Of a stretch of 64,000 bases of DNA, positions 1-64,000 are shown one piece after another; within the stretch, counting starts at the first letter, position 1; each line of letters opens with the position of its first letter. The notes under the pieces were generated by a model. That model had not been told where the DNA came from and searched no databases. It worked only from the letters and a program-made list of their open reading frames with translations. This stretch comes from Flavobacteriaceae bacterium (lineage in GTDB: Bacteria > Bacteroidota > Bacteroidia > Flavobacteriales > Flavobacteriaceae). The stretch spans positions 1 through 64,000 of the forward strand of contig JABDNT010000044.1 of assembly GCA_013043685.1 (NCBI GenBank), in the 5' to 3' direction. The translations under genes were made by a program, and so were the position numbers.

Positions 1-1896
1 GCCCTGCGCTTTCCCGAGAGGGATATACAGGATTGGGGAGTCAATTTTTACAGGCGCATCAACCGTATCAATGAAACACATACATGGAATTTAATCGATA
101 TCACCACAGGCAGTGAATCTCAGTACAGTGGAAATGTGACAGGGGTAAGCAATATTAATCCCCCTGTAAGGCTTACTTTCTTCCCATTCGCACAAAGCCA
201 GGTAACCGATTTTGATGGGGAAACCGAGTCTGATTTCAGTGCCGGTATGGACGTGAAATACGGATTGAGCGACAGCTTCACCCTCGATGCCACCCTGATC
301 CCTGATTTTGGCCAGGTAGCCTTCGATGAGGTCCGGCTGAATCTTGGACCTTTCGAACAGACCTTTAGTGAGAACCGGCAATTCTTTACAGAAGGTGTGG
401 AGCTCTTTAATAAGGGAGAAATTTTCTTTTCAAGACGCATCGGTAATGAACCATCGGGGCCTCTTGAAGAACTGGGCGAAAATGAGGAATACACGGAATA
501 TCCTTCAAAAGTAAACCTTCTGAATGCCCTTAAGGTTTCCGGAAGAACTCGAAAGAAACTAGGCGTGGGTGTGTTAAATGCTATTACCGAACGAACCTAT
601 GCAAATGTGGTTGATACGATAAGTGGTGTGGGCAGAAAACTCCTGGTAGAGCCTCTTGCGAATTACAACATCTTTGTAGTAGATCAGCAATTCAACGATA
701 ATTCATCGGTTTCTATTATAAACAGTAATGTAACGCGGGAAGGCAGTTTTAGGGATTCCAACGTGACCGGACTTGTATTCGATATTGCGGATAAGGGAAA
801 TAATTTCAGGGCATCGGGAAGAGGGATCATGAGCAATGTAAACGAGATAGCGGAGAGAACTACAGGGATAAGGACCGAATTCGATTTCTTCAGAATTAAA
901 GGAAAATTCAGGTATCGTTTTGGGCATGATTTTGCCGATACCGAATTGGATATAAATGATCTCGGACTAAATTTCAGAAACAATTTTAACAATTTTACCG
1001 TAGGAGCCTCTTACCAGATATTCGAACCTACAAAGTCTTTCAACGAATATCGTTTCTCATTTACAGCAAGGCACCGCCGCCTCTACAGGCCATCCGTGCA
1101 AACCAGGAACAGTATAGATGTGAACTGGTTTTTCCTGACAACTGAGCGATTTGCCTTTGGTGGGTTTTTGGGATTTAACGGGGATGAAGATGATTATTTC
1201 GAGCCGCGGGTAGACGGTAGATTCGTAACCTTCAGTTCTAATCTCGGAGGGCGTATCTGGTGTTCGTCCGATTTCAGGAAGAAATTCGCATACGATCTGG
1301 GCATAGGTCAAAGAACCTGGTTTGACGACCCGCAGGTTGCCTGGTTTTTTGATATCGAGCCGCGATACCGTTTTTCCGATAAGTTCCTTGTTGTGCTATC
1401 TACGGATATTTCTTTGCGGGAAGACCAGTTTGGTTACATAGACGACAACGGAACCGATGTTTTTATGGGGCAACGAGATATTACCAATATTGAAAATGTA
1501 ATTACGGCCAGTTATAATTTCGACCCGTATAAAGCGATCGATCTCCGCTTCAGGAATTTTTGGAGCTCTGCCGATTACAGTGATGATATATTCTTTATTC
1601 TGAATGATGATGGCACCCGCACCCAAATAGATTACGATACCACGGAAAATGACCCCAACCGTAATTTTAATATCTGGAACCTTGACCTGAGTTTCAGGTG
1701 GCGCTTCGCTCCCGGTAGCGAGGCAACCCTGCTTTATCGGAACCAGATCTTTAACCTCGATGAACTTGCCACTCTGAACTACAGGGAAAGCCTGGACAAT
1801 TTGTTCTCACAGCCCCAGCAAAATACAGTCTCACTTCGTATTACCTATTTCATCGATTACAATAATGTAAAGGGACTCTTCAAGAAAAGTTCTTAG
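1..1896 (+). CDS. DUF5916 family protein, C-terminal part (5' end outside window)
   Basis: The frame is open from the first base and ends at a TAA at 1894-1896, so the start codon lies before the window. The visible ~631 residues open with RFPERDIQDWGVNFYRR, typical of the start of the DUF5916 region, and continue as alternating short hydrophobic strands rich in aromatic residues and Arg/Asp turns, ending in an aromatic strand (TYFIDYNN). This looks like an outer-membrane-type beta structure. In Bacteroidota, DUF5916 usually follows a CBM9-like carbohydrate-binding domain in secreted or outer-membrane proteins; that part would be upstream. The biochemical role is unknown. Family placement is from recognition of the motif and overall pattern. 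Confidence 0.8.
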   Translation, partial: ALRFPERDIQDWGVNFYRRINRINETHTWNLIDITTGSESQYSGNVTGVSNINPPVRLTFFPFAQSQVTDFDGETESDFSAGMDVKYGLSDSFTLDATLIPDFGQVAFDEVRLNLGPFEQTFSENRQFFTEGVELFNKGEIFFSRRIGNEPSGPLEELGENEEYTEYPSKVNLLNALKVSGRTRKKLGVGVLNAITERTYANVVDTISGVGRKLLVEPLANYNIFVVDQQFNDNSSVSIINSNVTREGSFRDSNVTGLVFDIADKGNNFRASGRGIMSNVNEIAERTTGIRTEFDFFRIKGKFRYRFGHDFADTELDINDLGLNFRNNFNNFTVGASYQIFEPTKSFNEYRFSFTARHRRLYRPSVQTRNSIDVNWFFLTTERFAFGGFLGFNGDEDDYFEPRVDGRFVTFSSNLGGRIWCSSDFRKKFAYDLGIGQRTWFDDPQVAWFFDIEPRYRFSDKFLVVLSTDISLREDQFGYIDDNGTDVFMGQRDITNIENVITASYNFDPYKAIDLRFRNFWSSADYSDDIFFILNDDGTRTQIDYDTTENDPNRNFNIWNLDLSFRWRFAPGSEATLLYRNQIFNLDELATLNYRESLDNLFSQPQQNTVSLRITYFIDYNNVKGLFKKSS

Positions 1897-1963
1897 GAAT
1901 AAATTCGAATTGTATCTAACATGAGAAAGCTGTACATTCACCTCAATTTCGGACTGAAATCTT

Positions 1964-2617
1964 ATGATCGAAGCTAAAAACATCCATAAATATTATGATG
2001 AGCTACATGTTTTAAAAGGTGTGGATATCACTATTGATAAAGGAGAGATTGTTAGTATCGTTGGGGCATCTGGTGCTGGAAAAACCACCTTATTACAGAT
2101 ACTCGGAACGTTGGATAAAGCCAACGAAGGCGAACTGCTTATCAACGATACCGAGGTCTTATCACTAAAGCGAAAAGAGCTGGCGAAGTTCAGAAATTCA
2201 ACCCTGGGATTTATCTTTCAGTTTCATCAGCTACTACCCGAATTCACAGCCCTGGAAAACGTGTGTATTCCGGCCTTTATTAAAAGAACCCCAAAACACG
2301 AAGCAGTAAAGCGAGCCAAAGAATTGTTGGAATTTTTGGGTCTCAAGGATAGAGAGCATCACAAACCCAATGAATTATCCGGGGGCGAACAGCAACGTGT
2401 GGCTGTTGCCCGTGCGTTAATAAATAATCCACAGATCATACTTGCCGATGAACCCAGTGGAAACCTGGACACAGAAAGCGCTGAAAACCTTCATAATTTG
2501 TTTTTTAAACTCCGGGATGAGTTTGGGCAGACTTTTGTGATCGTTACGCACAACGAAGAACTTGCTGCGATGGCCGACCGTAAATTTGTGATGCAGGACG
2601 GTAAAATTATCAGTTAA
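1964..2617 (+). CDS. LolD-like ABC transporter ATP-binding protein
   Basis: A 217-residue ATPase of the MacB/LolD type that would power extraction of lipoproteins, or movement of another substrate, by a membrane partner not encoded here. Visible motifs: Walker A GASGAGKT at residues 34-41, Q-loop near Q86, ABC signature LSGGEQQR at 138-145, Walker [12 protein letters not shown] at about 159-169 and H-loop His196. Length and order of motifs are normal for LolD. The stop codon touches the ATG of the following TIGR02757 gene, so the two are probably translated from one message. Orphan LolD-like ATPases away from their permease are common in flavobacteria. The exact substrate is inferred from family only. 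Confidence 0.88.
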
Positions 2618-3382
2618 ATGATTCGAGCGGAACTGAAAGAATTCCTGGACGAAAAAGCCGCGTTCTATGATGATGTTTCTTTTATAGAGACAGATCCTAT
2701 CCAAATACCTCACCTGTTCACCAAAAAAGAAGATATTGAAATTGCTGCTTTTCTAACGGCTACTATTGCCTGGGGGAATCGAAAAAGTATCATTAATAGT
2801 GCGACCCGGCTCATGGAATTGATGGATCACAGCCCATACGAATTCATTCTTGACTATGATGATACTACATCGGAAAGATTTTCGGGCTTCGTGCATCGCA
2901 CCTTCAATGAAACGGATGTATGCTATTTTATGCGATCCCTGCAGAACATATACAACAAACATGGTGGCCTGGAAGCTGTATTTAATCGCTTTGCCCGAAC
3001 CGATAGTTTACAACCGGCCATTCATGAGTTTAAAAATGTTTTCTTCCAACTGCCGCATGAGACGCGTACCGAAAAACATATAAGTGACCCAATGAAGAAT
3101 TCAGCGGCCAAACGCATCAATATGTTCTTACGCTGGATGGTAAGGAATAATGGTTCAGGAGTCGATTTTGGTATTTGGAAGTCCCTCTCCCCTTCGCAGC
3201 TATCCTGTCCCCTCGATGTACATTCGGGAACGGTTGCCAGAAAGTTGAAATTGCTAAAGCGTAAGCAAAACGATGGAAAGGCATTAGCCGAACTTGACGC
3301 TCAGCTTCGTAAACTGGATCCAAGAGACCCGGTGAAATACGATTTTGCGCTGTTTGGACTTGGAATTTTCGAAAAATTTTAA
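2618..3382 (+). CDS. TIGR02757 family (DUF2400) protein
   Basis: A 254-residue soluble protein of the DUF2400/TIGR02757 family. Recognisable family features are the early AFLTATIAWGNRKSI segment, a central MFLRWMVRN motif and the LDVHSGTVARKL segment near residue 195. It also has DPRDPVKYDFALFGLG at the C-terminus. The helical pattern and the DVH/ARKL segment resemble helix-hairpin-helix DNA glycosylase folds, but no function has been shown to my knowledge. The ATG follows directly after the TAA of the LolD-like gene, so translation is probably coupled. No signal peptide or membrane segment is visible. Confidence 0.82.
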   Translation: MIRAELKEFLDEKAAFYDDVSFIETDPIQIPHLFTKKEDIEIAAFLTATIAWGNRKSIINSATRLMELMDHSPYEFILDYDDTTSERFSGFVHRTFNETDVCYFMRSLQNIYNKHGGLEAVFNRFARTDSLQPAIHEFKNVFFQLPHETRTEKHISDPMKNSAAKRINMFLRWMVRNNGSGVDFGIWKSLSPSQLSCPLDVHSGTVARKLKLLKRKQNDGKALAELDAQLRKLDPRDPVKYDFALFGLGIFEKF

Positions 3383-3452
3383 CATATATTTAAGAAAATA
3401 ATAGACATTTTGTGCATTTCATCGATTTTTTAGACTTTTTGACTAATTAAAT

Positions 3453-3484
3453 TTGTTATTTACGTAGGTTTTTTCCTACATTTG
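3453..3484 (+). promoter_or_regulatory. Flavobacterial promoter, TTG-N21-TACATTTG
   Basis: A TTG at 3453-3455 is followed, 21 bases later, by TACATTTG at 3477-3484, an exact match to the Bacteroidota TAnnTTTG -7 element. Transcription should start at about 3490, giving a leader of roughly 20 bases before the ATG at 3509. This argues against the in-frame TTG at 3482 as a start codon, because that TTG lies inside the promoter. Confidence 0.7.
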
Positions 3485-3508
3485 ATAGGAACCCCAAAAA
3501 CAACCGAC

Positions 3509-4042
3509 ATGAAATTCAAAATTACTCTCGTACTGTTAAGTGCATTAATTCTATCCTCCTGTAGTCCTGATAACGAAGACTATACATCATCTGAAACTGC
3601 AAATAATATCATAGTAATTGGTGGTGCGACTACTACCGATCTAACCAACCAGTCTTTTCAAACAGAGTTAATGGCCGGACAAAATATTTATGCAGGTATT
3701 GTTAACGTAGACATTAAAGATGGAGTTGTGGTGGTATCTTATTCATCGGATACCGAATGGGAGATCACAGAAACACATCTGTATATAGGAGCGCTTAATC
3801 TGTTACCAACCACAGGAAATGGAAACCCGATGATTGGTCAATTCCCTTATGCTGATACACATCCTGTAGGTACAATAAATGTAGAAATCGTTGGCCCCAC
3901 CATATCTGAAGGAGATTGTGTTTATATAGCCGCGCATGCCGTGGTAGTAAATTCTGATACTGGTGACGATGAGACAGCCTGGGGTGCCGGGGAACCCATT
4001 GGAGGCACTAGCTGGGCAATGATGTTCGAGTATTGCTACTAG
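3509..4042 (+). CDS. Small secreted lipoprotein, unknown function
   Basis: A 177-residue protein with a lipoprotein signal: a short basic start (MKFK), a hydrophobic core and a lipobox LSSC with Cys18, followed by an acidic linker. The mature part is beta-rich, with a segment around TWxI/ETHLYIGA and CVYIAAHAVV that recalls small immunoglobulin-like secreted proteins, but I recognise no domain. The start was chosen at ATG 3509 because the promoter covers the alternative TTG. It is a single-gene unit between its own promoter and a strong terminator, and is likely outer-membrane or surface exposed. Function unknown. Confidence 0.72.
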   Translation: MKFKITLVLLSALILSSCSPDNEDYTSSETANNIIVIGGATTTDLTNQSFQTELMAGQNIYAGIVNVDIKDGVVVVSYSSDTEWEITETHLYIGALNLLPTTGNGNPMIGQFPYADTHPVGTINVEIVGPTISEGDCVYIAAHAVVVNSDTGDDETAWGAGEPIGGTSWAMMFEYCY

Positions 4043-4065
4043 ATCAACTCATATAAATTTGCTTG

Positions 4066-4094
4066 AAAGCCGCTATTTAGCGGCTTTCTTTTTT
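4066..4094 (+). terminator. Rho-independent terminator
   Basis: A perfect 8-bp stem (AAAGCCGC with GCGGCTTT) around a 6-base loop, followed by CTTTTTT. It sits 24 bases after the lipoprotein stop codon. Confidence 0.85.
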
Positions 4095-4209
4095 ATCTCT
4101 TTCAGCACAATATTTTGGTATTTCACTTAAATATTATTCTTAAAATCAAGTATCTTTACCAAAACCGTGAATCTGTTACGAAGTTTCACATAATCAGGAA
4201 AGAATACTA

Positions 4210-5418
4210 TTGATTACACCTACCATACCCGCTAACGAAAAAGAACGGTTAAAAGCACTCCGAAGTTATGATATTCTTCATTCCGGTAAAGAAGAAGCTT
4301 ATGATCAATTAACTGAGTTAGCTGCACACATAACAAATATGCCGGTATCTCTCATTTCCCTGGTGGATAAGGACGAAGTCTGGTTTAAGTCGGCACACGG
4401 CTTGAATATTACCTCCAGTAGCCGGGATCTGTCCTTTTGCAGCCATGCAGTTGGGCAAAAGAATCATATGTTAGTCCTGGAAGATATTAAGAATCATCCC
4501 GAATTTAGTGACCATCCCTACGCAAACGATTCAAATAAACCCATTCAATTCTATGCGGGCGTATGTCTTCTAGATGATGAAGGCCATGCTTTAGGGACCT
4601 TATGTGTTATCGATAATAAACCGAATACTATTTCCGATAGACAGATCGAAGCCTTACAGGTGCTCGCAAAACAGGTGGTTAAGTTAATCGAGTTGAATAA
4701 ACGAAACAAAGAGCTTCATGAGATTCAAGATGAGCTTAAGGAAAAAAATGAAGACCTTCGGCAATTTGCAGGGCGTGTTTCACATGATATGAAAATGCCG
4801 CTGGCTAATATGATCGTTACCGCGGATTTATTAAAAGCCAAATACGCCGGTGAAATGAATGAAGAGGCCACCAAATACCTTAATTACCTTAAGGATTCGT
4901 CATTCTCCCTCAGCGATTATATCACGGGAATGCTGGCACATTATGAAAGTGACAGGATAGCCGAAAATAGTTATGAAGACTTTGATCTTGATCATTTACT
5001 GGAAGAGATAGTGGAATTACTGAACATCGATCACCAATGCGAAATCAACTTTCCGGAGATCGATTTTGAATTAAATTGCAATAGGGCGGCATTGGGGCAG
5101 ATCTTCCTGAATTTGATCGGCAATAGTCTCAAATACAACGACAAGGATACTATTATTATTAAAATTGCTTGCGAGAGAACTGAAGGAATGTACCATTTTT
5201 CTGTTTCGGATAACGGAATGGGAATCCCGGATGACAAAGTAGATGATATCTTCGATTTATTTACCACCGTTGGGAACTTAGACCGCCGGGGCAGAAAGGG
5301 TAATGGTATTGGTTTGTCCACCGTCAAAAAATTAGTCGAAAAATTAGGTGGCACTATAGATGTTTCTTCAGAATTGGGAGTAGGAACCACTTTTCATTTT
5401 AGTATTAAGGGAAATTAG
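4210..5418 (+). CDS. GAF-domain sensor histidine kinase
   Basis: A 402-residue cytoplasmic kinase without membrane segments. An N-terminal GAF sensor domain covers about residues 25-160 (VSLISLVDKDEVWFKSAHG, then AGVCLLDDEGHALGTLCVID). A short coiled coil follows at 160-186. The phosphoacceptor His192 lies in RVSHDMKMPLAN, and the ATPase domain has N-box NLIGNSLKYN at 301-310, G1 DNGMGIP at 334-340 and G2 GNGIGLS at 364-370. The start is TTG at 4210, since the upstream frame closes at 4168 and no ATG occurs before residue 44. No response regulator gene is adjacent, so it is an orphan kinase. A near-consensus TATCTTTA at 4151 may be its promoter. The signal sensed is unknown. Confidence 0.86.
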   Translation: MITPTIPANEKERLKALRSYDILHSGKEEAYDQLTELAAHITNMPVSLISLVDKDEVWFKSAHGLNITSSSRDLSFCSHAVGQKNHMLVLEDIKNHPEFSDHPYANDSNKPIQFYAGVCLLDDEGHALGTLCVIDNKPNTISDRQIEALQVLAKQVVKLIELNKRNKELHEIQDELKEKNEDLRQFAGRVSHDMKMPLANMIVTADLLKAKYAGEMNEEATKYLNYLKDSSFSLSDYITGMLAHYESDRIAENSYEDFDLDHLLEEIVELLNIDHQCEINFPEIDFELNCNRAALGQIFLNLIGNSLKYNDKDTIIIKIACERTEGMYHFSVSDNGMGIPDDKVDDIFDLFTTVGNLDRRGRKGNGIGLSTVKKLVEKLGGTIDVSSELGVGTTFHFSIKGN

Positions 5419-5464
5419 CACCATCTTAACACAGGGGTTATGGTCAAATATTCAAAGCATTTCA

Positions 5465-5472
5465 TATCTTTG
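5465..5472 (+). promoter_or_regulatory. -7 promoter element TATCTTTG
   Basis: An exact TAnnTTTG match ending 16 bases before the BatA ATG at 5489. No clear TTG is present at the usual -33 distance, so only the downstream element is supported. Confidence 0.5.
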
Positions 5473-5488
5473 ACAAATATTTGCCGGA

Positions 5489-7417
5489 ATGCAGTTTAAA
5501 CACCCCGAAGTCCTTTACGCACTCTTCTTACTGCTCATCCCCATTTTAATTCACTTATTTCAATTAAGACGGTTTCAGAAAATCGATTTCACGAATGTGG
5601 CATTTCTGAAAAAAGTAACTATCCAAACTCGGAAAAGTTCTCAACTTAAAAAATGGCTCACACTTTTACTCAGGCTACTGGCCATTGCATGTATAGTCCT
5701 TGCATTTGCCCAGCCTTTCACGGCTTCAAGAACTGCCTTAAATGCCGAAAAAGAAACCGTGCTGTATATAGATAATTCGTTTAGCATGCAAGCCAAAGGT
5801 GCTAACGGTCCTTTACTTCAGCGGGTACTTCAGCAACTCTACGAGCAAACCTCAGGAGAAACCACGTTAAGCTGGTTCACAAATACTGAGACTAGAAAGG
5901 ATGTGTCTATCCAGGATTTCAAAGAGGAGATACTTTCTGTCCCTTATGTTCAGCAACAGCTTACCCCCGAGGAAGTCATATTGAAAGCACAACAGTTGTT
6001 CTCCAATTCCCAGAATGCTGTAAAAAGGTTGTTATATATTTCCGATATGCAGCTCAGGGCACCATCTTTACCGGTGATCCCGGAAAATATCACCCTGGAA
6101 ATCGTTCAACCCGAACCGGTCTCAGTGAATAACGTGAGTATCGATACGGCTTATGTAGCCTCTAAAAATGCGCATACAACTAAATTGAACGTGATCGTAT
6201 CCGGCCAGGGAGATATTGCACAGACTGTTCCGGTGTCTCTGTATAATAATGGAATATTGATCGCCAAGATCGCAGCGGATCTTTCGGAAAGTTCCGGAAG
6301 TACAATTAGTTACGATATTGAAAATCCGGCCGGATTCAACGGTAAACTAGAGCTAAACGATCCTAATCTTGTGTACGACAATAGCCTGTATTTCACTATT
6401 AACGTACCAAAGAAGATAAAGGTACTTTCCATTAATGAGGCTAATTCCGATTTCCTTACTCGTCTCTTCAACCAACCGGAATTCGAATATAAGAGGCAAC
6501 GGGCCGATAATTTGAATTACAACGATATCCCGAACCAGAATTTTCTGATCCTGAACGAATTACGAACCATTCCTCCATCGCTTGCGAATGCCCTCAGCTC
6601 GTTTCTTTCAGGCGGTGGGAGCCTGATGATCATTCCTTCGGGTAGTGCAAATTTAAGTAGTTATAACAATCTGATTGGAGCAAATGGCGTTGGTAATTTT
6701 TCTGAAAAAGTGTCCCAGGAGAAAAAGATCTCTCAGATCGTATTTGCACACCCCTTGTTCGAATCGGTCTTCGAAAAGCAGGTAGTTAATTTCCAGTATC
6801 CCAAGGTGAATGAATATTTCTTAACGAATACCAATGCCACTGCTGCCTTGCGTTTCGAAGACAGTAAACCCTTCATATTACAGTCCGGAAATGTCTATCT
6901 GAGTACAGCGCCTTTAAATGTTGAAAACTCAAATTTCCAAAGTTCTCCATTAATTGTCCCGACCTTTTATAATATGGCAATACGCAGCCTACCACTGTCC
7001 GAATTGTATTATGAATTGGGAAGACAAAACACATTTGCCATACCTGTGAACTTAACTCAGGACGAGATTCTTCAATTAAAGGATAGTGTATCAACCTTTA
7101 TCCCCTTGCAACAGAGCAAGGCAAACCAGGTGATCATTACCACTACAGACAAGCCCGGGAAATCTGGTAATTTCTCGGTAGAAAATGACGGTGAATTCAT
7201 AGAAGCTATTAGCTATAATTATAGTAGAATTGAAAGCCGGCTGCAGTACCTTGAGGCTGAAAATTGGGAAAATGCCAGAAGTTATAACACTGTTGCATCT
7301 ATGTTCGATACGATTGCCGAAGAAAATGCTATACGCAGCTTTTGGAAATGGTTTGTTATTTTTGCGGTAGTATTTCTAATACTGGAACTGCTGGTGCTGA
7401 AATTTTATAAGCAATAA
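5489..7417 (+). CDS. BatA-domain membrane protein with degenerate von Willebrand A-like region
   Basis: A 642-residue inner-membrane protein. It opens with the BatA N-terminal signature (FKHPEVLYALFLLLIPILIH, residues 4-23), a basic loop, and a second membrane helix at about 57-76. The next segment, VLYIDNSFSM at 91-100, carries a D-x-S-x-S metal-site motif of von Willebrand A domains (Asp95, Ser97, Ser99). The middle is a long periplasmic beta-rich region and the C-terminus has a final helix at about 615-637. BatA proteins are linked to envelope and oxygen-tolerance phenotypes in Bacteroidota, but the molecular role is unsettled. The next gene starts 3 bases after the stop, so it is co-transcribed with the dihydroorotase-like protein. 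Confidence 0.84.
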   Translation: MQFKHPEVLYALFLLLIPILIHLFQLRRFQKIDFTNVAFLKKVTIQTRKSSQLKKWLTLLLRLLAIACIVLAFAQPFTASRTALNAEKETVLYIDNSFSMQAKGANGPLLQRVLQQLYEQTSGETTLSWFTNTETRKDVSIQDFKEEILSVPYVQQQLTPEEVILKAQQLFSNSQNAVKRLLYISDMQLRAPSLPVIPENITLEIVQPEPVSVNNVSIDTAYVASKNAHTTKLNVIVSGQGDIAQTVPVSLYNNGILIAKIAADLSESSGSTISYDIENPAGFNGKLELNDPNLVYDNSLYFTINVPKKIKVLSINEANSDFLTRLFNQPEFEYKRQRADNLNYNDIPNQNFLILNELRTIPPSLANALSSFLSGGGSLMIIPSGSANLSSYNNLIGANGVGNFSEKVSQEKKISQIVFAHPLFESVFEKQVVNFQYPKVNEYFLTNTNATAALRFEDSKPFILQSGNVYLSTAPLNVENSNFQSSPLIVPTFYNMAIRSLPLSELYYELGRQNTFAIPVNLTQDEILQLKDSVSTFIPLQQSKANQVIITTTDKPGKSGNFSVENDGEFIEAISYNYSRIESRLQYLEAENWENARSYNTVASMFDTIAEENAIRSFWKWFVIFAVVFLILELLVLKFYKQ

Positions 7418-7420
7418 ATT

Positions 7421-8677
7421 ATGAGTCAACTCTTACTGAAATCCGCCACGATTGTCGACACCGGCAGCAAGCATCACCTAAAGAAACGAGATGTCCTTAT
7501 TGAAAACGGTATCATACGTAAAATTGCGGCCTCAATTAAGAATGACACTGCCAAAGTTGTTTCCTTAAAAAACCTCCATATATCCAAAGGCTGGTTCGAT
7601 TCTTCTGTTTCTTTTGGTGAGCCGGGTTATGAAGAACGGGAAACAGTTTCAAATGGATTACGCACGGCCGCTTTCAGTGGTTTCTGCCATGTTGCGGTAA
7701 ATCCGAATACCAATCCTGTAACCGACACCAAGGCTGGCGTACAATTTTTAAAGGCCAAGGCCGAAGGAAGTCCGGTTAACCTCTACCCTGTTGGTTCCCT
7801 TACCGTAAAAAGTGGTGGAAAGGATCTCGCTGAACTTTACGATATGCATAATGAAGGGGCAGTTGCTTTCGGAGATTATAAGCAGCCAGTGAAAAATGCA
7901 AATCTCTTAAAAATTGCCTTACAGTATTGTCAGAATTTCAACGGACTGGTACAATCCATGCCGTTAGATCAGTCTGTGGCAAGGAATGGGGTTATGAATG
8001 AAGAAGTGAACAGTACACGCTTGGGATTAAAAGGAATTCCGGCACTGGCTGAAGAACTGCAAATTACCCGGGATCTTTACCTTCTGCAATACACAGGAGG
8101 AAAATTGCATATCCCAACCATCTCGACAAAAGAAGCGGTAAGCTTAATTAGGGATGCCAAGAAAAAAGGACTGGATGTGAGTTGCAGTGTTGCAGTATCC
8201 AATCTCGTATTGACCGACGACGCCCTGGAAGGCTTCGACACCAGTTACAAATTGCTGCCTCCGCTTCGCAATGAAATTGACAGGAAAGCTTTAATTAAGG
8301 GGCTCAAAGACGGAACTATTGACGGAGTGACCAGCGATCATGATCCCATCGACATAGAACACAAAAAAACCGAATTCGATCACGCAATGTTCGGCAGTAT
8401 TGGACTGGAAAGTTGTTTCGGAGCCTTGAATGCACAAATAGGCATGGAAGCTTCGATCAATGCACTTGTCTCATTAACCGGCAGATTTGGAATTGAAACA
8501 GCCGCAATAGAAGAAAATGCCTTAGCGTCTCTCACCCTATTCGATTCTGACACAGTGTACGAGTTTAGTAAAGAAAATATCCTTTCCACATCGCATAATG
8601 CTGCATTCCTGGGTTCTGAATTAAAAGGCAAGGCCTATGGGATCTATTCAAACAAAAAACTTGTCCTAAATAAATAA
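7421..8677 (+). CDS. Dihydroorotase-like protein lacking metal ligands (probable pseudoenzyme)
   Basis: A 418-residue amidohydrolase-fold protein with full-length similarity to class I dihydroorotases: FGEPGYEERET, PNTNPVTD and TSDHDPID are recognisable. The active site is not intact. The metal-binding H-x-H of the family is replaced by Ser62-Val-Ser64 (WFDSSVSFGEPG), and the following Arg is Gly66. The HIxHxST motif reads LHIPTIST, with the second His lost, and the usual PHHL segment reads AVSNL. It is therefore unlikely to close or open dihydroorotate on its own. Non-catalytic dihydroorotases in other bacteria serve as assembly partners of aspartate carbamoyltransferase; that role here is inference. 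It is coupled to the BatA-like gene and followed after one base by a small membrane-protein gene. Confidence 0.85.
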   Translation: MSQLLLKSATIVDTGSKHHLKKRDVLIENGIIRKIAASIKNDTAKVVSLKNLHISKGWFDSSVSFGEPGYEERETVSNGLRTAAFSGFCHVAVNPNTNPVTDTKAGVQFLKAKAEGSPVNLYPVGSLTVKSGGKDLAELYDMHNEGAVAFGDYKQPVKNANLLKIALQYCQNFNGLVQSMPLDQSVARNGVMNEEVNSTRLGLKGIPALAEELQITRDLYLLQYTGGKLHIPTISTKEAVSLIRDAKKKGLDVSCSVAVSNLVLTDDALEGFDTSYKLLPPLRNEIDRKALIKGLKDGTIDGVTSDHDPIDIEHKKTEFDHAMFGSIGLESCFGALNAQIGMEASINALVSLTGRFGIETAAIEENALASLTLFDSDTVYEFSKENILSTSHNAAFLGSELKGKAYGIYSNKKLVLNK

Positions 8678-8678
8678 C

Positions 8679-8996
8679 ATGACACCTCCGGGTAAATCTA
8701 AAGCCATTATTGCCTACATCACTATTGTGGGATTATTGATAGCCATTTCAATGAACAAAGACGAACCTCATGATTTTGCCACCTGGCATATCAAGAATAT
8801 GTTCGGCCTCACCCTGATGTTCTTTATCTCGGTTGCTATGTCCTACCAGGAATATTTACTCTTCCCGGGCCGTATATTTTTCTTTGGGAGCATGTTCTTC
8901 TGGTTGTTTTCCCTTGTAATGGCGATTGCAAATAAAAAAGTGGGGATTCCCTTCCTAAGCGACAAATTCGACAGTTGGTTTACATTTTTAAACTAA
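8679..8996 (+). CDS. Small DUF4870-like membrane protein (first of a tandem pair)
   Basis: A 105-residue protein with three hydrophobic helices at about residues 8-24, 40-58 and 65-86. It starts one base after the stop of the dihydroorotase-like gene. Its layout matches the next gene: an early IAYITIVGLLIAI helix, a conserved H-x(2)-N/R-x(2)-G turn (WHIKNMFGL here, FHLRQTLGL in the neighbour), and the ending IPxLxxxFDxWF. The two are clearly tandem duplicates. The fold matches DUF4870/Tic20-like small membrane proteins, whose function is unknown. This copy has diverged more and lacks the YLWLVGW motif of the other. Confidence 0.72.
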   Translation: MTPPGKSKAIIAYITIVGLLIAISMNKDEPHDFATWHIKNMFGLTLMFFISVAMSYQEYLLFPGRIFFFGSMFFWLFSLVMAIANKKVGIPFLSDKFDSWFTFLN

Positions 8997-9044
8997 GATG
9001 TTCTATCTTTAAGGTATAAAACTCTAACCTTAAAAATTTTAGCT

Positions 9045-9383
9045 ATGTCTGAAACAACTTCTGGCGATGGTAAAACCATTGCAATCGTATCGTACTTATG
9101 GCTTGTTGGATGGGTAATCGCTCTGATTATGCATAATAATAACAAGACAGAATTAGGGGCCTTTCACCTCAGGCAAACCTTAGGTCTTATGATCTTATGG
9201 TTTGTTGTATGGGTGATCAATATCGTACTGGCTTTAATGGATATTGTATTTGTGGGTTGGATCTTCTCACTTGCTCTCTTTGTTTTATGGTTGCTTGGTT
9301 TTATAGGAGCCATACAAGGCGAGAAGAAGCTTATTCCTGTCTTAGGAGAACAATTTCAAGATTGGTTTAAAGGAATCGGATAA
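9045..9383 (+). CDS. DUF4870 domain membrane protein (second of a tandem pair)
   Basis: A 112-residue protein with helices at about residues 10-27, 42-62 and 66-90. The motifs IVSYLWLVGWVIALIMH, FHLRQTLGLMI and a C-terminal VLGEQFQDWF are typical of DUF4870 proteins. It is a paralogue of the gene just upstream, from which it is separated by 48 bases. A TATCTTTA at 9004-9011, one base from the TAnnTTTG consensus, may provide its own promoter. A strong terminator follows. Function unknown; it could be part of a small membrane complex with its neighbour. Confidence 0.78.
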   Translation: MSETTSGDGKTIAIVSYLWLVGWVIALIMHNNNKTELGAFHLRQTLGLMILWFVVWVINIVLALMDIVFVGWIFSLALFVLWLLGFIGAIQGEKKLIPVLGEQFQDWFKGIG

Positions 9384-9405
9384 TAATAATTTACTTTTTA
9401 AAGAG

Positions 9406-9440
9406 AAGCCGCGGTTTTGTAACTTGCGGCTTTCTTTTTT
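9406..9440 (+). terminator. Rho-independent terminator
   Basis: Stem AAGCCGC (9406-9412) with GCGGCTT (9426-9432), a 13-base loop, then TCTTTTTT. It ends only 5 bases before the ATG of the esterase at 9446, so that gene must use read-through or a promoter hidden in this region. Confidence 0.8.
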
Positions 9441-9445
9441 GCTCT

Positions 9446-10105
9446 ATGGAAAAACAATCTCTTTCACTAGCTCACAACTTTCGGCCTTCAAATCTTTCGG
9501 AAGGAAAACCACCGGCCATAATCATGCTGCATGGATTTGGTAGCGACGAGAATGACCTATTCTCCTTTTCCTCTGAATTACCGTCAGAGTACACTATTAT
9601 CTCCCTGCGCGCACCACTGCGCATGGATCCCTTTGGTAATGCCTGGTATTCGATTTATTTCGACGCTAATGAAGATAAGTTCAGTGATGATGAGCAGGCC
9701 ATTGCATCTCGGGAATTGGTTTCAAAATGCATCGATGAAATCGTAGAAAAATATAAAGTAAACCAAGAGCGGATAACCTTATTAGGATTCAGCCAGGGGA
9801 CCATACTCAGTTTTGCCGTTGCGTTGAGTTATCCGGAAAAAGTAACCAACGTTATTGGCCTTAGCGGGTATGTGAATGAAGGAATACTGAAAGAGGGCTA
9901 TAAAAACTATGACTTCAGTAAATTGAAGATATACTCCTCGCACGGCAGTGTCGACCAGGTAATTCCTGTTGAATGGGCGCGCAAGTCGAAACCATTTTTT
10001 GATACCCTGAATATCCCTTGTGAATATTCTGAGTTTCCGGTAGGACATGGTGTAGCACCACAAAACTTTTATGAATTCAAGGAGTGGCTGACAAATAATG
10101 ATTAG
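9446..10105 (+). CDS. Alpha/beta hydrolase, phospholipase/carboxylesterase family
   Basis: A 219-residue cytosolic hydrolase of the YpfH/carboxylesterase type that should cleave carboxylic esters. The oxyanion region MLHGFGSDEND lies at 27-37. The nucleophile is Ser116 in GFSQG, the acid Asp170 in GSVDQVIP, and the base His201 in VGHGVAP, giving the full catalytic triad in the usual order and spacing. There is no signal peptide. The ATG lies directly after a terminator loop. Its last four bases overlap the 3' end of the converging gene on the other strand. The natural substrate is unknown. Confidence 0.85.
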   Translation: MEKQSLSLAHNFRPSNLSEGKPPAIIMLHGFGSDENDLFSFSSELPSEYTIISLRAPLRMDPFGNAWYSIYFDANEDKFSDDEQAIASRELVSKCIDEIVEKYKVNQERITLLGFSQGTILSFAVALSYPEKVTNVIGLSGYVNEGILKEGYKNYDFSKLKIYSSHGSVDQVIPVEWARKSKPFFDTLNIPCEYSEFPVGHGVAPQNFYEFKEWLTNND

Positions 10106-10596
10106 TTGGGATAGAGGGTGCCTCCAATAGGCGTTAATAGTAACTGATTGTTATCGTCGAAAAAGTATTCTATCAATACTTCTCCCCAGTATGTTCCATC
10201 TGTGAAATCTGCCAGGATCCATCGATGATTCAAAAACTTCACTTTGTTAATGCGCATTTTACCATCCTGGCTTTCTATGGGTACTAACGGATTCTGTACA
10301 TCACCGAAATTTGATTCGTATATGGCTTCAGTCACAAGGCCTTGTGCAGCTTCGGCGTCCATTCCCAGATTTTCGATATAGGTCATGGCGTTTTCATTCC
10401 CGAGCAACGTGAAATAATCAAGTTCCGCGACCTTATCGGTTAGAACGTTATTTATTGAGTCGGATTCGGCTACTTGTTTCGTTAACGAATTGATCTTATT
10501 CTCCTGCGATTCGAAGATGGTCTTCTCGTTCATATATTGAAATAGTATAAACAATACAGCAAAGAAGAAGAGGTACATGAATATTCTTTTTTTCAT
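10102..10596 (-). CDS. Membrane-anchored coiled-coil protein, unknown function
   Basis: A 164-residue protein with a single N-terminal membrane helix (about residues 4-21) and then a heptad-like coiled coil (about 25-60, ENKINSLTKQVAESDSI). The C-terminal domain of about 100 residues contains KVKFLNHRWILADFTDGTYWGE and ends in LLLTPIGGTLYP. Similar short proteins in flavobacteria are sometimes labelled hydrolase, but I see no catalytic motif. It overlaps the converging esterase gene by 4 bases. It lies upstream of nothing on its own strand and may be a single-gene unit; the upstream neighbour PhnP-like gene is 91 bases away in the same direction. Confidence 0.7.
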   Translation of the reverse strand: MKKRIFMYLFFFAVLFILFQYMNEKTIFESQENKINSLTKQVAESDSINNVLTDKVAELDYFTLLGNENAMTYIENLGMDAEAAQGLVTEAIYESNFGDVQNPLVPIESQDGKMRINKVKFLNHRWILADFTDGTYWGEVLIEYFFDDNNQLLLTPIGGTLYPN

Positions 10597-10687
10597 CAGT
10601 ACTAACTTTTATATTTTAGGTGAAGATAAAATGCGCGGGTTTAATTCATCTTCTGTTAATATTTCATAATGGCCTGGGTATTTCACA

Positions 10688-11452
10688 TCAGATTTCAATT
10701 TTTAATCCGTCATAGGCCAGGAACACATTTTCAGGCAGTTTTGGCTCAACTTCAGCATGAAAACCCATTAAATGACTTATATGCGTAAAATACGCGGTCT
10801 TTGGTTTTATCTTATCTACTAACGCCAGGGCCTCCGCTATATTTAAATGGGCTATGTGTGGCTCGTATCTCAGCGCATTTAACACGAGCACCTTAGTACC
10901 TTTAATCTTTTCAATTTCTTCTTCTGAAATGGTCTTCACATCGGTTAAGTAAGTAAAATCGCCTATTCTGAATCCCAGCACAGGCAAGCCCGAATGCATC
11001 ACTTCTACTGGCGTTACCGGGATATTTCCGAGAGAAAAGGAACTATTCTTACTAATTTCAATCTCCTTGATAGCAGGGGCTCCCGGGTATTTATTCTCTG
11101 TAGCAAATATATATGCAAAACGCTCGTGAAGTGCTTCAAAAACACGTTCATGAGCATAAAACGGCACATTTCCCTGTCTGAAGTAAAAAGGCCTTATATC
11201 GTCAATTCCCGCAGTGTGGTCGCTGTGTTCATGGGTTAGCAGCACACCGTCGATTGCGTGCACATTTTCACGTAGCATTTGTTGTCTGAAATCAGGTCCG
11301 CAGTCGATCACATACCTCAGGTTGCCCCACTCCACCATCACAGATACCCTTAAGCGATTATCTCTGGGATCTGAGCTTTTACACACCGGGTGATCGCTCC
11401 CAATTACGGGAATTCCCTGTGATGTTCCGGTACCGAGAAAAGTGACTCTCAT
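10688..11452 (-). CDS. MBL-fold metallo-hydrolase, PhnP-like
   Basis: A 254-residue metallo-beta-lactamase-fold phosphodiesterase. The N-terminal LGTGTSQGIPVIG and CKSSDPRDNRLR are typical of PhnP/lipoate-linked MBL enzymes, which hydrolyse cyclic or diester phosphates. The metal motif THEHSDH gives His74, His76, Asp78 and His79; later ligands are in VMHSG and the closing YFTHISHLMG. There is no signal peptide, so it acts in the cytosol. It is divergent from the transhydrogenase operon with 150 bases between the two start codons. The substrate is not fixed by sequence. Confidence 0.84.
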   Translation of the reverse strand: MRVTFLGTGTSQGIPVIGSDHPVCKSSDPRDNRLRVSVMVEWGNLRYVIDCGPDFRQQMLRENVHAIDGVLLTHEHSDHTAGIDDIRPFYFRQGNVPFYAHERVFEALHERFAYIFATENKYPGAPAIKEIEISKNSSFSLGNIPVTPVEVMHSGLPVLGFRIGDFTYLTDVKTISEEEIEKIKGTKVLVLNALRYEPHIAHLNIAEALALVDKIKPKTAYFTHISHLMGFHAEVEPKLPENVFLAYDGLKIEI

Positions 11453-11602
11453 GAATTATAACTGATTTATTGTATGATTCCCGACTTTAAGATAAGGTTA
11501 AGTTTTTCAATAAAATCGAAATTTTTGAAAAACTGATATTTATCAAAATCTGTTGGCAAATTTAATTCTAAATTAGCACACGATATCAAATTTTATTGAA
11601 AT

Positions 11603-12721
11603 ATGACCATTGGTATTCTTAAAGAAACGCAGCAGGGAGAAACTCGTGTAGCTATTTCCCCGCAAATTGCGAAACAACTTATCGGAAAAGATTTTAAAAT
11701 CATTGTTGAAGAAGATGCCGGGACTACTTCTTCCTTTAAAGATTCGGACTACGAAGAGATAGGCGCTCACATAGAGAAGCGTGGTGTGGTCTTTAAAGAG
11801 TCGGATGTCCTTCTCAAGATCAACCCTTTCGATGAGGAAGATGTGAAACTCATTGATAAGTCGCATGTTCTTATTAGTCAGTTATTTCACAAATCGAACC
11901 CCGACCTTATGAAAGCCATTGCTGCTACCGGAGCATCGGCTTTTTCTTTAGACGCCATGCCAAGGATCTCCAGAGCCCAGGACATGGATGTCTTAAGTTC
12001 CCAAAGTAACCTGGCCGGCTATAAATCTGTGATTCGCGGGGCCTATGAAATGACCAAAATATTTCCACTGATGATGACAGCGGCTGGTACCATTACGCCT
12101 GCTCGTGTACTGGTTTATGGAGTTGGAGTGGCAGGCTTGCAGGCGATCGCAACCGCCAAACGACTTGGGGCCATTGTAGAGGCAACTGATATCAGACCGG
12201 AAACGAAAGAACAAACCGAATCGTTAGGTGCTAAATTCATCGAGGTTGAAAACGATGGTGAAGAGGAAGCTAGCGTTTACGCCAAAGTAGCTTCCGAAGA
12301 ATATATGCAAAAGCAGAAAGAGGCGGTAAACAAGTCGCTGTTCAAGGCCGACCTTGTTATCACCACGGCAATGGTACCTGGTAGAATGTCACCGGTCCTT
12401 ATTACGAAGGAACAAGTAAATCAAATGAAAAACGGTGCTGTGATCATTGATCTGGCCGCTGCTCAGGGCGGGAACTGCGAACTTAGTAGAATGGATGAGA
12501 TCGTTGTGCAGAATGGTGTTCGGATCATTGGAACTACTATTTCACCGGAAAGTGTTTCCACCAATGCCAGTGAATTATTCGGTAAGAATTTGTACAATTT
12601 CATCATGCATCTCACCGAGGATGGCAAATTCAAATGGGAACTTGATGAGGAGATTACAGACTCCACGCTTATTATTCAAAATGGAACCATACGTAAAAAC
12701 GGTAAAACTATAACGACATGA
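11603..12721 (+). CDS. pntA: NAD(P) transhydrogenase subunit alpha, NAD-binding part
   Basis: A 372-residue soluble NAD(H)-binding component (domain I) of proton-translocating transhydrogenase, which reduces NADP+ with NADH at the expense of proton-motive force. It opens with GILKETQQGETRVA, has the nucleotide-binding VYGVGVAGLQAIATAKRLGA and the conserved mobile-loop region around ATDIRPETKEQ. In this lineage the alpha subunit is split in two, and the membrane part is the next gene, overlapping by ATGA (12718-12721). The PntAA/PntAB/PntB order is standard. The gene faces the MBL hydrolase across a 150-base region. Confidence 0.93.
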   Translation: MTIGILKETQQGETRVAISPQIAKQLIGKDFKIIVEEDAGTTSSFKDSDYEEIGAHIEKRGVVFKESDVLLKINPFDEEDVKLIDKSHVLISQLFHKSNPDLMKAIAATGASAFSLDAMPRISRAQDMDVLSSQSNLAGYKSVIRGAYEMTKIFPLMMTAAGTITPARVLVYGVGVAGLQAIATAKRLGAIVEATDIRPETKEQTESLGAKFIEVENDGEEEASVYAKVASEEYMQKQKEAVNKSLFKADLVITTAMVPGRMSPVLITKEQVNQMKNGAVIIDLAAAQGGNCELSRMDEIVVQNGVRIIGTTISPESVSTNASELFGKNLYNFIMHLTEDGKFKWELDEEITDSTLIIQNGTIRKNGKTITT

Positions 12722-13026
12722 CCGAAATACTTGATTTTATAAGAACAAACCTGGAATTGATCTACATCATCATTCTAATAATATTTATTGGGGTTGAGGT
12801 GATTAAACACATTCCCGCGGTTTTACATACGCCCCTAATGTCCGGTGCAAATGCTTTAAGTGGTGTTGTGATCGTAGGTGCTATTTTGGTAATGCTTCAT
12901 GCAGATCCTGAAAATTATCTTGCCCTTAGTCTGGGCTTCCTTGCTGTTGTGCTGGGGATTATCAATGTTGTTGGTGGATTCGCAGTGACTAATCGAATGT
13001 TAGAAATGTTTAAGAAGAAAAAATAA
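12718..13026 (+). CDS. NAD(P) transhydrogenase subunit alpha, membrane part
   Basis: A 102-residue protein with three membrane helices (about residues 14-32, 45-62 and 68-90), corresponding to the membrane domain II segment of the alpha subunit. The characteristic IGVEVIKHIPAVLHTPLMSG segment joins the first two helices. It overlaps the NAD-binding gene by four bases and the beta subunit by one base (TAATG), so all three are translationally coupled. It forms the proton channel together with PntB. Confidence 0.92.
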   Translation: MTEILDFIRTNLELIYIIILIIFIGVEVIKHIPAVLHTPLMSGANALSGVVIVGAILVMLHADPENYLALSLGFLAVVLGIINVVGGFAVTNRMLEMFKKKK

Positions 13027-14411
13027 TGAGTTTAGCTTTAAGTATTGTCTATCTGTTTGCCGCTGTTTCATTCATTTACGGATTGAAATTATTAGGCCAT
13101 CCCGAAACTGCTAAAAGAGGAAACACTATCGCTGCTACAGGCATGATCGTGGCTATTTTAGGTACTCTTGTCCTTCACGAGCTAACCGTGTCCCCCTTTG
13201 TCTATACACTAATAGGAATTGCCATTCTACTGGGTACGATCATCGGTTGGGTGATTGCCATAAAAGTGGAGATGACTAAAATGCCCGAACTTGTATCACT
13301 GTTCAATGGGTTTGGTGGTGCCAGTGCCGTACTCATCGGACTCGTTGAGTTTGGTAATAATATAGGTAACACCTCTCAAATGGCGACGATAGTCGCCGCA
13401 ATTTTTATTGGTGGTACTACATTTTCGGGCAGTATGATTGCCTGGGCAAAATTAAACGGGAGAATGTGGAAGGATATTCGGTTGCCAAAATACAACCTGA
13501 TCAATAATGTAGTTTTATTAGGATTACTAACTTTTGCAGTTTTTATAGTGCTTTATGCATCGGATAATTCCATCTATGCGTATTTATTAATGCTAGTTGC
13601 ATTATTATATGGGGTCCTGCTGGTTATTCCAATTGGTGGAGCCGACATGCCTGTGGTGATATCTCTTTTAAATTCACTTACCGGTATAGCAGCTGCCATT
13701 ACAGGGGTTCTATACGGGAATATGGTGATGCTAATAGGAGGTATCCTGGTAGGATCTGCAGGTCTTATTTTAACTTTTGCCATGTGTGAAGCGATGAACC
13801 GCTCATTAGGTAATGTGATCTTCGGTGCTTTTGGAGATGGAGGCGCCAGTGCAGAACATGCCCATCATGCTACCAGTGGTGTTATTAAAAAGACCACGGT
13901 AAGTGATGTAGCGATTCTTATGAATTATTCCGAACGTATCATCATTGTACCTGGATATGGTCTGGCGGTGGCCCAGGCGCAACATGCCATACACGAACTG
14001 GAGCAGATATTAGAGTCGAGAGGAATCGAGATAAAATATGCCATTCACCCTGTTGCAGGGCGTATGCCGGGACACATGAATGTATTACTTGCTGAAACGA
14101 ACGTAGAATATGATAAACTTGCCGAAATGGAAGATGTGAACCCAGAATTCGCTACTACAGATGTTGTACTGGTGGTTGGTGCGAATGATGTAGTGAATCC
14201 GGCAGCTCACAACGATCCGGCGAGCCCAATTTATGGTATGCCAATCCTGGATGTGGAGAACGCCAAACAGATCATTGTGAACAAGCGAAGTATGAAACCC
14301 GGATATGCAGGTATAGAGAATGAATTATTCTATAATCAAAAAACTTCTATGCTCTTCGGAGACGCCAAAAGCGTGATACAGGAGCTAATCACAGAACTAA
14401 AAGGAATGTAG
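13026..14411 (+). CDS. pntB: NAD(P) transhydrogenase subunit beta
   Basis: A 461-residue protein with about nine membrane helices in the first 270 residues and a C-terminal NADP-binding domain III. Diagnostic segments are KMPELVSLFNGFGGASA in the membrane part, VPGYGLAVAQAQHA and KYAIHPVAGRMPGHMNVLLAE in domain III, and VVGANDVVNPAA near the NADP site. It completes the transhydrogenase with the two preceding genes and supplies NADPH for biosynthesis and redox defence. A terminator follows 25 bases after the stop. Confidence 0.94.
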   Translation: MSLALSIVYLFAAVSFIYGLKLLGHPETAKRGNTIAATGMIVAILGTLVLHELTVSPFVYTLIGIAILLGTIIGWVIAIKVEMTKMPELVSLFNGFGGASAVLIGLVEFGNNIGNTSQMATIVAAIFIGGTTFSGSMIAWAKLNGRMWKDIRLPKYNLINNVVLLGLLTFAVFIVLYASDNSIYAYLLMLVALLYGVLLVIPIGGADMPVVISLLNSLTGIAAAITGVLYGNMVMLIGGILVGSAGLILTFAMCEAMNRSLGNVIFGAFGDGGASAEHAHHATSGVIKKTTVSDVAILMNYSERIIIVPGYGLAVAQAQHAIHELEQILESRGIEIKYAIHPVAGRMPGHMNVLLAETNVEYDKLAEMEDVNPEFATTDVVLVVGANDVVNPAAHNDPASPIYGMPILDVENAKQIIVNKRSMKPGYAGIENELFYNQKTSMLFGDAKSVIQELITELKGM

Positions 14412-14435
14412 CAATAGACTAATTCTTCCTCCCTT

Positions 14436-14471
14436 AAAAAGGCCATTTTCGATAAAGGAAATGGCTTTTTA
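14436..14471 (+). terminator. Rho-independent terminator
   Basis: A long A/T-flanked hairpin pairing AAAAAG-CCATTT with AAATGGCTTTTT after the transhydrogenase operon, followed by TTTTTAG. Confidence 0.8.
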
Positions 14472-14514
14472 GTTGAATTAACGATATATTCTTTTAAGTG
14501 GATTACTATTTTAA

Positions 14515-14522
14515 TACCTTTG
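14515..14522 (+). promoter_or_regulatory. -7 promoter element TACCTTTG
   Basis: An exact TAnnTTTG match 29 bases before the ATG at 14552, giving an expected leader of about 22 bases. No convincing -33 TTG was found. Confidence 0.5.
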
Positions 14523-14551
14523 TTTCAGGATAAACAATCCGTTTCTAGGCT

Positions 14552-16006
14552 ATGGAAATCATCTTGAAAGGAGATAAAGAATTCGATAATATCCCTTCCG
14601 TCAAACAGAAGGCACTCCGCATCAACCTCAATGAACATATCTACGGTACTTTCGCCGAGATTGGGGCTGGACAGGAAACTGTTCGGAATTTTTTTCGTGC
14701 AGGCGGTGCTTCAGGGACCATAGCCAAGACCATGTCTGCTTACGATAAAGATTTCAGTGATGCTATTTATGGCCATGAAAAAGATGGCCGTTATGTAACG
14801 GAAGCGCGTCTTAAAAAGATGCTCACGCATGAGATCGATCTTATCGAAGACAGGATCAGCAGGATAAAACATCCGGATAAGATGTTCTTTACCTATGCAA
14901 ATACGGTGGCCACCATCGATTTTGCCAAGCGATACAAAGGACACGGATGGGTAGGAATACGCTACCAGGTCGAGCCATATCAGGATTATAATGATATCCT
15001 TCTCCATTTGCGCTTCAAGGAGAATGATGCCAGGCTACAGCAGGAAACTTTAGGGATTTTGGGAACTAATCTTATTTATGGAGCCTTCTATAAGTACAAT
15101 GAGCCTAAGAAACTTCTCAGATATCTTTACGACCACCTTCATCAGGATCAGTTGGAAATTGACACAATCAATTTCTCTGGGCCTCTTTTTGAAGATGTTG
15201 ACAATAGGTTAATGAGCCTTCAACTGGTTAAGAACGGAATGACCGATGCCGTGATGTTCTCTCCTGAAGGCAATAATATACTTCCGGCCAAAGTACTTTA
15301 TAAAAAGAACATCCTTGCGCTGCGAGGTAGTTTCCGGCCTGTGACGAACGTGAATATGGATATGTTCGAACGATCCATTGAAATGTTTAACCAGGAACCG
15401 CGTGTTAATCCCGACCAGACTCAGGTTATCTTCGAAATTACCCTTTCGAATCTACGTGCGGAAGGTGAAATTGACGAACAGGATTTTATGGACCGGGCAG
15501 AATTGCTTTGCTCCCTGGGACAAACCGTACTCATATCTAACTTCAAGGAATATTACAAACTGGTTGAATATTTCTCACAATACTCTAAGAACCGCATGGG
15601 ACTTGCCATGGGTGTTAATAACCTGGTCGAGATCTTCGATGAAAAATACTACCGCCATTTAAGTGGTGGAATCCTCGAAGCCTTCGGAAAGCTATTCTTT
15701 AAGGACCTGCGTGTATATCTGTATCCTATGCAGAATGAGGATGGAACTATAACTACAAGTGAGAATTTAAAGGTGCATCCACGTATGAAGGAACTATACA
15801 AGTTCTTCAAATACAACGGTAAGGTGGTAGATATCACAAATTACAACCCCAATATCCTCAATGTCTTCTCACGTACCATACTGGGGATGATCGCCAATGG
15901 CGAAGAAGGTTGGGATAAAATGCTTCCTAAAGGAATCGCAGAGATCATCAAAGAACAGAAGCTTTTTGGTTATAAACCCAAGGCCATGGCTAAAAAAGAA
16001 GATTAA
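14552..16006 (+). CDS. Conserved cytosolic protein of unknown function (484 aa)
   Basis: A highly conserved-looking soluble protein with no signal peptide or membrane helix. Notable segments are LNEHIYGTFAEIGAGQETVR near the N-terminus, FFRAGGASGTIAKTMSAYDK at 48-67, FSPEGNNILPAKVLYKK in the middle and NYNPNILNVFSRTILGMI near the end. Homologues occur in several bacterial groups and, as far as I recall, carry misleading database labels such as TonB receptor or nicotinate-nucleotide adenylyltransferase; nothing in this sequence supports either. It is a single-gene unit with its own promoter and terminator. Strong conservation and lack of export suggest a housekeeping enzyme or scaffold, but I assign no function. 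Confidence 0.75.
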   Translation: MEIILKGDKEFDNIPSVKQKALRINLNEHIYGTFAEIGAGQETVRNFFRAGGASGTIAKTMSAYDKDFSDAIYGHEKDGRYVTEARLKKMLTHEIDLIEDRISRIKHPDKMFFTYANTVATIDFAKRYKGHGWVGIRYQVEPYQDYNDILLHLRFKENDARLQQETLGILGTNLIYGAFYKYNEPKKLLRYLYDHLHQDQLEIDTINFSGPLFEDVDNRLMSLQLVKNGMTDAVMFSPEGNNILPAKVLYKKNILALRGSFRPVTNVNMDMFERSIEMFNQEPRVNPDQTQVIFEITLSNLRAEGEIDEQDFMDRAELLCSLGQTVLISNFKEYYKLVEYFSQYSKNRMGLAMGVNNLVEIFDEKYYRHLSGGILEAFGKLFFKDLRVYLYPMQNEDGTITTSENLKVHPRMKELYKFFKYNGKVVDITNYNPNILNVFSRTILGMIANGEEGWDKMLPKGIAEIIKEQKLFGYKPKAMAKKED

Positions 16007-16007
16007 T

Positions 16008-16035
16008 AAAAAGCGACCCTCCGGTCGCTTTTTTT
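16008..16035. terminator. Bidirectional terminator
   Basis: AAAAAGCGACC pairs with GGTCGCTTTTT around a 4-base loop, with a T-run on the plus strand and an A-run upstream that gives a T-run on the minus strand. It lies between converging genes and overlaps the last bases of bcp. Confidence 0.85.
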
Positions 16036-16489
16036 ATGCTTCCAGTATCTGAGCAGCATGATCTTTGGTCTTCACCTTGTCGATCACGCGTTCCACTACC
16101 CCGTTCTCGTCTATGAGAAAGGTCTTACGGTGAATCCCATCATACTCCCGGCCCATGAATTTCTTTGGCCCCCAGACACCGAACGAATTGATAACTTCTT
16201 TTTCGGTATCTGCCAGCAATGGGAACGGAAACTCAAACTTATTTCTAAAATTGGATTGTTTCTTTTCGGTATCGGCACTAACACCTAACAATTCATAGCC
16301 TTGTGTCTGTAATTCGGAGTAATTATCCCTGAGATTACATGCTTCAGCCGTACATCCCGGTGTATTCGCTGCCGGATAAAAGAAGACAATAAGTTTCTTT
16401 CCCTGGTAGTCTGACAAGGACACCGAATTGCCATCCTGATCGTTAACGGTGAAATTTGGAACCTTGTCTCCTGCTTTTAAAGTTTTCAT
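16034..16489 (-). CDS. bcp: Peroxiredoxin Bcp (thiol peroxidase)
   Basis: A 151-residue thioredoxin-fold peroxidase that reduces hydrogen peroxide and organic hydroperoxides with thioredoxin as donor. The active segment is FYPAANTPGCTAEACNL, with peroxidatic Cys46 and a resolving Cys51 five residues later, the atypical 2-Cys arrangement of Bcp. The start was placed at ATG 16489 (MKTLKAGDKVPNF) rather than an upstream in-frame codon, because the family begins there and the upstream residues do not match. The gene is divergent from nth, with only 28 bases between the two start codons, so the two share a compact promoter region. Confidence 0.9.
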   Translation of the reverse strand: MKTLKAGDKVPNFTVNDQDGNSVSLSDYQGKKLIVFFYPAANTPGCTAEACNLRDNYSELQTQGYELLGVSADTEKKQSNFRNKFEFPFPLLADTEKEVINSFGVWGPKKFMGREYDGIHRKTFLIDENGVVERVIDKVKTKDHAAQILEA

Positions 16490-16493
16490 AGTG

Positions 16494-16501
16494 TATTTTT
16501 G
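16494..16501 (+). promoter_or_regulatory. -7 promoter element TATTTTTG for nth
   Basis: An exact TAnnTTTG match 16 bases before the nth ATG, located between the divergent bcp and nth start codons. The nearest TTG (16464-16466) is 27 bases upstream, longer than the usual spacer and inside bcp. Confidence 0.45.
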
Positions 16502-16517
16502 CGTAAAAATAGAGAAA

Positions 16518-17198
16518 ATGAACAAGCAGGAAAAGGTAAGTTTTGTTATTGAAACGTTAAATACGATCTATCCGGAAATTCCCATTCCTCTGGATCATAA
16601 AGATCCTTATACCTTGCTTATCGCGGTTCTTTTATCTGCGCAAAGCACCGACGTTCGCGTGAATAAAATTACACCTTTATTATTCGAAATAGCAGATAAC
16701 CCCTACGATATGGTAAAACTAACGGTAGAGGAAATCCGGGATATCATTAAACCCGTTGGACTCTCCCCGATGAAGTCGAAAGGAATTCACGGACTCTCAA
16801 AGCTTCTAATCGAAAAACACGATGGAAAGGTTCCGGCCAACTTCGAAGCCCTTGAAGAGCTTCCGTCTGTGGGCCATAAAACGGCTAGTGTAGTAATGAG
16901 TCAGGCATTCAATATTCCTGCATTTCCGGTAGATACTCACATCCACAGGTTGATGTACCGCTGGGGCTTGTCGAATGGAAAGAACGTTGTGCAAACTGAA
17001 AAAGACGCAAAGAGACTGTTTCCTATGGACTTATGGAATAAACTCCATTTGCAGATTATTTGGTACGGGCGTGAATATAGTCCCGCACGTGGCTGGGATC
17101 TGGAAAAAGATGTCATCACGAATACGATAGGGAGAAAAACAGTTATCCGGGAGTATAAAAAGAATAATACGAGGACAAAAAAAACCCTGAAACGTTGA
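16518..17198 (+). CDS. nth: Endonuclease III homologue lacking the iron-sulfur cluster
   Basis: A 226-residue DNA glycosylase/AP lyase for oxidised pyrimidines. The helix-hairpin-helix LPSVGHKTASVV carries catalytic Lys121, and Asp139 lies in VDTHIHRL; both align with Lys120 and Asp138 of E. coli Nth. The whole protein contains no cysteine, so the C-terminal four-cysteine [4Fe-4S] motif of classical Nth is absent. Its place is taken by YGREYSPARGWDLEKD and a basic tail (KKNNTRTKKTLKR). The start is ATG 16518, as the upstream codons in frame fall inside the bcp gene and do not match the family. The last codons lie within a terminator hairpin. Confidence 0.88.
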   Translation: MNKQEKVSFVIETLNTIYPEIPIPLDHKDPYTLLIAVLLSAQSTDVRVNKITPLLFEIADNPYDMVKLTVEEIRDIIKPVGLSPMKSKGIHGLSKLLIEKHDGKVPANFEALEELPSVGHKTASVVMSQAFNIPAFPVDTHIHRLMYRWGLSNGKNVVQTEKDAKRLFPMDLWNKLHLQIIWYGREYSPARGWDLEKDVITNTIGRKTVIREYKKNNTRTKKTLKR

Positions 17199-17212
17199 TT
17201 TCAGGGTTTTTC
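17177..17212. terminator. Bidirectional terminator overlapping the nth stop codon
   Basis: AAAACCCTGAAA pairs with TTTCAGGGTTTT around a 6-base loop containing the nth TGA (17196-17198). A-runs and T-runs flank both sides, so it can serve nth and the minus-strand small ORF or sigma-factor unit. Confidence 0.85.
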
Positions 17213-17218
17213 CAAAGT

Positions 17219-17371
17219 TTAGTTTAGAAGTGCTTCAAACTTCATTTTATTATAATCTATAACACTTAAAGCCTTCGAATAGTCAAGGAGAAATTTAATA
17301 GTTTCATCCTTCGGAACGTTATTTTTATTCACGCGTTCCGGGCGTGAAGTTTCAGAGTACATTTTTTGCAT
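17219..17371 (-). CDS. Small 50-residue protein downstream of the sigma factor
   Basis: An ATG on the minus strand at 17369-17371 opens a 50-codon frame closing with TAA at 17219-17221. The product begins MQKMYSETSRPERVNKN and ends DYNKMKFEALLN, a short amphipathic, charged peptide with no membrane helix. It lies 58 bases after the stop of the ECF sigma-factor gene on the same strand, and the bidirectional terminator follows 7 bases after its stop, so it fills exactly the space between that gene and the transcript end. This placement and the codon pattern support a real gene. It could be a small regulator of the sigma factor, but that is a guess. Confidence 0.6.
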   Translation of the reverse strand: MQKMYSETSRPERVNKNNVPKDETIKFLLDYSKALSVIDYNKMKFEALLN

Positions 17372-17429
17372 AGAACGTTATTTTGAGGTTATTCTTTCCT
17401 AATAACGAACGTATTTTCGGATTATTGTA

Positions 17430-18014
17430 TTAATTGGTTAAGATAATATTGTGTTTACTGATAACCTTTCTCAAATTAATTAGCGCATAACGCATTCTCC
17501 CAAGAGCTGTATTAATACTCACCCCGGTTTGCTCACTAATTTCTTTAAAACTCATATCCTTGTAAATACGCATGATAAGCACCTGTTTCTGATCTTCAGG
17601 AAGTTCTTCTATAAGCCTTCTTACATCACTTTCTACCTGTCCCTTAATCATTTGCTTCTCAACGTTGGGGTTCCCGTCACTTAATACCGAAAAGATGTTG
17701 AAATCATTATTGTTTTCAAACTTAGGCATGCGATTGTTCTTTCTGAAATGATCTATTACCAGATTGTGTGCGATCCTCATCACCCAGGGTAGAAATTTAC
17801 CTTCTTCGTTGTAAGCACCTCTTTTAAGAGTGTTAATTACTTTTATAAAGGTGTCCTGAAAAATATCCTCCGCAACATCGCGGTCGTATACCTTTGAATA
17901 GATAAAACTGAAAATTCTTTGTTTGTGGCGCGTTATAAGATCGCAAAGTGCAGATTCATTGCCTTTCATGTATGCGCTCACTAAATGCGCATCGGTGGTC
18001 GTTCTTTGCTTCAT
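17430..18014 (-). CDS. ECF RNA polymerase sigma factor
   Basis: A 194-residue sigma-70-family factor with region 2 (FIYSKVYDRDVAEDIFQDTFIKV, about 37-60, with a following FLPWVMRIAHNLVIDHFRK) and region 4 (LPEDQKQVLIMRIYKDMSFKEIS, then GVSINTALGRMRYAL), a helix-turn-helix that recognises the -35 box. No anti-sigma gene with a membrane helix is adjacent; the only neighbour in the same direction is a 50-residue ORF. Flavobacterial genomes have several such factors controlling envelope or growth programmes. Its regulon cannot be read from this window. Confidence 0.88.
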   Translation of the reverse strand: MKQRTTTDAHLVSAYMKGNESALCDLITRHKQRIFSFIYSKVYDRDVAEDIFQDTFIKVINTLKRGAYNEEGKFLPWVMRIAHNLVIDHFRKNNRMPKFENNNDFNIFSVLSDGNPNVEKQMIKGQVESDVRRLIEELPEDQKQVLIMRIYKDMSFKEISEQTGVSINTALGRMRYALINLRKVISKHNIILTN

Positions 18015-18315
18015 ATCAATACTTCTTTAAAATAAACAACTATTATTTTTTGGTTGTCTAGCCGTTATGTTTATTTATTGAAAGTAGTAATATGCTATAG
18101 GCAATGAGATTTATTAATTTCTAGTACGTCGTAAATATAACAACAAAGAATTATGAAATGCAAAAAAAAGTGAGGAATTTCCTAACATTCCTGTCGTTTG
18201 GACGATTTTTAACTTCCTTTAGCCCTTGTAAAAGCTAAATTTTCATCGGAAATGTTAAAATCTCGCTTCTAGACAGGTTCGTGCGCAAAAAGATAACGGA
18301 TTACATGAAAATTGA
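18015..18315. other. 301-base divergent intergenic region
   Basis: The region separates the sigma-factor gene (minus) from uvrA (plus) and is A/T-rich. I see no complete TTG-TAnnTTTG promoter on either strand. A perfect 11-base palindrome, AGGAATTTCCT, lies at 18173-18183. The best -7 match for uvrA, TATCTTTG at 18327-18334, is inside its annotated coding start. No RNA gene or repeat is evident. Confidence 0.5.
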
Positions 18316-21135
18316 ATGCTGAATAGTATCTTTGCAAAATTCAGTAAAAGCAAACCCAAATTGAGCACCAAAACCCTTAGCACGAAAGAAAATATCCTGA
18401 TTCAGGGTGCAAAACTGCACAATCTTAAGAATATTTCGGTAGCTATACCAAGGAATAAGCTTGTTGTTATAACGGGATTATCGGGTAGTGGTAAATCAAG
18501 TCTTGCCTTCGACACCCTTTATGCTGAAGGACAGCGACGGTATGTGGAAAGCCTTTCTTCCTACGCCAGGCAATTCCTGGGAAGACTGAATAAACCGAAA
18601 GTAGATGCAATAAAAGGGATTTCTCCCGCTATAGCCATTGAGCAGAAAGTCAATGCAACCAATCCCAGGTCCACAGTGGGCACCTCCACGGAGATCTACG
18701 ATTATCTGAAATTATTGTATACGCGTATCGGGAAAACCTATTCCCCGGTTTCTGGTGAAGAAGTTAAGAAGGATTCGGTTACCGATGTGATCGATTACAT
18801 TAAATCCTTCGATCCGGGTAAAAAACTGTTGCTGCTCTCTCCTATTCACCTCGAAGAAGGGAGAACTATGGAAAATAAGCTGCAAGCCCTGGCACAACAG
18901 GGATATGCCAGGATAAAGTTCGATGACACCGTAGTGCGCATCGATGAGTTAAAAGGTTCTATTCCTAAAACTATATTCCTGGTAGTGGATCGCGTCATCA
19001 CCCAGGAGGATGAGGATTTTTACAATAGGCTCGCAGATGCGGCCGAAGTTGCTTTTTTCGAGGGCAAAGGAGAATTAATTATTGAGGATCTTGATAATGG
19101 TGGTACCAGGGAGTTTAATAATCGATTTGAAGCCGACGGCTTAACGTTTATGGAACCCAATGTGCACCTGTTCAGTTTCAATAACCCATACGGCGCCTGC
19201 CCTAAATGCGAAGGTTATGGTGATGTTATTGGAATAGACGAAGACCTGGTAATCCCAAATACGGCTCTGTCTATTTACGAAAATGCAATTTTCCCCTGGC
19301 GAGGAGAAAGCATGGGATGGTACCGTGATCAGTTGGTAAATAATGCGTATAAATTTGATTTCCCCATTCACAAACCATGGTTTCAATTAAGTGAATCACA
19401 AAAACAATTGGTTTGGGACGGTAACGATTACTTTGAAGGGTTACACGATTTTTTCAGTTTCCTGGAATCCAAAAGCTACAAAATCCAAAACCGCGTGATG
19501 CTGTCGCGATACAGGGGGAAAACAAAATGCAGCAGTTGTAATGGCAAACGATTACGGCCCGAAGCTTTTAATGTGAAAGTAAATGGGGTTGCGATACAGG
19601 AATTGGTAGAACTTCCGCTTCATAAGATTTCTAAATTCTTCGAGGAGTTAAGTTTGAATTCCTATGATCAGAAAATTGCAAAACGATTGTTGCTGGAGAT
19701 TCGCAACCGACTTTCCTTTCTTATTGATGTTGGCTTAAGTTATCTTACCCTGAACCGCAAATCGAATACACTTTCCGGAGGAGAGTCCCAACGAATTAAC
19801 TTAGCGACATCGCTTGGCAGTAGTTTAGTGGGCTCCATGTACATTTTAGACGAACCCAGCATAGGATTGCATCCTAAGGATACAGAACGACTTATTAGCG
19901 TTCTTCAGTCGCTTCGCGATCTTGGAAACACTGTGATCGTGGTAGAACACGATGAAGACATTATGAAAGCAGCCGATGCGATCATTGATATAGGGCCGGA
20001 AGCCGGAATTCACGGTGGCGAAGTGGTAGCCGAAGGCCGTTATGAAGAGATACTGATGGCAAATTCGTTAACTGCTAAATACCTCAACGGGACGTATGAG
20101 ATCGAAGTGCCGAAAAAACGCCGGAAATGGATAAACAGCATCAAACTGGTAGGTGCCCGTCATAATAATCTTCAGAATATCGATGTTGAATTTCCTATAG
20201 GGGCTTTTACAGCCGTAACAGGTGTTTCCGGAAGTGGTAAAAGTACCCTGGTGAAGAAGATCCTCTACCCTGCCATGCTTCGCCAAATAGGTGGGTATGG
20301 TGAAAAACCAGGTCAGTTTACAGGCCTCGAAGGGGATTTCAGCAGCATCAAGAATATAGAGTTCATCGATCAGAATCCGATAGGGCGCTCCAGCCGATCG
20401 AACCCGGTCACCTATATAAAAGCATACGACGATATCCGAAATCTCTATGCAGCTCAGAAGCTGTCGGATATACGGGGATACAAAGCCAAGCATTTCAGTT
20501 TTAACGTAGACGGAGGTCGTTGTGAATCCTGTAAAGGAGAGGGTGAAGTCACGATTGAAATGCAATTTATGGCCGATGTGCACCTGGAATGTGACACTTG
20601 CGGTGGTAAGCGGTTTAAAAAGGAGATCCTCGAGGTACAATTCGAAGGCAAAAATATTAACGACATCCTTACACTTACCGTGGACGAGGCCATCGAGTTC
20701 TTTAACGAACATGGAGTCACAAAGATCACTAACAAACTACAACCGCTTCAGGATGTTGGACTGGGTTATGTTCAGCTTGGGCAGAGCTCCTCTACCCTTT
20801 CGGGTGGTGAAGCGCAACGGATCAAACTGGCTTCTTTCCTTGTAAAAGGGAGCTCTAAAGAGAAAGCGCTCTTTATTTTTGATGAACCAACAACCGGGCT
20901 TCATTTCCACGACATCAACAAATTACTGGCTTCATTTTATGCCTTGCTAGATCGCGGGCATACGGTGATCGTAGTGGAACACAACATTGACCTTATTAAG
21001 TGTGCCGATCATATTATAGATCTTGGACCGGGGGGTGGAGAAAAGGGCGGTAAGGTTGTGGCCATGGGAACTCCTGAGGATGTTCTCGAAATTTCCGAAT
21101 CGTTTACAGCTCAATATCTTAAGAGTAAGATCTAA
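18316..21135 (+). CDS. uvrA: UvrABC excinuclease subunit A
   Basis: A 939-residue damage-recognition ATPase of nucleotide excision repair. Two ABC modules are complete: Walker A GLSGSGKS at 54-61 and GVSGSGKS at 636-643, signatures LSGGESQR at about 486 and LSGGEAQR at about 828. Zinc sites are visible as Cys295/Cys298 with Cys405/Cys408 and Cys736/Cys739 with Cys759/Cys762. The last is the DNA-binding zinc finger. The first 25 residues are a variable, lysine-rich extension, and a promoter-like TATCTTTG lies within it (18327-18334), so the true start could be the in-frame TTG at 18361. All catalytic features are unaffected. Confidence 0.92.
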
Positions 21136-21236
21136 CGAGTTAAGGATACAAAATTTTTAATATCTTTAGTATGGAACAACACTTAAGGTCCTGGTCTCCT
21201 CCTCAGATCAGGCTTTTAGGTATAGAATAGACCATC

Positions 21237-22130
21237 ATGAAACGATCATTCCTTTTCATATCTTTTTTTATTCTGAATATTAGTTTTGCACAACCATATT
21301 TACCCATGCTGCTGGAGGATCATGTGTGGAATACCGACTTCTACTCCGATCCGTTTGGAGGCGGGCCAATCCAAATTATTTCCGCTGAGAATTATGTAGC
21401 TGGAGAAACGATTATCAATAATATGAGTTACAAATCGGTTTATATTGATGGTGTTGAGGGTAGTTGCCTTGTTCGGGAAGACGGAGGAATTGTGTATCGT
21501 TATGATATGGACACATCGCAGGAATACATTATCTATGATTTCACATTAGACGTAGGAGATACGTTCATAATCCCTCAGGTCATGTATAACTCATTTTGCG
21601 CATCGATCGAATTTTACAATGGTTGGGATGAAATGACGGTCACGGACAGAACCACAGAATTCATTGCAGGTGTTAACAGGGTGGTAGTCTCCTTTGATTA
21701 TGTAAGTGAATTTGGAATAGATTGTAAATGGATTGAAGGAATCGGATCGAACCTTGGTTTCGACCCTGTTGGCGATATAATTGATATCGGAAGCCGATAC
21801 CTTGTATGCTTTACCAAAAATGGCACGACTTATTTCTTCAATAACGCAACTGCTTGTGATAACACTATGTTAAGTGTTCCTCAGCATTTAAAGAATCAAG
21901 TTGTCCTGCATCCCAACCCGGTTCAGGATATTTCCATTCTTCAGCTTCCTTCTGAGTTGAACATAAATTCCCTTCGAATTTATAACATCACGGGTAAATT
22001 GATTTCCGAAGAGAATCTTGCTAATGATTACGTGACTATCAATGCTATGAATTATCCCTCGGGATTATATTTCTACCAGGCACTATCTGAAAATACCATG
22101 ATCAAAACCGATCGGTTTATTGTGAACTAG
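21237..22130 (+). CDS. Secreted protein with T9SS type A sorting domain
   Basis: A 297-residue exported protein. It starts with a basic, very hydrophobic signal peptide ending near SFAQP. The C-terminal ~75 residues form a type IX secretion system type A sorting domain: LHPNPVQD, then LRIYNITGKLI, and the terminal region YPSGLYFYQALSEN-x-MIKTDRFIVN. The middle (about 20-215) is beta-rich with four or five cysteines and no domain I recognise. It should be exported across the outer membrane and anchored or released at the cell surface. It is a single gene downstream of uvrA; TATCTTTA at 21161 is a near-consensus -7 element. Cargo function unknown. Confidence 0.82.
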   Translation: MKRSFLFISFFILNISFAQPYLPMLLEDHVWNTDFYSDPFGGGPIQIISAENYVAGETIINNMSYKSVYIDGVEGSCLVREDGGIVYRYDMDTSQEYIIYDFTLDVGDTFIIPQVMYNSFCASIEFYNGWDEMTVTDRTTEFIAGVNRVVVSFDYVSEFGIDCKWIEGIGSNLGFDPVGDIIDIGSRYLVCFTKNGTTYFFNNATACDNTMLSVPQHLKNQVVLHPNPVQDISILQLPSELNINSLRIYNITGKLISEENLANDYVTINAMNYPSGLYFYQALSENTMIKTDRFIVN

Positions 22131-22134
22131 CAGT

Positions 22135-22246
22135 TGTCACTTCGAGTGATTTTGCGAAGCAAAATTGTATCGCGAAGGACTTTTTTAAAGTATTCTCAAT
22201 ACGATTCAACTGGGTTGAATCACTCGAGCGGACAATCGAAGTCATT
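22135..22246. repeat. Intergenic palindromic (REP-like) element
   Basis: The element begins TGTCACTTCGAGTGATT (22135) and ends with a similar sequence in inverse orientation (ATCACTCGAG... CGAAGTCATT, to about 22246). The inner part (GCGAAGCAAAATT, ATCGCGAAGGAC) also contains partial palindromes. Sequences with a TGTCATTTCGAGTGA core are frequent intergenic repeats in flavobacterial genomes. A related copy is at 23070. No coding function. Confidence 0.6.
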
Positions 22247-22289
22247 CATATTACATTCATAATATACTTACAATCAACGTCTTACAATT

Positions 22290-22305
22290 CTGGCACGGCT
22301 ATTGG
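22290..22305 (+). promoter_or_regulatory. Sigma-54-like promoter CTGGCACGGCTATTGG
   Basis: TGGCACG at 22291-22297 matches the sigma-54 -24 box exactly. After a 4-base spacer, TTGG at 22302-22305 replaces the -12 TTGC with a single mismatch in the C. It lies 67 bases before the ATG of the next gene. The same TTGGCACGG sequence occurs upstream of the neighbouring paralogue. Confidence 0.55.
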
Positions 22306-22372
22306 TTTTTACTAACAGAATAGCGTAAGCAGGCATCGCTCATAATGCCTCATAACCCAAAATACATTGATT

Positions 22373-22987
22373 ATGAAAAAAAGTATTTTACTCGTGGTAC
22401 TATTCCTTATGGGAATGACCACACAGACTTTTTCACAACGCAACAGAAATGTAAATCACAATCCGGGTAATTACGATCGCTATTACAATACGCATGAAAT
22501 TCGTTTTGTAGAAAATGGTGTACTGTATTCGGTGGCAGTGGACGGATCCTTTAATTTCCGTCAAATGTATCGCCCGTATAATTCCAATAGAGGAAGAAGG
22601 AACTTCAACACTGTTTATTACAATTCCGCTCCTGGGGCGGTAACTTATATCAACACCAGGCCCGTTGAACATTACAGAGTTCGATATGGAAGATATGGAC
22701 GCATTAAGAGTATTGGTCCGACATTGATCCGTTACAGACGAGATGGCCGTGTGAAGTCCATAGGATGTGTTGCAATGACCTACTACAGGGGATCACTCTC
22801 TACCGTAGGGAATCTCCAGATCCTGTACAATCGCAGAGGTAAGATTCGTAATACCATCGGACATGTAAACAGATACAATAAAAAGTTTTGGCACGATGAT
22901 TGGTATAGATATAATAGCGATCGGGATGAAGATGATTGGGACGATGATGACTGGGAAGACGATCGTGAACGAAGAAGAAAGAAATAA
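22373..22987 (+). CDS. Secreted Tyr/Arg-rich repeat protein (smaller paralogue)
   Basis: A 204-residue exported protein. The signal peptide ends near TFSQR. The body is rich in Tyr, Arg, Asn and Gly and contains degenerate copies of a unit like VRYGRYGRIKSIGPTLIRY, followed by RRDGRVKSIGCVAMTYYRG and LQILYNRRGKIRNTIG. The C-terminal 30 residues alternate blocks of acidic and basic residues (DDWDDDDWEDDRERRRKK). The start was taken at ATG 22373, since the in-frame TTG at 22367 has no support. The gene shares its repeat unit, a sigma-54-like upstream box and a downstream sequence motif with the next gene. No known domain and no function; it may be periplasmic or surface matrix. Confidence 0.75.
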   Translation: MKKSILLVVLFLMGMTTQTFSQRNRNVNHNPGNYDRYYNTHEIRFVENGVLYSVAVDGSFNFRQMYRPYNSNRGRRNFNTVYYNSAPGAVTYINTRPVEHYRVRYGRYGRIKSIGPTLIRYRRDGRVKSIGCVAMTYYRGSLSTVGNLQILYNRRGKIRNTIGHVNRYNKKFWHDDWYRYNSDRDEDDWDDDDWEDDRERRRKK

Positions 22988-22993
22988 TAATAT

Positions 22994-23014
22994 AGTTTTT
23001 TGGTTGGTTAGTTT
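22994..23014 (+). repeat. 3' sequence motif shared by the two repeat-protein genes (copy 1)
   Basis: AGTTTTTTGGTTGGTTAGTT follows the stop codon of this gene by 7 bases. Nearly the same string (one extra T) follows the stop of the next gene at 24576-24597. The identity outside coding sequence suggests either recent duplication of the transcription unit or a conserved 3' element. Confidence 0.7.
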
Positions 23015-23016
23015 TT

Positions 23017-23058
23017 AAATCCGTCGGATTCTCTAAAGGTCCGGCGGATTTTGTTTTT
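23017..23058 (+). terminator. Rho-independent terminator
   Basis: A 12-bp hairpin pairing AAATCCGTCGGA with TCCGGCGGATTT (one G-T pair) around an 11-base loop, followed by TGTTTTT. Confidence 0.75.
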
Positions 23059-23069
23059 AAGAGATTTTT

Positions 23070-23088
23070 CGTTTCACTCGAAATGACA
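23070..23088 (-). repeat. REP-like repeat core TGTCATTTCGAGTGAAACG
   Basis: Read on the minus strand this is TGTCATTTCGAGTGAAACG, followed by AAAAATCTC, a typical flavobacterial intergenic repeat. It matches the core at 22135 with one base difference in the first 15. It lies between the terminator and the promoter of the next gene. Confidence 0.55.
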
Positions 23089-23168
23089 TTCCCCTTTTCA
23101 CCAATCACTATTCACCTCTCACTACTCACCAGTTACCATCCCCACTAATAATCAGTACTTTACATTTT

Positions 23169-23183
23169 TGGCACGGTCTGTGT
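23169..23183 (+). promoter_or_regulatory. Sigma-54-like promoter TTGGCACGG...
   Basis: TGGCACG at 23169-23175 matches the -24 box exactly. The -12 position reads GTGT (23180-23183), a weak match to TTGC. The distance to the ATG at 23249 is 65 bases. Support comes mainly from its similarity to the box upstream of the paralogous gene. Confidence 0.4.
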
Positions 23184-23248
23184 ATTTAAATAAAATGTAT
23201 TGCTGACGCAACCAAAAGTGAAGCAAGTACAATTTAAAACCCAGAATT

Positions 23249-24574
23249 ATGAAAAAGTTAGTAACCCTAGTATTTGGAATCCTTTTGATGAGCATACCAG
23301 CTCAGGCTGCTTCCAGTGAAGCAAGCTCGGCTTCCTATTATGAGTATGACGGAAACGCCTATATCTTCATAGAAGGAGCTGTTGAATTTTCGGTATTTCC
23401 TGATGGACAATTCGACTTTGTGTATCTCGGCAGAGACGCCAGAGGAAATGTTAATGTGAACATTAACACCAACAACGTGAATCTCAATTTCAATTCGGGT
23501 TACAATTACGATCCTTTTGTTCAGTATGATGATTATGGAGCGGTAATTCAGATTGAGGATATCCCGATCTATTATGATAATTACGGACGTATCATCCAGG
23601 CTGGTAATACAGAGATCCGTTACAATAACAGACGGATAGTTCGTGTAGGAGGACTGCGTGTTTTCTATAATTATTATGGAAACTTTTCATACTGTACCGG
23701 GTTTATTAACCTGTGGACACCAAGATATATTTACCGCCCATGGCATGTGTGGTACGTGAGACCCTTCTATACAAGTTGCATTGTTTACGACTATCCTTAT
23801 AGACAGTTTTACAGGCCACACCGCTATCCCTACAACTATCACAGACAGCACTACAGAGGGCGTCGAGTAGCGTATAACAATGGTAGAAGAAACTTTTACA
23901 GGCCAGGAAGCCGTGTTCATTACAGAGATGGTAGAACGGCGGTTAACCGCGACTACAACCCGAATAGAAGAAACAGTATGGTTTCTGCGAATAGTGGCAG
24001 ACGTGATGGCCTGGTAGACAGAAAGAATAATAGAAATAGAAACAACAAAGTTGATAGATCGAGCTCCCTGAACAGGAAGAACGCAGTCTCGAAGCGAAGT
24101 GATAATATCGCTAACAATCGTGGTCGACCTGTATCGAACAAGGCTATCAATCGTGGTGCACCGACTACTAACCGGAAGAGTTCTTTAAATACGAACAAAC
24201 GAGGTAACAATCGTAAGGCTACTGTTAACAGAGGAAACACAAATACTCGTCCCTCTGTGAACTCGAACCGAAAAGTAACCAGATCTCGTCCTGCAGTAAG
24301 TTCGAACAGGGGTAACACCAAACGTAATTCTTCGGTGAACCGAAGCACACCATCACGAAACAAGAGTGTTGTTTCAAACAGGAATAACAGAACCAAGTCG
24401 AGCAGTCGTTCATATAAAAGTTCGAACAGTTCTAAAGTAAATAGAAACGCAACGGCATCAAGGTCCAGGTCGTCTTCAAATCGAAGCGCTAACGTATCAA
24501 GATCGAAGTCTTCCTCGAAAAGAAGTTCCGGTACAAAGCGCAGTAACTCACGACAAGGCCGTCGCGGCTTCTAA
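23249..24574 (+). CDS. Secreted Tyr-repeat protein with long Arg/Ser/Asn-rich basic tail
   Basis: A 441-residue exported protein. The signal peptide ends at PAQAA. Residues 30-200 are Tyr/Asn/Gly-rich with repeated units such as YYDNYGRIIQAGNTEIRYNN and RRIVRVGGLRVFYNYYGN, the same unit as in the preceding gene. Aromatic blocks (YRPWHVWYVRPFY) follow. The last ~230 residues are low complexity, almost only Arg, Ser, Asn, Lys, Thr and Val with no acidic residues for long stretches, giving a strongly positive charge. Such a tail on an exported protein suggests binding to polyanions (LPS, polysaccharide, extracellular DNA), but this is inference. I recognise no domain. The gene follows its paralogue and a shared 3' motif. 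Confidence 0.75.
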   Translation: MKKLVTLVFGILLMSIPAQAASSEASSASYYEYDGNAYIFIEGAVEFSVFPDGQFDFVYLGRDARGNVNVNINTNNVNLNFNSGYNYDPFVQYDDYGAVIQIEDIPIYYDNYGRIIQAGNTEIRYNNRRIVRVGGLRVFYNYYGNFSYCTGFINLWTPRYIYRPWHVWYVRPFYTSCIVYDYPYRQFYRPHRYPYNYHRQHYRGRRVAYNNGRRNFYRPGSRVHYRDGRTAVNRDYNPNRRNSMVSANSGRRDGLVDRKNNRNRNNKVDRSSSLNRKNAVSKRSDNIANNRGRPVSNKAINRGAPTTNRKSSLNTNKRGNNRKATVNRGNTNTRPSVNSNRKVTRSRPAVSSNRGNTKRNSSVNRSTPSRNKSVVSNRNNRTKSSSRSYKSSNSSKVNRNATASRSRSSSNRSANVSRSKSSSKRSSGTKRSNSRQGRRGF

Positions 24575-24575
24575 C

Positions 24576-24597
24576 AGTTTTTTTGGTTGGTTAGTTT
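24576..24597 (+). repeat. 3' sequence motif shared by the two repeat-protein genes (copy 2)
   Basis: The string AGTTTTTTTGGTTGGTTAGT starts 2 bases after the stop codon and is nearly identical to the copy at 22994-23014. Confidence 0.7.
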
Positions 24598-24638
24598 GAA
24601 ACTCTCGCAATCCGCATCTGGCGGAGGGCGGGAGTTTC
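24598..24638. terminator. Two-part hairpin between converging genes
   Basis: An 11-bp outer stem (GAAACTCTCGC with GCGGGAGTTTC) encloses a second 5-bp stem (TCCGC with GCGGA). There is no T-run directly after it on either strand. Its position between converging genes suggests a role in ending transcription. Confidence 0.6.
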
Positions 24639-24642
24639 GCAT

Positions 24643-25923
24643 TTACAGACCGTTGATCACTTTGCTCAACGACCTGGTAAGCTCGTAACGGCTATAACGA
24701 TCAATCCCTTTGGATTGAACCTGAAGATCTCCTAGCTCATAGGCGTTAAAATACTGTAGTAACTGTTCTTTAACGGCCTGCTTGTCTGATGTGGTGAAGA
24801 AACATCCCGCATTTGTCTCTTCTAAAATTTCCTGTATATCACTTCCCTCAGGCCCCAATGCAATTACGGGTCTTTTAGCAATAAGATATTCAAATAACTT
24901 ACCGGGTATAATGGCACGGGTCTCCGGTTTATCCATTTCAAGTAATAGCAGGACCTGTGCATTATGCTGAAGTTGTTTTGCTTCCGAATGCGAAACGTAA
25001 CCGATTAATTTCACTTTATCTTCAAGATCGTATTCTTTCAGGCTTTGCATCACATCATCGCCCACCACTCCTGCAAGATTAATGGACAACAAATTTTGAA
25101 ATTTTTCATTTTCATTACACAACTCATTCAATACCTGCCAGAGAATCTCCGGGTTTCGTTCACTGAGTAAAGAACCGATATGGGCCAACGTAAACTCCTT
25201 ATCAGGTTTAGGAATTATGGCTTCAGTGACTTCGTATCCATTGGTAATCACCGTTATTGGTGAATCTGTAATTTCAGAAAACTCACCTCCTGTGCTGTTG
25301 CTGGTGACAATAATACGATCCGCATTTCGCAAGACTTCGGCTTCCAGTTTTTTATGCTTCGCTTCCGAAGATCTGGATAATCGCAGGGATTTATGATAGT
25401 GGATCGTTGTCCAGGGGTCCCGGAAATCGGCGATCCATTTCACACTCAGAATTTTCTTCAGTCGTAACCCAATGAGGTGCAGACTATGTGGAGGCCCGGT
25501 GGTTATAATCGCATCAAATGTATTGTCGGTTAGATGATCTTTCAGAAAAGCAACCGAAGGTTTCACCCAACCCACCCTTGCGTCGGGAATAAAATAGTTC
25601 CCTCTTACATACAACATCATTTTTTCCAGTGAAGACGGATTCTTTTCAGAAATAATACCCATACTTATTTGCTGGGTCTTCTTCTTTGAGAATACCTTTG
25701 CAAGGCGATACGGTTCGCGTATAGGTTGTTTTAAAACTTCCACGCCTTCCGGAACTACTTTCAATAAGTCCGGATCGACGATCGGATAATTCGGGTTTTC
25801 AGGAGTGTAGACCACAGGTTCAATGTCGAAGTCCTTTAAATACTTCACAAAATTAAGCCAGCGTTGTACGCCGGGACCACCAGCGGGTGGCCAGTAATAT
25901 GTTATGATAAGGACTCGTTTCAC
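24643..25923 (-). CDS. Glycosyltransferase, GT4-like
   Basis: A 426-residue GT-B fold glycosyltransferase that should transfer a sugar from an activated nucleotide donor to an envelope glycan. The N-terminus VLIITYYWPPAGGPGVQRW contains the glycine-rich acceptor-domain loop. The donor domain has the conserved segment PGKLFEYLIAKRPVIALGPEGSD near residue 343, where the E-x7-E type glutamates bind the donor. WIADFRDPW near 164 is also typical. It directly follows the YfhO gene with no spacing (stop and start touch), so the two form one operon on the minus strand. Substrate not readable from sequence. Confidence 0.83.
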   Translation of the reverse strand: MKRVLIITYYWPPAGGPGVQRWLNFVKYLKDFDIEPVVYTPENPNYPIVDPDLLKVVPEGVEVLKQPIREPYRLAKVFSKKKTQQISMGIISEKNPSSLEKMMLYVRGNYFIPDARVGWVKPSVAFLKDHLTDNTFDAIITTGPPHSLHLIGLRLKKILSVKWIADFRDPWTTIHYHKSLRLSRSSEAKHKKLEAEVLRNADRIIVTSNSTGGEFSEITDSPITVITNGYEVTEAIIPKPDKEFTLAHIGSLLSERNPEILWQVLNELCNENEKFQNLLSINLAGVVGDDVMQSLKEYDLEDKVKLIGYVSHSEAKQLQHNAQVLLLLEMDKPETRAIIPGKLFEYLIAKRPVIALGPEGSDIQEILEETNAGCFFTTSDKQAVKEQLLQYFNAYELGDLQVQSKGIDRYSRYELTRSLSKVINGL

Positions 25924-28374
25924 CTAAACTGTTTCTTCAGAATCGTTTTTTTCCTGTTTGCGATAATACCAAAGTCCGCCAGCCAGGATCAATATGAGTA
26001 AAATGAAGCTGGAAAGACTAATGGTACTCCCCGTTTGAATCACTTTGGGTTCAAACCTGAACTCTATCTTGTGGTTTCCCGCAGGCAGGGCCATTGCCCT
26101 TAGTACATAATTAGCGCGTATATATTCCACTGCTTCTCCGTTAAGGTATGCATTCCACCCTTTTGGATAATACACTTCTGAAAACACCGCCAGTTGAGGA
26201 GATTTCGATGAACTTTCATAAACCATATAGTCTGGTCTCACTTCCGTGAGATCGATTGTCGCCGTTGAATCCCTGACGATATTATCGAGAGGTAATCCTT
26301 CCTTGAATTCATTGTGGATCACTACAGTTTTCTTTGTATCCAGACTGTCGAGAAGTAACAATTCTTCATTCGCATTTTCGGCTATGAGCACATTCTCTAC
26401 AAACCAGGCATTGCCATTGGTAAAAGGATTTCTTTGGGCAACAGGACCTCCGTTTGGTGACTGCCCGATGATATAACGAACATTCATCATATTGAGAATT
26501 CCTATATCTCCATCTGCTAAAAAGTAATCGTCCAGATCCTGCATCCTGCCTGGCTTAGCCGCATGATATCCACCAAGGGCATTGTGGAAATAACTCGCAC
26601 GCCCACTACTGAAAGGATTGGTAGTAATATCGTACACCCTGAAATGTCCCTCATCTTCAAGAATCTGAATATCGGCCGGGTTCTTCTGGAAAGGTTGGTT
26701 CATGATCCTTGCATTCACAAAATCATCGTTGTTCACATATCGCCAATTCACGCCAACCAAATCTATAATTACTAAGACCGCAAGAATCGCTATTACAGTA
26801 TTTTGCTTTAGTTTTTCTTTCAGGAACATCCATAAAGCGACGGCAGCGAGCAACACAAAAATTAAAGTTCTCATAGTGTCTGTCACAAATAGCGAAGCCC
26901 TGTCATCCCTGATTGCTTCCACCAAAGGTGTTCCCAGTTGATCCCGTAATTCCTGATCATAAGGACTGGCAAAATCAAGTCCGGGGATAGCCGACTTAAA
27001 CAATAAGAACACTAAAGCTATTCCTCCTGTGATCCCAACGGCCCATAAGAGGGCTTTCTTTCGTGCTTCTTCTTTCACAAAGTCATTGAAATACTGATGC
27101 AAACCAACCACTGCTAAAATTGGAACAACTAATTCGATAATGACCTGAATGGAAGAGACCGCGCGAAATTTATCATACAGTGGTATATAGTCGATAAATA
27201 ATTCGGTGAGAAAGCTGAAATTCCTTCCCCATGAAAGAAATAAGCTCAATAAAAATGCGGCAGTTATCCACCATTTTATGCGTCCTTTTACCAGGAACAG
27301 TGCAAGTACCGCAAGGAATATAGTTATAGCACCGATGTACGCTGGAGCTGCCACAATAGGCTGATCTCCCCAGTAAACAGGCAGTTGACCCAGAATCTCG
27401 TTCGCTTCCTGCGGTGATGCTCCCAATCTAATAAGCGCATCCAGCGTTTCACCATCCTGAGGTAAAGGTTCACTGGTTCCCCCACCCATAAAGCGTGGTA
27501 TAAACAAATTGAATGTCTCAAGTGGCCCGTAGCTATATTCTGTGATGTATTCATAACTCAAACCGTCACCATCTTGTTTCGGACTCCCATCCGGTAATAT
27601 GGTAAGTTCACTCTTCCCACGAGTGGATGTATCTGCATATTCCTTGGTGGCCATAATATTGGTGGCATTCAAACCTACTGCGATAAGGACCCCCAGAAGC
27701 ATTATAGCCACAGACTTGAAGAAGTGTGGCAGCATCTTTTTACGATACGCATCTACCAGGTATGCAACACCAATACACAGTACCAGTAACAGCAGATAAT
27801 AGGTCATTTGAAAATGATTTGCCACAAATTCCAAAGCCAGCGCTATGGTTGTTAGAATAAATCCCCAGAGATACTTTCCCCGGAATGTGAGAATTACACC
27901 ACTTAAAACCAGCGGCATATATGCGATGGCATGGGCTTTGGCATTATGCCCTACACCCAGTATAATGATGAGATAAGTGGAAAATCCAAAGGCTAATGCT
28001 CCAAGGAACGCCAGCCTGAAATCTACTTTCAGAACCAGGAAAAGTATGTAGATAGAAATGAAATATAGGAACAAATAATCGGCTGGCCGAGGCAGAAAAC
28101 GTAGCGTAAGGTCCAGCTTCTTTATATAATTATGAGGATATTTCGCACCTAATTGATAGGTGGGCATTCCTCCGAATGCAGAATTTGTCCAATAGGTTTC
28201 TTCGCCAGATGCCTTACGGTAGTCGTTCTGTTGTTTGGCCATACCGGTATACTGAACAATATCACTCTGAAAGATCTTCTTTCCCTGTAATACCGGGTTA
28301 AAATACGCTAGTGAAGCGATAAGAAATAATACCAATACGATAAGATGCGGAAGAAAATCCTTAATTCGTTGCAT
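25924..28374 (-). CDS. YfhO-family multi-pass membrane protein
   Basis: An 816-residue inner-membrane protein with about 12-13 helices in the first 560 residues, a C-terminal periplasmic domain of about 200 residues and a final helix at 785-805. The first loop, QSDIVQYTGMAKQQND, with Asp-x(2)-Gln, is typical of YfhO and other GT-C type glycosyltransferases, which use lipid-linked sugar donors. The C-terminal domain contains YPKGWNAYLNGE and FRFEPKVIQTG, typical of the family. It precedes the GT4 glycosyltransferase in the same operon, consistent with work on a shared cell-surface glycan or lipid modification. The specific reaction is inferred. Confidence 0.82.
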   Translation of the reverse strand: MQRIKDFLPHLIVLVLFLIASLAYFNPVLQGKKIFQSDIVQYTGMAKQQNDYRKASGEETYWTNSAFGGMPTYQLGAKYPHNYIKKLDLTLRFLPRPADYLFLYFISIYILFLVLKVDFRLAFLGALAFGFSTYLIIILGVGHNAKAHAIAYMPLVLSGVILTFRGKYLWGFILTTIALALEFVANHFQMTYYLLLLVLCIGVAYLVDAYRKKMLPHFFKSVAIMLLGVLIAVGLNATNIMATKEYADTSTRGKSELTILPDGSPKQDGDGLSYEYITEYSYGPLETFNLFIPRFMGGGTSEPLPQDGETLDALIRLGASPQEANEILGQLPVYWGDQPIVAAPAYIGAITIFLAVLALFLVKGRIKWWITAAFLLSLFLSWGRNFSFLTELFIDYIPLYDKFRAVSSIQVIIELVVPILAVVGLHQYFNDFVKEEARKKALLWAVGITGGIALVFLLFKSAIPGLDFASPYDQELRDQLGTPLVEAIRDDRASLFVTDTMRTLIFVLLAAVALWMFLKEKLKQNTVIAILAVLVIIDLVGVNWRYVNNDDFVNARIMNQPFQKNPADIQILEDEGHFRVYDITTNPFSSGRASYFHNALGGYHAAKPGRMQDLDDYFLADGDIGILNMMNVRYIIGQSPNGGPVAQRNPFTNGNAWFVENVLIAENANEELLLLDSLDTKKTVVIHNEFKEGLPLDNIVRDSTATIDLTEVRPDYMVYESSSKSPQLAVFSEVYYPKGWNAYLNGEAVEYIRANYVLRAMALPAGNHKIEFRFEPKVIQTGSTISLSSFILLILILAGGLWYYRKQEKNDSEETV

Positions 28375-28404
28375 ATAACGGGTGTATGTTAAGAAGATAG
28401 AAAA

Positions 28405-28671
28405 TTAATCAATTTCTTCGTAATCCACGTACTCACCAACAGTAGATGTGGCCTTTGTGTTTTTTGAAGGCATTTTATCAATAGTGATACTTCCCTCCTT
28501 CTGTTCCGGTGGATTTTGTTGGAAAGGATTAGCTCCGAAGGACTGCTCGAATTGTTTACCGGCCTTTTTTAGGATAAACCTCATGATATAAGGTTTGAGA
28601 AGTTTCAGAAGAAACTTTAAACCCAAGTATACCAAGAGTATAACTAAAACCGTTTTTAAAAATGTGATCAT
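28405..28671 (-). CDS. DUF4834 family small membrane protein
   Basis: An 88-residue protein with one N-terminal membrane helix (ITFLKTVLVILLVYLGLKF), a basic amphipathic stretch, and a cytoplasmic tail ending VGEYVDYEEID. This layout is that of DUF4834, a flavobacterial family of unknown role. The start is ATG 28671; the longer frame back to 28710 adds 13 residues that would place extra polar residues before the helix. It lies 30 bases upstream of the YfhO gene in the same direction and may be part of that operon. Confidence 0.72.
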   Translation of the reverse strand: MITFLKTVLVILLVYLGLKFLLKLLKPYIMRFILKKAGKQFEQSFGANPFQQNPPEQKEGSITIDKMPSKNTKATSTVGEYVDYEEID

Positions 28672-28752
28672 AAAATTAGAGATACAGACCAAAAGTACGT
28701 ATTGACGCACAAAAAGACGAAAATCATCTATTAAATAAATGATAAAATAATA

Positions 28753-28760
28753 TATCTTTG
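28753..28760 (+). promoter_or_regulatory. -7 promoter element TATCTTTG
   Basis: Exact TAnnTTTG match 16 bases before the ATG at 28777; no clear -33 TTG. Confidence 0.5.
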
Positions 28761-28776
28761 AACTAAACCCATATCC

Positions 28777-29799
28777 ATGACCCGAATAAAAATCCTGTTC
28801 CTCGCAGCGCTATTCCTCGTTAATTTCGGTACTATTTCCGCTCAATATACAGACATGATAAATACCAACCGGCCCGGTGTTTCCCAGGGCGCATTTTCGG
28901 TGGGTAAGAACGTGTTGCAATTCGAAACAGGATTTAGCTACGGAAAGGAAGACCATCGTTTGTTGTCAACCGAGACTAACGTATGGGCGATCGATTATAG
29001 CGTTCGTTACGGGTTTTTCAGGGAAGAATTGGAGGTTAGTTTAATAGGAATCTTTCAAAGTAACAACATTACCGATACCAGGGGTGCGGTTCCTTTTGAG
29101 TTTACCCAGAGTAACTTCCGAAGTAATACATTAGGAGCCAAGTACCTTATTTACGATCCATACAGGAAGATGGAAGAGAAAGGCCCGAATCTCTACAGCT
29201 GGAAAAAGAACTTTAAATTTCAATGGGCCGACCTGATCCCAGCGGTTTCTGTGTATGCAGGGGCTAATTTCGATTTTTCCGATAATCCATTCACACCGGA
29301 ACCCGAAACTACTATTAGTCCGAAAGTGGTCGTGTCAACACAAAACAACTTGGTGGGAGGTTTTGTATTTGTAACCAATATTATTGCAGACCGTATAACT
29401 ACGGATTTCCCTTCCTATGGATATATTATAACCCTTACCCATGCTACCAACGACTATTTCTCGATTTTCCTTGAGAACCAGGGTTTTAAGAGCGATTTTT
29501 ATGCCGATCAGCTGCTGCGAGGCGGTGCCGCTGCTTTGATAAACGCAAATCTACACGTGGATGCATCGGTGACATTGAATTTTAAGGACACGCCTTCTGT
29601 TTTCTATGGAAGGATTGGTGTTGCTTACCGTTTCGATATGCACGGTGAAGATGAATACATTGAGGAAAAGGGTAAGTCGGGACGTAAGAAGAAAAGAGCT
29701 GAAAAAGGAACTAGTAAGAAGAAGAACAAAAGAAAAAACAGAAAGCGCAAAGATGATTTTATTGAAGATGACGGAGATGGAGGGGGACTTCAATTTTAA
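28777..29799 (+). CDS. Outer-membrane beta-barrel protein with C-terminal Lys/Arg tail
   Basis: A 340-residue exported protein with a signal peptide ending at ISAQY. The body resembles the phenol-degradation MetA/transporter-type barrel family: it starts TDMINTNRPGVSQGAF, followed by strands such as LQFETGFSYG and YFSIFLENQGFKSDFYAD. The last ~50 residues are an unusual tail: about 33 mostly Lys/Arg residues (SGRKKKRAEKG, then KKKNKRKNRKRKDD) and a closing acidic-glycine segment. The tail follows the last visible strand, so it would lie in the periplasm if the barrel is classical. It is followed after 6 bases by a GNAT-like gene. Ligand unknown. Confidence 0.75.
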   Translation: MTRIKILFLAALFLVNFGTISAQYTDMINTNRPGVSQGAFSVGKNVLQFETGFSYGKEDHRLLSTETNVWAIDYSVRYGFFREELEVSLIGIFQSNNITDTRGAVPFEFTQSNFRSNTLGAKYLIYDPYRKMEEKGPNLYSWKKNFKFQWADLIPAVSVYAGANFDFSDNPFTPEPETTISPKVVVSTQNNLVGGFVFVTNIIADRITTDFPSYGYIITLTHATNDYFSIFLENQGFKSDFYADQLLRGGAAALINANLHVDASVTLNFKDTPSVFYGRIGVAYRFDMHGEDEYIEEKGKSGRKKKRAEKGTSKKKNKRKNRKRKDDFIEDDGDGGGLQF

Positions 29800-29805
29800 G
29801 AGCCT

Positions 29806-30924
29806 ATGATTGAAATTACCGAAGTAACCAACAAAAAAGAGCTCAAGAAATTTGTAACCTTTCCTTTTAAGCTCTATAAGAAAAATAAATACTGGGTTCC
29901 TCCGCTTATTAAAGACGAGATGGAAACGCTGGACCTTACAAAGAACCCGGTAGCTAAAAATGCTGAAGCCACTTACTATCTTGCTTATAAAGATGGCCAA
30001 TTGGCGGGCAGGATCGCTGTGATCGTGAATCACCTGGAGATCAACGATCAGGGAAAGAAAAAAATTCGATTCGGATGGTTTGACGTGACAGACGACATTG
30101 CAGTAACCAAGGCGTTGCTGGAGAAGGTCTTCGAAAAAGGAAGATCCCTAAACCTGGATTATGCCGAAGGCCCTGTAGGCTTCTCGAATATGGAAAAAGC
30201 AGGAATTCTTACCAGGGGATATGACGAAATGAATACTATGATCACCTGGTATCATCACCCCTATTATGCCGAACATTTCGAAAAACTAGGATTCAAAAAG
30301 CAGGCAACCTGGGTAGAATTCAGATTGAGGATCCCACCCGAAATAAAAGATAAAGTGGCAAAGTTCTCGGGGATCGTTAAAAAACGATATGGCCTCTCTG
30401 TGATTCGCTTCAAGAACAAGAAAGAGATTCTGCCCTATGTGGACAGTATGTTCGACCTGCTGAATAAAACGTACAACACACTACAAACCTTTGTGCCTAT
30501 TCAGCAATATCAGATCGATTATTACAAAGAGAAATATTTCAGTTTCATCCACCCCGATTATATCACCTGTATCAAGGACAAGGAAGGCAAGTTGATTGCT
30601 TTCTCTGTAGTGATGCCTTCCTTCAGTAAAGCCTTGAAAAAAGCCAATGGAAAACTATTGCCAATGGGTTGGTGGCATATCCTTCAGGCGCAGAAAAAGA
30701 ACGACCTGGCTGCTTTCTACCTTATTGGAATTGATCCCGAATACCAGGGTAAAGGCGTAACCGCAATAATCTTTGAAGAAATGCAGTATCTTTTCAACTC
30801 GAAAGGTATTGATACGGTAGAAACCAATCCCGAGTTGATCGAAAACACGGCTGTTCAACTCCTCTGGAAAGACTATGATCCCCGGCAGCATAAAGAACGT
30901 AGTACCTATAGGATCGACTTGTAG
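29806..30924 (+). CDS. GNAT-like acyltransferase family protein
   Basis: A 372-residue cytosolic protein. The C-terminal part carries a GNAT signature with acyl-CoA binding: FYLIGIDPEYQGKGVTAIIFEEM at about 304-326 (Q/R-x-x-G-x-G/A), followed by ETNPELIENTAVQLLWKDYD. The N-terminal half (FVTFPFKLYKKNKYWVPPL, then AGRIAVIVNH) is a second, degenerate GNAT-like unit. Similar proteins are sometimes labelled GTP cyclohydrolase in databases, which this sequence does not support. It is co-transcribed with the outer-membrane barrel before it and probably with the transglutaminase-like gene after it. The substrate is unknown. Confidence 0.72.
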   Translation: MIEITEVTNKKELKKFVTFPFKLYKKNKYWVPPLIKDEMETLDLTKNPVAKNAEATYYLAYKDGQLAGRIAVIVNHLEINDQGKKKIRFGWFDVTDDIAVTKALLEKVFEKGRSLNLDYAEGPVGFSNMEKAGILTRGYDEMNTMITWYHHPYYAEHFEKLGFKKQATWVEFRLRIPPEIKDKVAKFSGIVKKRYGLSVIRFKNKKEILPYVDSMFDLLNKTYNTLQTFVPIQQYQIDYYKEKYFSFIHPDYITCIKDKEGKLIAFSVVMPSFSKALKKANGKLLPMGWWHILQAQKKNDLAAFYLIGIDPEYQGKGVTAIIFEEMQYLFNSKGIDTVETNPELIENTAVQLLWKDYDPRQHKERSTYRIDL

Positions 30925-30953
30925 AGGGCATGATTTTTGATTTCAGAAATGGT

Positions 30954-31907
30954 ATGAATCGAAATTTTCTGTATCCGTTTTTCTTCATCTTCATTTTCCT
31001 TTCCACCTCATTTTCGTTCTCCCAGGATTTCACGGCGGTGGATACCAAGGTAAGATCATATCCTGAAACCCGTCTAAACTCCGTTCATGAACTAGCAGGT
31101 ATGATTAACCAGGATTTTAGCTCCAACATAGAAAAGGTGCGTGCTATCTATACCTGGATCACGAGCAATGTTGCTTATAGCTACGATGCCCGAAGCACGA
31201 TGAGCATCACCTATTACTCCGAAGAAGAGCGGATCCGCAAAATGCAGCGATATCAGGATGTCTTTGCGAATATTACATTGAAAAGTAAGAAAGCTGTCTG
31301 TCATGGCTATTCCTTACTGTTCAACGAACTCTGTGAGCAACTCGGTATCGAGTCAAGGGTTATTCGCGGTTTTGGGAAATCTTATGTTTCGGACATAGGG
31401 GCGGAATACGTATCGAACCATGCCTGGAATATGGTAACTATTGAAGGAAAGGATTATCTAATCGATGCAACCTGGGGCGCTGGATCAATGAATGGAAATC
31501 ACTTTAAAAGAGAGGTTACTTACCTTTATTTTCTTACCCCGCCGGAATTTTTCATTAAAAACCATTATCCAGATAATTTCAGTGATTCCTTGCTGGAAGA
31601 ACACGTAAACAAGCGCAGTTTCTTAATGAATCCGGTTGTTTTTGAAAAAGCTCTCTCTCAATACGCTCTGATAAATCCCGGAATAGGTGTACTGAGGATG
31701 AAATCAATTGAACAATTTGAAATCGAGAGTAAGAGGCCCATAGGGAAAATAAGATATTATATGGATGGAAATTTTCACGACGTAGAGTCGCTTTTGATCC
31801 AAAATAACCGTTACTCATTTAAGATCGACCTCAACGGACATTATGATCGTGAACTCCTGATCTACCTCAATGACGAAGCTGCCTTTGGATTTAAGGTGAG
31901 GCCATAA
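30954..31907 (+). CDS. Secreted transglutaminase-like protein
   Basis: A 317-residue exported protein of the transglutaminase-like (papain-fold) superfamily. The catalytic triad regions are visible: Cys in KAVCHGYSLLFNELC (about 121), His in SNHAWNMV (about 159) and Asp in YLIDATWG (about 173). An upstream VRAIYTWITSNVAYSYD motif is also typical of the family. Such domains act as proteases or peptide-modifying enzymes in the envelope. The signal peptide begins MNRNFLYPFF, so I place the start at 30954. The in-frame ATG at 30930 is possible and would add 8 residues. A strong terminator follows. Confidence 0.78.
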   Translation: MNRNFLYPFFFIFIFLSTSFSFSQDFTAVDTKVRSYPETRLNSVHELAGMINQDFSSNIEKVRAIYTWITSNVAYSYDARSTMSITYYSEEERIRKMQRYQDVFANITLKSKKAVCHGYSLLFNELCEQLGIESRVIRGFGKSYVSDIGAEYVSNHAWNMVTIEGKDYLIDATWGAGSMNGNHFKREVTYLYFLTPPEFFIKNHYPDNFSDSLLEEHVNKRSFLMNPVVFEKALSQYALINPGIGVLRMKSIEQFEIESKRPIGKIRYYMDGNFHDVESLLIQNNRYSFKIDLNGHYDRELLIYLNDEAAFGFKVRP

Positions 31908-31909
31908 AA

Positions 31910-31938
31910 AAACCACCCTTTTGAGGTGGTTTATTTTT
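31910..31938. terminator. Bidirectional terminator
   Basis: AAACCACC pairs with GGTGGTTT around a 7-base loop, with ATTTTTT downstream and an A-run upstream. It lies between the transglutaminase-like gene and the converging acyltransferase gene. Confidence 0.85.
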
Positions 31939-31953
31939 TAAATTTTCTGAAGC

Positions 31954-33213
31954 TTATTCGCCCATCGCAGCTGCAACAGCAGCAGATAGCCTTTTATAAG
32001 TTCCATTCTCTAGTCGCTCACGAATTGCAGAGAACGCCTCAAGTGTTTCGTTTATGTCTTCCATAGTATGCGAAGCTGTTGGGATCATTCTTAGAAGTAT
32101 CAATCCCTTCGGAATTACCGGATATACAACTATTGAACAGAACACACCGTGATTCTCACGCAAGTCTTTTACCAGGGCCATAGCCTCAGGAATACTTCCC
32201 TTAAGGTACACAGGAGTAACGCAACTCTGTGTTGTACCCAGGTCGAATCCTCTTTCGCGAAGTCCTCCCTGGAGGGCATTTACGTTCTCCCACAGCTTGT
32301 CTTTGAACTCCGTGCTGGAACGCATCATGTCCAGGCGCTTTAAAGCTCCTGCCACCAATTGCATCTGAAGTGATTTGGCGAACATCTGAGAACGCAGGTT
32401 GTATTTGAGATAATTGATGATCTCTTCGTCTCCTGCTATAAAAGCTCCGGTACTCGCCATCGATTTGGCAAAAGTTGCAAAATACACATCGATATCTTCC
32501 TGTACACCCTGCTCTTCTCCTGCTCCTGCTCCGGTTTTTCCCAGAGTTCCAAATCCATGGGCATCATCTACAAATAATCTGAAGTTGAATTTTTTCTTTA
32601 GAGCGACAATCTCTTTAAGTTTTCCCTGTTCTCCACGCATTCCGAAGACACCTTCAGAAATCAATAAAATCCCGCCTCCAGTCTTCTCAGCAACTTTTTC
32701 GGCACGTTTCAGGTTCTTTTCGATACTTTCCATATCGTTGTGCTTGTACGTAAATCGCTGCCCTAAATGAAGTCGAACACCATCGATAATACAGGCGTGC
32801 GCATCCACATCGTACACGATCACATCGTCTTTTGACACAAGGGCGTCTATGGTTGACACCATTCCCTGATATCCGAAGTTCAGCAAATATGCAGCTTCTT
32901 TGCTCACAAAGGCAGCCAGTTCTTTCTGAAGTTGTTCATGAAGGTCGGTATGACCACTCATCATACGCGCTCCCATTGGATAGGCTGATCCGTATTGTGC
33001 GGCAGCTTCTGCATCTACTTTTCTTACCTCCGGGTGATTTGCAAGACCTAAATAGTCGTTCACACTCCAGGTAATAACTTCTTTACCATTGAAACCCATT
33101 CTATTGCTAATAGGGCCTTCGAGTTTGGGGAATACAAAGTATCCTTCAGCCTGTTCCGCCCATTTACCTAAGGGTCCTTTGTCTTTGTATATTTTGTCAA
33201 ATAAATCTCTCAT
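31954..33213 (-). CDS. PLP-dependent acyl transferase of the alpha-oxoamine synthase family (probable cysteate acyltransferase or SPT-like)
   Basis: A 419-residue alpha-oxoamine synthase-family enzyme that condenses an amino acid with an acyl thioester, releasing CO2. The PLP-binding Lys250 lies in FATFAKSMASTGAF, the ring-facing Asp217/His219 in VDDAHGFG and a glycine-rich phosphate region near MSGHTDLHEQLQ. In Bacteroidota this family makes 3-ketosphinganine (serine as donor) or 3-ketocapnine (cysteate as donor). The FAKSMASTGAF active-site sequence departs from the usual TFSKA-type loop. The nearby cysteine-synthase-like gene favours the cysteate route, but this is inference. It has a very good promoter of its own. 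Confidence 0.85.
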   Translation of the reverse strand: MRDLFDKIYKDKGPLGKWAEQAEGYFVFPKLEGPISNRMGFNGKEVITWSVNDYLGLANHPEVRKVDAEAAAQYGSAYPMGARMMSGHTDLHEQLQKELAAFVSKEAAYLLNFGYQGMVSTIDALVSKDDVIVYDVDAHACIIDGVRLHLGQRFTYKHNDMESIEKNLKRAEKVAEKTGGGILLISEGVFGMRGEQGKLKEIVALKKKFNFRLFVDDAHGFGTLGKTGAGAGEEQGVQEDIDVYFATFAKSMASTGAFIAGDEEIINYLKYNLRSQMFAKSLQMQLVAGALKRLDMMRSSTEFKDKLWENVNALQGGLRERGFDLGTTQSCVTPVYLKGSIPEAMALVKDLRENHGVFCSIVVYPVIPKGLILLRMIPTASHTMEDINETLEAFSAIRERLENGTYKRLSAAVAAAMGE

Positions 33214-33240
33214 TAATCGTCAAGTGTTTCAATCAAGGCA

Positions 33241-33270
33241 CAAAATTAGGTAATTTTATCAGGATAACAA
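33241..33270 (-). promoter_or_regulatory. Flavobacterial promoter, TTG-N19-TAATTTTG
   Basis: On the minus strand, TTG (33268-33270) is separated by 19 bases from TAATTTTG (33241-33248), the ideal flavobacterial spacing. The start codon of the acyltransferase follows 27 bases later at 33213. It shows that the acyltransferase is transcribed on its own. Confidence 0.75.
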
Positions 33271-33298
33271 TATTCTTTTTTCCTAAGTAATGCCCATT

Positions 33299-33330
33299 AA
33301 AAAAGCCACCTGCCAGAAGCAGGTGGCTTT
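33299..33330 (-). terminator. Rho-independent terminator of the cysteine-synthase-like gene
   Basis: A perfect 12-bp stem (AAAGCCACCTGC with GCAGGTGGCTTT) with a 5-base loop, followed on the minus strand by TTTTTT. Confidence 0.88.
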
Positions 33331-33349
33331 ATATGTTTAGGTCAGTATT

Positions 33350-34387
33350 CTATTTAACGTACTGGATATTCACCGCTTCAGTATTTTGAGCCTCCCCGAA
33401 GCCTTGTTTTTGCATCCATTCGTCACTGTATATCTTGCTCATATAGCGGGATCCATGATCCGGAAACACCACGACAATTTTACTTTCAGCATCAAAAAAA
33501 CCTTCTTCCTCCAATTGTTTCAGTCCCTGCATAGCAGCACCGCTGGTGTATCCTACAAATAACCCTTCAGTCTTAGCTATTTCACGAGCCATGATAGCAC
33601 TATCCTCATCGGTCACTTTGATGAAACGATCAATACTGTCGAAATCGGTTGCATCCGGCACTAAATTCTTACCAAGGCCTTCAATTCTGTATGGATAAAT
33701 CTCGTTTTTATCGAATTCACGTGTTTCGTGAAACTTCTGAAGCACGGAACCATAAGCATCAATACCTATTACCTGCACTTCGGAATTCTGCTCTTTCAGA
33801 TAGCGTGAAATACCCGAGATAGTTCCTCCTGTACCGCTACAAGCCACTAAATGAGTTATCTGACCACCGGTTTGCTCCCAGATCTCAGGGCCGGTAGTAT
33901 GATAATGTGCATCAATATTCAAAGTGTTGAAATACTGATTTATATAGACAGAACCTGCAATTTCAGTATGTAATCGCTTAGCTACCTCGTAGTAAGAGCG
34001 AGGATCATCGGCCGCAACATTCGCCGGGCATACGTAAACTTGAGCTCCCATACTCTTAAGCATATCGATCTTGTCCTTAGAGGACTTCGAACTAACGGCC
34101 AGAATGCATTTGTAGCCTTTCAGAATACTTACCATAGCGATACTAAAACCTGTATTTCCACTAGTGGTTTCAATTATGGTGTCACCAGGATTGAGAATTC
34201 CTTCTCTTTCAGCTTTTTCGATAATGTACAGGGCAATTCGGTCTTTTGCAGAATGACCAGGATTAAATGCTTCTACTTTAGCAAAGTAGTCGCCTTTCAT
34301 GCCTATTGTAATGTTATTGAGCTTTATTAATGGTGTCTTACCAATTAATTCCAACACATTTTCATGGGCCTTAATCGCTTCTTTCAT
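33350..34387 (-). CDS. Cysteine-synthase-like PLP enzyme (candidate cysteate synthase)
   Basis: A 345-residue beta-family PLP enzyme. The PLP lysine is Lys48 in [24 protein letters not shown] holds the substrate-binding loop and [15 protein letters not shown] the phosphate-binding glycines. The protein belongs to the O-acetylserine sulfhydrylase/cystathionine beta-synthase group, without a CBS regulatory domain. Changes from classical CysK (HSAKDR for the usual SVKDR) leave room for another nucleophile. It lies next to an alpha-oxoamine synthase that could use cysteate, so a cysteate synthase is plausible; ordinary cysteine synthesis is the alternative. The start is at ATG 34387, with a -7 element 57 bases upstream. 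Confidence 0.82.
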
Positions 34388-34443
34388 AAAGAGAGGTTTT
34401 GTTAGTTGAACATATGGTAAAACCATACATTTCCTGAACGCGC

Positions 34444-34451
34444 CAAAGGTA
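34444..34451 (-). promoter_or_regulatory. -7 promoter element TACCTTTG (minus strand)
   Basis: An exact TAnnTTTG match on the minus strand, 57 bases upstream of the ATG at 34387 and next to the 3' end of the peptidase gene. The -33 element is not clear. Confidence 0.4.
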
Positions 34452-34466
34452 CGTCAAAAATTTTAA

Positions 34467-36608
34467 TTACTCTTTAATTCCTTCCAGACTAAGCAGAAAC
34501 GCGTAGTCCATCGCTAGTTCCTTCAGAGCCTCAAAACGCCCGGAAGCACCACCATGCCCCGCCTCCATGTTCGTATGAAACAAGATCACGTTATCACTCG
34601 TATTGTATTCCCTCAATTTAGCCACCCATTTAGCAGGTTCCCAGTATTGAACCTGTGAATCGTGATACCCAGTGGTTACAAAGATATTAGGGTAATCCAC
34701 CTTTTTCACATTGTCGTAAGGTGAATAGGACTTCATATACTCATAATATTCTTTTTTATTCGGATTCCCCCATTCATCATATTCACCGGTTGTGAGCGGG
34801 ATGCTGTCATCCAGCATGGTAGTGACCACATCCACGAATGGAACAGCTGCTACTACTCCATTATAGAATTCGGGTGAAATATTAAGGATCGCACCCATTA
34901 GAAGGCCTCCGGCCGAACCTCCCGAGGCATACATATGCTCCGTAGAAGTATATTTCTCTGAAATCAGATACTTCGTAGCATCCACAAAATCGGTAAAAGT
35001 GTTCATCTTTTTCAACAGTTTTCCATCCTCATACCATTGTCTGCCAAGGTATTCACTGCCTCTTACGTGAGCAATAGCGAAAATAAAGCCCCTGTCGAGA
35101 AGTGTTAATCGCTGCGATGAGAAGTATGGATCTATGGTCGACCCGTAAGATCCATAACCATATAGCAATAGCGGATTATCACCATTTTGCTCCATACCCT
35201 TACGATACACCATTGAAATTGGAATTTTGGTCCCATCTTCGCCAGTAGCCCATACTCGTTTGGATTCATAGTTGTTCTTATCGAATTTACCTCCCAATAC
35301 TTCCACTTCTTTCTTGATCTCCTTATCGCGTGTGTTCATATTAAAATCGATCACTGACGCAGGCGTGGTAAGGGAGTTATAACCGTATCGCAGGACTTCC
35401 GAATCAAATTCCATGTTTTGCATGGTATATGCCGTATAGGTCTCATTATCGAATGGGAGGTAATAAGGATCTGTACTTTCGTCCCACCTGCTTATTTTAA
35501 TCTTATTTAGGCCATTACTCCGTTCGCTGATAACAAGGAAATCCCTGAAAGTTTCCACATCTTCCAGTAAGACGTCATCGCGATGGGCGATCACCTCTTC
35601 CCAATTCTCTTGTTCCGTGGTGTTTTCTGAGGTTTTCATCAGTTTGAAATTACTGGCTCCGTCCTTATTGGTAAGGATATAAAAATGGTCTCCAAAATGA
35701 CTGATATTATATTCTAGACCGCGAACTCTCGGCTGAAAGACCTTAAATTGCCCTTCCGGATCATCGGCTTTCAAAATTTGAAATTCGGACGTTAACGTAC
35801 TGTAGCTTCCAATTACAAGGTATTTTTTCGATTTTGTTTTATAGACATAAGTCCCGAAGGTTTCATCATCTTCGGAAAAGATGAGTACATCATTCTCGAT
35901 GTCCGTTCCTCTCACATGTCGGTAGATCTTACTGGATCGAAGGGTTTGCTCGTCCTTATGCGTATAAAAGAGTGTTTTATTGTCGTTTGCCCAGGTTGAA
36001 GTTCCTGTTGTCAATGGAATTACTTCATCCAATACTTCACCTGTTTCAAGGTTTTTTATATGAATATTATATTTTCTCCTACTCAGCGTATCTACACCAA
36101 AAGCCGCCCATTTGTTGTCCGGACTTATATTTATACCCCTCAAGTTATAGAAAGCATAGCCCTCCGCCATTTCATTCACATTGAATAGAACTTCCTCTTC
36201 GGCGTCCAGGTTACCCTTTTTACGAGTATAGACCGGATAATTCTTTCCCTTTTCATAGCGTGTGATATAATAGTAGCCGTTGTACAGGTAGGGTACTGAT
36301 TCGTCGTCCTCCTTTATCCTCCCCTTCAATTCCTCGAAAAGCGCCTCTTTAAATTCATCCGTATCGGCAGTCATTTTGGCGTAATAGTCATTCTCGCGCT
36401 CCAGATAGTCGATCACTTCCGGATCGTCTTTCTGGTTAAGCCAATAATATTCATCCACACGCACATCATCATGCATCTCAAGATTCTTGGCAATTTTATC
36501 CGCCTTCGGAGGCTGTAATTCCATATTGTTTTCCGTATTTTTCTCTTTGTCACACGAAGTGGCAAAAATAAGTGAAGCCATACAAACTACGATTAAATAT
36601 TTCATCAT
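34467..36608 (-). CDS. S9A prolyl oligopeptidase (PtrB-like) with lipoprotein signal
   Basis: A 713-residue serine peptidase that cleaves short peptides after Pro or basic residues. Catalytic residues are Ser565 in ASGGSAGGLL, Asp650 in GYHDSQV and His685 in EAGHGGASGR, in the normal order for family S9A. The seven-bladed propeller occupies about residues 95-440 and the N-terminal segment matches the family (YYWLNQKDDPEVIDYL). The first residues form a lipoprotein signal ending in Cys19 (SLIFATSC), so the enzyme is likely anchored in the envelope. It is divergent from ybaB over a 62-base gap. Confidence 0.9.
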   Translation of the reverse strand: MMKYLIVVCMASLIFATSCDKEKNTENNMELQPPKADKIAKNLEMHDDVRVDEYYWLNQKDDPEVIDYLERENDYYAKMTADTDEFKEALFEELKGRIKEDDESVPYLYNGYYYITRYEKGKNYPVYTRKKGNLDAEEEVLFNVNEMAEGYAFYNLRGINISPDNKWAAFGVDTLSRRKYNIHIKNLETGEVLDEVIPLTTGTSTWANDNKTLFYTHKDEQTLRSSKIYRHVRGTDIENDVLIFSEDDETFGTYVYKTKSKKYLVIGSYSTLTSEFQILKADDPEGQFKVFQPRVRGLEYNISHFGDHFYILTNKDGASNFKLMKTSENTTEQENWEEVIAHRDDVLLEDVETFRDFLVISERSNGLNKIKISRWDESTDPYYLPFDNETYTAYTMQNMEFDSEVLRYGYNSLTTPASVIDFNMNTRDKEIKKEVEVLGGKFDKNNYESKRVWATGEDGTKIPISMVYRKGMEQNGDNPLLLYGYGSYGSTIDPYFSSQRLTLLDRGFIFAIAHVRGSEYLGRQWYEDGKLLKKMNTFTDFVDATKYLISEKYTSTEHMYASGGSAGGLLMGAILNISPEFYNGVVAAVPFVDVVTTMLDDSIPLTTGEYDEWGNPNKKEYYEYMKSYSPYDNVKKVDYPNIFVTTGYHDSQVQYWEPAKWVAKLREYNTSDNVILFHTNMEAGHGGASGRFEALKELAMDYAFLLSLEGIKE

Positions 36609-36615
36609 AATTAGA

Positions 36616-36647
36616 TTGAATTATAGTCGCACAAAATACTAAATTTG
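36616..36647 (+). promoter_or_regulatory. Flavobacterial promoter, TTG-N21-TAAATTTG
   Basis: TTG at 36616-36618 and TAAATTTG at 36640-36647 with a 21-base spacer, 23 bases before the ybaB ATG. It lies in the 62-base gap between divergent genes. Confidence 0.72.
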
Positions 36648-36670
36648 CAATCAATACAAAATACAACACA

Positions 36671-36997
36671 ATGTTTGGAGATTTAATGGGAATGATGGGT
36701 AAGCTAAAAGAGACCCAGCAAAAGGTAGAGGCCACAAAGAAAAGACTGGATACCGTTCTGATAGATGAAAAAAGTAATGATGGTCTGCTTGAAGTGACTA
36801 TAACGGCCAACCGGGAGATCAAATCGGTTATCATTGACGACCGCTTGCTGGACGACAAAGAACAGCTGGAGGATTATCTTATTCTAACTTTAAATAAAGC
36901 GATAACAAAAGCAGGCAACGTCCACGAAACAGAAGTCGCTGCAGTCGCAAAAGAAGGAATGCCCAATATGAAGGGAATGGACGGGCTCTTCAAATAG
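36671..36997 (+). CDS. YbaB/EbfC nucleoid-associated protein
   Basis: A 108-residue dimeric DNA-binding protein of the YbaB family. It begins with [20 protein letters not shown] (helical dimer region), followed by [22 protein letters not shown], the conserved central beta sheet, and a closing helix. It binds and bends DNA as a nucleoid protein. It is a single gene with its own promoter; the following gene is in the opposite direction and ends 2 bases after its stop codon. In many bacteria ybaB is near dnaX and recR; neither is present here. Confidence 0.88.
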
Positions 36998-36999
36998 AT

Positions 37000-37449
37000 T
37001 TATTTATTTCGATCTAAAAAGGCGAAGTGATTGCTGGTATCGCGCAATGAACTGTAACCGGAGATCTCGTCCTGTGGCTTTCCCTTGTTGTTCAGCACTA
37101 ATATCTTCGGAAAGGTGCGCGCCTTGTTATATTTAGCCACTAATCGTTTATTGTACGCAAATTGTTCTTCTGAAAGTATATCAATTCTACGAGGGTAATC
37201 GATCATCACAAGGACAAATTCTTCACTTCTATCCCTGAATTCTGAAGTATCGAAGAAATCCTTCTTCAGCATTTTGCATGGAGCACACCAATCGCTACCG
37301 TTAAAATAAAGGAGAATTGGTTTTTTTTCCTTCTTGGACACTTTTTGAGCTTCTTCGAGATTCGTATACCATGCCAGCGCATTGTCGTTATCCTGGGCGT
37401 AGGTTATTGCAGATAGCCCCATGAAAGCAATAATCAGAATATATTTCAT
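37000..37449 (-). CDS. Secreted thioredoxin-like protein
   Basis: A 149-residue exported thioredoxin-fold protein with active site GSDWCAPCKML. The signal peptide ends near ITYAQD. The body (LAWYTNLEEAQKVSKKEKKPILLYF) is of the DUF255-like or thioredoxin_7 type, which helps thiol reduction in the periplasm. The ATG at 37449 is chosen over an upstream in-frame start because the signal peptide begins there. The gene converges on ybaB, leaving 2 bases between the stop codons. The redox partner is not visible nearby. Confidence 0.82.
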   Translation of the reverse strand: MKYILIIAFMGLSAITYAQDNDNALAWYTNLEEAQKVSKKEKKPILLYFNGSDWCAPCKMLKKDFFDTSEFRDRSEEFVLVMIDYPRRIDILSEEQFAYNKRLVAKYNKARTFPKILVLNNKGKPQDEISGYSSLRDTSNHFAFLDRNK

Positions 37450-37503
37450 CACTGAAAATTTATGATTTGAGACACATTTTTCATGCCAAATATGCATTAA
37501 AAT

Positions 37504-37534
37504 AAAAGGATTCCCAAATAATGGGAATCCTTTT
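37504..37534. terminator. Terminator after the OmpA gene
   Basis: AAAAGGATTCCC pairs perfectly with GGGAATCCTTTT (12 bp, 7-base loop). Read on the minus strand it follows the OmpA stop at 37561 by 26 bases and ends in TTTTATTTT. Confidence 0.82.
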
Positions 37535-37560
37535 CATTACGTTGATGGTATGTTAATCAA

Positions 37561-38664
37561 TTAATTATTGATCAATCTGAATTCAGTTCTACGGTTTACA
37601 GCGTGCTCACGCTCAGTACATGAAACCCCGTCAGAACAACGGTTCTTCAACCTGTTTTCACCATAACCATTAGCTACTAATAAACTTGGGTTTACCCCTT
37701 TAGTTTGAAGGTAGTTCACAACAGCCTGGGCTCTTCTTTCAGAAAGGTCCTGGTTAGAAGAACTTGTTCCTCTTGAATCTGTGTGAGATGCGATTTCTAA
37801 TTTAACACCGGGATTCTGTGCAAGAACAGGCATTAATCTGGTATCGATAAGGTTTTTAGCCTGAGATGTAAGAGTCGCGCTACCAAGGTTCCAGTTAATT
37901 GGAAGTGCCTGGTATTCTACTAGTTCACACTCTACTTCTTTCCAGGTAGTAAGTCCACCTTTAGTTTGAAGAACTTCTTTGGTAACTGTCTTGTAGACAG
38001 CAGGAACAGTTTCTTCGATAACCTCAGCATCTTTCACTAAAACTGTCTTGGTGATGTTGGCATATTCAGCTGGAACATCTTCTTCTACTACTCTAGCAGG
38101 TTCTGTTACTATTCTTTTAGTATAAGATCCCATTTTTTCAGGAACACTAGCACGGTTCGCCGATGCATCGTTTGCTAATCTTGTTATGGATATTGTAGTA
38201 TATTCTGCAGGATATCCTTTGTAACACCAGTAACGACAGTCGTTTGGATTAGAGGATGCACAGTCTGGAGCCGGAGCACCAAGTTCCCATTGTGCATAAG
38301 CAGGCTTGATTTCAAGTGTTTCAGAATCACTAGAGAACGAAGCCGCGCTTACACTTAAGGTAGAACCAGCTTGTTTCTTTACATAAGTAAGTGTTTCAGT
38401 TCCCCATTTTTCAGGGATCACTCTTAGTTTCTTACCAGGAGCTTTTACCATAACTCTTTCGGTTACAGTTTCATATTGTGCAGGCACAGTACGTAATTTC
38501 TTGTACGCAGGCTTAGTCATTACCTGTACGGTTTCATTAACATATACGTCTGGTGTTGTACAACGAACATAGCATTTACCGGGTTCTGGGTTTGTTGGAA
38601 GGTCCTGTGCAAAGGTTACGGAAGCAACCAAAAGTGAAAGACCTAAAAGAAAAAATTTATTCAT
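37561..38664 (-). CDS. OmpA-family protein with 23-residue repeats
   Basis: A 367-residue exported protein with a signal peptide ending TFAQD. The C-terminal OmpA domain (about 255-367) carries ASHTDSRG and NGYGENRL, which bind peptidoglycan. The N-terminal part is made of degenerate units of the form V-P-A-x-Y-x-x-V-T-x-x-V. Prolines of these units fall at residues 61, 84, 152, 175, 198 and 221, giving a strict 23-residue period in two blocks. Two cysteine clusters (31/35 and 135-147) interrupt them. The repeats probably form a rod or filament in the periplasm or at the surface. It has its own terminator and an upstream TAAGTTTG. Confidence 0.82.
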   Translation of the reverse strand: MNKFFLLGLSLLVASVTFAQDLPTNPEPGKCYVRCTTPDVYVNETVQVMTKPAYKKLRTVPAQYETVTERVMVKAPGKKLRVIPEKWGTETLTYVKKQAGSTLSVSAASFSSDSETLEIKPAYAQWELGAPAPDCASSNPNDCRYWCYKGYPAEYTTISITRLANDASANRASVPEKMGSYTKRIVTEPARVVEEDVPAEYANITKTVLVKDAEVIEETVPAVYKTVTKEVLQTKGGLTTWKEVECELVEYQALPINWNLGSATLTSQAKNLIDTRLMPVLAQNPGVKLEIASHTDSRGTSSSNQDLSERRAQAVVNYLQTKGVNPSLLVANGYGENRLKNRCSDGVSCTEREHAVNRRTEFRLINN

Positions 38665-38706
38665 TTGTGATGTTGTTTAATTAGGGTTATTGTATGTTTT
38701 ACAACG

Positions 38707-38714
38707 CAAACTTA
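38707..38714 (-). promoter_or_regulatory. -7 promoter element TAAGTTTG (minus strand)
   Basis: Exact TAnnTTTG match on the minus strand, 43 bases upstream of the OmpA ATG at 38664. No TTG at the ideal distance. Confidence 0.45.
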
Positions 38715-38888
38715 TGATGAATTGACCCCCAGATTTATACGCAAAAATTGCTTTTCGATTAGCCGCATGTTAAATTCGGTAAAAAGTGCATTTTATCGGA
38801 AAACTACCTGCGTTCGTCCCTTTTTTAATCGAATTTTTTTTCAGACCTTTATAATTCGTTAACAAGTCTAATCTCTAAACAAAAAAAT

Positions 38889-39209
38889 ATGTTTGAATTA
38901 AAGCAAAGCGGAGACAAATATCACTTCGTATTAAAGGCTGGAAACGGCCAGGTAATCCTATCCAGCCAGATGTATGCTTCAAAGGCAAGCGCTATGAACG
39001 GCATTGAATCTGTGAAGAAAAATTGTGGCGATGATAATTGCTTCGAAAAGAAAACTGCGAAGAATGGAAAATTCCATTTTAACCTGAAGTCTACTAACGG
39101 TCAGATCGTTGGAAGCAGCCAGATGTATGCTGCTGAAAGTGGAATGAACAACGGGATCGAGTCTGTAAAGAAAAATGCTCCTGGCGCAGACGTAAAAGAA
39201 GCGGAATAA
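38889..39209 (+). CDS. YegP family (DUF1508) protein, two domains
   Basis: A 106-residue cytosolic protein made of two tandem DUF1508 units: FELKQSGDKYHFVLKAGNGQ (first) and EKKTAKNGKFHFNLKSTNGQ (second). Each is followed by the SSQMYAS/SSQMYAA and GIESVKKN motifs of the family. The role of YegP is not known; the duplicated arrangement is the standard one. The gene starts after an A-rich leader and ends before a terminator shared with the converging threonine aldolase gene. Confidence 0.9.
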   Translation: MFELKQSGDKYHFVLKAGNGQVILSSQMYASKASAMNGIESVKKNCGDDNCFEKKTAKNGKFHFNLKSTNGQIVGSSQMYAAESGMNNGIESVKKNAPGADVKEAE

Positions 39210-39228
39210 AGTTCTTTTCTAAAAAATC

Positions 39229-39253
39229 AAGCCCCTCTTCGAGGGGTTTTTTT
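39229..39253. terminator. Bidirectional terminator
   Basis: CCCCTC pairs with GAGGGG around a 3-base loop, flanked by A-rich sequence and TTTTTTT. It overlaps the last bases of the threonine aldolase gene on the minus strand. Confidence 0.8.
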
Positions 39254-40274
39254 ATGCATAGTGCTGAAGTGTATCCAAAAAGTTCCGGTGCATTTCCTCC
39301 GTGTAATCCAGGTGAGTTACCAGTCGCAGTTTGCCTTGCCCCATATTGCTTATAAGAATGTCTTTTGCGTTCAAGTCGTTCATAAACTTTTCCTCGGAAA
39401 GTGTTTCATCAAGGTAAAAGATCACAATATTAGTTTCCGTAGGTTCCACCTTTCTCACATAATTCAATTCTGAAAGTAATGAAGCGATCTCTGAAGCTCT
39501 TCTGTGGTCATCTTCCAATCGATCCACATGATGATCCAAAGCGTAGATCCCCGCTGCAGCCATAAAACCAACCTGCCGCATTCCTCCTCCCAAAACCTTC
39601 CTGACTCGTATTGCATTTTTCATCAGTTCTTTTTTTCCAACAAGCACAGTCCCTAGCGGTGTTCCCAATCCTTTGCTCAGACAGATCGAAATAGTGTCAG
39701 CATAGTTCCCAAATTCCCTCGGGTCTTGTTTCCTGGCCACTATGGCATTCATCAACCTGGCCCCATCCAGGTGCAAGCCCAGGCCGTGTTCATTGCACAC
39801 TTGCCGTATGTCTTTGATGGTTTGCATATCATAACAGGCACCGCCACCCTTATTCGTTGTATTCTCAAGACACACCAGGGAGGTTAACGGACTATGGTAA
39901 AAATCAGGTGGATTAATAGCCTCCTTTACCTGTTGTGCGCTGATCATTCCGCGATCTCCATCGATAAGTTTACAACTTACTCCGCTATTAAAGGAAACGC
40001 CCCCGCCTTCGTAATTATACACATGAGCCCATTTATCACAAATAAGTTGTTCAGCGGGATTAGTATGGAGTTTTATCGCAGCCTGATTGGCCATGCTTCC
40101 CGATGGGAAGAACAACGCTTCATCCATTCCAAAAAGCTGTGCCATTCGTCTTTCCAGTTCATTTACCGTAGGATCTTCTTTGTAGACATCGTCTCCCGTT
40201 TGGGCATTTATTATGGCTTCCAACATGCCCGGGGTAGGGCGCGTTACGGTATCGCTTCGCAGGTCTGTAATCAT
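39252..40274 (-). CDS. ltaE: Low-specificity L-threonine aldolase
   Basis: A 340-residue PLP enzyme that splits threonine into glycine and acetaldehyde. Conserved elements: N-terminal LRSDTVTRPTPGM, GDDVYKEDPTVNELE, FPSGSMANQAAIKLH, LHLDGARLMNA (Asp of the PLP pocket) and SKGLGTPLGTVLVG with the PLP lysine of SKG. There is no signal peptide. It is followed in the same direction, after its own start codon upstream, by the secreted-protein gene that ends 6 bases before it, so co-transcription with 40281-40901 is likely. Confidence 0.92.
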   Translation of the reverse strand: MITDLRSDTVTRPTPGMLEAIINAQTGDDVYKEDPTVNELERRMAQLFGMDEALFFPSGSMANQAAIKLHTNPAEQLICDKWAHVYNYEGGGVSFNSGVSCKLIDGDRGMISAQQVKEAINPPDFYHSPLTSLVCLENTTNKGGGACYDMQTIKDIRQVCNEHGLGLHLDGARLMNAIVARKQDPREFGNYADTISICLSKGLGTPLGTVLVGKKELMKNAIRVRKVLGGGMRQVGFMAAAGIYALDHHVDRLEDDHRRASEIASLLSELNYVRKVEPTETNIVIFYLDETLSEEKFMNDLNAKDILISNMGQGKLRLVTHLDYTEEMHRNFLDTLQHYA

Positions 40275-40280
40275 TCAGGA

Positions 40281-40901
40281 TTAGTTTTTTTGTCTCTTAA
40301 ATTTTGCTGCTAAAGCATCGATCACATCATCGAGCTTAGCATCTAGCGCTACGATCTTACGATCGTTATTGTGCTCATAATTTGTATTAGGATGTTCTTC
40401 GGAAGTGGTGAGGTCGTATAGACTATAATTCTGCTTCATTTCGCCACCATTCTTTTTAAAGACATACGATCTTTTACAGGGCTGGACGGTTGTTCGGGAA
40501 ACCGGGTTTCCGGTAATATTATCCGCTTTATATGGTTTTACGTGATTGAGCTGCATATCTGGATAATTCGTGTCTACAAATTCCATTAGCTCATTATTCT
40601 TTAGCGGAATCGAATAAAACAATCCGCAATTATCGATCTTCTTTATCATGGTCGTGCCTTCTTCCTCCCAGAGCACATAAACTTCAAAATAAGTCCCTTT
40701 GGAAGTACACATTTTTCCATTCTCCATTTGAAACATTTCGATACTCCCGGTACAAAATCGTTTGTTGCTGTACCAGTTGGGAATACCACGCTCTTCAAGT
40801 TTCGCGGTGAATTCATTCACCAATTGGTCCACATAAGCCTCATCATTCTGGGCGCTAATCGGCTGGCTTATAATAAACAACACTAAAAGTAATTTCTTCA
40901 T
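40281..40901 (-). CDS. Secreted protein of unknown function
   Basis: A 206-residue exported protein with a signal peptide ending PISAQN. It contains four or five cysteines (CTGSIEMF, MCTSKG, NCGLFYSIP, PCKRSY) and a KKIDNCGLFYSIPL motif. No domain is recognised. It lies 12 bases after the large zinc protease gene and 6 bases before the threonine aldolase gene in the same direction, so it is probably part of one operon (protease, this gene, ltaE). The cysteines suggest stabilising disulfides in the periplasm. Function unknown. Confidence 0.7.
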   Translation of the reverse strand: MKKLLLVLFIISQPISAQNDEAYVDQLVNEFTAKLEERGIPNWYSNKRFCTGSIEMFQMENGKMCTSKGTYFEVYVLWEEEGTTMIKKIDNCGLFYSIPLKNNELMEFVDTNYPDMQLNHVKPYKADNITGNPVSRTTVQPCKRSYVFKKNGGEMKQNYSLYDLTTSEEHPNTNYEHNNDRKIVALDAKLDDVIDALAAKFKRQKN

Positions 40902-40913
40902 AATGTGAGACTA

Positions 40914-43322
40914 TTAATGATTGTAGTTGGGTCCGGAGCAGTCCATACCTATCGGACTTCCATCCGGAATATCCGGTGTGGAAATTGTTTTGTATTCATC
41001 AGGATCCTCGCGGAACTGTTTTATCATTAGCAGTAATTCCCTGTCCAAAGGATCTTTTTTATTTACCAAAGATGAGAGATCATTGAGTTTGTCATTTATC
41101 AATGCCTTCACTTGAGGTAAGGCTTTGCTGTCCGCTAACAACGACAATAATCTGTCTAAGGTCACGAAATTTATCGTTCGGGTTAATTCCTTCTCATACT
41201 TTCCCGAAACATCCTTAACCGGGGTGTATAATGGCAAGCTCTCCAAAACATCTGAAAATCCCAGATTGAACGGATCTAATGCTTTTTGTTGAACCAACCG
41301 ATTAGCACGCTGAGGATTAAGCAGAAGCTTTAAAGTCATATCGGCTGCAGTAGCCGCAGCTCCAAGCGCATCGAAGCTAACCCCCATATCACTTTTGAAC
41401 GATTCCCTGGATCTGTTATAACCAAACGCTCGGGGAGGAAACAATTTTAATTTATCCTCTGGAATCATTAGATGATTCGGTTTTAAGGTAGCACTTACCA
41501 CTTTCAGAGCATTCTTTTGCTTTTCTGCGGACAAATATCTTGGCATCACCCCCTCATGCCCTTTTAGCGAGTAATCATACTCCATCCCTCCTATCAGCTT
41601 CACCGTAGCTTCGGTCTGATACCTATGAAAGAAATACAGGGGTACAAACACATCTTCCAGAACGGTAAGCGGTTCTCCTGTTCGGATATTATCTGCCGAG
41701 AAATTAGCAATAGCCTGCTTCCGTATTTCAAGTACATTTAACAATTCTGAAGTGGCATCCACCCCATTGTCCCACAAATGCGCTTTAGCATGTGCGCCTC
41801 CCTGTGCACGGGCATCGCTATCGGTGATATATCGCAGTCCGGTATTGAATGCCGCATCGAGCAATCCATTCAGGTATTCCTCTTCAGCAGTTCCCTGCGG
41901 GGCATCACTATAGGAATAGGCTACCGTTACTTTATCCCATTCTCCTATTCCTGTGGCATAGGCATTACTGAAATCAATCTCACCATTTTTTAAGCTTAAA
42001 GTGGGGTGCGGATAGTCCATCACACTTGCCCTGTTATTCATACTGGCTGCAAAGTTATGGGCGAAACCTATGGTGTGCCCTACTTCGTGCGCAGATAGTT
42101 GCCTAATCCGGGCCAGTGCCATGTCCATCATAGGCTTCACATTAGCGTCACTTTGGGCAAAGGGGCGATTCATTAAAGCCTGAGCGATCATAAAATCCTG
42201 TCGTATTCTTAAACTCCCTAAGCTCACATGTCCTTTAATGATCTCTCCTGTTCTGGGGTCACTGATGGTCGAACCGTAACTCCATCCTCGTGTAGAACGA
42301 TGTACCCATTGTATCACATTATAACGCAAGTCCATGGGATCGGCATCCCCGGGTAACATTTTCACCTGGAAAGCATCTTTATATCCAATGGCTTCAAAAG
42401 CCTCGTTCCACCAACCAGCTCCTTCGAGCAAAGCAGATTTAACCGGTTCTGGAGTACCGGGATCCAAATAGTAAATAATCGGTTCTTTGGCTTCACTTAT
42501 CGCAGCATTCGGATTTTTCTTCTCCAAACGATGCCTCATAATATATCGTTTCTTGATCGGTTCCCAGATCGGAGTACTGTAATCCAGATGCGTCGTGGGG
42601 TACGAACCACACCTCGGATCAAACTCCCGTGGGGTATATCCGGAATCAGGCAATTCAACAAAGCTGTGATGATGAATTGTCGACACCGATTCTGAGTTGG
42701 GTGCCACCGATCGTAACTTACTTCCAGTCGGCACACCTGTATAAGTAATCAGGGCTTCAAATTCGACATTTTTAGGAAAGGCTTTGGTTCGCTCCATCCA
42801 TAATGCCGATCGCGATTTATCCAGTTTATAGGTTCCCTCTTTCATCGATTTCAATCGCTGAACTACGCCATGAGCATCAAGCATTAAAAAAGGGGTAAGG
42901 TCTATTATATAAGTCTGTTCTATTGTTTCTTTAATCGGAAAGCCAAAAATGACCGATTTTGCGAAGGCTTCGTTTATGGACCTGCGCTCAAGTTCATTAT
43001 TGGATGTAGCGCGATAATCCATATTGGGTTGTATAAGCAATATTTTGTTTCCGCTCTTAACAAATTTCACTACCTCACCTCCACCTAATTGCCCACGATC
43101 CAGGCCAATATCGTTGGATCCCAGTCCCGTACGAAGGGAATGCACATACAGGAATTCGGTGTCCAGCTTATCTACTTCAAGGTAGATCTCCCCGGAATCA
43201 TCGGAATAATGAAAATCGAAAAAACCATCAAATTTCTTCAGATCTTTCTTTTTAGAAAGAAATTGTGCAGAGACCGTGGTCGTGCATATTAGAGTAATTA
43301 GAATTATTGCTAGTTTGTTCAT
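40914..43322 (-). CDS. Zinc metalloprotease of the DUF5117/DUF5118 type
   Basis: An 802-residue exported peptidase. A signal peptide ends at TVSAQ. The active site is HEVGHTIGFAHN: zinc ligands His412, His416 and His422 with catalytic Glu413. The Met-turn is RASVMDYP (Met435), so it is a metzincin-like protease. The N-terminal region (DUF5117-like, FDFHYSDDSGEIYLEVDKLD) and C-terminal domain (ARPF region and DPFNLGFSDVL) match the family. It probably processes proteins in the envelope or outside. It is divergent from prfB and leads the protease/unknown/ltaE run. Confidence 0.86.
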   Translation of the reverse strand: MNKLAIILITLICTTTVSAQFLSKKKDLKKFDGFFDFHYSDDSGEIYLEVDKLDTEFLYVHSLRTGLGSNDIGLDRGQLGGGEVVKFVKSGNKILLIQPNMDYRATSNNELERRSINEAFAKSVIFGFPIKETIEQTYIIDLTPFLMLDAHGVVQRLKSMKEGTYKLDKSRSALWMERTKAFPKNVEFEALITYTGVPTGSKLRSVAPNSESVSTIHHHSFVELPDSGYTPREFDPRCGSYPTTHLDYSTPIWEPIKKRYIMRHRLEKKNPNAAISEAKEPIIYYLDPGTPEPVKSALLEGAGWWNEAFEAIGYKDAFQVKMLPGDADPMDLRYNVIQWVHRSTRGWSYGSTISDPRTGEIIKGHVSLGSLRIRQDFMIAQALMNRPFAQSDANVKPMMDMALARIRQLSAHEVGHTIGFAHNFAASMNNRASVMDYPHPTLSLKNGEIDFSNAYATGIGEWDKVTVAYSYSDAPQGTAEEEYLNGLLDAAFNTGLRYITDSDARAQGGAHAKAHLWDNGVDATSELLNVLEIRKQAIANFSADNIRTGEPLTVLEDVFVPLYFFHRYQTEATVKLIGGMEYDYSLKGHEGVMPRYLSAEKQKNALKVVSATLKPNHLMIPEDKLKLFPPRAFGYNRSRESFKSDMGVSFDALGAAATAADMTLKLLLNPQRANRLVQQKALDPFNLGFSDVLESLPLYTPVKDVSGKYEKELTRTINFVTLDRLLSLLADSKALPQVKALINDKLNDLSSLVNKKDPLDRELLLMIKQFREDPDEYKTISTPDIPDGSPIGMDCSGPNYNH

Positions 43323-43401
43323 ATTGAAAACTTTAAATCGAGGAGCGCTCTAAACTACTAAAAATCCTTCAGAATTAATTTCCACATGAATAGTTAAATC
43401 C

Positions 43402-43409
43402 TATTTTTG
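43402..43409 (+). promoter_or_regulatory. -7 promoter element TATTTTTG for prfB
   Basis: Exact TAnnTTTG match 15 bases before the ATG of prfB. No TTG at the ideal distance. Confidence 0.5.
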
Positions 43410-43424
43410 TGAAAATTCTTTACA

Positions 43425-44532
43425 ATGATTACATCCGATCAACTCACCGATCTTAGAAATCGCCTGGATGCGTTAAGGAGGTATCTTTGACGTTGACGGC
43501 AAACTTATAGAAATTACCAACGACGAGGAGAAAACCTACGATCCCGATTTCTGGAATAATCCACAGGAAGCAGAAGCCTTTATGAAACGACTTCGGAATA
43601 AGAAGAAGTGGGTGGAGGATTATGAAAAGGCCGTGGCGCTTACCGATGACGCAGAAGTGATCTATGAATTTTTCAAAGAAGGTGAAGGCGAAGCAGCCAA
43701 TGTGGAAAATCGCTTCCAGTTGGCTTTCGATACCGTAGAGACCCTGGAATTTAAAAATATGCTTAGCGCGGAAGGTGATGATCTTTCGGCGGTATTACAA
43801 ATAACAGCCGGAGCCGGAGGGACCGAGAGTTGCGACTGGGCGCAGATGCTGATGCGAATGTACCTCATGTGGGCCGAAAAGAACGGATTTAAAGTCACTG
43901 AGCTCAACTTTCAGCAAGGGGACGTGGCGGGAGTAAAAACCGTAACTCTGGAGATAGATGGGGATTATGCTTTTGGCTGGCTGAAAAGTGAAAATGGCGT
44001 GCATCGCCTTGTGCGCATCTCCCCTTTCGATAGCAATGCGAAACGGCATACCAGTTTTGCCAGTGTGTATGTATATCCGCTGGCCGATGATTCCATAGAG
44101 ATCGATATCAATCCTGCTGAAATATCCTGGGATTTTGCCCGTAGTAGTGGTGCAGGCGGACAGAATGTGAACAAGGTGGAAACCAAGGCTATCCTGACTC
44201 ACCACCCCAGTGGTATTGTGATCCATAACTCGGAAACACGCTCGCAACTGGAAAACCGTGAAAAAGCGATGCAAATGCTGAAATCGCAATTGTACGAGAT
44301 CGAATTGCGAAAACAGCAGGCCCAGCGAGACGAGATAGAGGCAGGTAAAATGGCGATTGAATGGGGATCGCAGATACGGAATTATGTATTGCATCCTTAC
44401 AAACTGATAAAAGATGTGCGCACCCAGCACGAAACGGGGAATGTAGATGCGGTGCTTGACGGAGACCTCAACGCTTTTCTGAAAGCTTATTTAATGATGA
44501 AGGGGCAAGGAGAAAAATCCAAAGAGCTATAA
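43425..44532 (+). CDS. prfB: Peptide chain release factor 2 (programmed +1 frameshift)
   Basis: Release factor 2 ends translation at UGA and UAA. The gene starts at ATG 43425 (MITSDQLTDLRNRLDALRRYL, 21 codons) and meets an in-frame TGA at 43488-43490. Reading continues in the +1 frame from GAC at 43489 and gives a further 347 residues, 368 in total, like E. coli RF2. The later part has the stop-recognition motif ISPFDSNAKRH and the catalytic GGQ in SGAGGQNVNKVE. Without the frameshift the ORF would start only near 43582, losing about 50 conserved residues. The frameshift autoregulates RF2 abundance. Confidence 0.93.
43476..43491 (+). other. Programmed +1 frameshift site of prfB
   Basis: The sequence AGGAGG-TAT-CTT-TGA-C holds a Shine-Dalgarno-like hexamer (43476-43481), a 3-base spacer, the slippery Leu codon CTT (43485-43487), the in-frame stop TGA and the following C. 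It matches the E. coli RF2 signal except that the hexamer is AGGAGG where E. coli has AGGGGG. When RF2 is scarce the ribosome pauses at TGA and moves to GAC. Confidence 0.92.
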
Positions 44533-44607
44533 TTCGTTAAACCCTTGCTAATTATTTTTCTGAATTGCGGCTACCTCCTATTTTTAATGAAATCAAAAAT
44601 CAACCTT

Positions 44608-45693
44608 ATGAAATTTAACAGACTTCCAATACTGTTAGGATTAGTTCTATCTGCTGTTTCCATCGCCCAGGACCTTAGTTTCGAAGAATATAATCCAATC
44701 TCCACCCTGGTAGTTGATGGTAGTCCGGTATTGAATGCAAAATTTCCCTTTATAGATATTCACGGTCACCAATACCGTATGTCCGGTCAGGATCTCAGCC
44801 CCGTGGTTGCTGCTATGGATACACTCAATATGGGAATTATGGTGAACCTCAGCGGACGATCCGGTGACGACCTTAAGAGATCGGTTAGTAATATAAAGGA
44901 CAATTTTCCCAACCGATTCGTTGTTTTCGCTAATATCAACTTTGAAGGGGTAGGTAGTCCGGGATGGACAGAAAAGACTGTGGCACAATTGGAAGAAGAT
45001 GTAAGAAGTGGTGCGAGAGGTTTAAAGATCTATAAAAGCCTCGGGCTTCGATACATAGACCCTAATGGAAATCGAGTGACTGTAGACGATGCGCGGCTGG
45101 ACCCCATCTGGGCGAAATGCGGAGAGTTAGGGATACCCGTACTAATCCATACGGCAGACCCAAAATCTTTCTGGGATGAGTTCGACGGTGATAACGAACG
45201 CTGGCTGGAATTGAAATTACGCCCCCGAAGAAAACGAAGCGCTACAAATCCTGCACCCTGGGAGCAACTGATCGCGGAGCAGCATAATATGTTTAAAAAA
45301 CATCCAAATACCTTATTTGTCAATGCACACATGGGATGGTATGCAAATAACCTCGGAAAATTGGGACAGTTAATGGATGAAATGCCGAATATGTACGTGG
45401 GTATTGGCGCTATCATAGCTGAATTGGGCCGACAACCCAGGACTGCACGAGCTTTTTTTATAAAATACCAGGACAGGATACTCTTTGGAAAGGACAGCTG
45501 GAAACCGGAAGAATTTCCAACGTATTTCAGGGTATTAGAAAGTGATGACGAGTACTTCCCGTATCATAAAAAATACCACGCATTTTGGGCAATGTATGGA
45601 CTGGACCTGCCCGATGACGTATTGAAGAAAGTGTATTATAAGAATGCCCTGCGCATTGTGCCCGGTTTGGATAAAAGCCTGTTCCCCAATTAA
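44608..45693 (+). CDS. Exported amidohydrolase (amidohydrolase_2 family)
   Basis: A 361-residue TIM-barrel metal hydrolase. A signal peptide ends at SIAQD. Metal-site residues are visible: FIDIHGHQYR (H-x-H), VLIHTADP, FVNAHMGW and the Asp in FGKDSWKP. The family cleaves C-N or C-C bonds of small carboxylic or aromatic compounds. I place the start at ATG 44608, which gives a clean signal peptide; ATG 44587 is possible. It lies 75 bases after prfB and leads a run of small metabolic genes up to 49264. Confidence 0.8.
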   Translation: MKFNRLPILLGLVLSAVSIAQDLSFEEYNPISTLVVDGSPVLNAKFPFIDIHGHQYRMSGQDLSPVVAAMDTLNMGIMVNLSGRSGDDLKRSVSNIKDNFPNRFVVFANINFEGVGSPGWTEKTVAQLEEDVRSGARGLKIYKSLGLRYIDPNGNRVTVDDARLDPIWAKCGELGIPVLIHTADPKSFWDEFDGDNERWLELKLRPRRKRSATNPAPWEQLIAEQHNMFKKHPNTLFVNAHMGWYANNLGKLGQLMDEMPNMYVGIGAIIAELGRQPRTARAFFIKYQDRILFGKDSWKPEEFPTYFRVLESDDEYFPYHKKYHAFWAMYGLDLPDDVLKKVYYKNALRIVPGLDKSLFPN

Positions 45694-45699
45694 TATACC

Positions 45700-46203
45700 A
45701 TGGATGCGATTGAAGAAATTATAGCGAATTTACAGTTACAACCTCATCCGGAAGGAGGATATTACAGGGAAACGTACCGCAGTGAAGGAACTATTCCAGT
45801 ATCGGTTCTGGGAGAGCCTTATTCAGGGGATCGGAATATTGCCACTGGTATTTATTTTTTGATTACTTCCGGCGATTTTTCAGCCTTTCATAAAATTCAT
45901 CAGGATGAAATGTGGCACTATTACAAAGGAGCAGCCATGAACTTGCATCTAATCGCTCCAGATGGAAAATATACTTTAAAAAAAATTGGAAACGACCTGA
46001 CTACAGGAGAAGTTCCGCAGCACACTGTTCCGGGTGGGTATTGGTTTGCTTCCGAAGTGTCAGAGGAGAATAGTTTCTCCCTAATGGGATGCACGGTAGC
46101 TCCGGGCTTCGATTTCAAAGATTTTGAAATGCCTTCCGGTTCAAAGCTGATCGGACTTTTTCCTCAGCACAAGAATATCATTGATCAACTAACACGTAAC
46201 TAA
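45700..46203 (+). CDS. Cupin-like DUF985 protein
   Basis: A 167-residue soluble protein with the DUF985/cupin_5 signature: LQPHPEGGYYRETYRS at the N-terminus, FHKIHQDEMWHYYKG with two His and one Glu likely to bind a metal, and APGFDFKDFE near the end. It starts 6 bases after the amidohydrolase stop and is followed after one base by the HAD gene. The substrate is unknown; homologues are called sugar epimerase-like in some databases. Confidence 0.85.
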   Translation: MDAIEEIIANLQLQPHPEGGYYRETYRSEGTIPVSVLGEPYSGDRNIATGIYFLITSGDFSAFHKIHQDEMWHYYKGAAMNLHLIAPDGKYTLKKIGNDLTTGEVPQHTVPGGYWFASEVSEENSFSLMGCTVAPGFDFKDFEMPSGSKLIGLFPQHKNIIDQLTRN

Positions 46204-46204
46204 C

Positions 46205-46825
46205 ATGGAAAGACCTGTATCAACCATCATATTTGACCTTGGCGGTGTCCTTATCGACTGGAATCCTGAATATGTTTTCCTGAAAGAATTCCGGGGAAAC
46301 CGTGAAAAAATGGATTGGTTCCTGAATGAGATATGTGCCTGGGACTGGAATGCAAATCAGGACGCAGGCTACCCTCTTGCCCGGGCCACCGAGGACCGCA
46401 TTGCGATGTTCCCGGAATTTGAAGAATTAATTCGTATGTATTATGGACGCTGGGACGAGATGTTGGGTTTTGCACATGACGATACACTTGAGATACTGGA
46501 ATCGGTGGTAAACAATCCCGACTATCGCGTATTGGCATTGACCAACTGGAGTGGTGAAACCTTTCCCAATGCGATCGCCAAGTTCGATTGGTTGCAATGG
46601 TTCGAAGGCATCCTGGTAAGCGGAAATGAAGGAATGAGAAAGCCCTTTCCAGAAATTTATGAGCTAATGCTGTCGCGATACCAAATCAATCCCGCGGAAG
46701 CTGTTTTCATTGATGACAGTATAAAAAATGTAGAAGGGTCCAAATTGGTAGGTATTCGAGGTATTCATTTTACAGGTGCTTCCAATTTAATCCGCTCCTT
46801 TGACGATTTAGGTATCAGGATATAA
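46205..46825 (+). CDS. HAD-family phosphatase
   Basis: A 206-residue HAD hydrolase of the YihX type. The nucleophile Asp11 is in FDLGGVLIDW. The second position of the usual D-x-D pair is Gly13, a common pattern in YihX-like enzymes. Motif II is LALTNWSGE (Thr about 117), motif III Lys in GMRKPFPEIYE, and motif IV FIDDSIKN. The substrate is probably a sugar phosphate but not fixed by sequence. It begins one base after the DUF985 stop, so it is co-transcribed. Confidence 0.85.
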   Translation: MERPVSTIIFDLGGVLIDWNPEYVFLKEFRGNREKMDWFLNEICAWDWNANQDAGYPLARATEDRIAMFPEFEELIRMYYGRWDEMLGFAHDDTLEILESVVNNPDYRVLALTNWSGETFPNAIAKFDWLQWFEGILVSGNEGMRKPFPEIYELMLSRYQINPAEAVFIDDSIKNVEGSKLVGIRGIHFTGASNLIRSFDDLGIRI

Positions 46826-46847
46826 GATTTATTAGTAACTTCCAACT

Positions 46848-47825
46848 ATGAAAAAAATGAAAGTCGCGGTCCTGGGGCCCATACCCCGTGACTATATTAT
46901 TACCCATAATAATGAAGAAATCCAGAAATACGGTTGCGTAACTCACACTGCTATTGCGTTATCCAATTTATTAGGATCGAAAGGTACGGTGTTTCCGGTA
47001 ACACATATTCGTAAAAGTGATGCTCCCGGGATTGAAGAACTATTTCGGAACTATTCGAATATTGATACTTCTTTTATTTCTTCAGAAGCCGATATGGGTG
47101 ATGTCATTCAGTTAAAATTCACCGATCAGAATAACCGTTTAGAAACTCAGACAGCGTTTATGAAACCTATTATGCCGGAAGATGTGGAAGCGCTTCTGGA
47201 CTGTGAGGTTTTTGTTTGTGTCCCGGTAACCGATTTCGAAGTGCCCCTGGAAACACTTCGGTATATAAAGGAGAACAGTGATGCATCCATTGTCTTCGAC
47301 GCCCACGGGCCAACCACCGCACTAACTACCCGCGGCGAGCGAATTACCAAGTTCTGGGTGGACCGGGATCTTTGGTTGCCCTATATCGATGTATTGAAAA
47401 TGAACCTGGAAGAGGCGAACTGTAGTTGGTTTCAGAATGAATATACACTCGAAGAATTAAGGAATAACGATGAAATAGAAATTGAACAGCTTCCCAATTT
47501 TGCTGCACATTGTCTGCGACATGGGCTAAAGTCACTCTTTGTGACCCTGGATGCAAGAGGGGTAATGGTATATACCATGGAAAATGGCGAGCTGAAACAG
47601 CAACTTGTGCCTTCTATTCCCGTGGACCATGTAGTAGATACCACTGGGTGTGGCGATTCGTTTGCCGGAGGTATCGCGTTCAGCATGATGTTTGCTCCCA
47701 ACAATCACATACAGGCGGCGCAGTTCGGCAACGCAATGGGTGCTCAGCGCACTCAGGGAAAGACCTTCGATGTATTTAAATCGTTAAAAGAAACGCAAGC
47801 GATTCTGGACAAGACCTATTCATAA
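46848..47825 (+). CDS. PfkB-family carbohydrate kinase
   Basis: A 325-residue ribokinase-fold kinase. The ATP-site signature DTTGCGDSFAGG holds the catalytic Asp near residue 272, and VAVLGPIPRDYI replaces the usual first glycine pair. The middle holds CVPVTDFEVP and the FVTLDARGVMVY segment before the catalytic domain. The substrate could be a sugar or nucleoside. It follows the HAD phosphatase by 22 bases, in line with a kinase/phosphatase pair acting on sugar phosphates, though this link is inference. Confidence 0.85.
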   Translation: MKKMKVAVLGPIPRDYIITHNNEEIQKYGCVTHTAIALSNLLGSKGTVFPVTHIRKSDAPGIEELFRNYSNIDTSFISSEADMGDVIQLKFTDQNNRLETQTAFMKPIMPEDVEALLDCEVFVCVPVTDFEVPLETLRYIKENSDASIVFDAHGPTTALTTRGERITKFWVDRDLWLPYIDVLKMNLEEANCSWFQNEYTLEELRNNDEIEIEQLPNFAAHCLRHGLKSLFVTLDARGVMVYTMENGELKQQLVPSIPVDHVVDTTGCGDSFAGGIAFSMMFAPNNHIQAAQFGNAMGAQRTQGKTFDVFKSLKETQAILDKTYS

Positions 47826-47826
47826 T

Positions 47827-48309
47827 ATGAAAGCAGCGACCGTCGCTCAAATAAGAAAAGAACTTAAGTACAGGTCGAGCGATGAACTCGAGCAACTTTG
47901 TTTACGTCTTGCCCGATTTAAAAAGGAGAACAAAGAACTACTCACCTATCTCCTTTTTGAAAGTGATGATGAATCCGGGTATGTTGAACATGTGAAGGAG
48001 CACATTCGCGATATGTTTTCCGACATAAACACTTCTAGCTTTTACTATATAAAAAAGAGTAGTAGAAAGATCCTTAGAGAGACAAAAAAGTTTATTAGAT
48101 ATTCTTCAGTGAAGGAAACCGAAGTGGAGTTGTTACTCTTTTATTGTAATCAACTGAAGGCTTTCCGACCTAAGATAGACGGTAACCGTATGCTGATGAA
48201 TTTGTTCGACAGGCAGGTCCAACTGATAAAAACAAAGATCAAAGGCCTGCACGAAGACCTGCAATTCGATTATACTGCAGAATTAAACACCCTAATTCAG
48301 AAAACATGA
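47827..48309 (+). CDS. Conserved hypothetical protein (160 aa, helical)
   Basis: A soluble, strongly charged, all-helical protein (KAATVAQIRKELKYRSSDE, then KKSSRKILRETKKFIRYSS). I recognise no named domain. It starts one base after the PfkB stop and overlaps the YceI gene by ATGA, so it belongs to the same operon. High Lys/Arg and heptad spacing suggest protein or nucleic-acid binding, which is not proven. Confidence 0.7.
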   Translation: MKAATVAQIRKELKYRSSDELEQLCLRLARFKKENKELLTYLLFESDDESGYVEHVKEHIRDMFSDINTSSFYYIKKSSRKILRETKKFIRYSSVKETEVELLLFYCNQLKAFRPKIDGNRMLMNLFDRQVQLIKTKIKGLHEDLQFDYTAELNTLIQKT

Positions 48310-48926
48310 ATATAGCACGAAATTTCTGGCGCTTTACGTTACTGATAGGAATAGCTCTAGTACTCAACGCATTTACCGGACCTTCGGAAGATCTCCAAAA
48401 GCTCACGGCCGAAACCAATCATTCCTCCCTGCTCTTTTCGGTTCCCATTGCAAACGGGATAACCCGGATTACCGGAAAGTATAACGAGTATACGATCGAT
48501 CTCGACTATGTGGACAAGGACTTTACCAAATCGGTTTTAAGCGCAACCATCAAGGCTGCAAGTATCGATACAGGAATAGATGGTAGAGATGAACATCTGA
48601 GAAGTTCCGATTTCTTTGATGTAGGAACCTATCCTGAAATTACATTTCGAAGCGATCGCATCGTCGAAACTGATATAGGATATACAGCCATCGGCAATTT
48701 TACGCTGCATGGGGTAACTAAAGAATTGGAAATTCCATTCGTGATCACGGGAATGGATGGAGAAAACACTCTAGGAATATCATCACGACTGTCCATAGAC
48801 CGAACCGACTATGGCGTAGGCAACGATTTCAAACATACGTCTATAGAAAATTTCATTAGCAACACTATCGATATTGAGATCGATTTTTGGACCAAAAAAC
48901 GTAAAGAACCAAAAAAAGAAGAATGA
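48306..48926 (+). CDS. YceI-family lipid-binding protein
   Basis: A 206-residue exported protein. The signal helix (FTLLIGIALVLNAF) precedes the YceI beta-barrel domain, which binds long isoprenoid chains such as ubiquinone. Family features are the DLDYVDKDFTKSVLSATI, then the DEHLRSSDFFDVGTYPEITF and GNFTLHGVTKELEIPF. It overlaps its upstream gene and the following ArsC-like gene by four bases each, showing strong translational coupling. The C-terminal KKRKEPKKEE tail is basic. Confidence 0.88.
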   Translation: MNIARNFWRFTLLIGIALVLNAFTGPSEDLQKLTAETNHSSLLFSVPIANGITRITGKYNEYTIDLDYVDKDFTKSVLSATIKAASIDTGIDGRDEHLRSSDFFDVGTYPEITFRSDRIVETDIGYTAIGNFTLHGVTKELEIPFVITGMDGENTLGISSRLSIDRTDYGVGNDFKHTSIENFISNTIDIEIDFWTKKRKEPKKEE

Positions 48927-49264
48927 CCACTATCTATCACAATCCCAGATGTCGCAAGTCGCGAGAAACGCTTCATTTACTTGAAGAAAGGAATGAATCG
49001 GTGAACACCGTATTGTATCTGGATGATCCCCCAACAGTAAAAGAACTCAAGAATATTCTGAATATGTTAGGTATGAAACCTATTGAACTGGTAAGAAAGA
49101 ACGAAGCTATTTGGAAAGAAAACTTTAAGAACAAGGATCTGAGTGATGATGATATCCTTAAAGCTATGAGAAATCATCCCAAGCTTATTGAGCGGCCTAT
49201 CGTGCTAAAGAATGGTAAAGCAGCTCTTGGAAGACCGCCCGAAAATGTTATAAACATCTTATAA
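48923..49264 (+). CDS. ArsC-family reductase-like protein
   Basis: A 113-residue thioredoxin-fold protein of the ArsC/YfgD family. The catalytic Cys10 lies in NPRCRKSRET and the conserved ERPIVLKNGKAALGRPPE near the C-terminus binds the oxyanion region. Classical ArsC reduces arsenate with glutathione or glutaredoxin. Many chromosomal members without ars neighbours, like this one, have another role. No ars regulator or efflux gene is nearby, so arsenate resistance is not supported by context. Confidence 0.85.
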   Translation: MTTIYHNPRCRKSRETLHLLEERNESVNTVLYLDDPPTVKELKNILNMLGMKPIELVRKNEAIWKENFKNKDLSDDDILKAMRNHPKLIERPIVLKNGKAALGRPPENVINIL

Positions 49265-49280
49265 AACATTTAACACAAGA

Positions 49281-49315
49281 TTGGCTATACCAAGTTAAAC
49301 GGAGGACTATTTTCG
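49281..49315 (+). promoter_or_regulatory. Possible promoter, TTG-N24-TATTTTCG
   Basis: TTG at 49281-49283 and TATTTTCG at 49308-49315 differ from the consensus by one base and a slightly long spacer. It is 26 bases upstream of the receptor start codon. Confidence 0.35.
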
Positions 49316-49340
49316 CAGTCAAAAGGGAAAAATTCTCCGA

Positions 49341-51818
49341 ATGAAACCAACCATCACATTAATTTTGTTCTTAAGCACGTTAGTCGCTCTGGGACAACCA
49401 TCAAATTCCAATGCCGAGATTGAAAGGGACTATAAGGTCTCTGGCGAAGTATTGGAAAAGGGCAGTAATCAGCCCCTGGAATATGCGTCTGTTTCATTTC
49501 TCGATGTGAACGGAAATGTAGCTGCCGGAGGAATTACCGATTTAGATGGTCTTTATAGTATTAAAGTCCCGGCAGGAACCTATACGGTACAGTTCGATTT
49601 TATCTCCTTTAAAACCTTCACGCTCACCAACCAGGTGATCGATAAGAATACCAAGCTGCCAACCGTATATCTGGAAATAGATGCGGAAAGTTTGGAAGAA
49701 GTTGTTGTTAGAGCCGAGACAACCGAAGTTCAGATAAGACTGGATAAAAAGATCTATAATATAGGGAAGGACCTTACAACAGCTGGTGCGACAGTCAGCG
49801 ATGCCCTGAATAATGTTCCCTCAGTGACCGTAGATGTAGAGGGAAATATTGCGTTACGGGGTAACGATAATGTAAGAATCCTTATTAACGGGCGGCCCTC
49901 TGCCCTGGCCGGGTTTGGATCCACCGATGCCTTACGTCAGTTACCCGCCGAGGCAATTGAACGCGTGGAAGTGATTACTTCACCTTCTGCACGATACGAT
50001 GCCGAAGGAACTGCGGGTATTCTCAATATTGTCCTCCGTAAAGATAAAACCCTCGGATTAAACGGATCCATTATAACCAATGCGGGTTTCCCATGGAGTG
50101 CCGGGATCAATGGCAACGTCAATCTTAGAACCAAAAAGTTCAATATCTTCAATACGACAGGATATCGTTATCGTGAATCTCCGGGAAATGCCTTCTTCGA
50201 GAACCGTTATTTCTCACAGAACAGGGAAAATCCTTTAGTGCAGGAAGATCGCGATTACGACCGAGTAGGTCGGAATTTTAATTCGAACCTTGGCATGGAA
50301 TACTTCCTAAACGAAAGATCTTCCATAACGGCTTCAGGATTTATACGAATAGGAAATGACGACGATGTCACTACTAATATTACCAACGAATTTAACAGGG
50401 ATAACCAATTGGCGGTAACCACTTCGCGTGTGGAACTGGAAGGAGAAGAGGACAACAATTACCAGTTAGCTCTTAATTACAGAAACAAATTTAATAACCA
50501 GGGGCATGAGCTAACGGCCGATTTCCAATATGAGATCAGCGATGAAACCGAGAGCGCCGATATCCTGGAGCGCCTTAATTTCCCTAACGTCACAAATCTA
50601 CCCTCCGAGATTGTCACAACCGTGGAGGATCAAACAGAATATCTGGCTCAGATAGATTATGTACTGCCCATTGGTGAGAATGCTCAATTTGAAGCAGGAT
50701 ATCGCGGAAATTTCCAGGAGACCATAACAGATTTTTCGGTCTTGGATGAAGTAGCTACCTCCGGAGCTTTTATAAAAAACGACAGTCTTTCGAATATTTT
50801 CACCTTCGAGCAGAATGTAAATGCACTTTACACACAATACGGAAACAAATTTGGAAAATTCTCTTTTCTTCTGGGATTGCGGATGGAAACTACAGCCTTA
50901 AAAGGTGATGTATCTGCAGAGGATATTGGATCAACTTCAGACGAATTTGAGTTAACTTTCGACAAGGATTATGTAGGCTTATTCCCAACAGTAAACCTTA
51001 TCTATGAGTTGGGTGAACGTGAGAATATCACCCTGGGTTACAACAGACGTATTAACCGACCCCGGTTTTGGTTTTTAAATCCTTTCCCTTCACGATCAAG
51101 TGAAGCGAACATATTCCAGGGGAATCCCGGACTGGATCCGGCGTATGCCAGTGCATTCGATCTAGGATACCTCAAACGATGGGATAAAATTACACTAACA
51201 AGTTCCCTCTATTATCAGTATGAAACGGATTCCTTCGAGCGTATCCAGGAAGATACCGGGCAGCTGACCCCCAACGGAATACCAATAATTCGAACCCTGC
51301 CAATTAATTTATCGACCAATCAACGTATAGGTTTTGAGGCCGGGATACTATACAATCCTGCCAAATGGTTACGATTTAACGGAAGCTTTAATTTCTTTCG
51401 GTTTTCTACGGAAGGTGAGTTCAATGGGATCGATTACGGAGCGGATAATACGAGTTGGTTCGCCAGGGGAAGTGTTAAAGTATCCTTGCCCGCTAAGATT
51501 GATTGGCAGACCAATGCCTTTTACCGAGGACCAAGGAATAATGCACAAACGGAATCGGAAGGAATATTGTCCTTCAACCTTGCGTTTAGCAAAGATCTGT
51601 TTAACGATAATGCGACCATTGGATTCAACGTAAGAGATCTATTTAATTCCAGGAAGCGACGTTCATTTACCGAAACCGAAACATTTACCTCGGAATCTGA
51701 ATTTCAATGGAGAGAGCGTTCCTTCAACCTTTCATTCACGTATCGTTTCAACCAGAAGAAACAAAGACAGCGTAACGGACGTGAAGGTGGTTTTGAAGAT
51801 GAAGGATTTGAAGGATAG
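49341..51818 (+). CDS. TonB-dependent receptor-like outer-membrane protein
   Basis: An 825-residue outer-membrane protein with signal peptide (ends LVALGQ), a carboxypeptidase-regulatory-like domain at about 30-115 (VSGEVLEKGSNQPLEYASVS and the TDLDGLYSIKVPAGTYTV), a plug domain (VSDALNNVPSVTVDVEGNI and RILINGRPSAL) and a 22-strand type barrel with an aromatic C-terminal strand (FNLSFTYRF). It belongs to the outer-membrane beta-barrel group that lacks a SusD partner. The imported ligand is unknown. A short Gln/Gly/Glu tail follows the last strand. The gene is monocistronic. Confidence 0.87.
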   Translation: MKPTITLILFLSTLVALGQPSNSNAEIERDYKVSGEVLEKGSNQPLEYASVSFLDVNGNVAAGGITDLDGLYSIKVPAGTYTVQFDFISFKTFTLTNQVIDKNTKLPTVYLEIDAESLEEVVVRAETTEVQIRLDKKIYNIGKDLTTAGATVSDALNNVPSVTVDVEGNIALRGNDNVRILINGRPSALAGFGSTDALRQLPAEAIERVEVITSPSARYDAEGTAGILNIVLRKDKTLGLNGSIITNAGFPWSAGINGNVNLRTKKFNIFNTTGYRYRESPGNAFFENRYFSQNRENPLVQEDRDYDRVGRNFNSNLGMEYFLNERSSITASGFIRIGNDDDVTTNITNEFNRDNQLAVTTSRVELEGEEDNNYQLALNYRNKFNNQGHELTADFQYEISDETESADILERLNFPNVTNLPSEIVTTVEDQTEYLAQIDYVLPIGENAQFEAGYRGNFQETITDFSVLDEVATSGAFIKNDSLSNIFTFEQNVNALYTQYGNKFGKFSFLLGLRMETTALKGDVSAEDIGSTSDEFELTFDKDYVGLFPTVNLIYELGERENITLGYNRRINRPRFWFLNPFPSRSSEANIFQGNPGLDPAYASAFDLGYLKRWDKITLTSSLYYQYETDSFERIQEDTGQLTPNGIPIIRTLPINLSTNQRIGFEAGILYNPAKWLRFNGSFNFFRFSTEGEFNGIDYGADNTSWFARGSVKVSLPAKIDWQTNAFYRGPRNNAQTESEGILSFNLAFSKDLFNDNATIGFNVRDLFNSRKRRSFTETETFTSESEFQWRERSFNLSFTYRFNQKKQRQRNGREGGFEDEGFEG

Positions 51819-51833
51819 CGGAAAGAATAAAAT

Positions 51834-51865
51834 AAAAAAAGGAAGCCGTTTGGCTTCCTTTTTTT
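51834..51865. terminator. Bidirectional terminator
   Basis: AAAAAAAGGAAGCC pairs with GGCTTCCTTTTTTT around a 4-base loop, between converging genes. Confidence 0.88.
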
Positions 51866-51880
51866 ATTTTGAGGAGGAGT

Positions 51881-52057
51881 TTACAGGTCTTCTTCTATTT
51901 CTTTTCTTCTGGCCTCACGTTTCAATTTCCAGTTCTCATATAACGCACCTCCTATCCAATAAGGAATAAAGGAGATTAAAAATATCATTAACCAAAATCC
52001 GATGGTCAAGATGGTTAGAAACGCTAAAAATCCGAGATATTGATCAAATTCAAACAT
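51881..52057 (-). CDS. Tiny single-helix membrane protein (58 aa)
   Basis: A 58-residue protein with one long hydrophobic helix (FLAFLTILTIGFWLMIFLI) and a polar tail ending KREARRKEIEEDL. I choose ATG 52057, because the longer ORF start at 52132 lies beyond a well-formed promoter. No domain is recognised. It is divergent from fumC and ends close to the receptor terminator. The size and topology suggest a small regulatory or stabilising membrane protein, but nothing more can be said. Confidence 0.65.
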   Translation of the reverse strand: MFEFDQYLGFLAFLTILTIGFWLMIFLISFIPYWIGGALYENWKLKREARRKEIEEDL

Positions 52058-52078
52058 GGTGCCTGTGTTTTGTTTCTG

Positions 52079-52113
52079 CAAAGATAAAATGATTTTTTTA
52101 GATTTTATAGCAA
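52079..52113 (-). promoter_or_regulatory. Promoter of the small membrane protein, TTG-N24-TATCTTTG
   Basis: On the minus strand TTG (52111-52113) precedes TATCTTTG (52079-52086) by 24 bases; the latter is an exact -7 match 21 bases before the ATG at 52057. This supports the shorter start. Confidence 0.6.
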
Positions 52114-52153
52114 AACCACCCAATTTATTCACAGTAAATAAACAGCCAATCCT

Positions 52154-52184
52154 TTGAGGGAAAAAAGGGTATTTCGTACTTTTG
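52154..52184 (+). promoter_or_regulatory. fumC promoter, TTG-N20-TACTTTTG
   Basis: TTG at 52154-52156 and TACTTTTG at 52177-52184, spacer 20 bases, 19 bases before the fumC ATG. Exact -7 match and good spacing. Confidence 0.75.
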
Positions 52185-52203
52185 GGTTAGTTAAAATATC
52201 GCC

Positions 52204-53595
52204 ATGAACTACAGAATAGAAAAGGATACCATGGGTGAGGTAAGAGTACCCGCCGACAAGCTATGGGGAGCTCAGACCGAGCGATCCAGAAACAACTTCA
52301 AGATAGGAGCTCCTGCTTCCATGCCACTGGAAATAGTATATGGATTTGCTTATCTGAAAAAAGCAGCTGCTTATACAAATTGTGATCTTGGGGTGCTTTC
52401 AGTAGAAAAAAGAGACCTCATCGCCAGTGTATGTGACGAGATCCTTCAAGGTAAACATGATGATCAGTTTCCGTTGGTTATATGGCAAACAGGATCGGGA
52501 ACCCAGAGTAATATGAATGTGAACGAGGTGATCGCGAACCGGGCGCATCAATTGGCCGGAGGCACTATAGGCGAAGGCGAAAAGACTCTTACCCCTAATG
52601 ACGATGTGAACAAATCTCAATCGTCTAACGACACTTTTCCAACTGGTATGCATATTGCGGCTTACAAGAAGATTGTCGAAGTAACGATTCCCGGAGTCGA
52701 ACAATTGCATGCTACCCTAAAGCGAAAATCGGAAGAATTTAAGGATATAGTAAAGATTGGCCGCACCCACTTAATGGATGCTACTCCCCTAACGCTTGGA
52801 CAAGAGTTCAGTGGATACGCTTCCCAACTGGAACATGGTCTTAAGGCTCTTCAAAATACGCTGCCACATTTATCGGAATTAGCCCTTGGAGGAACCGCTG
52901 TAGGAACGGGAATTAATACACCGGCAGGTTATGCTGAAAAAGTGGCCGGACATATAGCTGAATTTACCGGCCTCCCGTTTGTTTCTGCTGAAAATAAATT
53001 CGAAGCACTCGCCGCTCATGACGCCATAGTGGAATCCCATGGCGCATTAAAACAACTCGCCGTTTCGCTAAACAAGATAGCAAATGATATACGGATGATG
53101 GCTAGTGGGCCACGCAGTGGTATTGGGGAGATCATTATTCCCGCAAACGAGCCTGGATCTTCCATTATGCCGGGCAAAGTGAATCCAACGCAGTGTGAGG
53201 CACTTACGATGGTTTGTGCCCAGGTAATGGGTAACGATGTAGCCATCTCGGTAGGAGGTTTACAGGGGCATTATGAACTCAATGTGTTTAAACCAGTAAT
53301 GGCAGCCAATATTTTACAATCGGCTCAGTTGCTTGGTGATGCCTGTGTTTCTTTCGATCTTAATTGTGCAATAGGAATTGAACCCAACCATGAAACCATC
53401 AAAAAACTGCTTAATAATTCCCTTATGCTGGTCACTGCCTTAAATACGAAGATCGGATATTATAAGGCGGCTGAAATTGCAAATACAGCTCATAAAAATG
53501 GTACTACCCTGAAAGAGGAGGCTATAAACCTGGGGTATCTTACAGCCCAGGAATTTGACGACTGGGTGAAGCCTGAAGATATGGTTGGAAATTAG
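52204..53595 (+). CDS. fumC: Class II fumarate hydratase
   Basis: A 463-residue iron-free fumarase that interconverts fumarate and malate in the TCA cycle. Diagnostic segments are [36 protein letters not shown] with the His-type catalytic region, and [15 protein letters not shown], the superfamily signature with the catalytic serine loop. Length is normal. It is transcribed from its own promoter and ends in a terminator. Confidence 0.95.
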
Positions 53596-53616
53596 TGTAA
53601 ATCAGAATATTACATG

Positions 53617-53645
53617 AAAAGCTATCCTTTTGGGTAGCTTTTTCT
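53617..53645 (+). terminator. Rho-independent terminator
   Basis: AAAAGCTA pairs with TAGCTTTT (8 bp, extended by two C-G pairs with a bulged T) followed by TTCTTTAAA, directly after fumC. Confidence 0.75.
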
Positions 53646-53735
53646 TTAAAAAAACATCGATGAAATGCGTATTTATTAGGTGAAATGTAATTTTTGTGTA
53701 TATTGGTGTACCCAAATTATTAAAACCTGCTTATT

Positions 53736-55049
53736 ATGAGGCTACAATTAGTCCCCCTTGTATTGTGTCTTTTTATGATGTTTATAGTGCCTGAACAGCT
53801 GTTTGCCGTCTCTATAGATCATACTTCTAATACAACTCAATCCCTTGTTATCAAAGCTTTTAAAGCCAAAGCCAAAAAAGAGTCTAACAAGGAAAAGCTT
53901 TCAAAAGCCGAATTAAATTCTGCTACCGATAGCAAAGCAAAAGCGACCGGAAATAAGGATCTTGCCAATGTTCCAAGAAATAGCTCAAATTCAAGACTTG
54001 AAGAATTTTCCTACAAAAATATAAAGGACGTACGAAGTAATTCTAAAAAATCTTCAAAAGAAGCTGCAACAAATGTAGAAGCTACCGCTTCTGTATTAAG
54101 TAATTCATTTGGAACAGGAATGTTTTACGGATTTGCCCTAATGGTAGTGTTGTTGAATCTTGTTTGTTTTTTCCTCTTCGACGAAAAACTATTTTTATTC
54201 TATGCACTTACTTTGGCAGCAATAGGTAATTTATTGTTCTTAAGTGATGGTCTCATGCCTTTGCTAGGTATTTCTGAAATTTCTAACCCTCAGGCCATTG
54301 AGTCATTAATGGTGCTTGCAACCTGCTCGTTCGGAGCCTGGTTCGCCTCAAAGTATTTAAACGTATTTGAAATATTTCCGCGAATGATATGGATTACTTC
54401 TGCGCTCTTAGGGACCAGTGCCATCTTAACGATGATGTGTTTTATTACGTCTTTGTCGAATTTCGGAATCGCAGCCAATTTAATTTCCTATGGGGTGATG
54501 AGCCTGTATTTTATGGCGGGAGTGTATCTTTTCAGTAAAAAGAACTACCCAAAATTCTACGTGATCGCGATGAGCATTCCATTATTATTTGCGATAGATT
54601 ATTTTGTGTTGCGGAATTTAGGACTAGATTTCTTGATGACTCAGCCTTCTCATTTAAAATCGGCTGTAATAGCTGAAATGCTAATGCTCACTTATGCCAT
54701 TGTTTATAGAATGAAAGCGATTAAAGAGGAGAATGAATTAAGGCAAACCGAATTACGTATCTTCCTGAAACGACAGGAAGTAATGAACCGCAAGAATGCC
54801 ATGCAGCTCATGGAAGAGGTGTATTTGGAAAATCTCATCATGCACTACGACCTTGATGGATTCGAAATAAAACTGCTTCAGTATATTTCCGAAGGGAAAG
54901 AGAATTCGAAAATCGCAAGGAAACTTAAAACAACTGAATCTGAAATAGAAGCCCACACTAAGGAACTTTATAATAAACTGGAAATTAGTGAACATATCCA
55001 GGAAGATTACAGAATGGTAGACGCCCAGGCGGACTACATCTACAATTAA
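53736..55049 (+). CDS. Seven-helix membrane receptor with C-terminal LuxR-type HTH
   Basis: A 437-residue protein combining a signal peptide, an N-terminal periplasmic segment of about 100 residues, seven predicted helices between residues 127 and 333, a charged coiled-coil linker (IKEENELRQTELRIFLKRQE) and a LuxR/GerE helix-turn-helix at about 376-420. The HTH has the typical ISEGKENSKIARKLKTTE pattern with the following EIEAHTKELYNKLEI. The membrane part matches the 7TM diverse-intracellular-signalling type. The periplasmic segment is Lys/Ser/Ala-rich and has no folded ligand domain. This layout suggests a membrane-bound one-component regulator. The signal and targets are unknown. Confidence 0.75.
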   Translation: MRLQLVPLVLCLFMMFIVPEQLFAVSIDHTSNTTQSLVIKAFKAKAKKESNKEKLSKAELNSATDSKAKATGNKDLANVPRNSSNSRLEEFSYKNIKDVRSNSKKSSKEAATNVEATASVLSNSFGTGMFYGFALMVVLLNLVCFFLFDEKLFLFYALTLAAIGNLLFLSDGLMPLLGISEISNPQAIESLMVLATCSFGAWFASKYLNVFEIFPRMIWITSALLGTSAILTMMCFITSLSNFGIAANLISYGVMSLYFMAGVYLFSKKNYPKFYVIAMSIPLLFAIDYFVLRNLGLDFLMTQPSHLKSAVIAEMLMLTYAIVYRMKAIKEENELRQTELRIFLKRQEVMNRKNAMQLMEEVYLENLIMHYDLDGFEIKLLQYISEGKENSKIARKLKTTESEIEAHTKELYNKLEISEHIQEDYRMVDAQADYIYN

Positions 55050-55143
55050 ACTGAGAGTATCGGTGCACTTAAGCGAGGCTCAGGCCAGAGACCTTTTGAG
55101 CATCGGCTCGCTATCTCAGCCTAATCCAATTAATAGTGAGAGA

Positions 55144-55172
55144 GGATAGGCCTTCGGGCCTATCCTTTTTTT
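55144..55172. terminator. Terminator overlapping the ccsA stop codon
   Basis: GGATAGGCC pairs with GGCCTATCC around a TTCG loop, followed by TTTTTTT. The stem contains the stop codon of the converging CcsBA gene. It ends the HTH receptor transcript. Confidence 0.88.
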
Positions 55173-58100
55173 GTATAAAACTTACGATAACGGAAATAGG
55201 ATACCAGACTCAGCAAAACCGCAAAGCACACTATATACCAGACGAAGGTTGGTGTTACGGGCGCATCTCCGCTTGCGTAGGAATGCAGTCCGGTTAGATA
55301 GAAATTAACACCGAAATAGGTCATCATGATAGAAGCATAAGCAAATAGCGCCATTACATTAAAGAACCATCGGCCACGCAAACCAGGGACTAATCGCATG
55401 TGGATCACGAAAGCGTATACGATAATACTGATAAGTGCCCAGGTTTCCTTCGGATCCCATCCCCAGTATCTACCCCAGCTTTCATTGGCCCACTGTCCTC
55501 CCAGGAAATTTCCAATAGTGAGCATAACCAATCCAACGGTAAGGGCCATTTCCGTAATGACCGTTATTTCCTTGATATTGAGATCCATCCGAAGTTTATT
55601 TTTCTCGGTGGTTATAAGCATAAGCAATAATGCGGTTGCTGCCAGGATCATCCCTAATGTAAACGGGCCATAACTCGCCACGATAACAGCAACGTGTATC
55701 ATAAGCCAGTAGCTATCCAGTACAGGTTGTAAATTTGCTATAGACGGATCCAGCCAATTCTGGTTGGCAACCCAAAGAATAATGGCCGCCACGAAAGCTG
55801 TTGAAGCAATGGTTAAATTACTTTTTCTTCCAAACGCCAATCCGAAAAATACTGTTGCCCAGGCCACATAAATAATAGACTCGTAAGCATCACTCCACGG
55901 CGCATGTCCGCTAATATACCAGCGCATTGCCAGGCCGAGTGTCATCAGGACAAAGAACAGCCAGGTAATGTATTTACATATTTTTATAAATACATCATAG
56001 ACTTTTGCTTCCCTGAATATCTTCAGAATGATAAATACAAACATCACCGCACCTATTAACAAAAAGTATTTGTACAACTTATTGAAGATGTCCAATTTAT
56101 TATAGGTTAGTTCAGCATTAACCTTATTTTTCGAAGGCATAACCTCACTGCCATATTTCATCTGAAACTTGGCCAGTCCATCCAGGATTTCCTCTGCCTG
56201 CGTATAATCCCCATCCTGTCGAGCCTGGTTGATCGATTGAAAATAGGCCGGTAGAATTGTTCTGGTAGCCACTGAATCCATCCCTTTGAAGTTCGCTTCA
56301 TTTAGCTCCGGATAGGCCACCCATTTATTATTTTCATCATTGGGTATAGGGAATATTTTAAGAATTCCGCCACTCAGTGCCTGGTTCAGCAAATACACGC
56401 TTTCATAGGTCTTGATGAAGTCTTTTTCAAACTGATTCGGATTGGCTTTACGCGTGGCCTCTTCCAGATAAGGCTCCAGCTTGTTATTACCTTGCGCATC
56501 GAAAAGATCGATCATAGCTATCCTTGATGCATCTTCAGCCACACCAAGAACCTTACGAAGACTATCATTGCCTCGTTTTAAATAAATAACGGGTACTTCC
56601 AGCCAAACCCTGGGAAATTCGGTCATCGAAAGAAAAACCTGATTGGCATCAAGGCCTTTGTAAGAATCCCTCCTACTGATCTTGCGCAGCAACTCACTTG
56701 CATAGGTGTTCACCGGTTTCATTCTGCCCTCATCCTGGATCACAAGTTTCGAAAATTTCGCTGCATGTTCTTTGGAGACCTTATTCACCATAATAAGCGA
56801 ATCCAGCTGTAGTTCTGATGTCTGCGAGTGTTGATGATTTTCAGTAGCATCCTGGGAGAATCCATAGGTCGCCATGAAAAGAGCCAGTAACACCGAAATT
56901 GCGGTTTTTTTCTTCTTTACTTTGTCTAACAGCTTCTTCAAACTTCCGAAACGTGTATTCTTATCGAAGAGAATGGCCATCAGGCCCAGGTATAGAAGGA
57001 AGTATCCTATATAGGTGATCCAGGTCCCCCACCAGTCTTTATTCACAGAGAGTACCGTGCCTTTCTCATCGGGGTCGAAACTCGCCTGGAAAAATCGATA
57101 GCCTCCTTCATCCAATACATGATTCATATAGATGTCATAATCGTAAAACTCGGTATCGGAATTATTCACCGTTACTTTACTCTTAAAAGCCGAATAGCTG
57201 TTCTCAGTTCCCGGATATTTATCGGCAATGAAATCGTTAAGTGTAATGCTAAAGGGTAATTCGTATTTCTTAGACCCGTACGCCAGGAACACATCCAAAC
57301 CACCCACTGAGACTTTTTTCGGATTAGGATACGAACCCATACCTCCCAAAAGCTCGACAGTTGCAGCCTCTCCGTTTGAGACGACATCCAATACCAGGGC
57401 ATCCTTATTTGTTTTCTCACCTTCAGCCGCTTTTATTATGCCCATACGACCTTTAGTAATTCCTTCCGGGAAAACAAACGCCGTTCCGGCTAATTGATAT
57501 AAGGACCTCAATTGTAAAGTTTGAACACTGTCTGCAAGAACTATCCCCTGCTGCTGGTCGGCCATACGCATGTACGTTCCTTCAAATGGACTGCGAATCT
57601 TATAAGCTCCGGTTGAATCAACATCAATATTGATAGCCCCATCGGTTGGGGCATTCAATGCAAAAAGTATATTGTGGATGTTAGCAACCTCGCCGCTTTT
57701 TAACCAGTGCTCATGTCGACTCCCATCACCAGCTTCTACTATTTTCAGGTATTCATCTCCTCCTTCAGAAGGAATTAATCCTTCCTCGGCATTCTTTATA
57801 AAATCACGATACACCACAGAGACTTCCTGCTTATTATAGTCGGTGCTCAATTCAAAATAATTATCCAGTCTTTCTGAAAGCCGGAGTTTCTTTGGGGTCA
57901 CATTTCGTCGCATCTGCACTCCGTTCACTTCGTAATCACCATCTATAAACATAGTGAGGTATGTATGTTCCGATAGAAAGGTATTTTCGGTAGCCCCTTC
58001 CCTTATGCTCATCCTGCCTTCATATCCAATGTAACGGGTAACAAAGGCTCCAACAAGGATCAGGATAAAGGACAAATGCAAAGTTAAGGTGGCCCATTTC

Positions 58101-58333
58101 TCTTTTTTATAAAGTCGGAATTTGAAGATGTTTCCAATGAAATTGATCACGAACATCACCATGATCAATTCAAACCACCACGCATTGTAAATAAGCTCTC
58201 GTGTATATGGCGTGGGTGAGGTCTCAGCCGAGGCATCCAAAAATGTACCAACAGCCATCGCGGCAGCAAAAACTATAAATAAGACAGCGGTTAATCGGGT
58301 GGAAAAAAGAACAGAAGCCAGTTTTTTCTGCAT
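55160..58333 (-). CDS. Fused CcsB-CcsA cytochrome c biogenesis protein
   Basis: A 1057-residue inner-membrane fusion that ligates heme to apocytochrome c on the outside of the membrane (system II). The N-terminal ResB/CcsB part has helices around residues 12-100 and a large periplasmic region. The C-terminal CcsA part (from about 780) contains the tryptophan-rich WWD-type motif WGRYWGWDPKETWA and conserved His residues in helices. The start is ATG 58333; the upstream in-frame codon at 58351 is TTG and overlaps the -7 element. The fusion is typical of Bacteroidota and epsilonproteobacteria. A central hydrophilic region (about 500-770) has no recognised domain. Confidence 0.88.
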   Translation of the reverse strand: MQKKLASVLFSTRLTAVLFIVFAAAMAVGTFLDASAETSPTPYTRELIYNAWWFELIMVMFVINFIGNIFKFRLYKKEKWATLTLHLSFILILVGAFVTRYIGYEGRMSIREGATENTFLSEHTYLTMFIDGDYEVNGVQMRRNVTPKKLRLSERLDNYFELSTDYNKQEVSVVYRDFIKNAEEGLIPSEGGDEYLKIVEAGDGSRHEHWLKSGEVANIHNILFALNAPTDGAINIDVDSTGAYKIRSPFEGTYMRMADQQQGIVLADSVQTLQLRSLYQLAGTAFVFPEGITKGRMGIIKAAEGEKTNKDALVLDVVSNGEAATVELLGGMGSYPNPKKVSVGGLDVFLAYGSKKYELPFSITLNDFIADKYPGTENSYSAFKSKVTVNNSDTEFYDYDIYMNHVLDEGGYRFFQASFDPDEKGTVLSVNKDWWGTWITYIGYFLLYLGLMAILFDKNTRFGSLKKLLDKVKKKKTAISVLLALFMATYGFSQDATENHQHSQTSELQLDSLIMVNKVSKEHAAKFSKLVIQDEGRMKPVNTYASELLRKISRRDSYKGLDANQVFLSMTEFPRVWLEVPVIYLKRGNDSLRKVLGVAEDASRIAMIDLFDAQGNNKLEPYLEEATRKANPNQFEKDFIKTYESVYLLNQALSGGILKIFPIPNDENNKWVAYPELNEANFKGMDSVATRTILPAYFQSINQARQDGDYTQAEEILDGLAKFQMKYGSEVMPSKNKVNAELTYNKLDIFNKLYKYFLLIGAVMFVFIILKIFREAKVYDVFIKICKYITWLFFVLMTLGLAMRWYISGHAPWSDAYESIIYVAWATVFFGLAFGRKSNLTIASTAFVAAIILWVANQNWLDPSIANLQPVLDSYWLMIHVAVIVASYGPFTLGMILAATALLLMLITTEKNKLRMDLNIKEITVITEMALTVGLVMLTIGNFLGGQWANESWGRYWGWDPKETWALISIIVYAFVIHMRLVPGLRGRWFFNVMALFAYASIMMTYFGVNFYLTGLHSYASGDAPVTPTFVWYIVCFAVLLSLVSYFRYRKFYTKKG

Positions 58334-58685
58334 TTGCAAATTTTTGTGCAAATTTAGCCATTATGGTTCATTCTAACTACTAAATTTTGTTAAGTATCAA
58401 ATTATTTGGACGAACTGATTTGTAAGGCTTAAAAGATCTCTAATCGAATGAATGTTCCCCTATTCAGAATGTTGTTTTCAGCGATCTGTGCCACTTGTTA
58501 TTAGAACCTCTAAGACATCGTTTCATACCATAAATTTATCTTTCGGCACTTTTAGTGAAAGTCCGAAATAGCAAAATTATGCCTTCTCTTTATAGTTCAT
58601 CGGGTGCGCGATGGAATTGAAATTGTAAGGAAAAGATACTTTTTACCACTTCATAATCATTCAAAAAAGTTATTACCTTCGCTGT
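58334..58685. other. 352-base intergenic region with a strong hairpin
   Basis: Between divergent CcsBA and DUF2520 genes. At 58541-58568 an 11-bp hairpin forms: TTTCGG then ACTTT pairs with AAAGT and CCGAAA, with one bulged C (58547) and a 5-base loop. No T-run follows on either strand, so it is not a standard terminator. TACCTTCG (58674-58681) is one base from the -7 consensus but lies too close to the ATG at 58686. Nothing else is clear: no ORF above noise, no tRNA. Confidence 0.6.
58349..58356 (-). promoter_or_regulatory. -7 promoter element TAAATTTG (minus strand)
   Basis: Exact TAnnTTTG match on the minus strand, 15 bases before the CcsBA ATG at 58333. No -33 TTG at the usual distance. 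Confidence 0.5.
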
Positions 58686-59450
58686 ATGATATCTATCGTG
58701 GTAATAGGCTTCGGAAATGTGGGCAGTCATTTATGCCAGGCATTTCAGAATGCAGAAGAGGTGGCACTGGTTCAAATTTACAACAGGTCTGAGATCTCGC
58801 TTCCTGAATCTCTTCAGGCGATTGCCGTTACTCATTCTATTTCCGGTCTTGCTAAAGCGGATGTCTACCTGCTAGCCCTGCCGGATGATATCATTTCGGA
58901 GTTTTCCAGCAAACTCCCAAAAAGTGACACATTAGTTGTTCACACCTCCGGGGGTGTTTCCATGAACAGTCTGAATCGCGATAATCACAGGGGAGTATTT
59001 TATCCCTTACAGTCTTTTTCGAAAAGCCGAAAGCCCGAATTCAAAAAGATACCGATTTGTATTGAGGCTGAACATCATTCCGACTTGAATTTACTTCAAG
59101 AATTAGGGGAATCAATTTCTGAAAAGGTTGTAGCAATTTCTTCGGAAGAACGAGGACGCTTGCATCTTTCTGCAGTCTTTGTGAATAATTTCGTGAACCA
59201 TATGTACCACATTTCAGAAACCATGCTGGAAGAAGCCGATCTCGATTTCGACCTGTTGAAACCTCTGATTCGGGAAACTGCTCACAAAATTGAAAGTATG
59301 AGCGCATCGAATGCTCAAACGGGTCCGGCATTACGAGGTGATACCAAAACCCTTGAAAAACATTTACATTTGCTAAAAGATAGTCCGTACAAAGAAATTT
59401 ACGAACAGCTTACTTCATCGATACAGGAAACCTATGGAAAAAAGTTATAA
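58686..59450 (+). CDS. DUF2520 / Rossmann-like NAD(P)-binding protein
   Basis: A 254-residue protein with an N-terminal Rossmann dinucleotide fold (ISIVVIGFGNVGSHLCQAF, Gly-x-Gly-x-x-Gly at 8-13) and the C-terminal DUF2520 helical domain (LSAVFVNNFVNHMYHIS, LIRETAHKIESMS, and TGPALRGDTKTLEKHL). Family members are probable oxidoreductases or dehydratase-like proteins of unknown substrate. It overlaps kdsC by 17 bases, so the two are coupled. Confidence 0.85.
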   Translation: MISIVVIGFGNVGSHLCQAFQNAEEVALVQIYNRSEISLPESLQAIAVTHSISGLAKADVYLLALPDDIISEFSSKLPKSDTLVVHTSGGVSMNSLNRDNHRGVFYPLQSFSKSRKPEFKKIPICIEAEHHSDLNLLQELGESISEKVVAISSEERGRLHLSAVFVNNFVNHMYHISETMLEEADLDFDLLKPLIRETAHKIESMSASNAQTGPALRGDTKTLEKHLHLLKDSPYKEIYEQLTSSIQETYGKKL

Positions 59451-59967
59451 AGAATACCTGCAACATATCACAACCTTCGTCTTCGATGTGGATGGTGTGC
59501 TTACAGACGGAAGCATTATGGTAACAACGAAAGGGGAGCTTTACAGAACGATGAATATAAAGGATGGATTTGCTCTTAAAACAGCTGTGGACAGAGGATT
59601 CAATGTATGTATCATAAGCGGTGGAACCAATGAAGGTGTTCGTTCCCGATTGAGCGGCCTTGGAATAACCGATATTCACCTGGGTACGCACCAGAAAACC
59701 AAGACTCTTAAAGACTATCTCGCTACTAAAAACCTGACTACTGAAAATGTGCTATTCATGGGAGATGATATTCCGGACCTTGAGGTGATGCAACAGGTAG
59801 GGCTTCCCTGTTGTCCCCAGGACGCCGTTCCCGAAATTAAGGATATTTGCAAATACATATCCCATAAAAAAGGTGGAAAAGGCTGTGTTCGTGACATTGT
59901 GGAGCAAGTATTGAAAGTTCAGGGGAAATGGATCGATGGTCAGGGTACTTCAGCAAAATACGATTGA
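59434..59967 (+). CDS. kdsC: KDO-8-phosphate phosphatase (KdsC-like HAD)
   Basis: A 177-residue HAD phosphatase without cap domain. Asp18 and Asp20 lie in FDVDGVLTDGS. Motif II is ISGGTNEG, motif III Lys in THQKTKTLKDY, and motif IV MGDDIPDLEVM. The C-terminal GGKGCVRDIVEQVL is a hallmark of KdsC. It removes phosphate from 3-deoxy-manno-octulosonate-8-phosphate in lipopolysaccharide core synthesis. The gene starts within the end of DUF2520. It fits an envelope-biogenesis run with the prenyltransferase that follows. Confidence 0.88.
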   Translation: MEKSYKEYLQHITTFVFDVDGVLTDGSIMVTTKGELYRTMNIKDGFALKTAVDRGFNVCIISGGTNEGVRSRLSGLGITDIHLGTHQKTKTLKDYLATKNLTTENVLFMGDDIPDLEVMQQVGLPCCPQDAVPEIKDICKYISHKKGGKGCVRDIVEQVLKVQGKWIDGQGTSAKYD

Positions 59968-59994
59968 TTCCGCGACATCTTAGTGGCCAAGTAA

Positions 59995-60900
59995 ATGGTA
60001 TACCTCAAAATAATACGACCTGTTAATTTATTACTTATCGCAATCGTTCAGATTCTGATAAAGTATGTGATATTCGATGTTTTTGAGGCTGAGACGGCGA
60101 TGAACGATTTGCAATTCGCCTTATTACTGGTGGCTACATTGGCTATCGCAGCAGCCGGAAATGTAGTGAACGACATTTACGATGTCGAAATAGACAGGAT
60201 CAACAAACCCGAAAAAGTACTTGTTGGCAAAACCATAACCGAAAAAAGAGCGTTTAACTATTTTATTTTTTTGAACGTTATCGGAGTGGTATGTGGGTTC
60301 ATTTTGGCAAATCAATTGGGAAAACCAGGACTAGCCGCTACTTTCATAGTGATCTCGGCTTTGCTCTATATCTATTCCACTCAGTTAAAAGCCATGTTAA
60401 TACTGGGCAATGTGTTGATCTCAGCCCTGGTGTCATTCAGCCTGTTGATCGTACTTATTTTCGATTTATATCCAATTGCAATCAACGGATTATCGGAATC
60501 GCAACAAACAGCTTCTGAAATTGTATTGCACTACGCCATCTTCGCCTTTGTGGTTAATCTTATCCGTGAAATAGTGAAGGACCTGGAAGATATTAATGGC
60601 GACAAAAACGGTGGTATCAACACCCTGGCAATTGCCCTGGGAAGAAATCGTACCACCATGCTGGTTTTTGTATTGGCGGTTCTTACTATTATTGGAATCG
60701 TGGCTTACCTCTATACTTTTTTGTACAATAAGAAAATATTGGTGCTGTACTTTCTGTTTCTTGTTGTTGCTCCATTACTATATTTTTGTATCAAGGCCTG
60801 GGATGCGGAGTCTAAAAAGGAATACAAAAATTTGTCCCTTATCTTAAAACTTGTGATGGTTACGGGAATGTGCGCAATGATCTGTTATCGCTTCATTTAA
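59995..60900 (+). CDS. UbiA-family prenyltransferase
   Basis: A 301-residue membrane enzyme with about eight or nine helices. The first Asp-rich motif is NDIYDVEIDRINKP and the second DLEDINGDKNGG; both bind the diphosphate through magnesium. In flavobacteria such members are usually named geranylgeranylglycerol-phosphate geranylgeranyltransferase, but the acceptor cannot be read from sequence; a quinone or other lipid is possible. It is 27 bases after kdsC and 10 bases before the GNAT gene. Confidence 0.85.
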   Translation: MVYLKIIRPVNLLLIAIVQILIKYVIFDVFEAETAMNDLQFALLLVATLAIAAAGNVVNDIYDVEIDRINKPEKVLVGKTITEKRAFNYFIFLNVIGVVCGFILANQLGKPGLAATFIVISALLYIYSTQLKAMLILGNVLISALVSFSLLIVLIFDLYPIAINGLSESQQTASEIVLHYAIFAFVVNLIREIVKDLEDINGDKNGGINTLAIALGRNRTTMLVFVLAVLTIIGIVAYLYTFLYNKKILVLYFLFLVVAPLLYFCIKAWDAESKKEYKNLSLILKLVMVTGMCAMICYRFI

Positions 60901-60910
60901 TTTAAACTGA

Positions 60911-61501
60911 ATGAAATTTAATCGGGAAGAAAACTATACCCTGGAAGATGAAAGAGTACTGCTTCGACCTTTGGAAGGGGATGACTTTACTCATTTGAAG
61001 GATTTTTCCATCAATGAACCGGATCTATGGACCTATTCTCTTACACCTGCTGCCGGGGAAGAAAACCTGAAGGCGTACATAGACCATGCCCTTCAGCAAA
61101 AAGAAAAAGGCAACTCCTACCCTTTTATAGTTTGGGATAAACAGATAGGCGCATACGCAGGAAGTACTCGTTTTTATGATATTCAACCTCAACATTACAG
61201 CATGCAAATGGGTTATACATGGTATGGAAGAGATTTCCAGGGCACGGGTTTAAACAAGCATTGTAAATTTTTACTGCTTAGCTTCGCTTTTGAAACCCTG
61301 GAAGCAGAACGAGTTGAATTTAGAGCCGATGCCCGAAATGATCGCAGCATTGCCGCTATGAAAAGCATAGGCTGTACCCCTGAAGGAATACTACGATCCA
61401 ATTGTGTTAGTCCGGATGGAAGGCGTGATAGTATTGTTCTAAGTATACTTAAAAATGAATGGTTTACTTCGGTAAAACGAAATCTGAAATCGAAATTATA
61501 A
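60911..61501 (+). CDS. GNAT-family N-acetyltransferase (RimJ/RimL-like)
   Basis: A 196-residue enzyme of the RimJ/RimL type: RVLLRPLEGDDFTHL at the N-terminus, the acetyl-CoA segment WYGRDFQGTGLNKHCKFLLL (about 109-128) and the closing VEFRADARNDRSIAAMKSIGC. It transfers an acetyl group to an amine of a protein N-terminus or small molecule; the target is unknown. It is part of the same run as the prenyltransferase and Maf genes. The Maf start is two bases after its stop. Confidence 0.85.
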   Translation: MKFNREENYTLEDERVLLRPLEGDDFTHLKDFSINEPDLWTYSLTPAAGEENLKAYIDHALQQKEKGNSYPFIVWDKQIGAYAGSTRFYDIQPQHYSMQMGYTWYGRDFQGTGLNKHCKFLLLSFAFETLEAERVEFRADARNDRSIAAMKSIGCTPEGILRSNCVSPDGRRDSIVLSILKNEWFTSVKRNLKSKL

Positions 61502-61503
61502 GC

Positions 61504-62091
61504 ATGTTAAAGGAAAGACTCAGGAATTACAATATAATTTTAGCCTCCGGATCTCCCAGGCGTCAGCACTTCTTTAAGGAACTCGATATCGATTTTACGA
61601 TAGATGTTCGTGAAGTGGTAGAGACGTATCCGTTGCATCTAAGAGGATCAGAAATAACCGATTATCTCGCGAAGTTAAAAGCGAGCATGTTCAACGATCT
61701 TACACAAAATGATATTGTGGTTACCAGCGACACCATCGTCTGGATGGAAGACGAAGCCATCAATAAACCCAAAGATTTTAACGAAGCCAGACAAATGTTA
61801 GAGCGGTTAAGTGGGTCTGCGCATGAAGTGATCACTTCGGTATGCTTTACCGGAGCCGATTTTCAGAAAATAGTAAACGATACTACCAGGGTATGGTTCA
61901 GGGAGTTGACTAAGGAGGAGATTGAGTATTACCTCAATACCTATCAACCCTTTGACAAGGCGGGTAGCTATGGTGTTCAGGAATGGATTGGATACGTAGG
62001 TATCGATCGTCTTGAAGGATCTTATTTCAATGTCATGGGGCTCCCAACCCGACTTGTTTACAAAACGTTAATGGAGCTTGGCGGGACATAA
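61504..62091 (+). CDS. Maf-family nucleoside triphosphate pyrophosphatase
   Basis: A 195-residue pyrophosphatase that hydrolyses modified or canonical dTTP/UTP-type nucleotides and is linked to septum formation. The signature ILASGSPRRQ lies at 12-21. The catalytic region VTSDTIVWMEDEAINKP and the closing DKAGSYGVQEWIG, with the family Gln, are conserved. The start is ATG 61504, two bases after the GNAT stop. The following promoter lies within its 3' end. Confidence 0.88.
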   Translation: MLKERLRNYNIILASGSPRRQHFFKELDIDFTIDVREVVETYPLHLRGSEITDYLAKLKASMFNDLTQNDIVVTSDTIVWMEDEAINKPKDFNEARQMLERLSGSAHEVITSVCFTGADFQKIVNDTTRVWFRELTKEEIEYYLNTYQPFDKAGSYGVQEWIGYVGIDRLEGSYFNVMGLPTRLVYKTLMELGGT

Positions 62092-62107
62092 GAATGGTGT
62101 AATTTTG
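62078..62107 (+). promoter_or_regulatory. Flavobacterial promoter, TTG-N19-TAATTTTG
   Basis: TTG at 62078-62080 and TAATTTTG at 62100-62107, spacer 19, with the -33 box inside the 3' end of maf. It would start a transcript for the lipoprotein gene at 62124. Confidence 0.75.
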
Positions 62108-62123
62108 CGGTAAAATTCGCAAC

Positions 62124-63068
62124 ATGAATAGAAAAATTACCACATTGTTATGTTCGGCAGTACTTCTATCATTCTCATCTTGTCAAAATACCGAAAAGGG
62201 CCTTAGCATGAATAGCGTTGCCCTTATCGGTTCTAAAGAGACTAAGAGCGAGGAAGTAAGAAACCTATCTCAGGAGTTCAAGGATTATTGGTATGCGGGT
62301 GAAGCTGAGATAACTTCATACGCCCTAAAACAAGAACGATACGGCGAATTGCGTGAAGGAACGGCGGTAACTGTATTCGTTACTGAGGATTTCGTTCCTG
62401 AAAAACAGGTTAAAGCGAATCGAACTTCGGATGCGAACATACCTGTTCTTAAGCAAAATTCGACCAAAAAGTTTCGTACAGGTATTTATCCCTATTCGAT
62501 AATGACCAGCACATTTAGTCCAGTTAAAAGCACCGGCCATGCCATAAAAGTGGCTAATTCTGTTCAGGAATGGTGTGGGCAGGTATATATGCAAATTAAC
62601 AATCGGGAGGCCTATGAATTTATGGGTCATTCCTACTTCGAGTCAGAAGGAGATCAAAAATTAACGCTGCCAAAAACCTGGCTGGAAGATGAATTGTGGA
62701 GCCTGGTACGGATCAATCCTGAAGAACTTCCTACAGGGGACTTATTAATACTTCCCTCCATGGAGTCGTTGCGTCTGAGACATAAAGAGGTGCGGGCCTA
62801 CGAGGCTGTCGCAAGCCTGAAACAGGGAGATTCCCTTACTACCTACGAGGTCAGGTATCCGAACCTGAAGCGTGACCTGTTGATCTATTTCAATAGTACA
62901 TTTCCATTCGAAATCGAAAAATGGGAAGAAACAAATGCTGGATGGGGGAACAAGTCGGAAAGACTCAAAACCTCGGGAACTCGAATGAAACGTATCAAGA
63001 GTGCCTATTGGACGAAAAACAGAAACTCTGACGAATACCTACGTGAAAACTTGGGGTTAAAACCTTAA
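62124..63068 (+). CDS. Lipoprotein of unknown function next to maf
   Basis: A 314-residue envelope lipoprotein. The signal ends with lipobox SFSSC (Cys20). The mature protein has segments EFKDYWYAGEAEITSYALKQ, TFSPVKSTGHAIKV, and AGWGNKSERLKTSGTRMKRI at the end. Homologues in flavobacteria are often labelled as septum formation inhibitor, probably by transfer of the label from the neighbouring maf gene; nothing in the sequence resembles Maf. Its own promoter lies within maf. It ends 8 bases before the MscS gene. Function unknown. Confidence 0.75.
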   Translation: MNRKITTLLCSAVLLSFSSCQNTEKGLSMNSVALIGSKETKSEEVRNLSQEFKDYWYAGEAEITSYALKQERYGELREGTAVTVFVTEDFVPEKQVKANRTSDANIPVLKQNSTKKFRTGIYPYSIMTSTFSPVKSTGHAIKVANSVQEWCGQVYMQINNREAYEFMGHSYFESEGDQKLTLPKTWLEDELWSLVRINPEELPTGDLLILPSMESLRLRHKEVRAYEAVASLKQGDSLTTYEVRYPNLKRDLLIYFNSTFPFEIEKWEETNAGWGNKSERLKTSGTRMKRIKSAYWTKNRNSDEYLRENLGLKP

Positions 63069-63076
63069 ATTGGGGC

Positions 63077-63631
63077 ATGAAAGAATACGTACCCGAATTA
63101 TTACAGTCTGCCATTATCATCCTGTTTCACGTTATTGTCAGGTGGATTCTGGTGCGGATAATCAGGCGATTTGCTAAAAGATCGGAAAAAGTTGAACATC
63201 GTACCGGCCTAATTGTTAAGTACATTAACCTTGCGATAATTTTCCTGATTATCTTCGGACTTATACTTATTTGGGGAGTGGAATTCACCGATGTAGGTTG
63301 GGTAATGTCTTCAGTATTTGCTGTTATTGGAATCGGATTCTTCGCACAATGGTCCATTCTATCGAATATAACCAGTGGAATTATTATGTTCTTCACCTTT
63401 CCTTATAAAATTGGTGACTTTATTATCATTCATGATAAAGAGTATGATTTTGAAGGAACTATTGATGATATTAAAGGATTTCATATTGTGATTAAAACGA
63501 AATCGGGAGAAATAATTACCTATCCGAACAGCTTGATGCTTCAGAAAGGGGTCACAGTGATAAAACCAGACGATATCGATAACTTCCTCAATGAGGAAGA
63601 TAAAAATGTTAAAGAACACCCAATAGATTAA
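63077..63631 (+). CDS. Short MscS-type mechanosensitive channel
   Basis: A 184-residue protein with helices at about residues 10-28, 48-70 and 72-105, the last being the pore helix (SSVFAVIGIGFFAQWSILSNI), and a compact beta domain (YKIGDFIIIHDKEYDFEGTIDDI). It lacks the C-terminal alpha/beta domain of E. coli MscS (286 residues), as in many short homologues. It likely opens under membrane tension to protect from osmotic downshock. It starts 8 bases after the lipoprotein stop. Confidence 0.85.
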   Translation: MKEYVPELLQSAIIILFHVIVRWILVRIIRRFAKRSEKVEHRTGLIVKYINLAIIFLIIFGLILIWGVEFTDVGWVMSSVFAVIGIGFFAQWSILSNITSGIIMFFTFPYKIGDFIIIHDKEYDFEGTIDDIKGFHIVIKTKSGEIITYPNSLMLQKGVTVIKPDDIDNFLNEEDKNVKEHPID

Positions 63632-63650
63632 TGGGCTTTTTCATTTTGGG

Positions 63651-63658
63651 TATCTTTG
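63651..63658 (+). promoter_or_regulatory. -7 promoter element TATCTTTG
   Basis: Exact TAnnTTTG match 24 bases before the PIG-L gene start. No -33 TTG. Confidence 0.5.
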
Positions 63659-63682
63659 GTTCATTCTGATTAACCCAACTCA

Positions 63683-64000
63683 ATGATGCGAAATAACTTC
63701 ATTACGTTTCTCCTCCTCAGCCTGTTTACAATTGTCTCGCTGGCTCAGAAACCAACAAAACCAACATCTTCCGAAATATACCATAACCTTCAGAAATTAA
63801 ATTTTCTGGGCTCAGCTCTATATGTAGCGGCACACCCGGATGATGAAAACACCAGGCTTATTTCATGGCTCTCAAATGATGTAAAAGCGAGGACAGCGTA
63901 CCTCTCTATGACACGGGGAGATGGCGGTCAGAACCTTATCGGTCCGGAAATTCGGGAATTATTAGGAGTTATCCGCACCCAGGAACTACTTGCCGCCCGC
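63683..64000 (+). CDS. PIG-L family deacetylase, N-terminal part (3' end outside window)
   Basis: The first 106 residues of a zinc-dependent deacetylase. A signal peptide ends near SLAQK. The metal-binding motif VAAHPDDENTRLISWL and the TRGDGGQN loop are typical of LmbE/PIG-L enzymes, which remove acetyl groups from N-acetylglucosamine-type sugars. The signal peptide indicates export, and large flavobacterial members carry extra domains that would lie beyond the window. The start may also be ATG 63686. The frame is open to the last base. Confidence 0.85.
   Translation, partial: MMRNNFITFLLLSLFTIVSLAQKPTKPTSSEIYHNLQKLNFLGSALYVAAHPDDENTRLISWLSNDVKARTAYLSMTRGDGGQNLIGPEIRELLGVIRTQELLAAR

Follow-up and report, generated by a model that had tools for sequence, protein, structure and literature searches.

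A probable sigma-54-driven RNA module with a common 3′ tag in Flavobacteriaceae

Introduction

Qrr small RNAs are tied to sigma-54-dependent transcription, as presumably is GlnZ, which we take to be the small RNA derived from glnA; both are Hfq-based and belong to another phylum, and we know of no tag common to several mRNAs in either case. One study describes a small RNA produced from the glnA 3′ UTR (PMC9731577), an origin in an mRNA 3′ end that the nested candidate reported here would share. In the same family as the present locus, the accessible text on F. psychrophilum (PMC9723704) describes a mapped sigma-54 regulon (SM4) with −24/−12 promoters on chaperone, stress and envelope-stress genes, on genes for unknown exported proteins and on one putative regulatory small RNA, Rfp36. 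That text mentions no common 3′ tag (PMC9723704). A further close system comprises the FopS and GibS small RNAs of Bacteroides thetaiotaomicron with the RRM protein RbpB; in that work, FopS genes are described from Bacteroidaceae and have sigma-ABfr and PM2 promoters, not sigma-54 promoters (PMC11697453). Unlike FopS, the units here carry a tag that is common to several mRNAs. No Rfam match to FopS was obtained at our loci, with an Rfam release that may not contain a FopS model.

Here we analyse a window of 64,000 nucleotides from a Flavobacteriaceae bacterium (GenBank assembly GCA_013043685.1, contig JABDNT010000044.1, positions 1 to 64,000 of the forward strand), in which two adjacent genes for secreted proteins had been singled out from the sequence in an earlier note. 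The locus probably belongs to a sigma-54-driven RNA module of Flavobacteriaceae whose small RNAs, some encoded on their own and others within mRNA 3′ ends, carry one common 3′ tag (Table 1). Searches of the openly readable literature returned no description of the tag or of box–tag units.

Table 1 Features of the two-gene locus, in window coordinates
Feature	Position	Strand	Basis or remark
Sigma-54-type −24/−12 promoter, gene 1	22290..22305	+	Sequence; predicted transcription start ~22317
Gene 1 5′ leader, H-type pseudoknot (AGCG × CGCT, AGGCAT × ATGCCT)	22322..22350	+	19-sequence alignment
Gene 1, secreted protein of 204 aa with a YD-repeat-like beta meander and an acidic/aromatic tail	22373..22987	+	Sequence, BLASTP, AlphaFold, weak structure match
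Internal sigma-54-type box in gene 1 3′ end, codes W-H-D-D-W	22888..22904	+	Putative promoter of nested small RNA
Putative nested small RNA: gene 1 3′ end, 3′ tag and terminator	22915..23055	+	Box, tag, units in relatives
3′ tag, gene 1	22996..23014	+	Sequence identity with gene 2 tag
Intrinsic terminator hairpin, gene 1 and nested small RNA	23017..23051	+	Fold −19.2 kcal/mol
Sigma-54-type promoter, gene 2	23168..23182	+	Box in relatives; predicted start ~23195
Gene 2 5′ leader hairpin (TGTATTGCT × AGCAAGTACA)	23196..23231	+	Strict form in part of relatives
Gene 2, secreted protein of 441 aa with a conserved N-terminal part and a low-complexity Arg/Ser/Asn tail	23249..24574	+	Relatives, alignments A1, A3
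3′ tag, gene 2	24579..24597	+	Conserved in relatives
Intrinsic terminator hairpin, gene 2	24598..24638	+	Fold −29.3 kcal/mol

Two old paralogs behind conserved sigma-54-type boxes

Judged from their sequences, gene 1 and gene 2 are old paralogs encoding secreted proteins of an unknown family. BLASTP aligns the proteins at 28% identity over 134 columns (E 6e-7), spanning the Y-G-R-I repeats of both, and by eye both N-termini resemble type I signal peptides. Neither protein matches Pfam or NCBIfam up to E 1. These results bear out the tyrosine/glycine repeat, the signal peptides and the lack of a known domain described in the earlier note. Pfam searches at E 0.01 gave one match among 37 gene-1 relatives (DUF1827) and none among 50 gene-2 relatives, and the PDB contained no sequence relative, with one match at E 0.1. 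AlphaFold models the gene-2 part with low confidence (mean pLDDT 49.8) and gene 1 with pLDDT 82–90 at residues 101–160, so that its model is usable only over about 101–165. This model weakly resembles Rhs/teneurin chains (best Z 6.4, most rows 5–6; no Foldseek E below 0.2), a modelled likeness to YD-repeat proteins that has no Pfam counterpart in the window proteins or their relatives.

A gene-2 relative is present in 239 of 299 family genomes. For comparison we used 193 stretches taken from best and next-best gene-2 matches, a choice that over-represents closer kin; gene 2 was found in 190, and its first 300 nt distinguish 165 of them. Absence of the pair from relatives had been put forward as a refutation of a shared system; instead, gene 1 lies upstream in 44 of the 165 distinct loci (22 + 21 + 1), within the stretches examined.

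The box CTGGCACGG lies ahead of gene 1 and TTGGCACGG ahead of gene 2, as previously noted. Taken by itself, the window has no excess of TTGGCACG (2 occurrences, with 1.23 expected by chance), so the weight of the two boxes comes from their conservation in relatives. Allowing up to 1 mismatch within 210 nt upstream, 158 of the 165 distinct gene-2 relatives have the box, compared with 0/165 in the coding-sequence control, which supports the proposed sigma-54-type control at the level of sequence. Most gene-1 copies in relatives likewise carry such a box about 51–113 nt ahead of the ATG. TGGCA, containing the −24 GG element, and the −13 TG at the correct spacing are invariant in all 164 tallied gene-2 boxes, and TGGCA occurs in the window at 22291 and 23169. 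The classical C of the −12 element is found in just 5/164, the window having GG and GT there; because this C is not conserved, a genome scan with TTGGCACGN4TTGCT at up to 2 mismatches was uninformative (52 matches, the reversed control giving 48). The genome does encode rpoN (PF00309, E 2e-14), whose absence had been named as evidence against sigma-54 control.

Structured leaders follow both boxes. The gene 1 pseudoknot is supported by alignment A6, which comprises 19 of 43 leaders (21 of DUF805b type and L178, L200 and L242 were left out; L127 was excluded for lack of AGCG): 96.1% of cells are paired and 18 are double-change cells, with 0/500 shuffles as high for either measure. DUF805b RNA (Rfam RF02914) is a leader RNA placed behind a sigma-54-type box in more distant relatives, matching 9/19 relatives' loci and starting 28–31 nt behind a box each time. 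The window leader has the AGCG opening and a pseudoknot too, yet the RF02914 model does not match it, nor does any Rfam family up to E 1 (searched within L037). For gene 2, the strict hairpin form TGTAY..GTACA is present in 21/165 leaders, with looser forms seen by eye.

A common 3′ tag ahead of terminators

The near-identical sequence reported after both stop codons proves to be 19 identical bases, TTTTTTGGTTGGTTAGTTT, starting 8 nt behind the stop of gene 1 and 4 nt behind that of gene 2. Directly behind each copy is a predicted terminator hairpin, a feature absent from the earlier note. Up to 3 mismatches, the window contains 3 matches to the tag against 0.06 expected, and the 17-base core occurs in the whole genome twice exactly and once with 1 mismatch. 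Among 164 distinct gene-2 relatives, 137 have the tag with up to 1 mismatch within 60 nt past the stop (median 5 nt; control 0/164); copies lacking it number 27/164 at 1 mismatch and 13/164 at 2.

Unrelated genes carry the tag as well. It precedes a terminator hairpin after genes for a lipoprotein-like family, Spy-like proteins, Hsp20 and ClpB. Variants also occur behind genes for which no sigma-54 box was found, and at L271, L278 and L294 the hairpin is present and the box absent. The motif search has a background: the control matched in 23/299 genomes (hand count), and 19 of the 71 motif loci examined (31 + 40, four in both) are chance-like or unexplained, with no box in reach and no clear hairpin (first set, L006, L070, L071, L076, L079, L080, L092 and L095; second set, L257, L258, L259, L262, L264, L270, L272, L274, L275, L280 and L291). 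Two of these, L071 and L092, are similar sites lying antisense to an apparent glycosyltransferase start, a possible target.

These distributions bear on the proposal that the whole unit was duplicated, in an event that copied the promoter and the 3′ motif along with the gene and left the motif as a relic. The two proteins are indeed paralogous and both genes have box and motif; however, the proteins have drifted far apart while the motif is identical, and distant gene-1 copies lack the motif where gene 2 carries it. Because the motif follows unrelated genes and also ends short stand-alone units, it does not behave as a duplication relic. Paralogy of the proteins stands, the non-coding parts do not serve as proof of duplication, and we regard the relic reading as very improbable.

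An alternative that we consider unlikely, though less so, is that the tag is the sequence-preferred front of certain strong terminators, with no role in trans: it might cause pausing, prevent readthrough or block a 3′ exonuclease, for example, and the short units would be leftovers or transcripts resembling leaders. A hairpin directly behind the tag wherever it is conserved, and the functional mixture of tagged genes, are as this account would have it. Yet the window's own genome has just 5 exact TTTGGTTRGTTAGTT matches, all ahead of strong hairpins, and such rarity argues against a general terminator part; moreover, the short units retain promoters and one class retains a covarying hairpin, unlike leftovers.

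Searches for structure and targets of the tag gave negative results. RNAalifold on 44 mixed tags returned no common base pair, so model R1 of the tag is sequence only, with weaker matches mixed in. Antisense targets of the tag core in the window's genome at up to 2 mismatches numbered 40 against 19 for the reversed core; the clear ones are 3′ tags, and this search revealed no target class and no conserved antisense target.

Stand-alone box–tag–terminator units

In relatives, short units without a conserved ORF consist of a sigma-54 box, 40–105 nt, the tag and a terminator. Searching with an exact pattern detects such units in 96/397 family genomes and 66/237 genera, with 0 for the reversed-pattern control; in the genome of the window it detects none, the distance from internal box to tag being too great. 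At loci with no tagged gene 1, a box upstream of gene 2 stands 20–140 nt before the tag in 53/56 cases, compared with 1/138 gene-2 3′ tags and 210/6600 random stretches. In all 30 retrieved units, the 3′ end folds into a hairpin below −8 kcal/mol within 60 nt. The small-RNA-like units have a predicted promoter of their own, an intrinsic terminator and conservation in relatives. Rfam searches of the examined loci returned only DUF805b and tRNA, other matches being below the curated score.

Two groups of units are especially informative. In 22 Aequorivita-type units the spacer is free in length and sequence, and box, tag and terminator are nearly invariant. A structured class comprises 21 units whose flanks (~1.5 kb each) contain no relative of gene 1 or gene 2. 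In this class GUGGUUAC is invariant and both a hairpin and the terminator covary, 13/19 pairs showing compensatory change. Its hairpin loop repeats the tag's UGGUUA in 21/21 units (shuffled mean 1.1), a repeat found outside the tag in 0/53 gene-2-upstream units. The class matches no Rfam family, and no ORF or peptide is conserved through its units.

Rather than producing functional RNAs, the short units might code for small peptides or represent gene 1 in decay. The gene-2-upstream units sit where gene 1 is found in sister genomes and share its CCGTC terminator arm, which occurs with 15/22 gene-1 tags, 14/52 stand-alone units and 1/137 gene-2 tags. Sense ORFs of at least 30 codons (ATG/GTG/TTG) overlap 4/53 gene-2-upstream units and 16/30 retrieved units; these are mostly 31–58 codons long, one of them (L412) being gene 1 itself, and because of such overlaps single units may encode a peptide. 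The free spacer between near-invariant elements in the Aequorivita-type units speaks against this explanation as a whole, as does the sole frame through the conserved loop of the structured class: in L391, L393, L395, L398 and L415 a stop a few codons before the loop closes it and there is no start, and in other members the frame stays open past the loop. We consider peptides or remnants improbable as a general account and continue to favour small RNAs.

A putative small RNA nested in gene 1

A third box, TTGGCACGATGATTG, absent from the earlier note, lies within gene 1. Among 44 distinct gene-1 copies, 22, the window's among them, have both the internal box and the 3′ motif, 21 have neither and one has the motif alone, such that the box is always accompanied by the motif (22/22). 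Counts throughout take relatives to be independent; the Fisher values for this coupling carry no correction for kinship, and its labels form clusters on the tree. In the 22 copies the box falls within the last 24–46 codons (the last 34 in the window), and its His codon is CAC in 21/22, compared with 54/132 other His codons of those genes. Sister genomes without gene 1 retain a box–motif–terminator unit at its place. From the internal box, the tag and these same-place units we infer a nested small RNA: the box would start a ~140 nt transcript ending at the terminator of gene 1.

Discussion

Sequence conservation establishes the predicted promoters, the tag, the terminators, the stand-alone units and the association of the internal box with the tag. 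The mRNA of each gene would start at its −24/−12 promoter and comprise a small structured leader, a coding part for a secreted protein and the 3′ tag, made up of a U-run and GGUUGGUUAG, followed by an intrinsic terminator; the stand-alone units, with their own sigma-54 promoters and the tag as 3′ part, would be small RNA genes. We infer that these RNAs are made and act in trans, the tag binding a partner. Under envelope stress, sigma-54 would switch on secreted proteins and tag-bearing RNAs jointly. The envelope or stress setting suggested in the earlier note, which missed the RNA side, is supported by the content of the F. psychrophilum regulon in the accessible text (PMC9723704). The working part may be the single-stranded tag beside the terminator, as a pairing seed or as the binding site of an RRM-type RNA-binding protein, and tagged mRNAs and small RNAs would then go through one common handling pathway. 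An RRM-type protein is proposed as an alternative tag reader because Hfq was found in 0/299 family genomes; one RRM protein is encoded in the window's genome.

More tentatively, the tag may be a regulon-wide RNA address, placed on unrelated stress and envelope mRNAs and on dedicated sigma-54 small RNAs and recognized by a single factor, possibly an RRM protein, for which the small RNAs would compete, tuning the fate or place of tagged mRNAs. Gene 1 would then be a protein gene whose coding 3′ end also holds an RNA gene, the RNA being kept by several lineages without the protein. The structured class displays the UGGUUA of the tag twice, the second time in a hairpin loop.

Little is known of how Flavobacteriaceae control gene expression after transcription; the tag names RNAs, a promoter type and a bait sequence for a reader. 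Gene 1 would also offer an example of a coding sequence that apparently houses a small RNA gene, the latter persisting in genomes without the protein gene. Together, the conserved sequences suggest that Flavobacteriaceae have a layer of RNA control not described before.

The gene pair and its products

Gene 1 and gene 2 lie in a 3.0-Mb genome of 83 contigs, preceded in the window by uvrA and by a gene whose product has a type IX sorting tail. Near uvrA, on the minus strand, lies a gene for an ECF-type sigma factor (Sigma70_r2 and r4). The two genes are paralogues (28% identity, E = 6e-7), and neither matches any Pfam or NCBIfam family, bearing out an earlier note that had described proteins without a recognisable domain. 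The closest named relatives of gene 2 are all from Flavobacteriaceae (Flavobacterium and Flavobacteriaceae MAGs, Aureitalea and Altibacter). Relatives of its N-terminal part are present in 239 of 299 genomes of this family, and among 196 genomes drawn across the order, for which the number outside Flavobacteriaceae is only partly listed, all 20 genomes with a relative belong to it. AlphaFold predicts a beta meander for gene 1, with good confidence only around residues 101–165; structure comparison places Rhs and teneurin chains closest (Z up to 6.4), a likeness that may reflect a common arrangement only. For gene 2, AlphaFold gave no usable model. Both products resemble surface proteins that are secreted, built from repeats and equipped with low-complexity tails.

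Features of the window
Feature	Position	Strand	Description
ECF-type sigma factor gene	17430-18014	-	Sigma70_r2 and r4
Flanking stretches, TCACTCGA / TTCGAGTGA	22140-22240 and 23062-23090		both sides of gene 1
Gene 1	22373-22987	+	204 aa
Third box, TTGGCACGATGATTG	22888		inside gene 1, codons for W-H-D-D-W
Gene 2	23249-24574	+	441 aa

Predicted sigma-54 promoters and a shared 3′ tag

Both genes carry an upstream TGGCACG box and a near-identical sequence after the stop codon, as first noted: 19 identical bases, 8 nt after the gene 1 stop and 4 nt after the gene 2 stop, followed by a hairpin terminator. Among 165 distinct gene 2 loci with enough sequence, the pattern TTGGCACGN4TTG occurs within 210 nt upstream of gene 2 in 158 at up to one mismatch and in 164 at up to two, compared with 0 and 3 in 220 nt of coding sequence from the same loci. 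TGGCA and the −12 TG are invariant in the 164 tallied boxes, and the classical C follows the G of the −12 element in only 5. Because rpoN, which sigma-54 control presupposes, is present in the genome, and because the sigma-54 regulon of F. psychrophilum includes chaperones, envelope-stress genes and exported unknown proteins (PMC9723704), we take the boxes to be predicted sigma-54 promoters.

The 17-base core of the tag occurs exactly in its own genome only at gene 1 and gene 2, with one further occurrence at one mismatch. Within 60 nt past the gene 2 stop, TTTTGGTTGGTTAG is found in 137 of 164 loci at up to one mismatch and in 151 at up to two, at a median of 5 nt past the stop; the end of the gene 2 coding sequence, used as control, gave none at either threshold. 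The terminator loop TGCCTCAAAGCA of gene 2 relatives is kept across many genera (for example L110, L123 and L150), a conservation exceeding what termination should need. The short stretches around TCACTCGA / TTCGAGTGA that flank gene 1 look like a dispersed palindromic repeat.

Stand-alone units and a probable nested unit

A third box lies within the coding sequence of gene 1. Across 44 distinct gene 1 copies, internal box and 3′ motif occur together in 22, neither occurs in 21 and the motif occurs alone in 1. CAC encodes the histidine of the box in 21 of 22, compared with 54 of 132 other histidine codons of those genes; the tryptophan–histidine pair alone does not force this choice, since the conserved P-W-H of gene 2 uses CAC in only 95 of 173 cases. 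The Fisher values obtained here (2e-11 and 8e-7) are too good, since relatives entered the tests as if they were independent. From these patterns, a unit of box, spacer, tag and terminator is probably nested in gene 1.

The same unit also occurs without gene 1. Upstream of gene 2, 51 of the 165 loci lack gene 1 and carry a box, 40–105 nt, the motif and a terminator. Gene 1 is accompanied by the motif at 22 loci and lacks it at 21; 66 have neither, and 5 are other or too short (other filters give unit alone 52, gene 1 with motif 21 + 1, gene 1 without motif 22, neither 67 and short 2). A box precedes the motif by 20–140 nt at 53 of 56 gene 2-upstream places without a tagged gene 1, compared with 1 of 138 gene 2 3′ ends and 210 of 6600 random stretches. 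In 22 Aequorivita-type units, box, motif and terminator are nearly invariant and the spacer is variable; of 25 predicted pairs, 6 show compensatory change, and these belong exclusively to the terminator. The terminator arm CCGTC accompanies 15 of 22 gene 1 tags, 14 of 52 stand-alone units and only 1 of 137 gene 2 tags, which supports common descent of the gene 1 3′ end and the stand-alone units. A gene 2 tree (FastTree, with many weak branches) implies at least five changes between nested-unit and unit-alone states. We infer that the 3′ end of gene 1 coincides in part with a predicted small RNA gene, which several lineages have retained after losing gene 1 itself; events may also have run in the opposite order.

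Genome-wide, the exact unit pattern matches in 96 of 397 family genomes and 66 of 237 genera, including at least one match embedded in gene 1 (L412), and the reversed pattern matches none. The window's own genome has no match to the pattern, because its internal box lies farther from the motif than allowed. All 30 inspected exact-pattern units have a 3′ hairpin. Sense open reading frames of at least 30 codons overlap 16 of these 30, mostly with 31–58 codons, and 4 of 53 gene 2-upstream units. One stretch (L288:1590-1864) holds two tandem box/tag/terminator units about 207 nt apart.

A structured class and leader RNAs

In 21 of the 30 units the stretch examined contains no relative of gene 1 or gene 2. 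These are laid out at greater length: an apical hairpin is followed in most members by a CAUA run, and then come tag and terminator; GUGGUUAC is invariant in the apical loop (21/21), and 13 of 19 predicted pairs show at least one compensatory change. The UGGUUA of the tag is repeated in the loop of all 21 (shuffled mean 1.1) and in 0 of 53 gene 2-upstream units. The loop frame (..EWLL) meets a stop a few codons upstream and has no start in several members and is open past the loop in others, so the class has no conserved peptide. In Rfam release 15 they have no match exceeding the curated scores. We read these units as putative small RNA genes.

The leaders of the pair are themselves structured. 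In gene 1 leaders a pseudoknot comes immediately after the predicted start of transcription. For 19 sequences from the window's kin, 96.1% of cells are paired, 18 cells show double changes and the covariation score is 0.285, values that none of 500 shuffles attained. Of these 500 shuffles, 12 attained the observed 3 pairs with a double change and 214 the observed tally of pair types. At this position in more distant relatives, DUF805b RNA (RF02914) is found at 9 of 19 loci, starting 28–31 nt behind the box (for example L142:5026-5058 and L158:5066-5098), and this Rfam family may mark sigma-54 leaders. The window's own gene 1 leader gives no match to the model and so is not classed as DUF805b. 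Gene 2 leaders form a different hairpin, with its strict form in 21 of 165.

The tag on other genes

The 19-mer occurs at up to one mismatch in 92 of 299 genomes, compared with a hand-counted 23 of 299 for the reversed control; among 71 motif-match loci inspected (31 + 40), 19 appear chance-like or unexplained. Motif and hairpin follow a lipoprotein-like family of about 305 aa (L082, L266, L267, L273, L277, L281, L282 and L289), with a box at up to one mismatch upstream of the gene in L082, L281, L282 and L289, and also a Spy-like 160-aa protein (L279). Both descriptions are our reading of the sequences; L282 (lipoprotein-like) and L346 (Spy-like) have no Pfam or NCBIfam match. A sequence-only tag profile, R1, extends the tagged genes to ClpB (L344) and others. 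The motif is therefore not a relic of whole-unit duplication, which the earlier note had offered alongside common control. In L273 (G287:C1), a box of sigma-54 type separates the stop of the lipoprotein-like gene from the tag, which looks as though the 3′ UTR had acquired a small RNA promoter.

In the window's own genome TTTGGTTRGTTAGTT has five exact matches, each preceding a strong hairpin, at the pair and at genes for Hsp20, an acyl-CoA dehydrogenase and a DUF350 protein. No box at up to two mismatches was found upstream of the Hsp20 and DUF350 genes; the real start of the acyl-CoA dehydrogenase gene is possibly beyond the stretch inspected. The tag thus marks a small and heterogeneous set of 3′ ends, those of stress and envelope genes among them, whose link to sigma-54 is not strict. 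A tag variant, TTTGGTTAGTTAGTTGAAA, with terminator follows hsp20 in L330 (own genome, C67:4995) and L331–L334, the five genus genomes with a stretch inspected of seven searched. One contig (L327, G017:C7:99800-117800) carries six CATATGGTTAGTTTGGTTAGTTTG-type tag and hairpin copies in about 17 kb.

Discussion

Sigma-54-dependent small RNAs such as Qrr are known, as are those derived from 3′ ends, among them one from the glnA 3′ UTR (PMC9731577). As far as the literature searched goes, what is new is the putative RNA family itself, a tag shared by small-RNA-like units and several mRNAs, and a predicted promoter nested in coding sequence and kept with it. Rfp36 of F. psychrophilum, a putative regulatory RNA seen in expression data (PMC9723704), may be a member of this family that has already been observed.

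None of 299 family genomes gave an Hfq match, and the window's own genome encodes one RRM protein. The multicopy FopS RNAs of Bacteroides, one of them derived from a 3′ UTR, carry a conserved single strand ahead of the terminator and are bound by the RRM protein RbpB (PMC11697453). Because of this precedent, the one RRM protein and the lack of Hfq matches, we favour a tag that would act as a shared RNA-binding-factor site or a shared seed, about equally likely. The predicted units are very probably transcribed, and we give action of the tag in trans an even chance; overlapping reading frames leave these estimates unchanged because none is conserved. Most likely, in envelope stress sigma-54 and an activator would induce the tag-bearing RNAs in step with the secreted proteins, with the tag as the common working part of the tagged RNAs.
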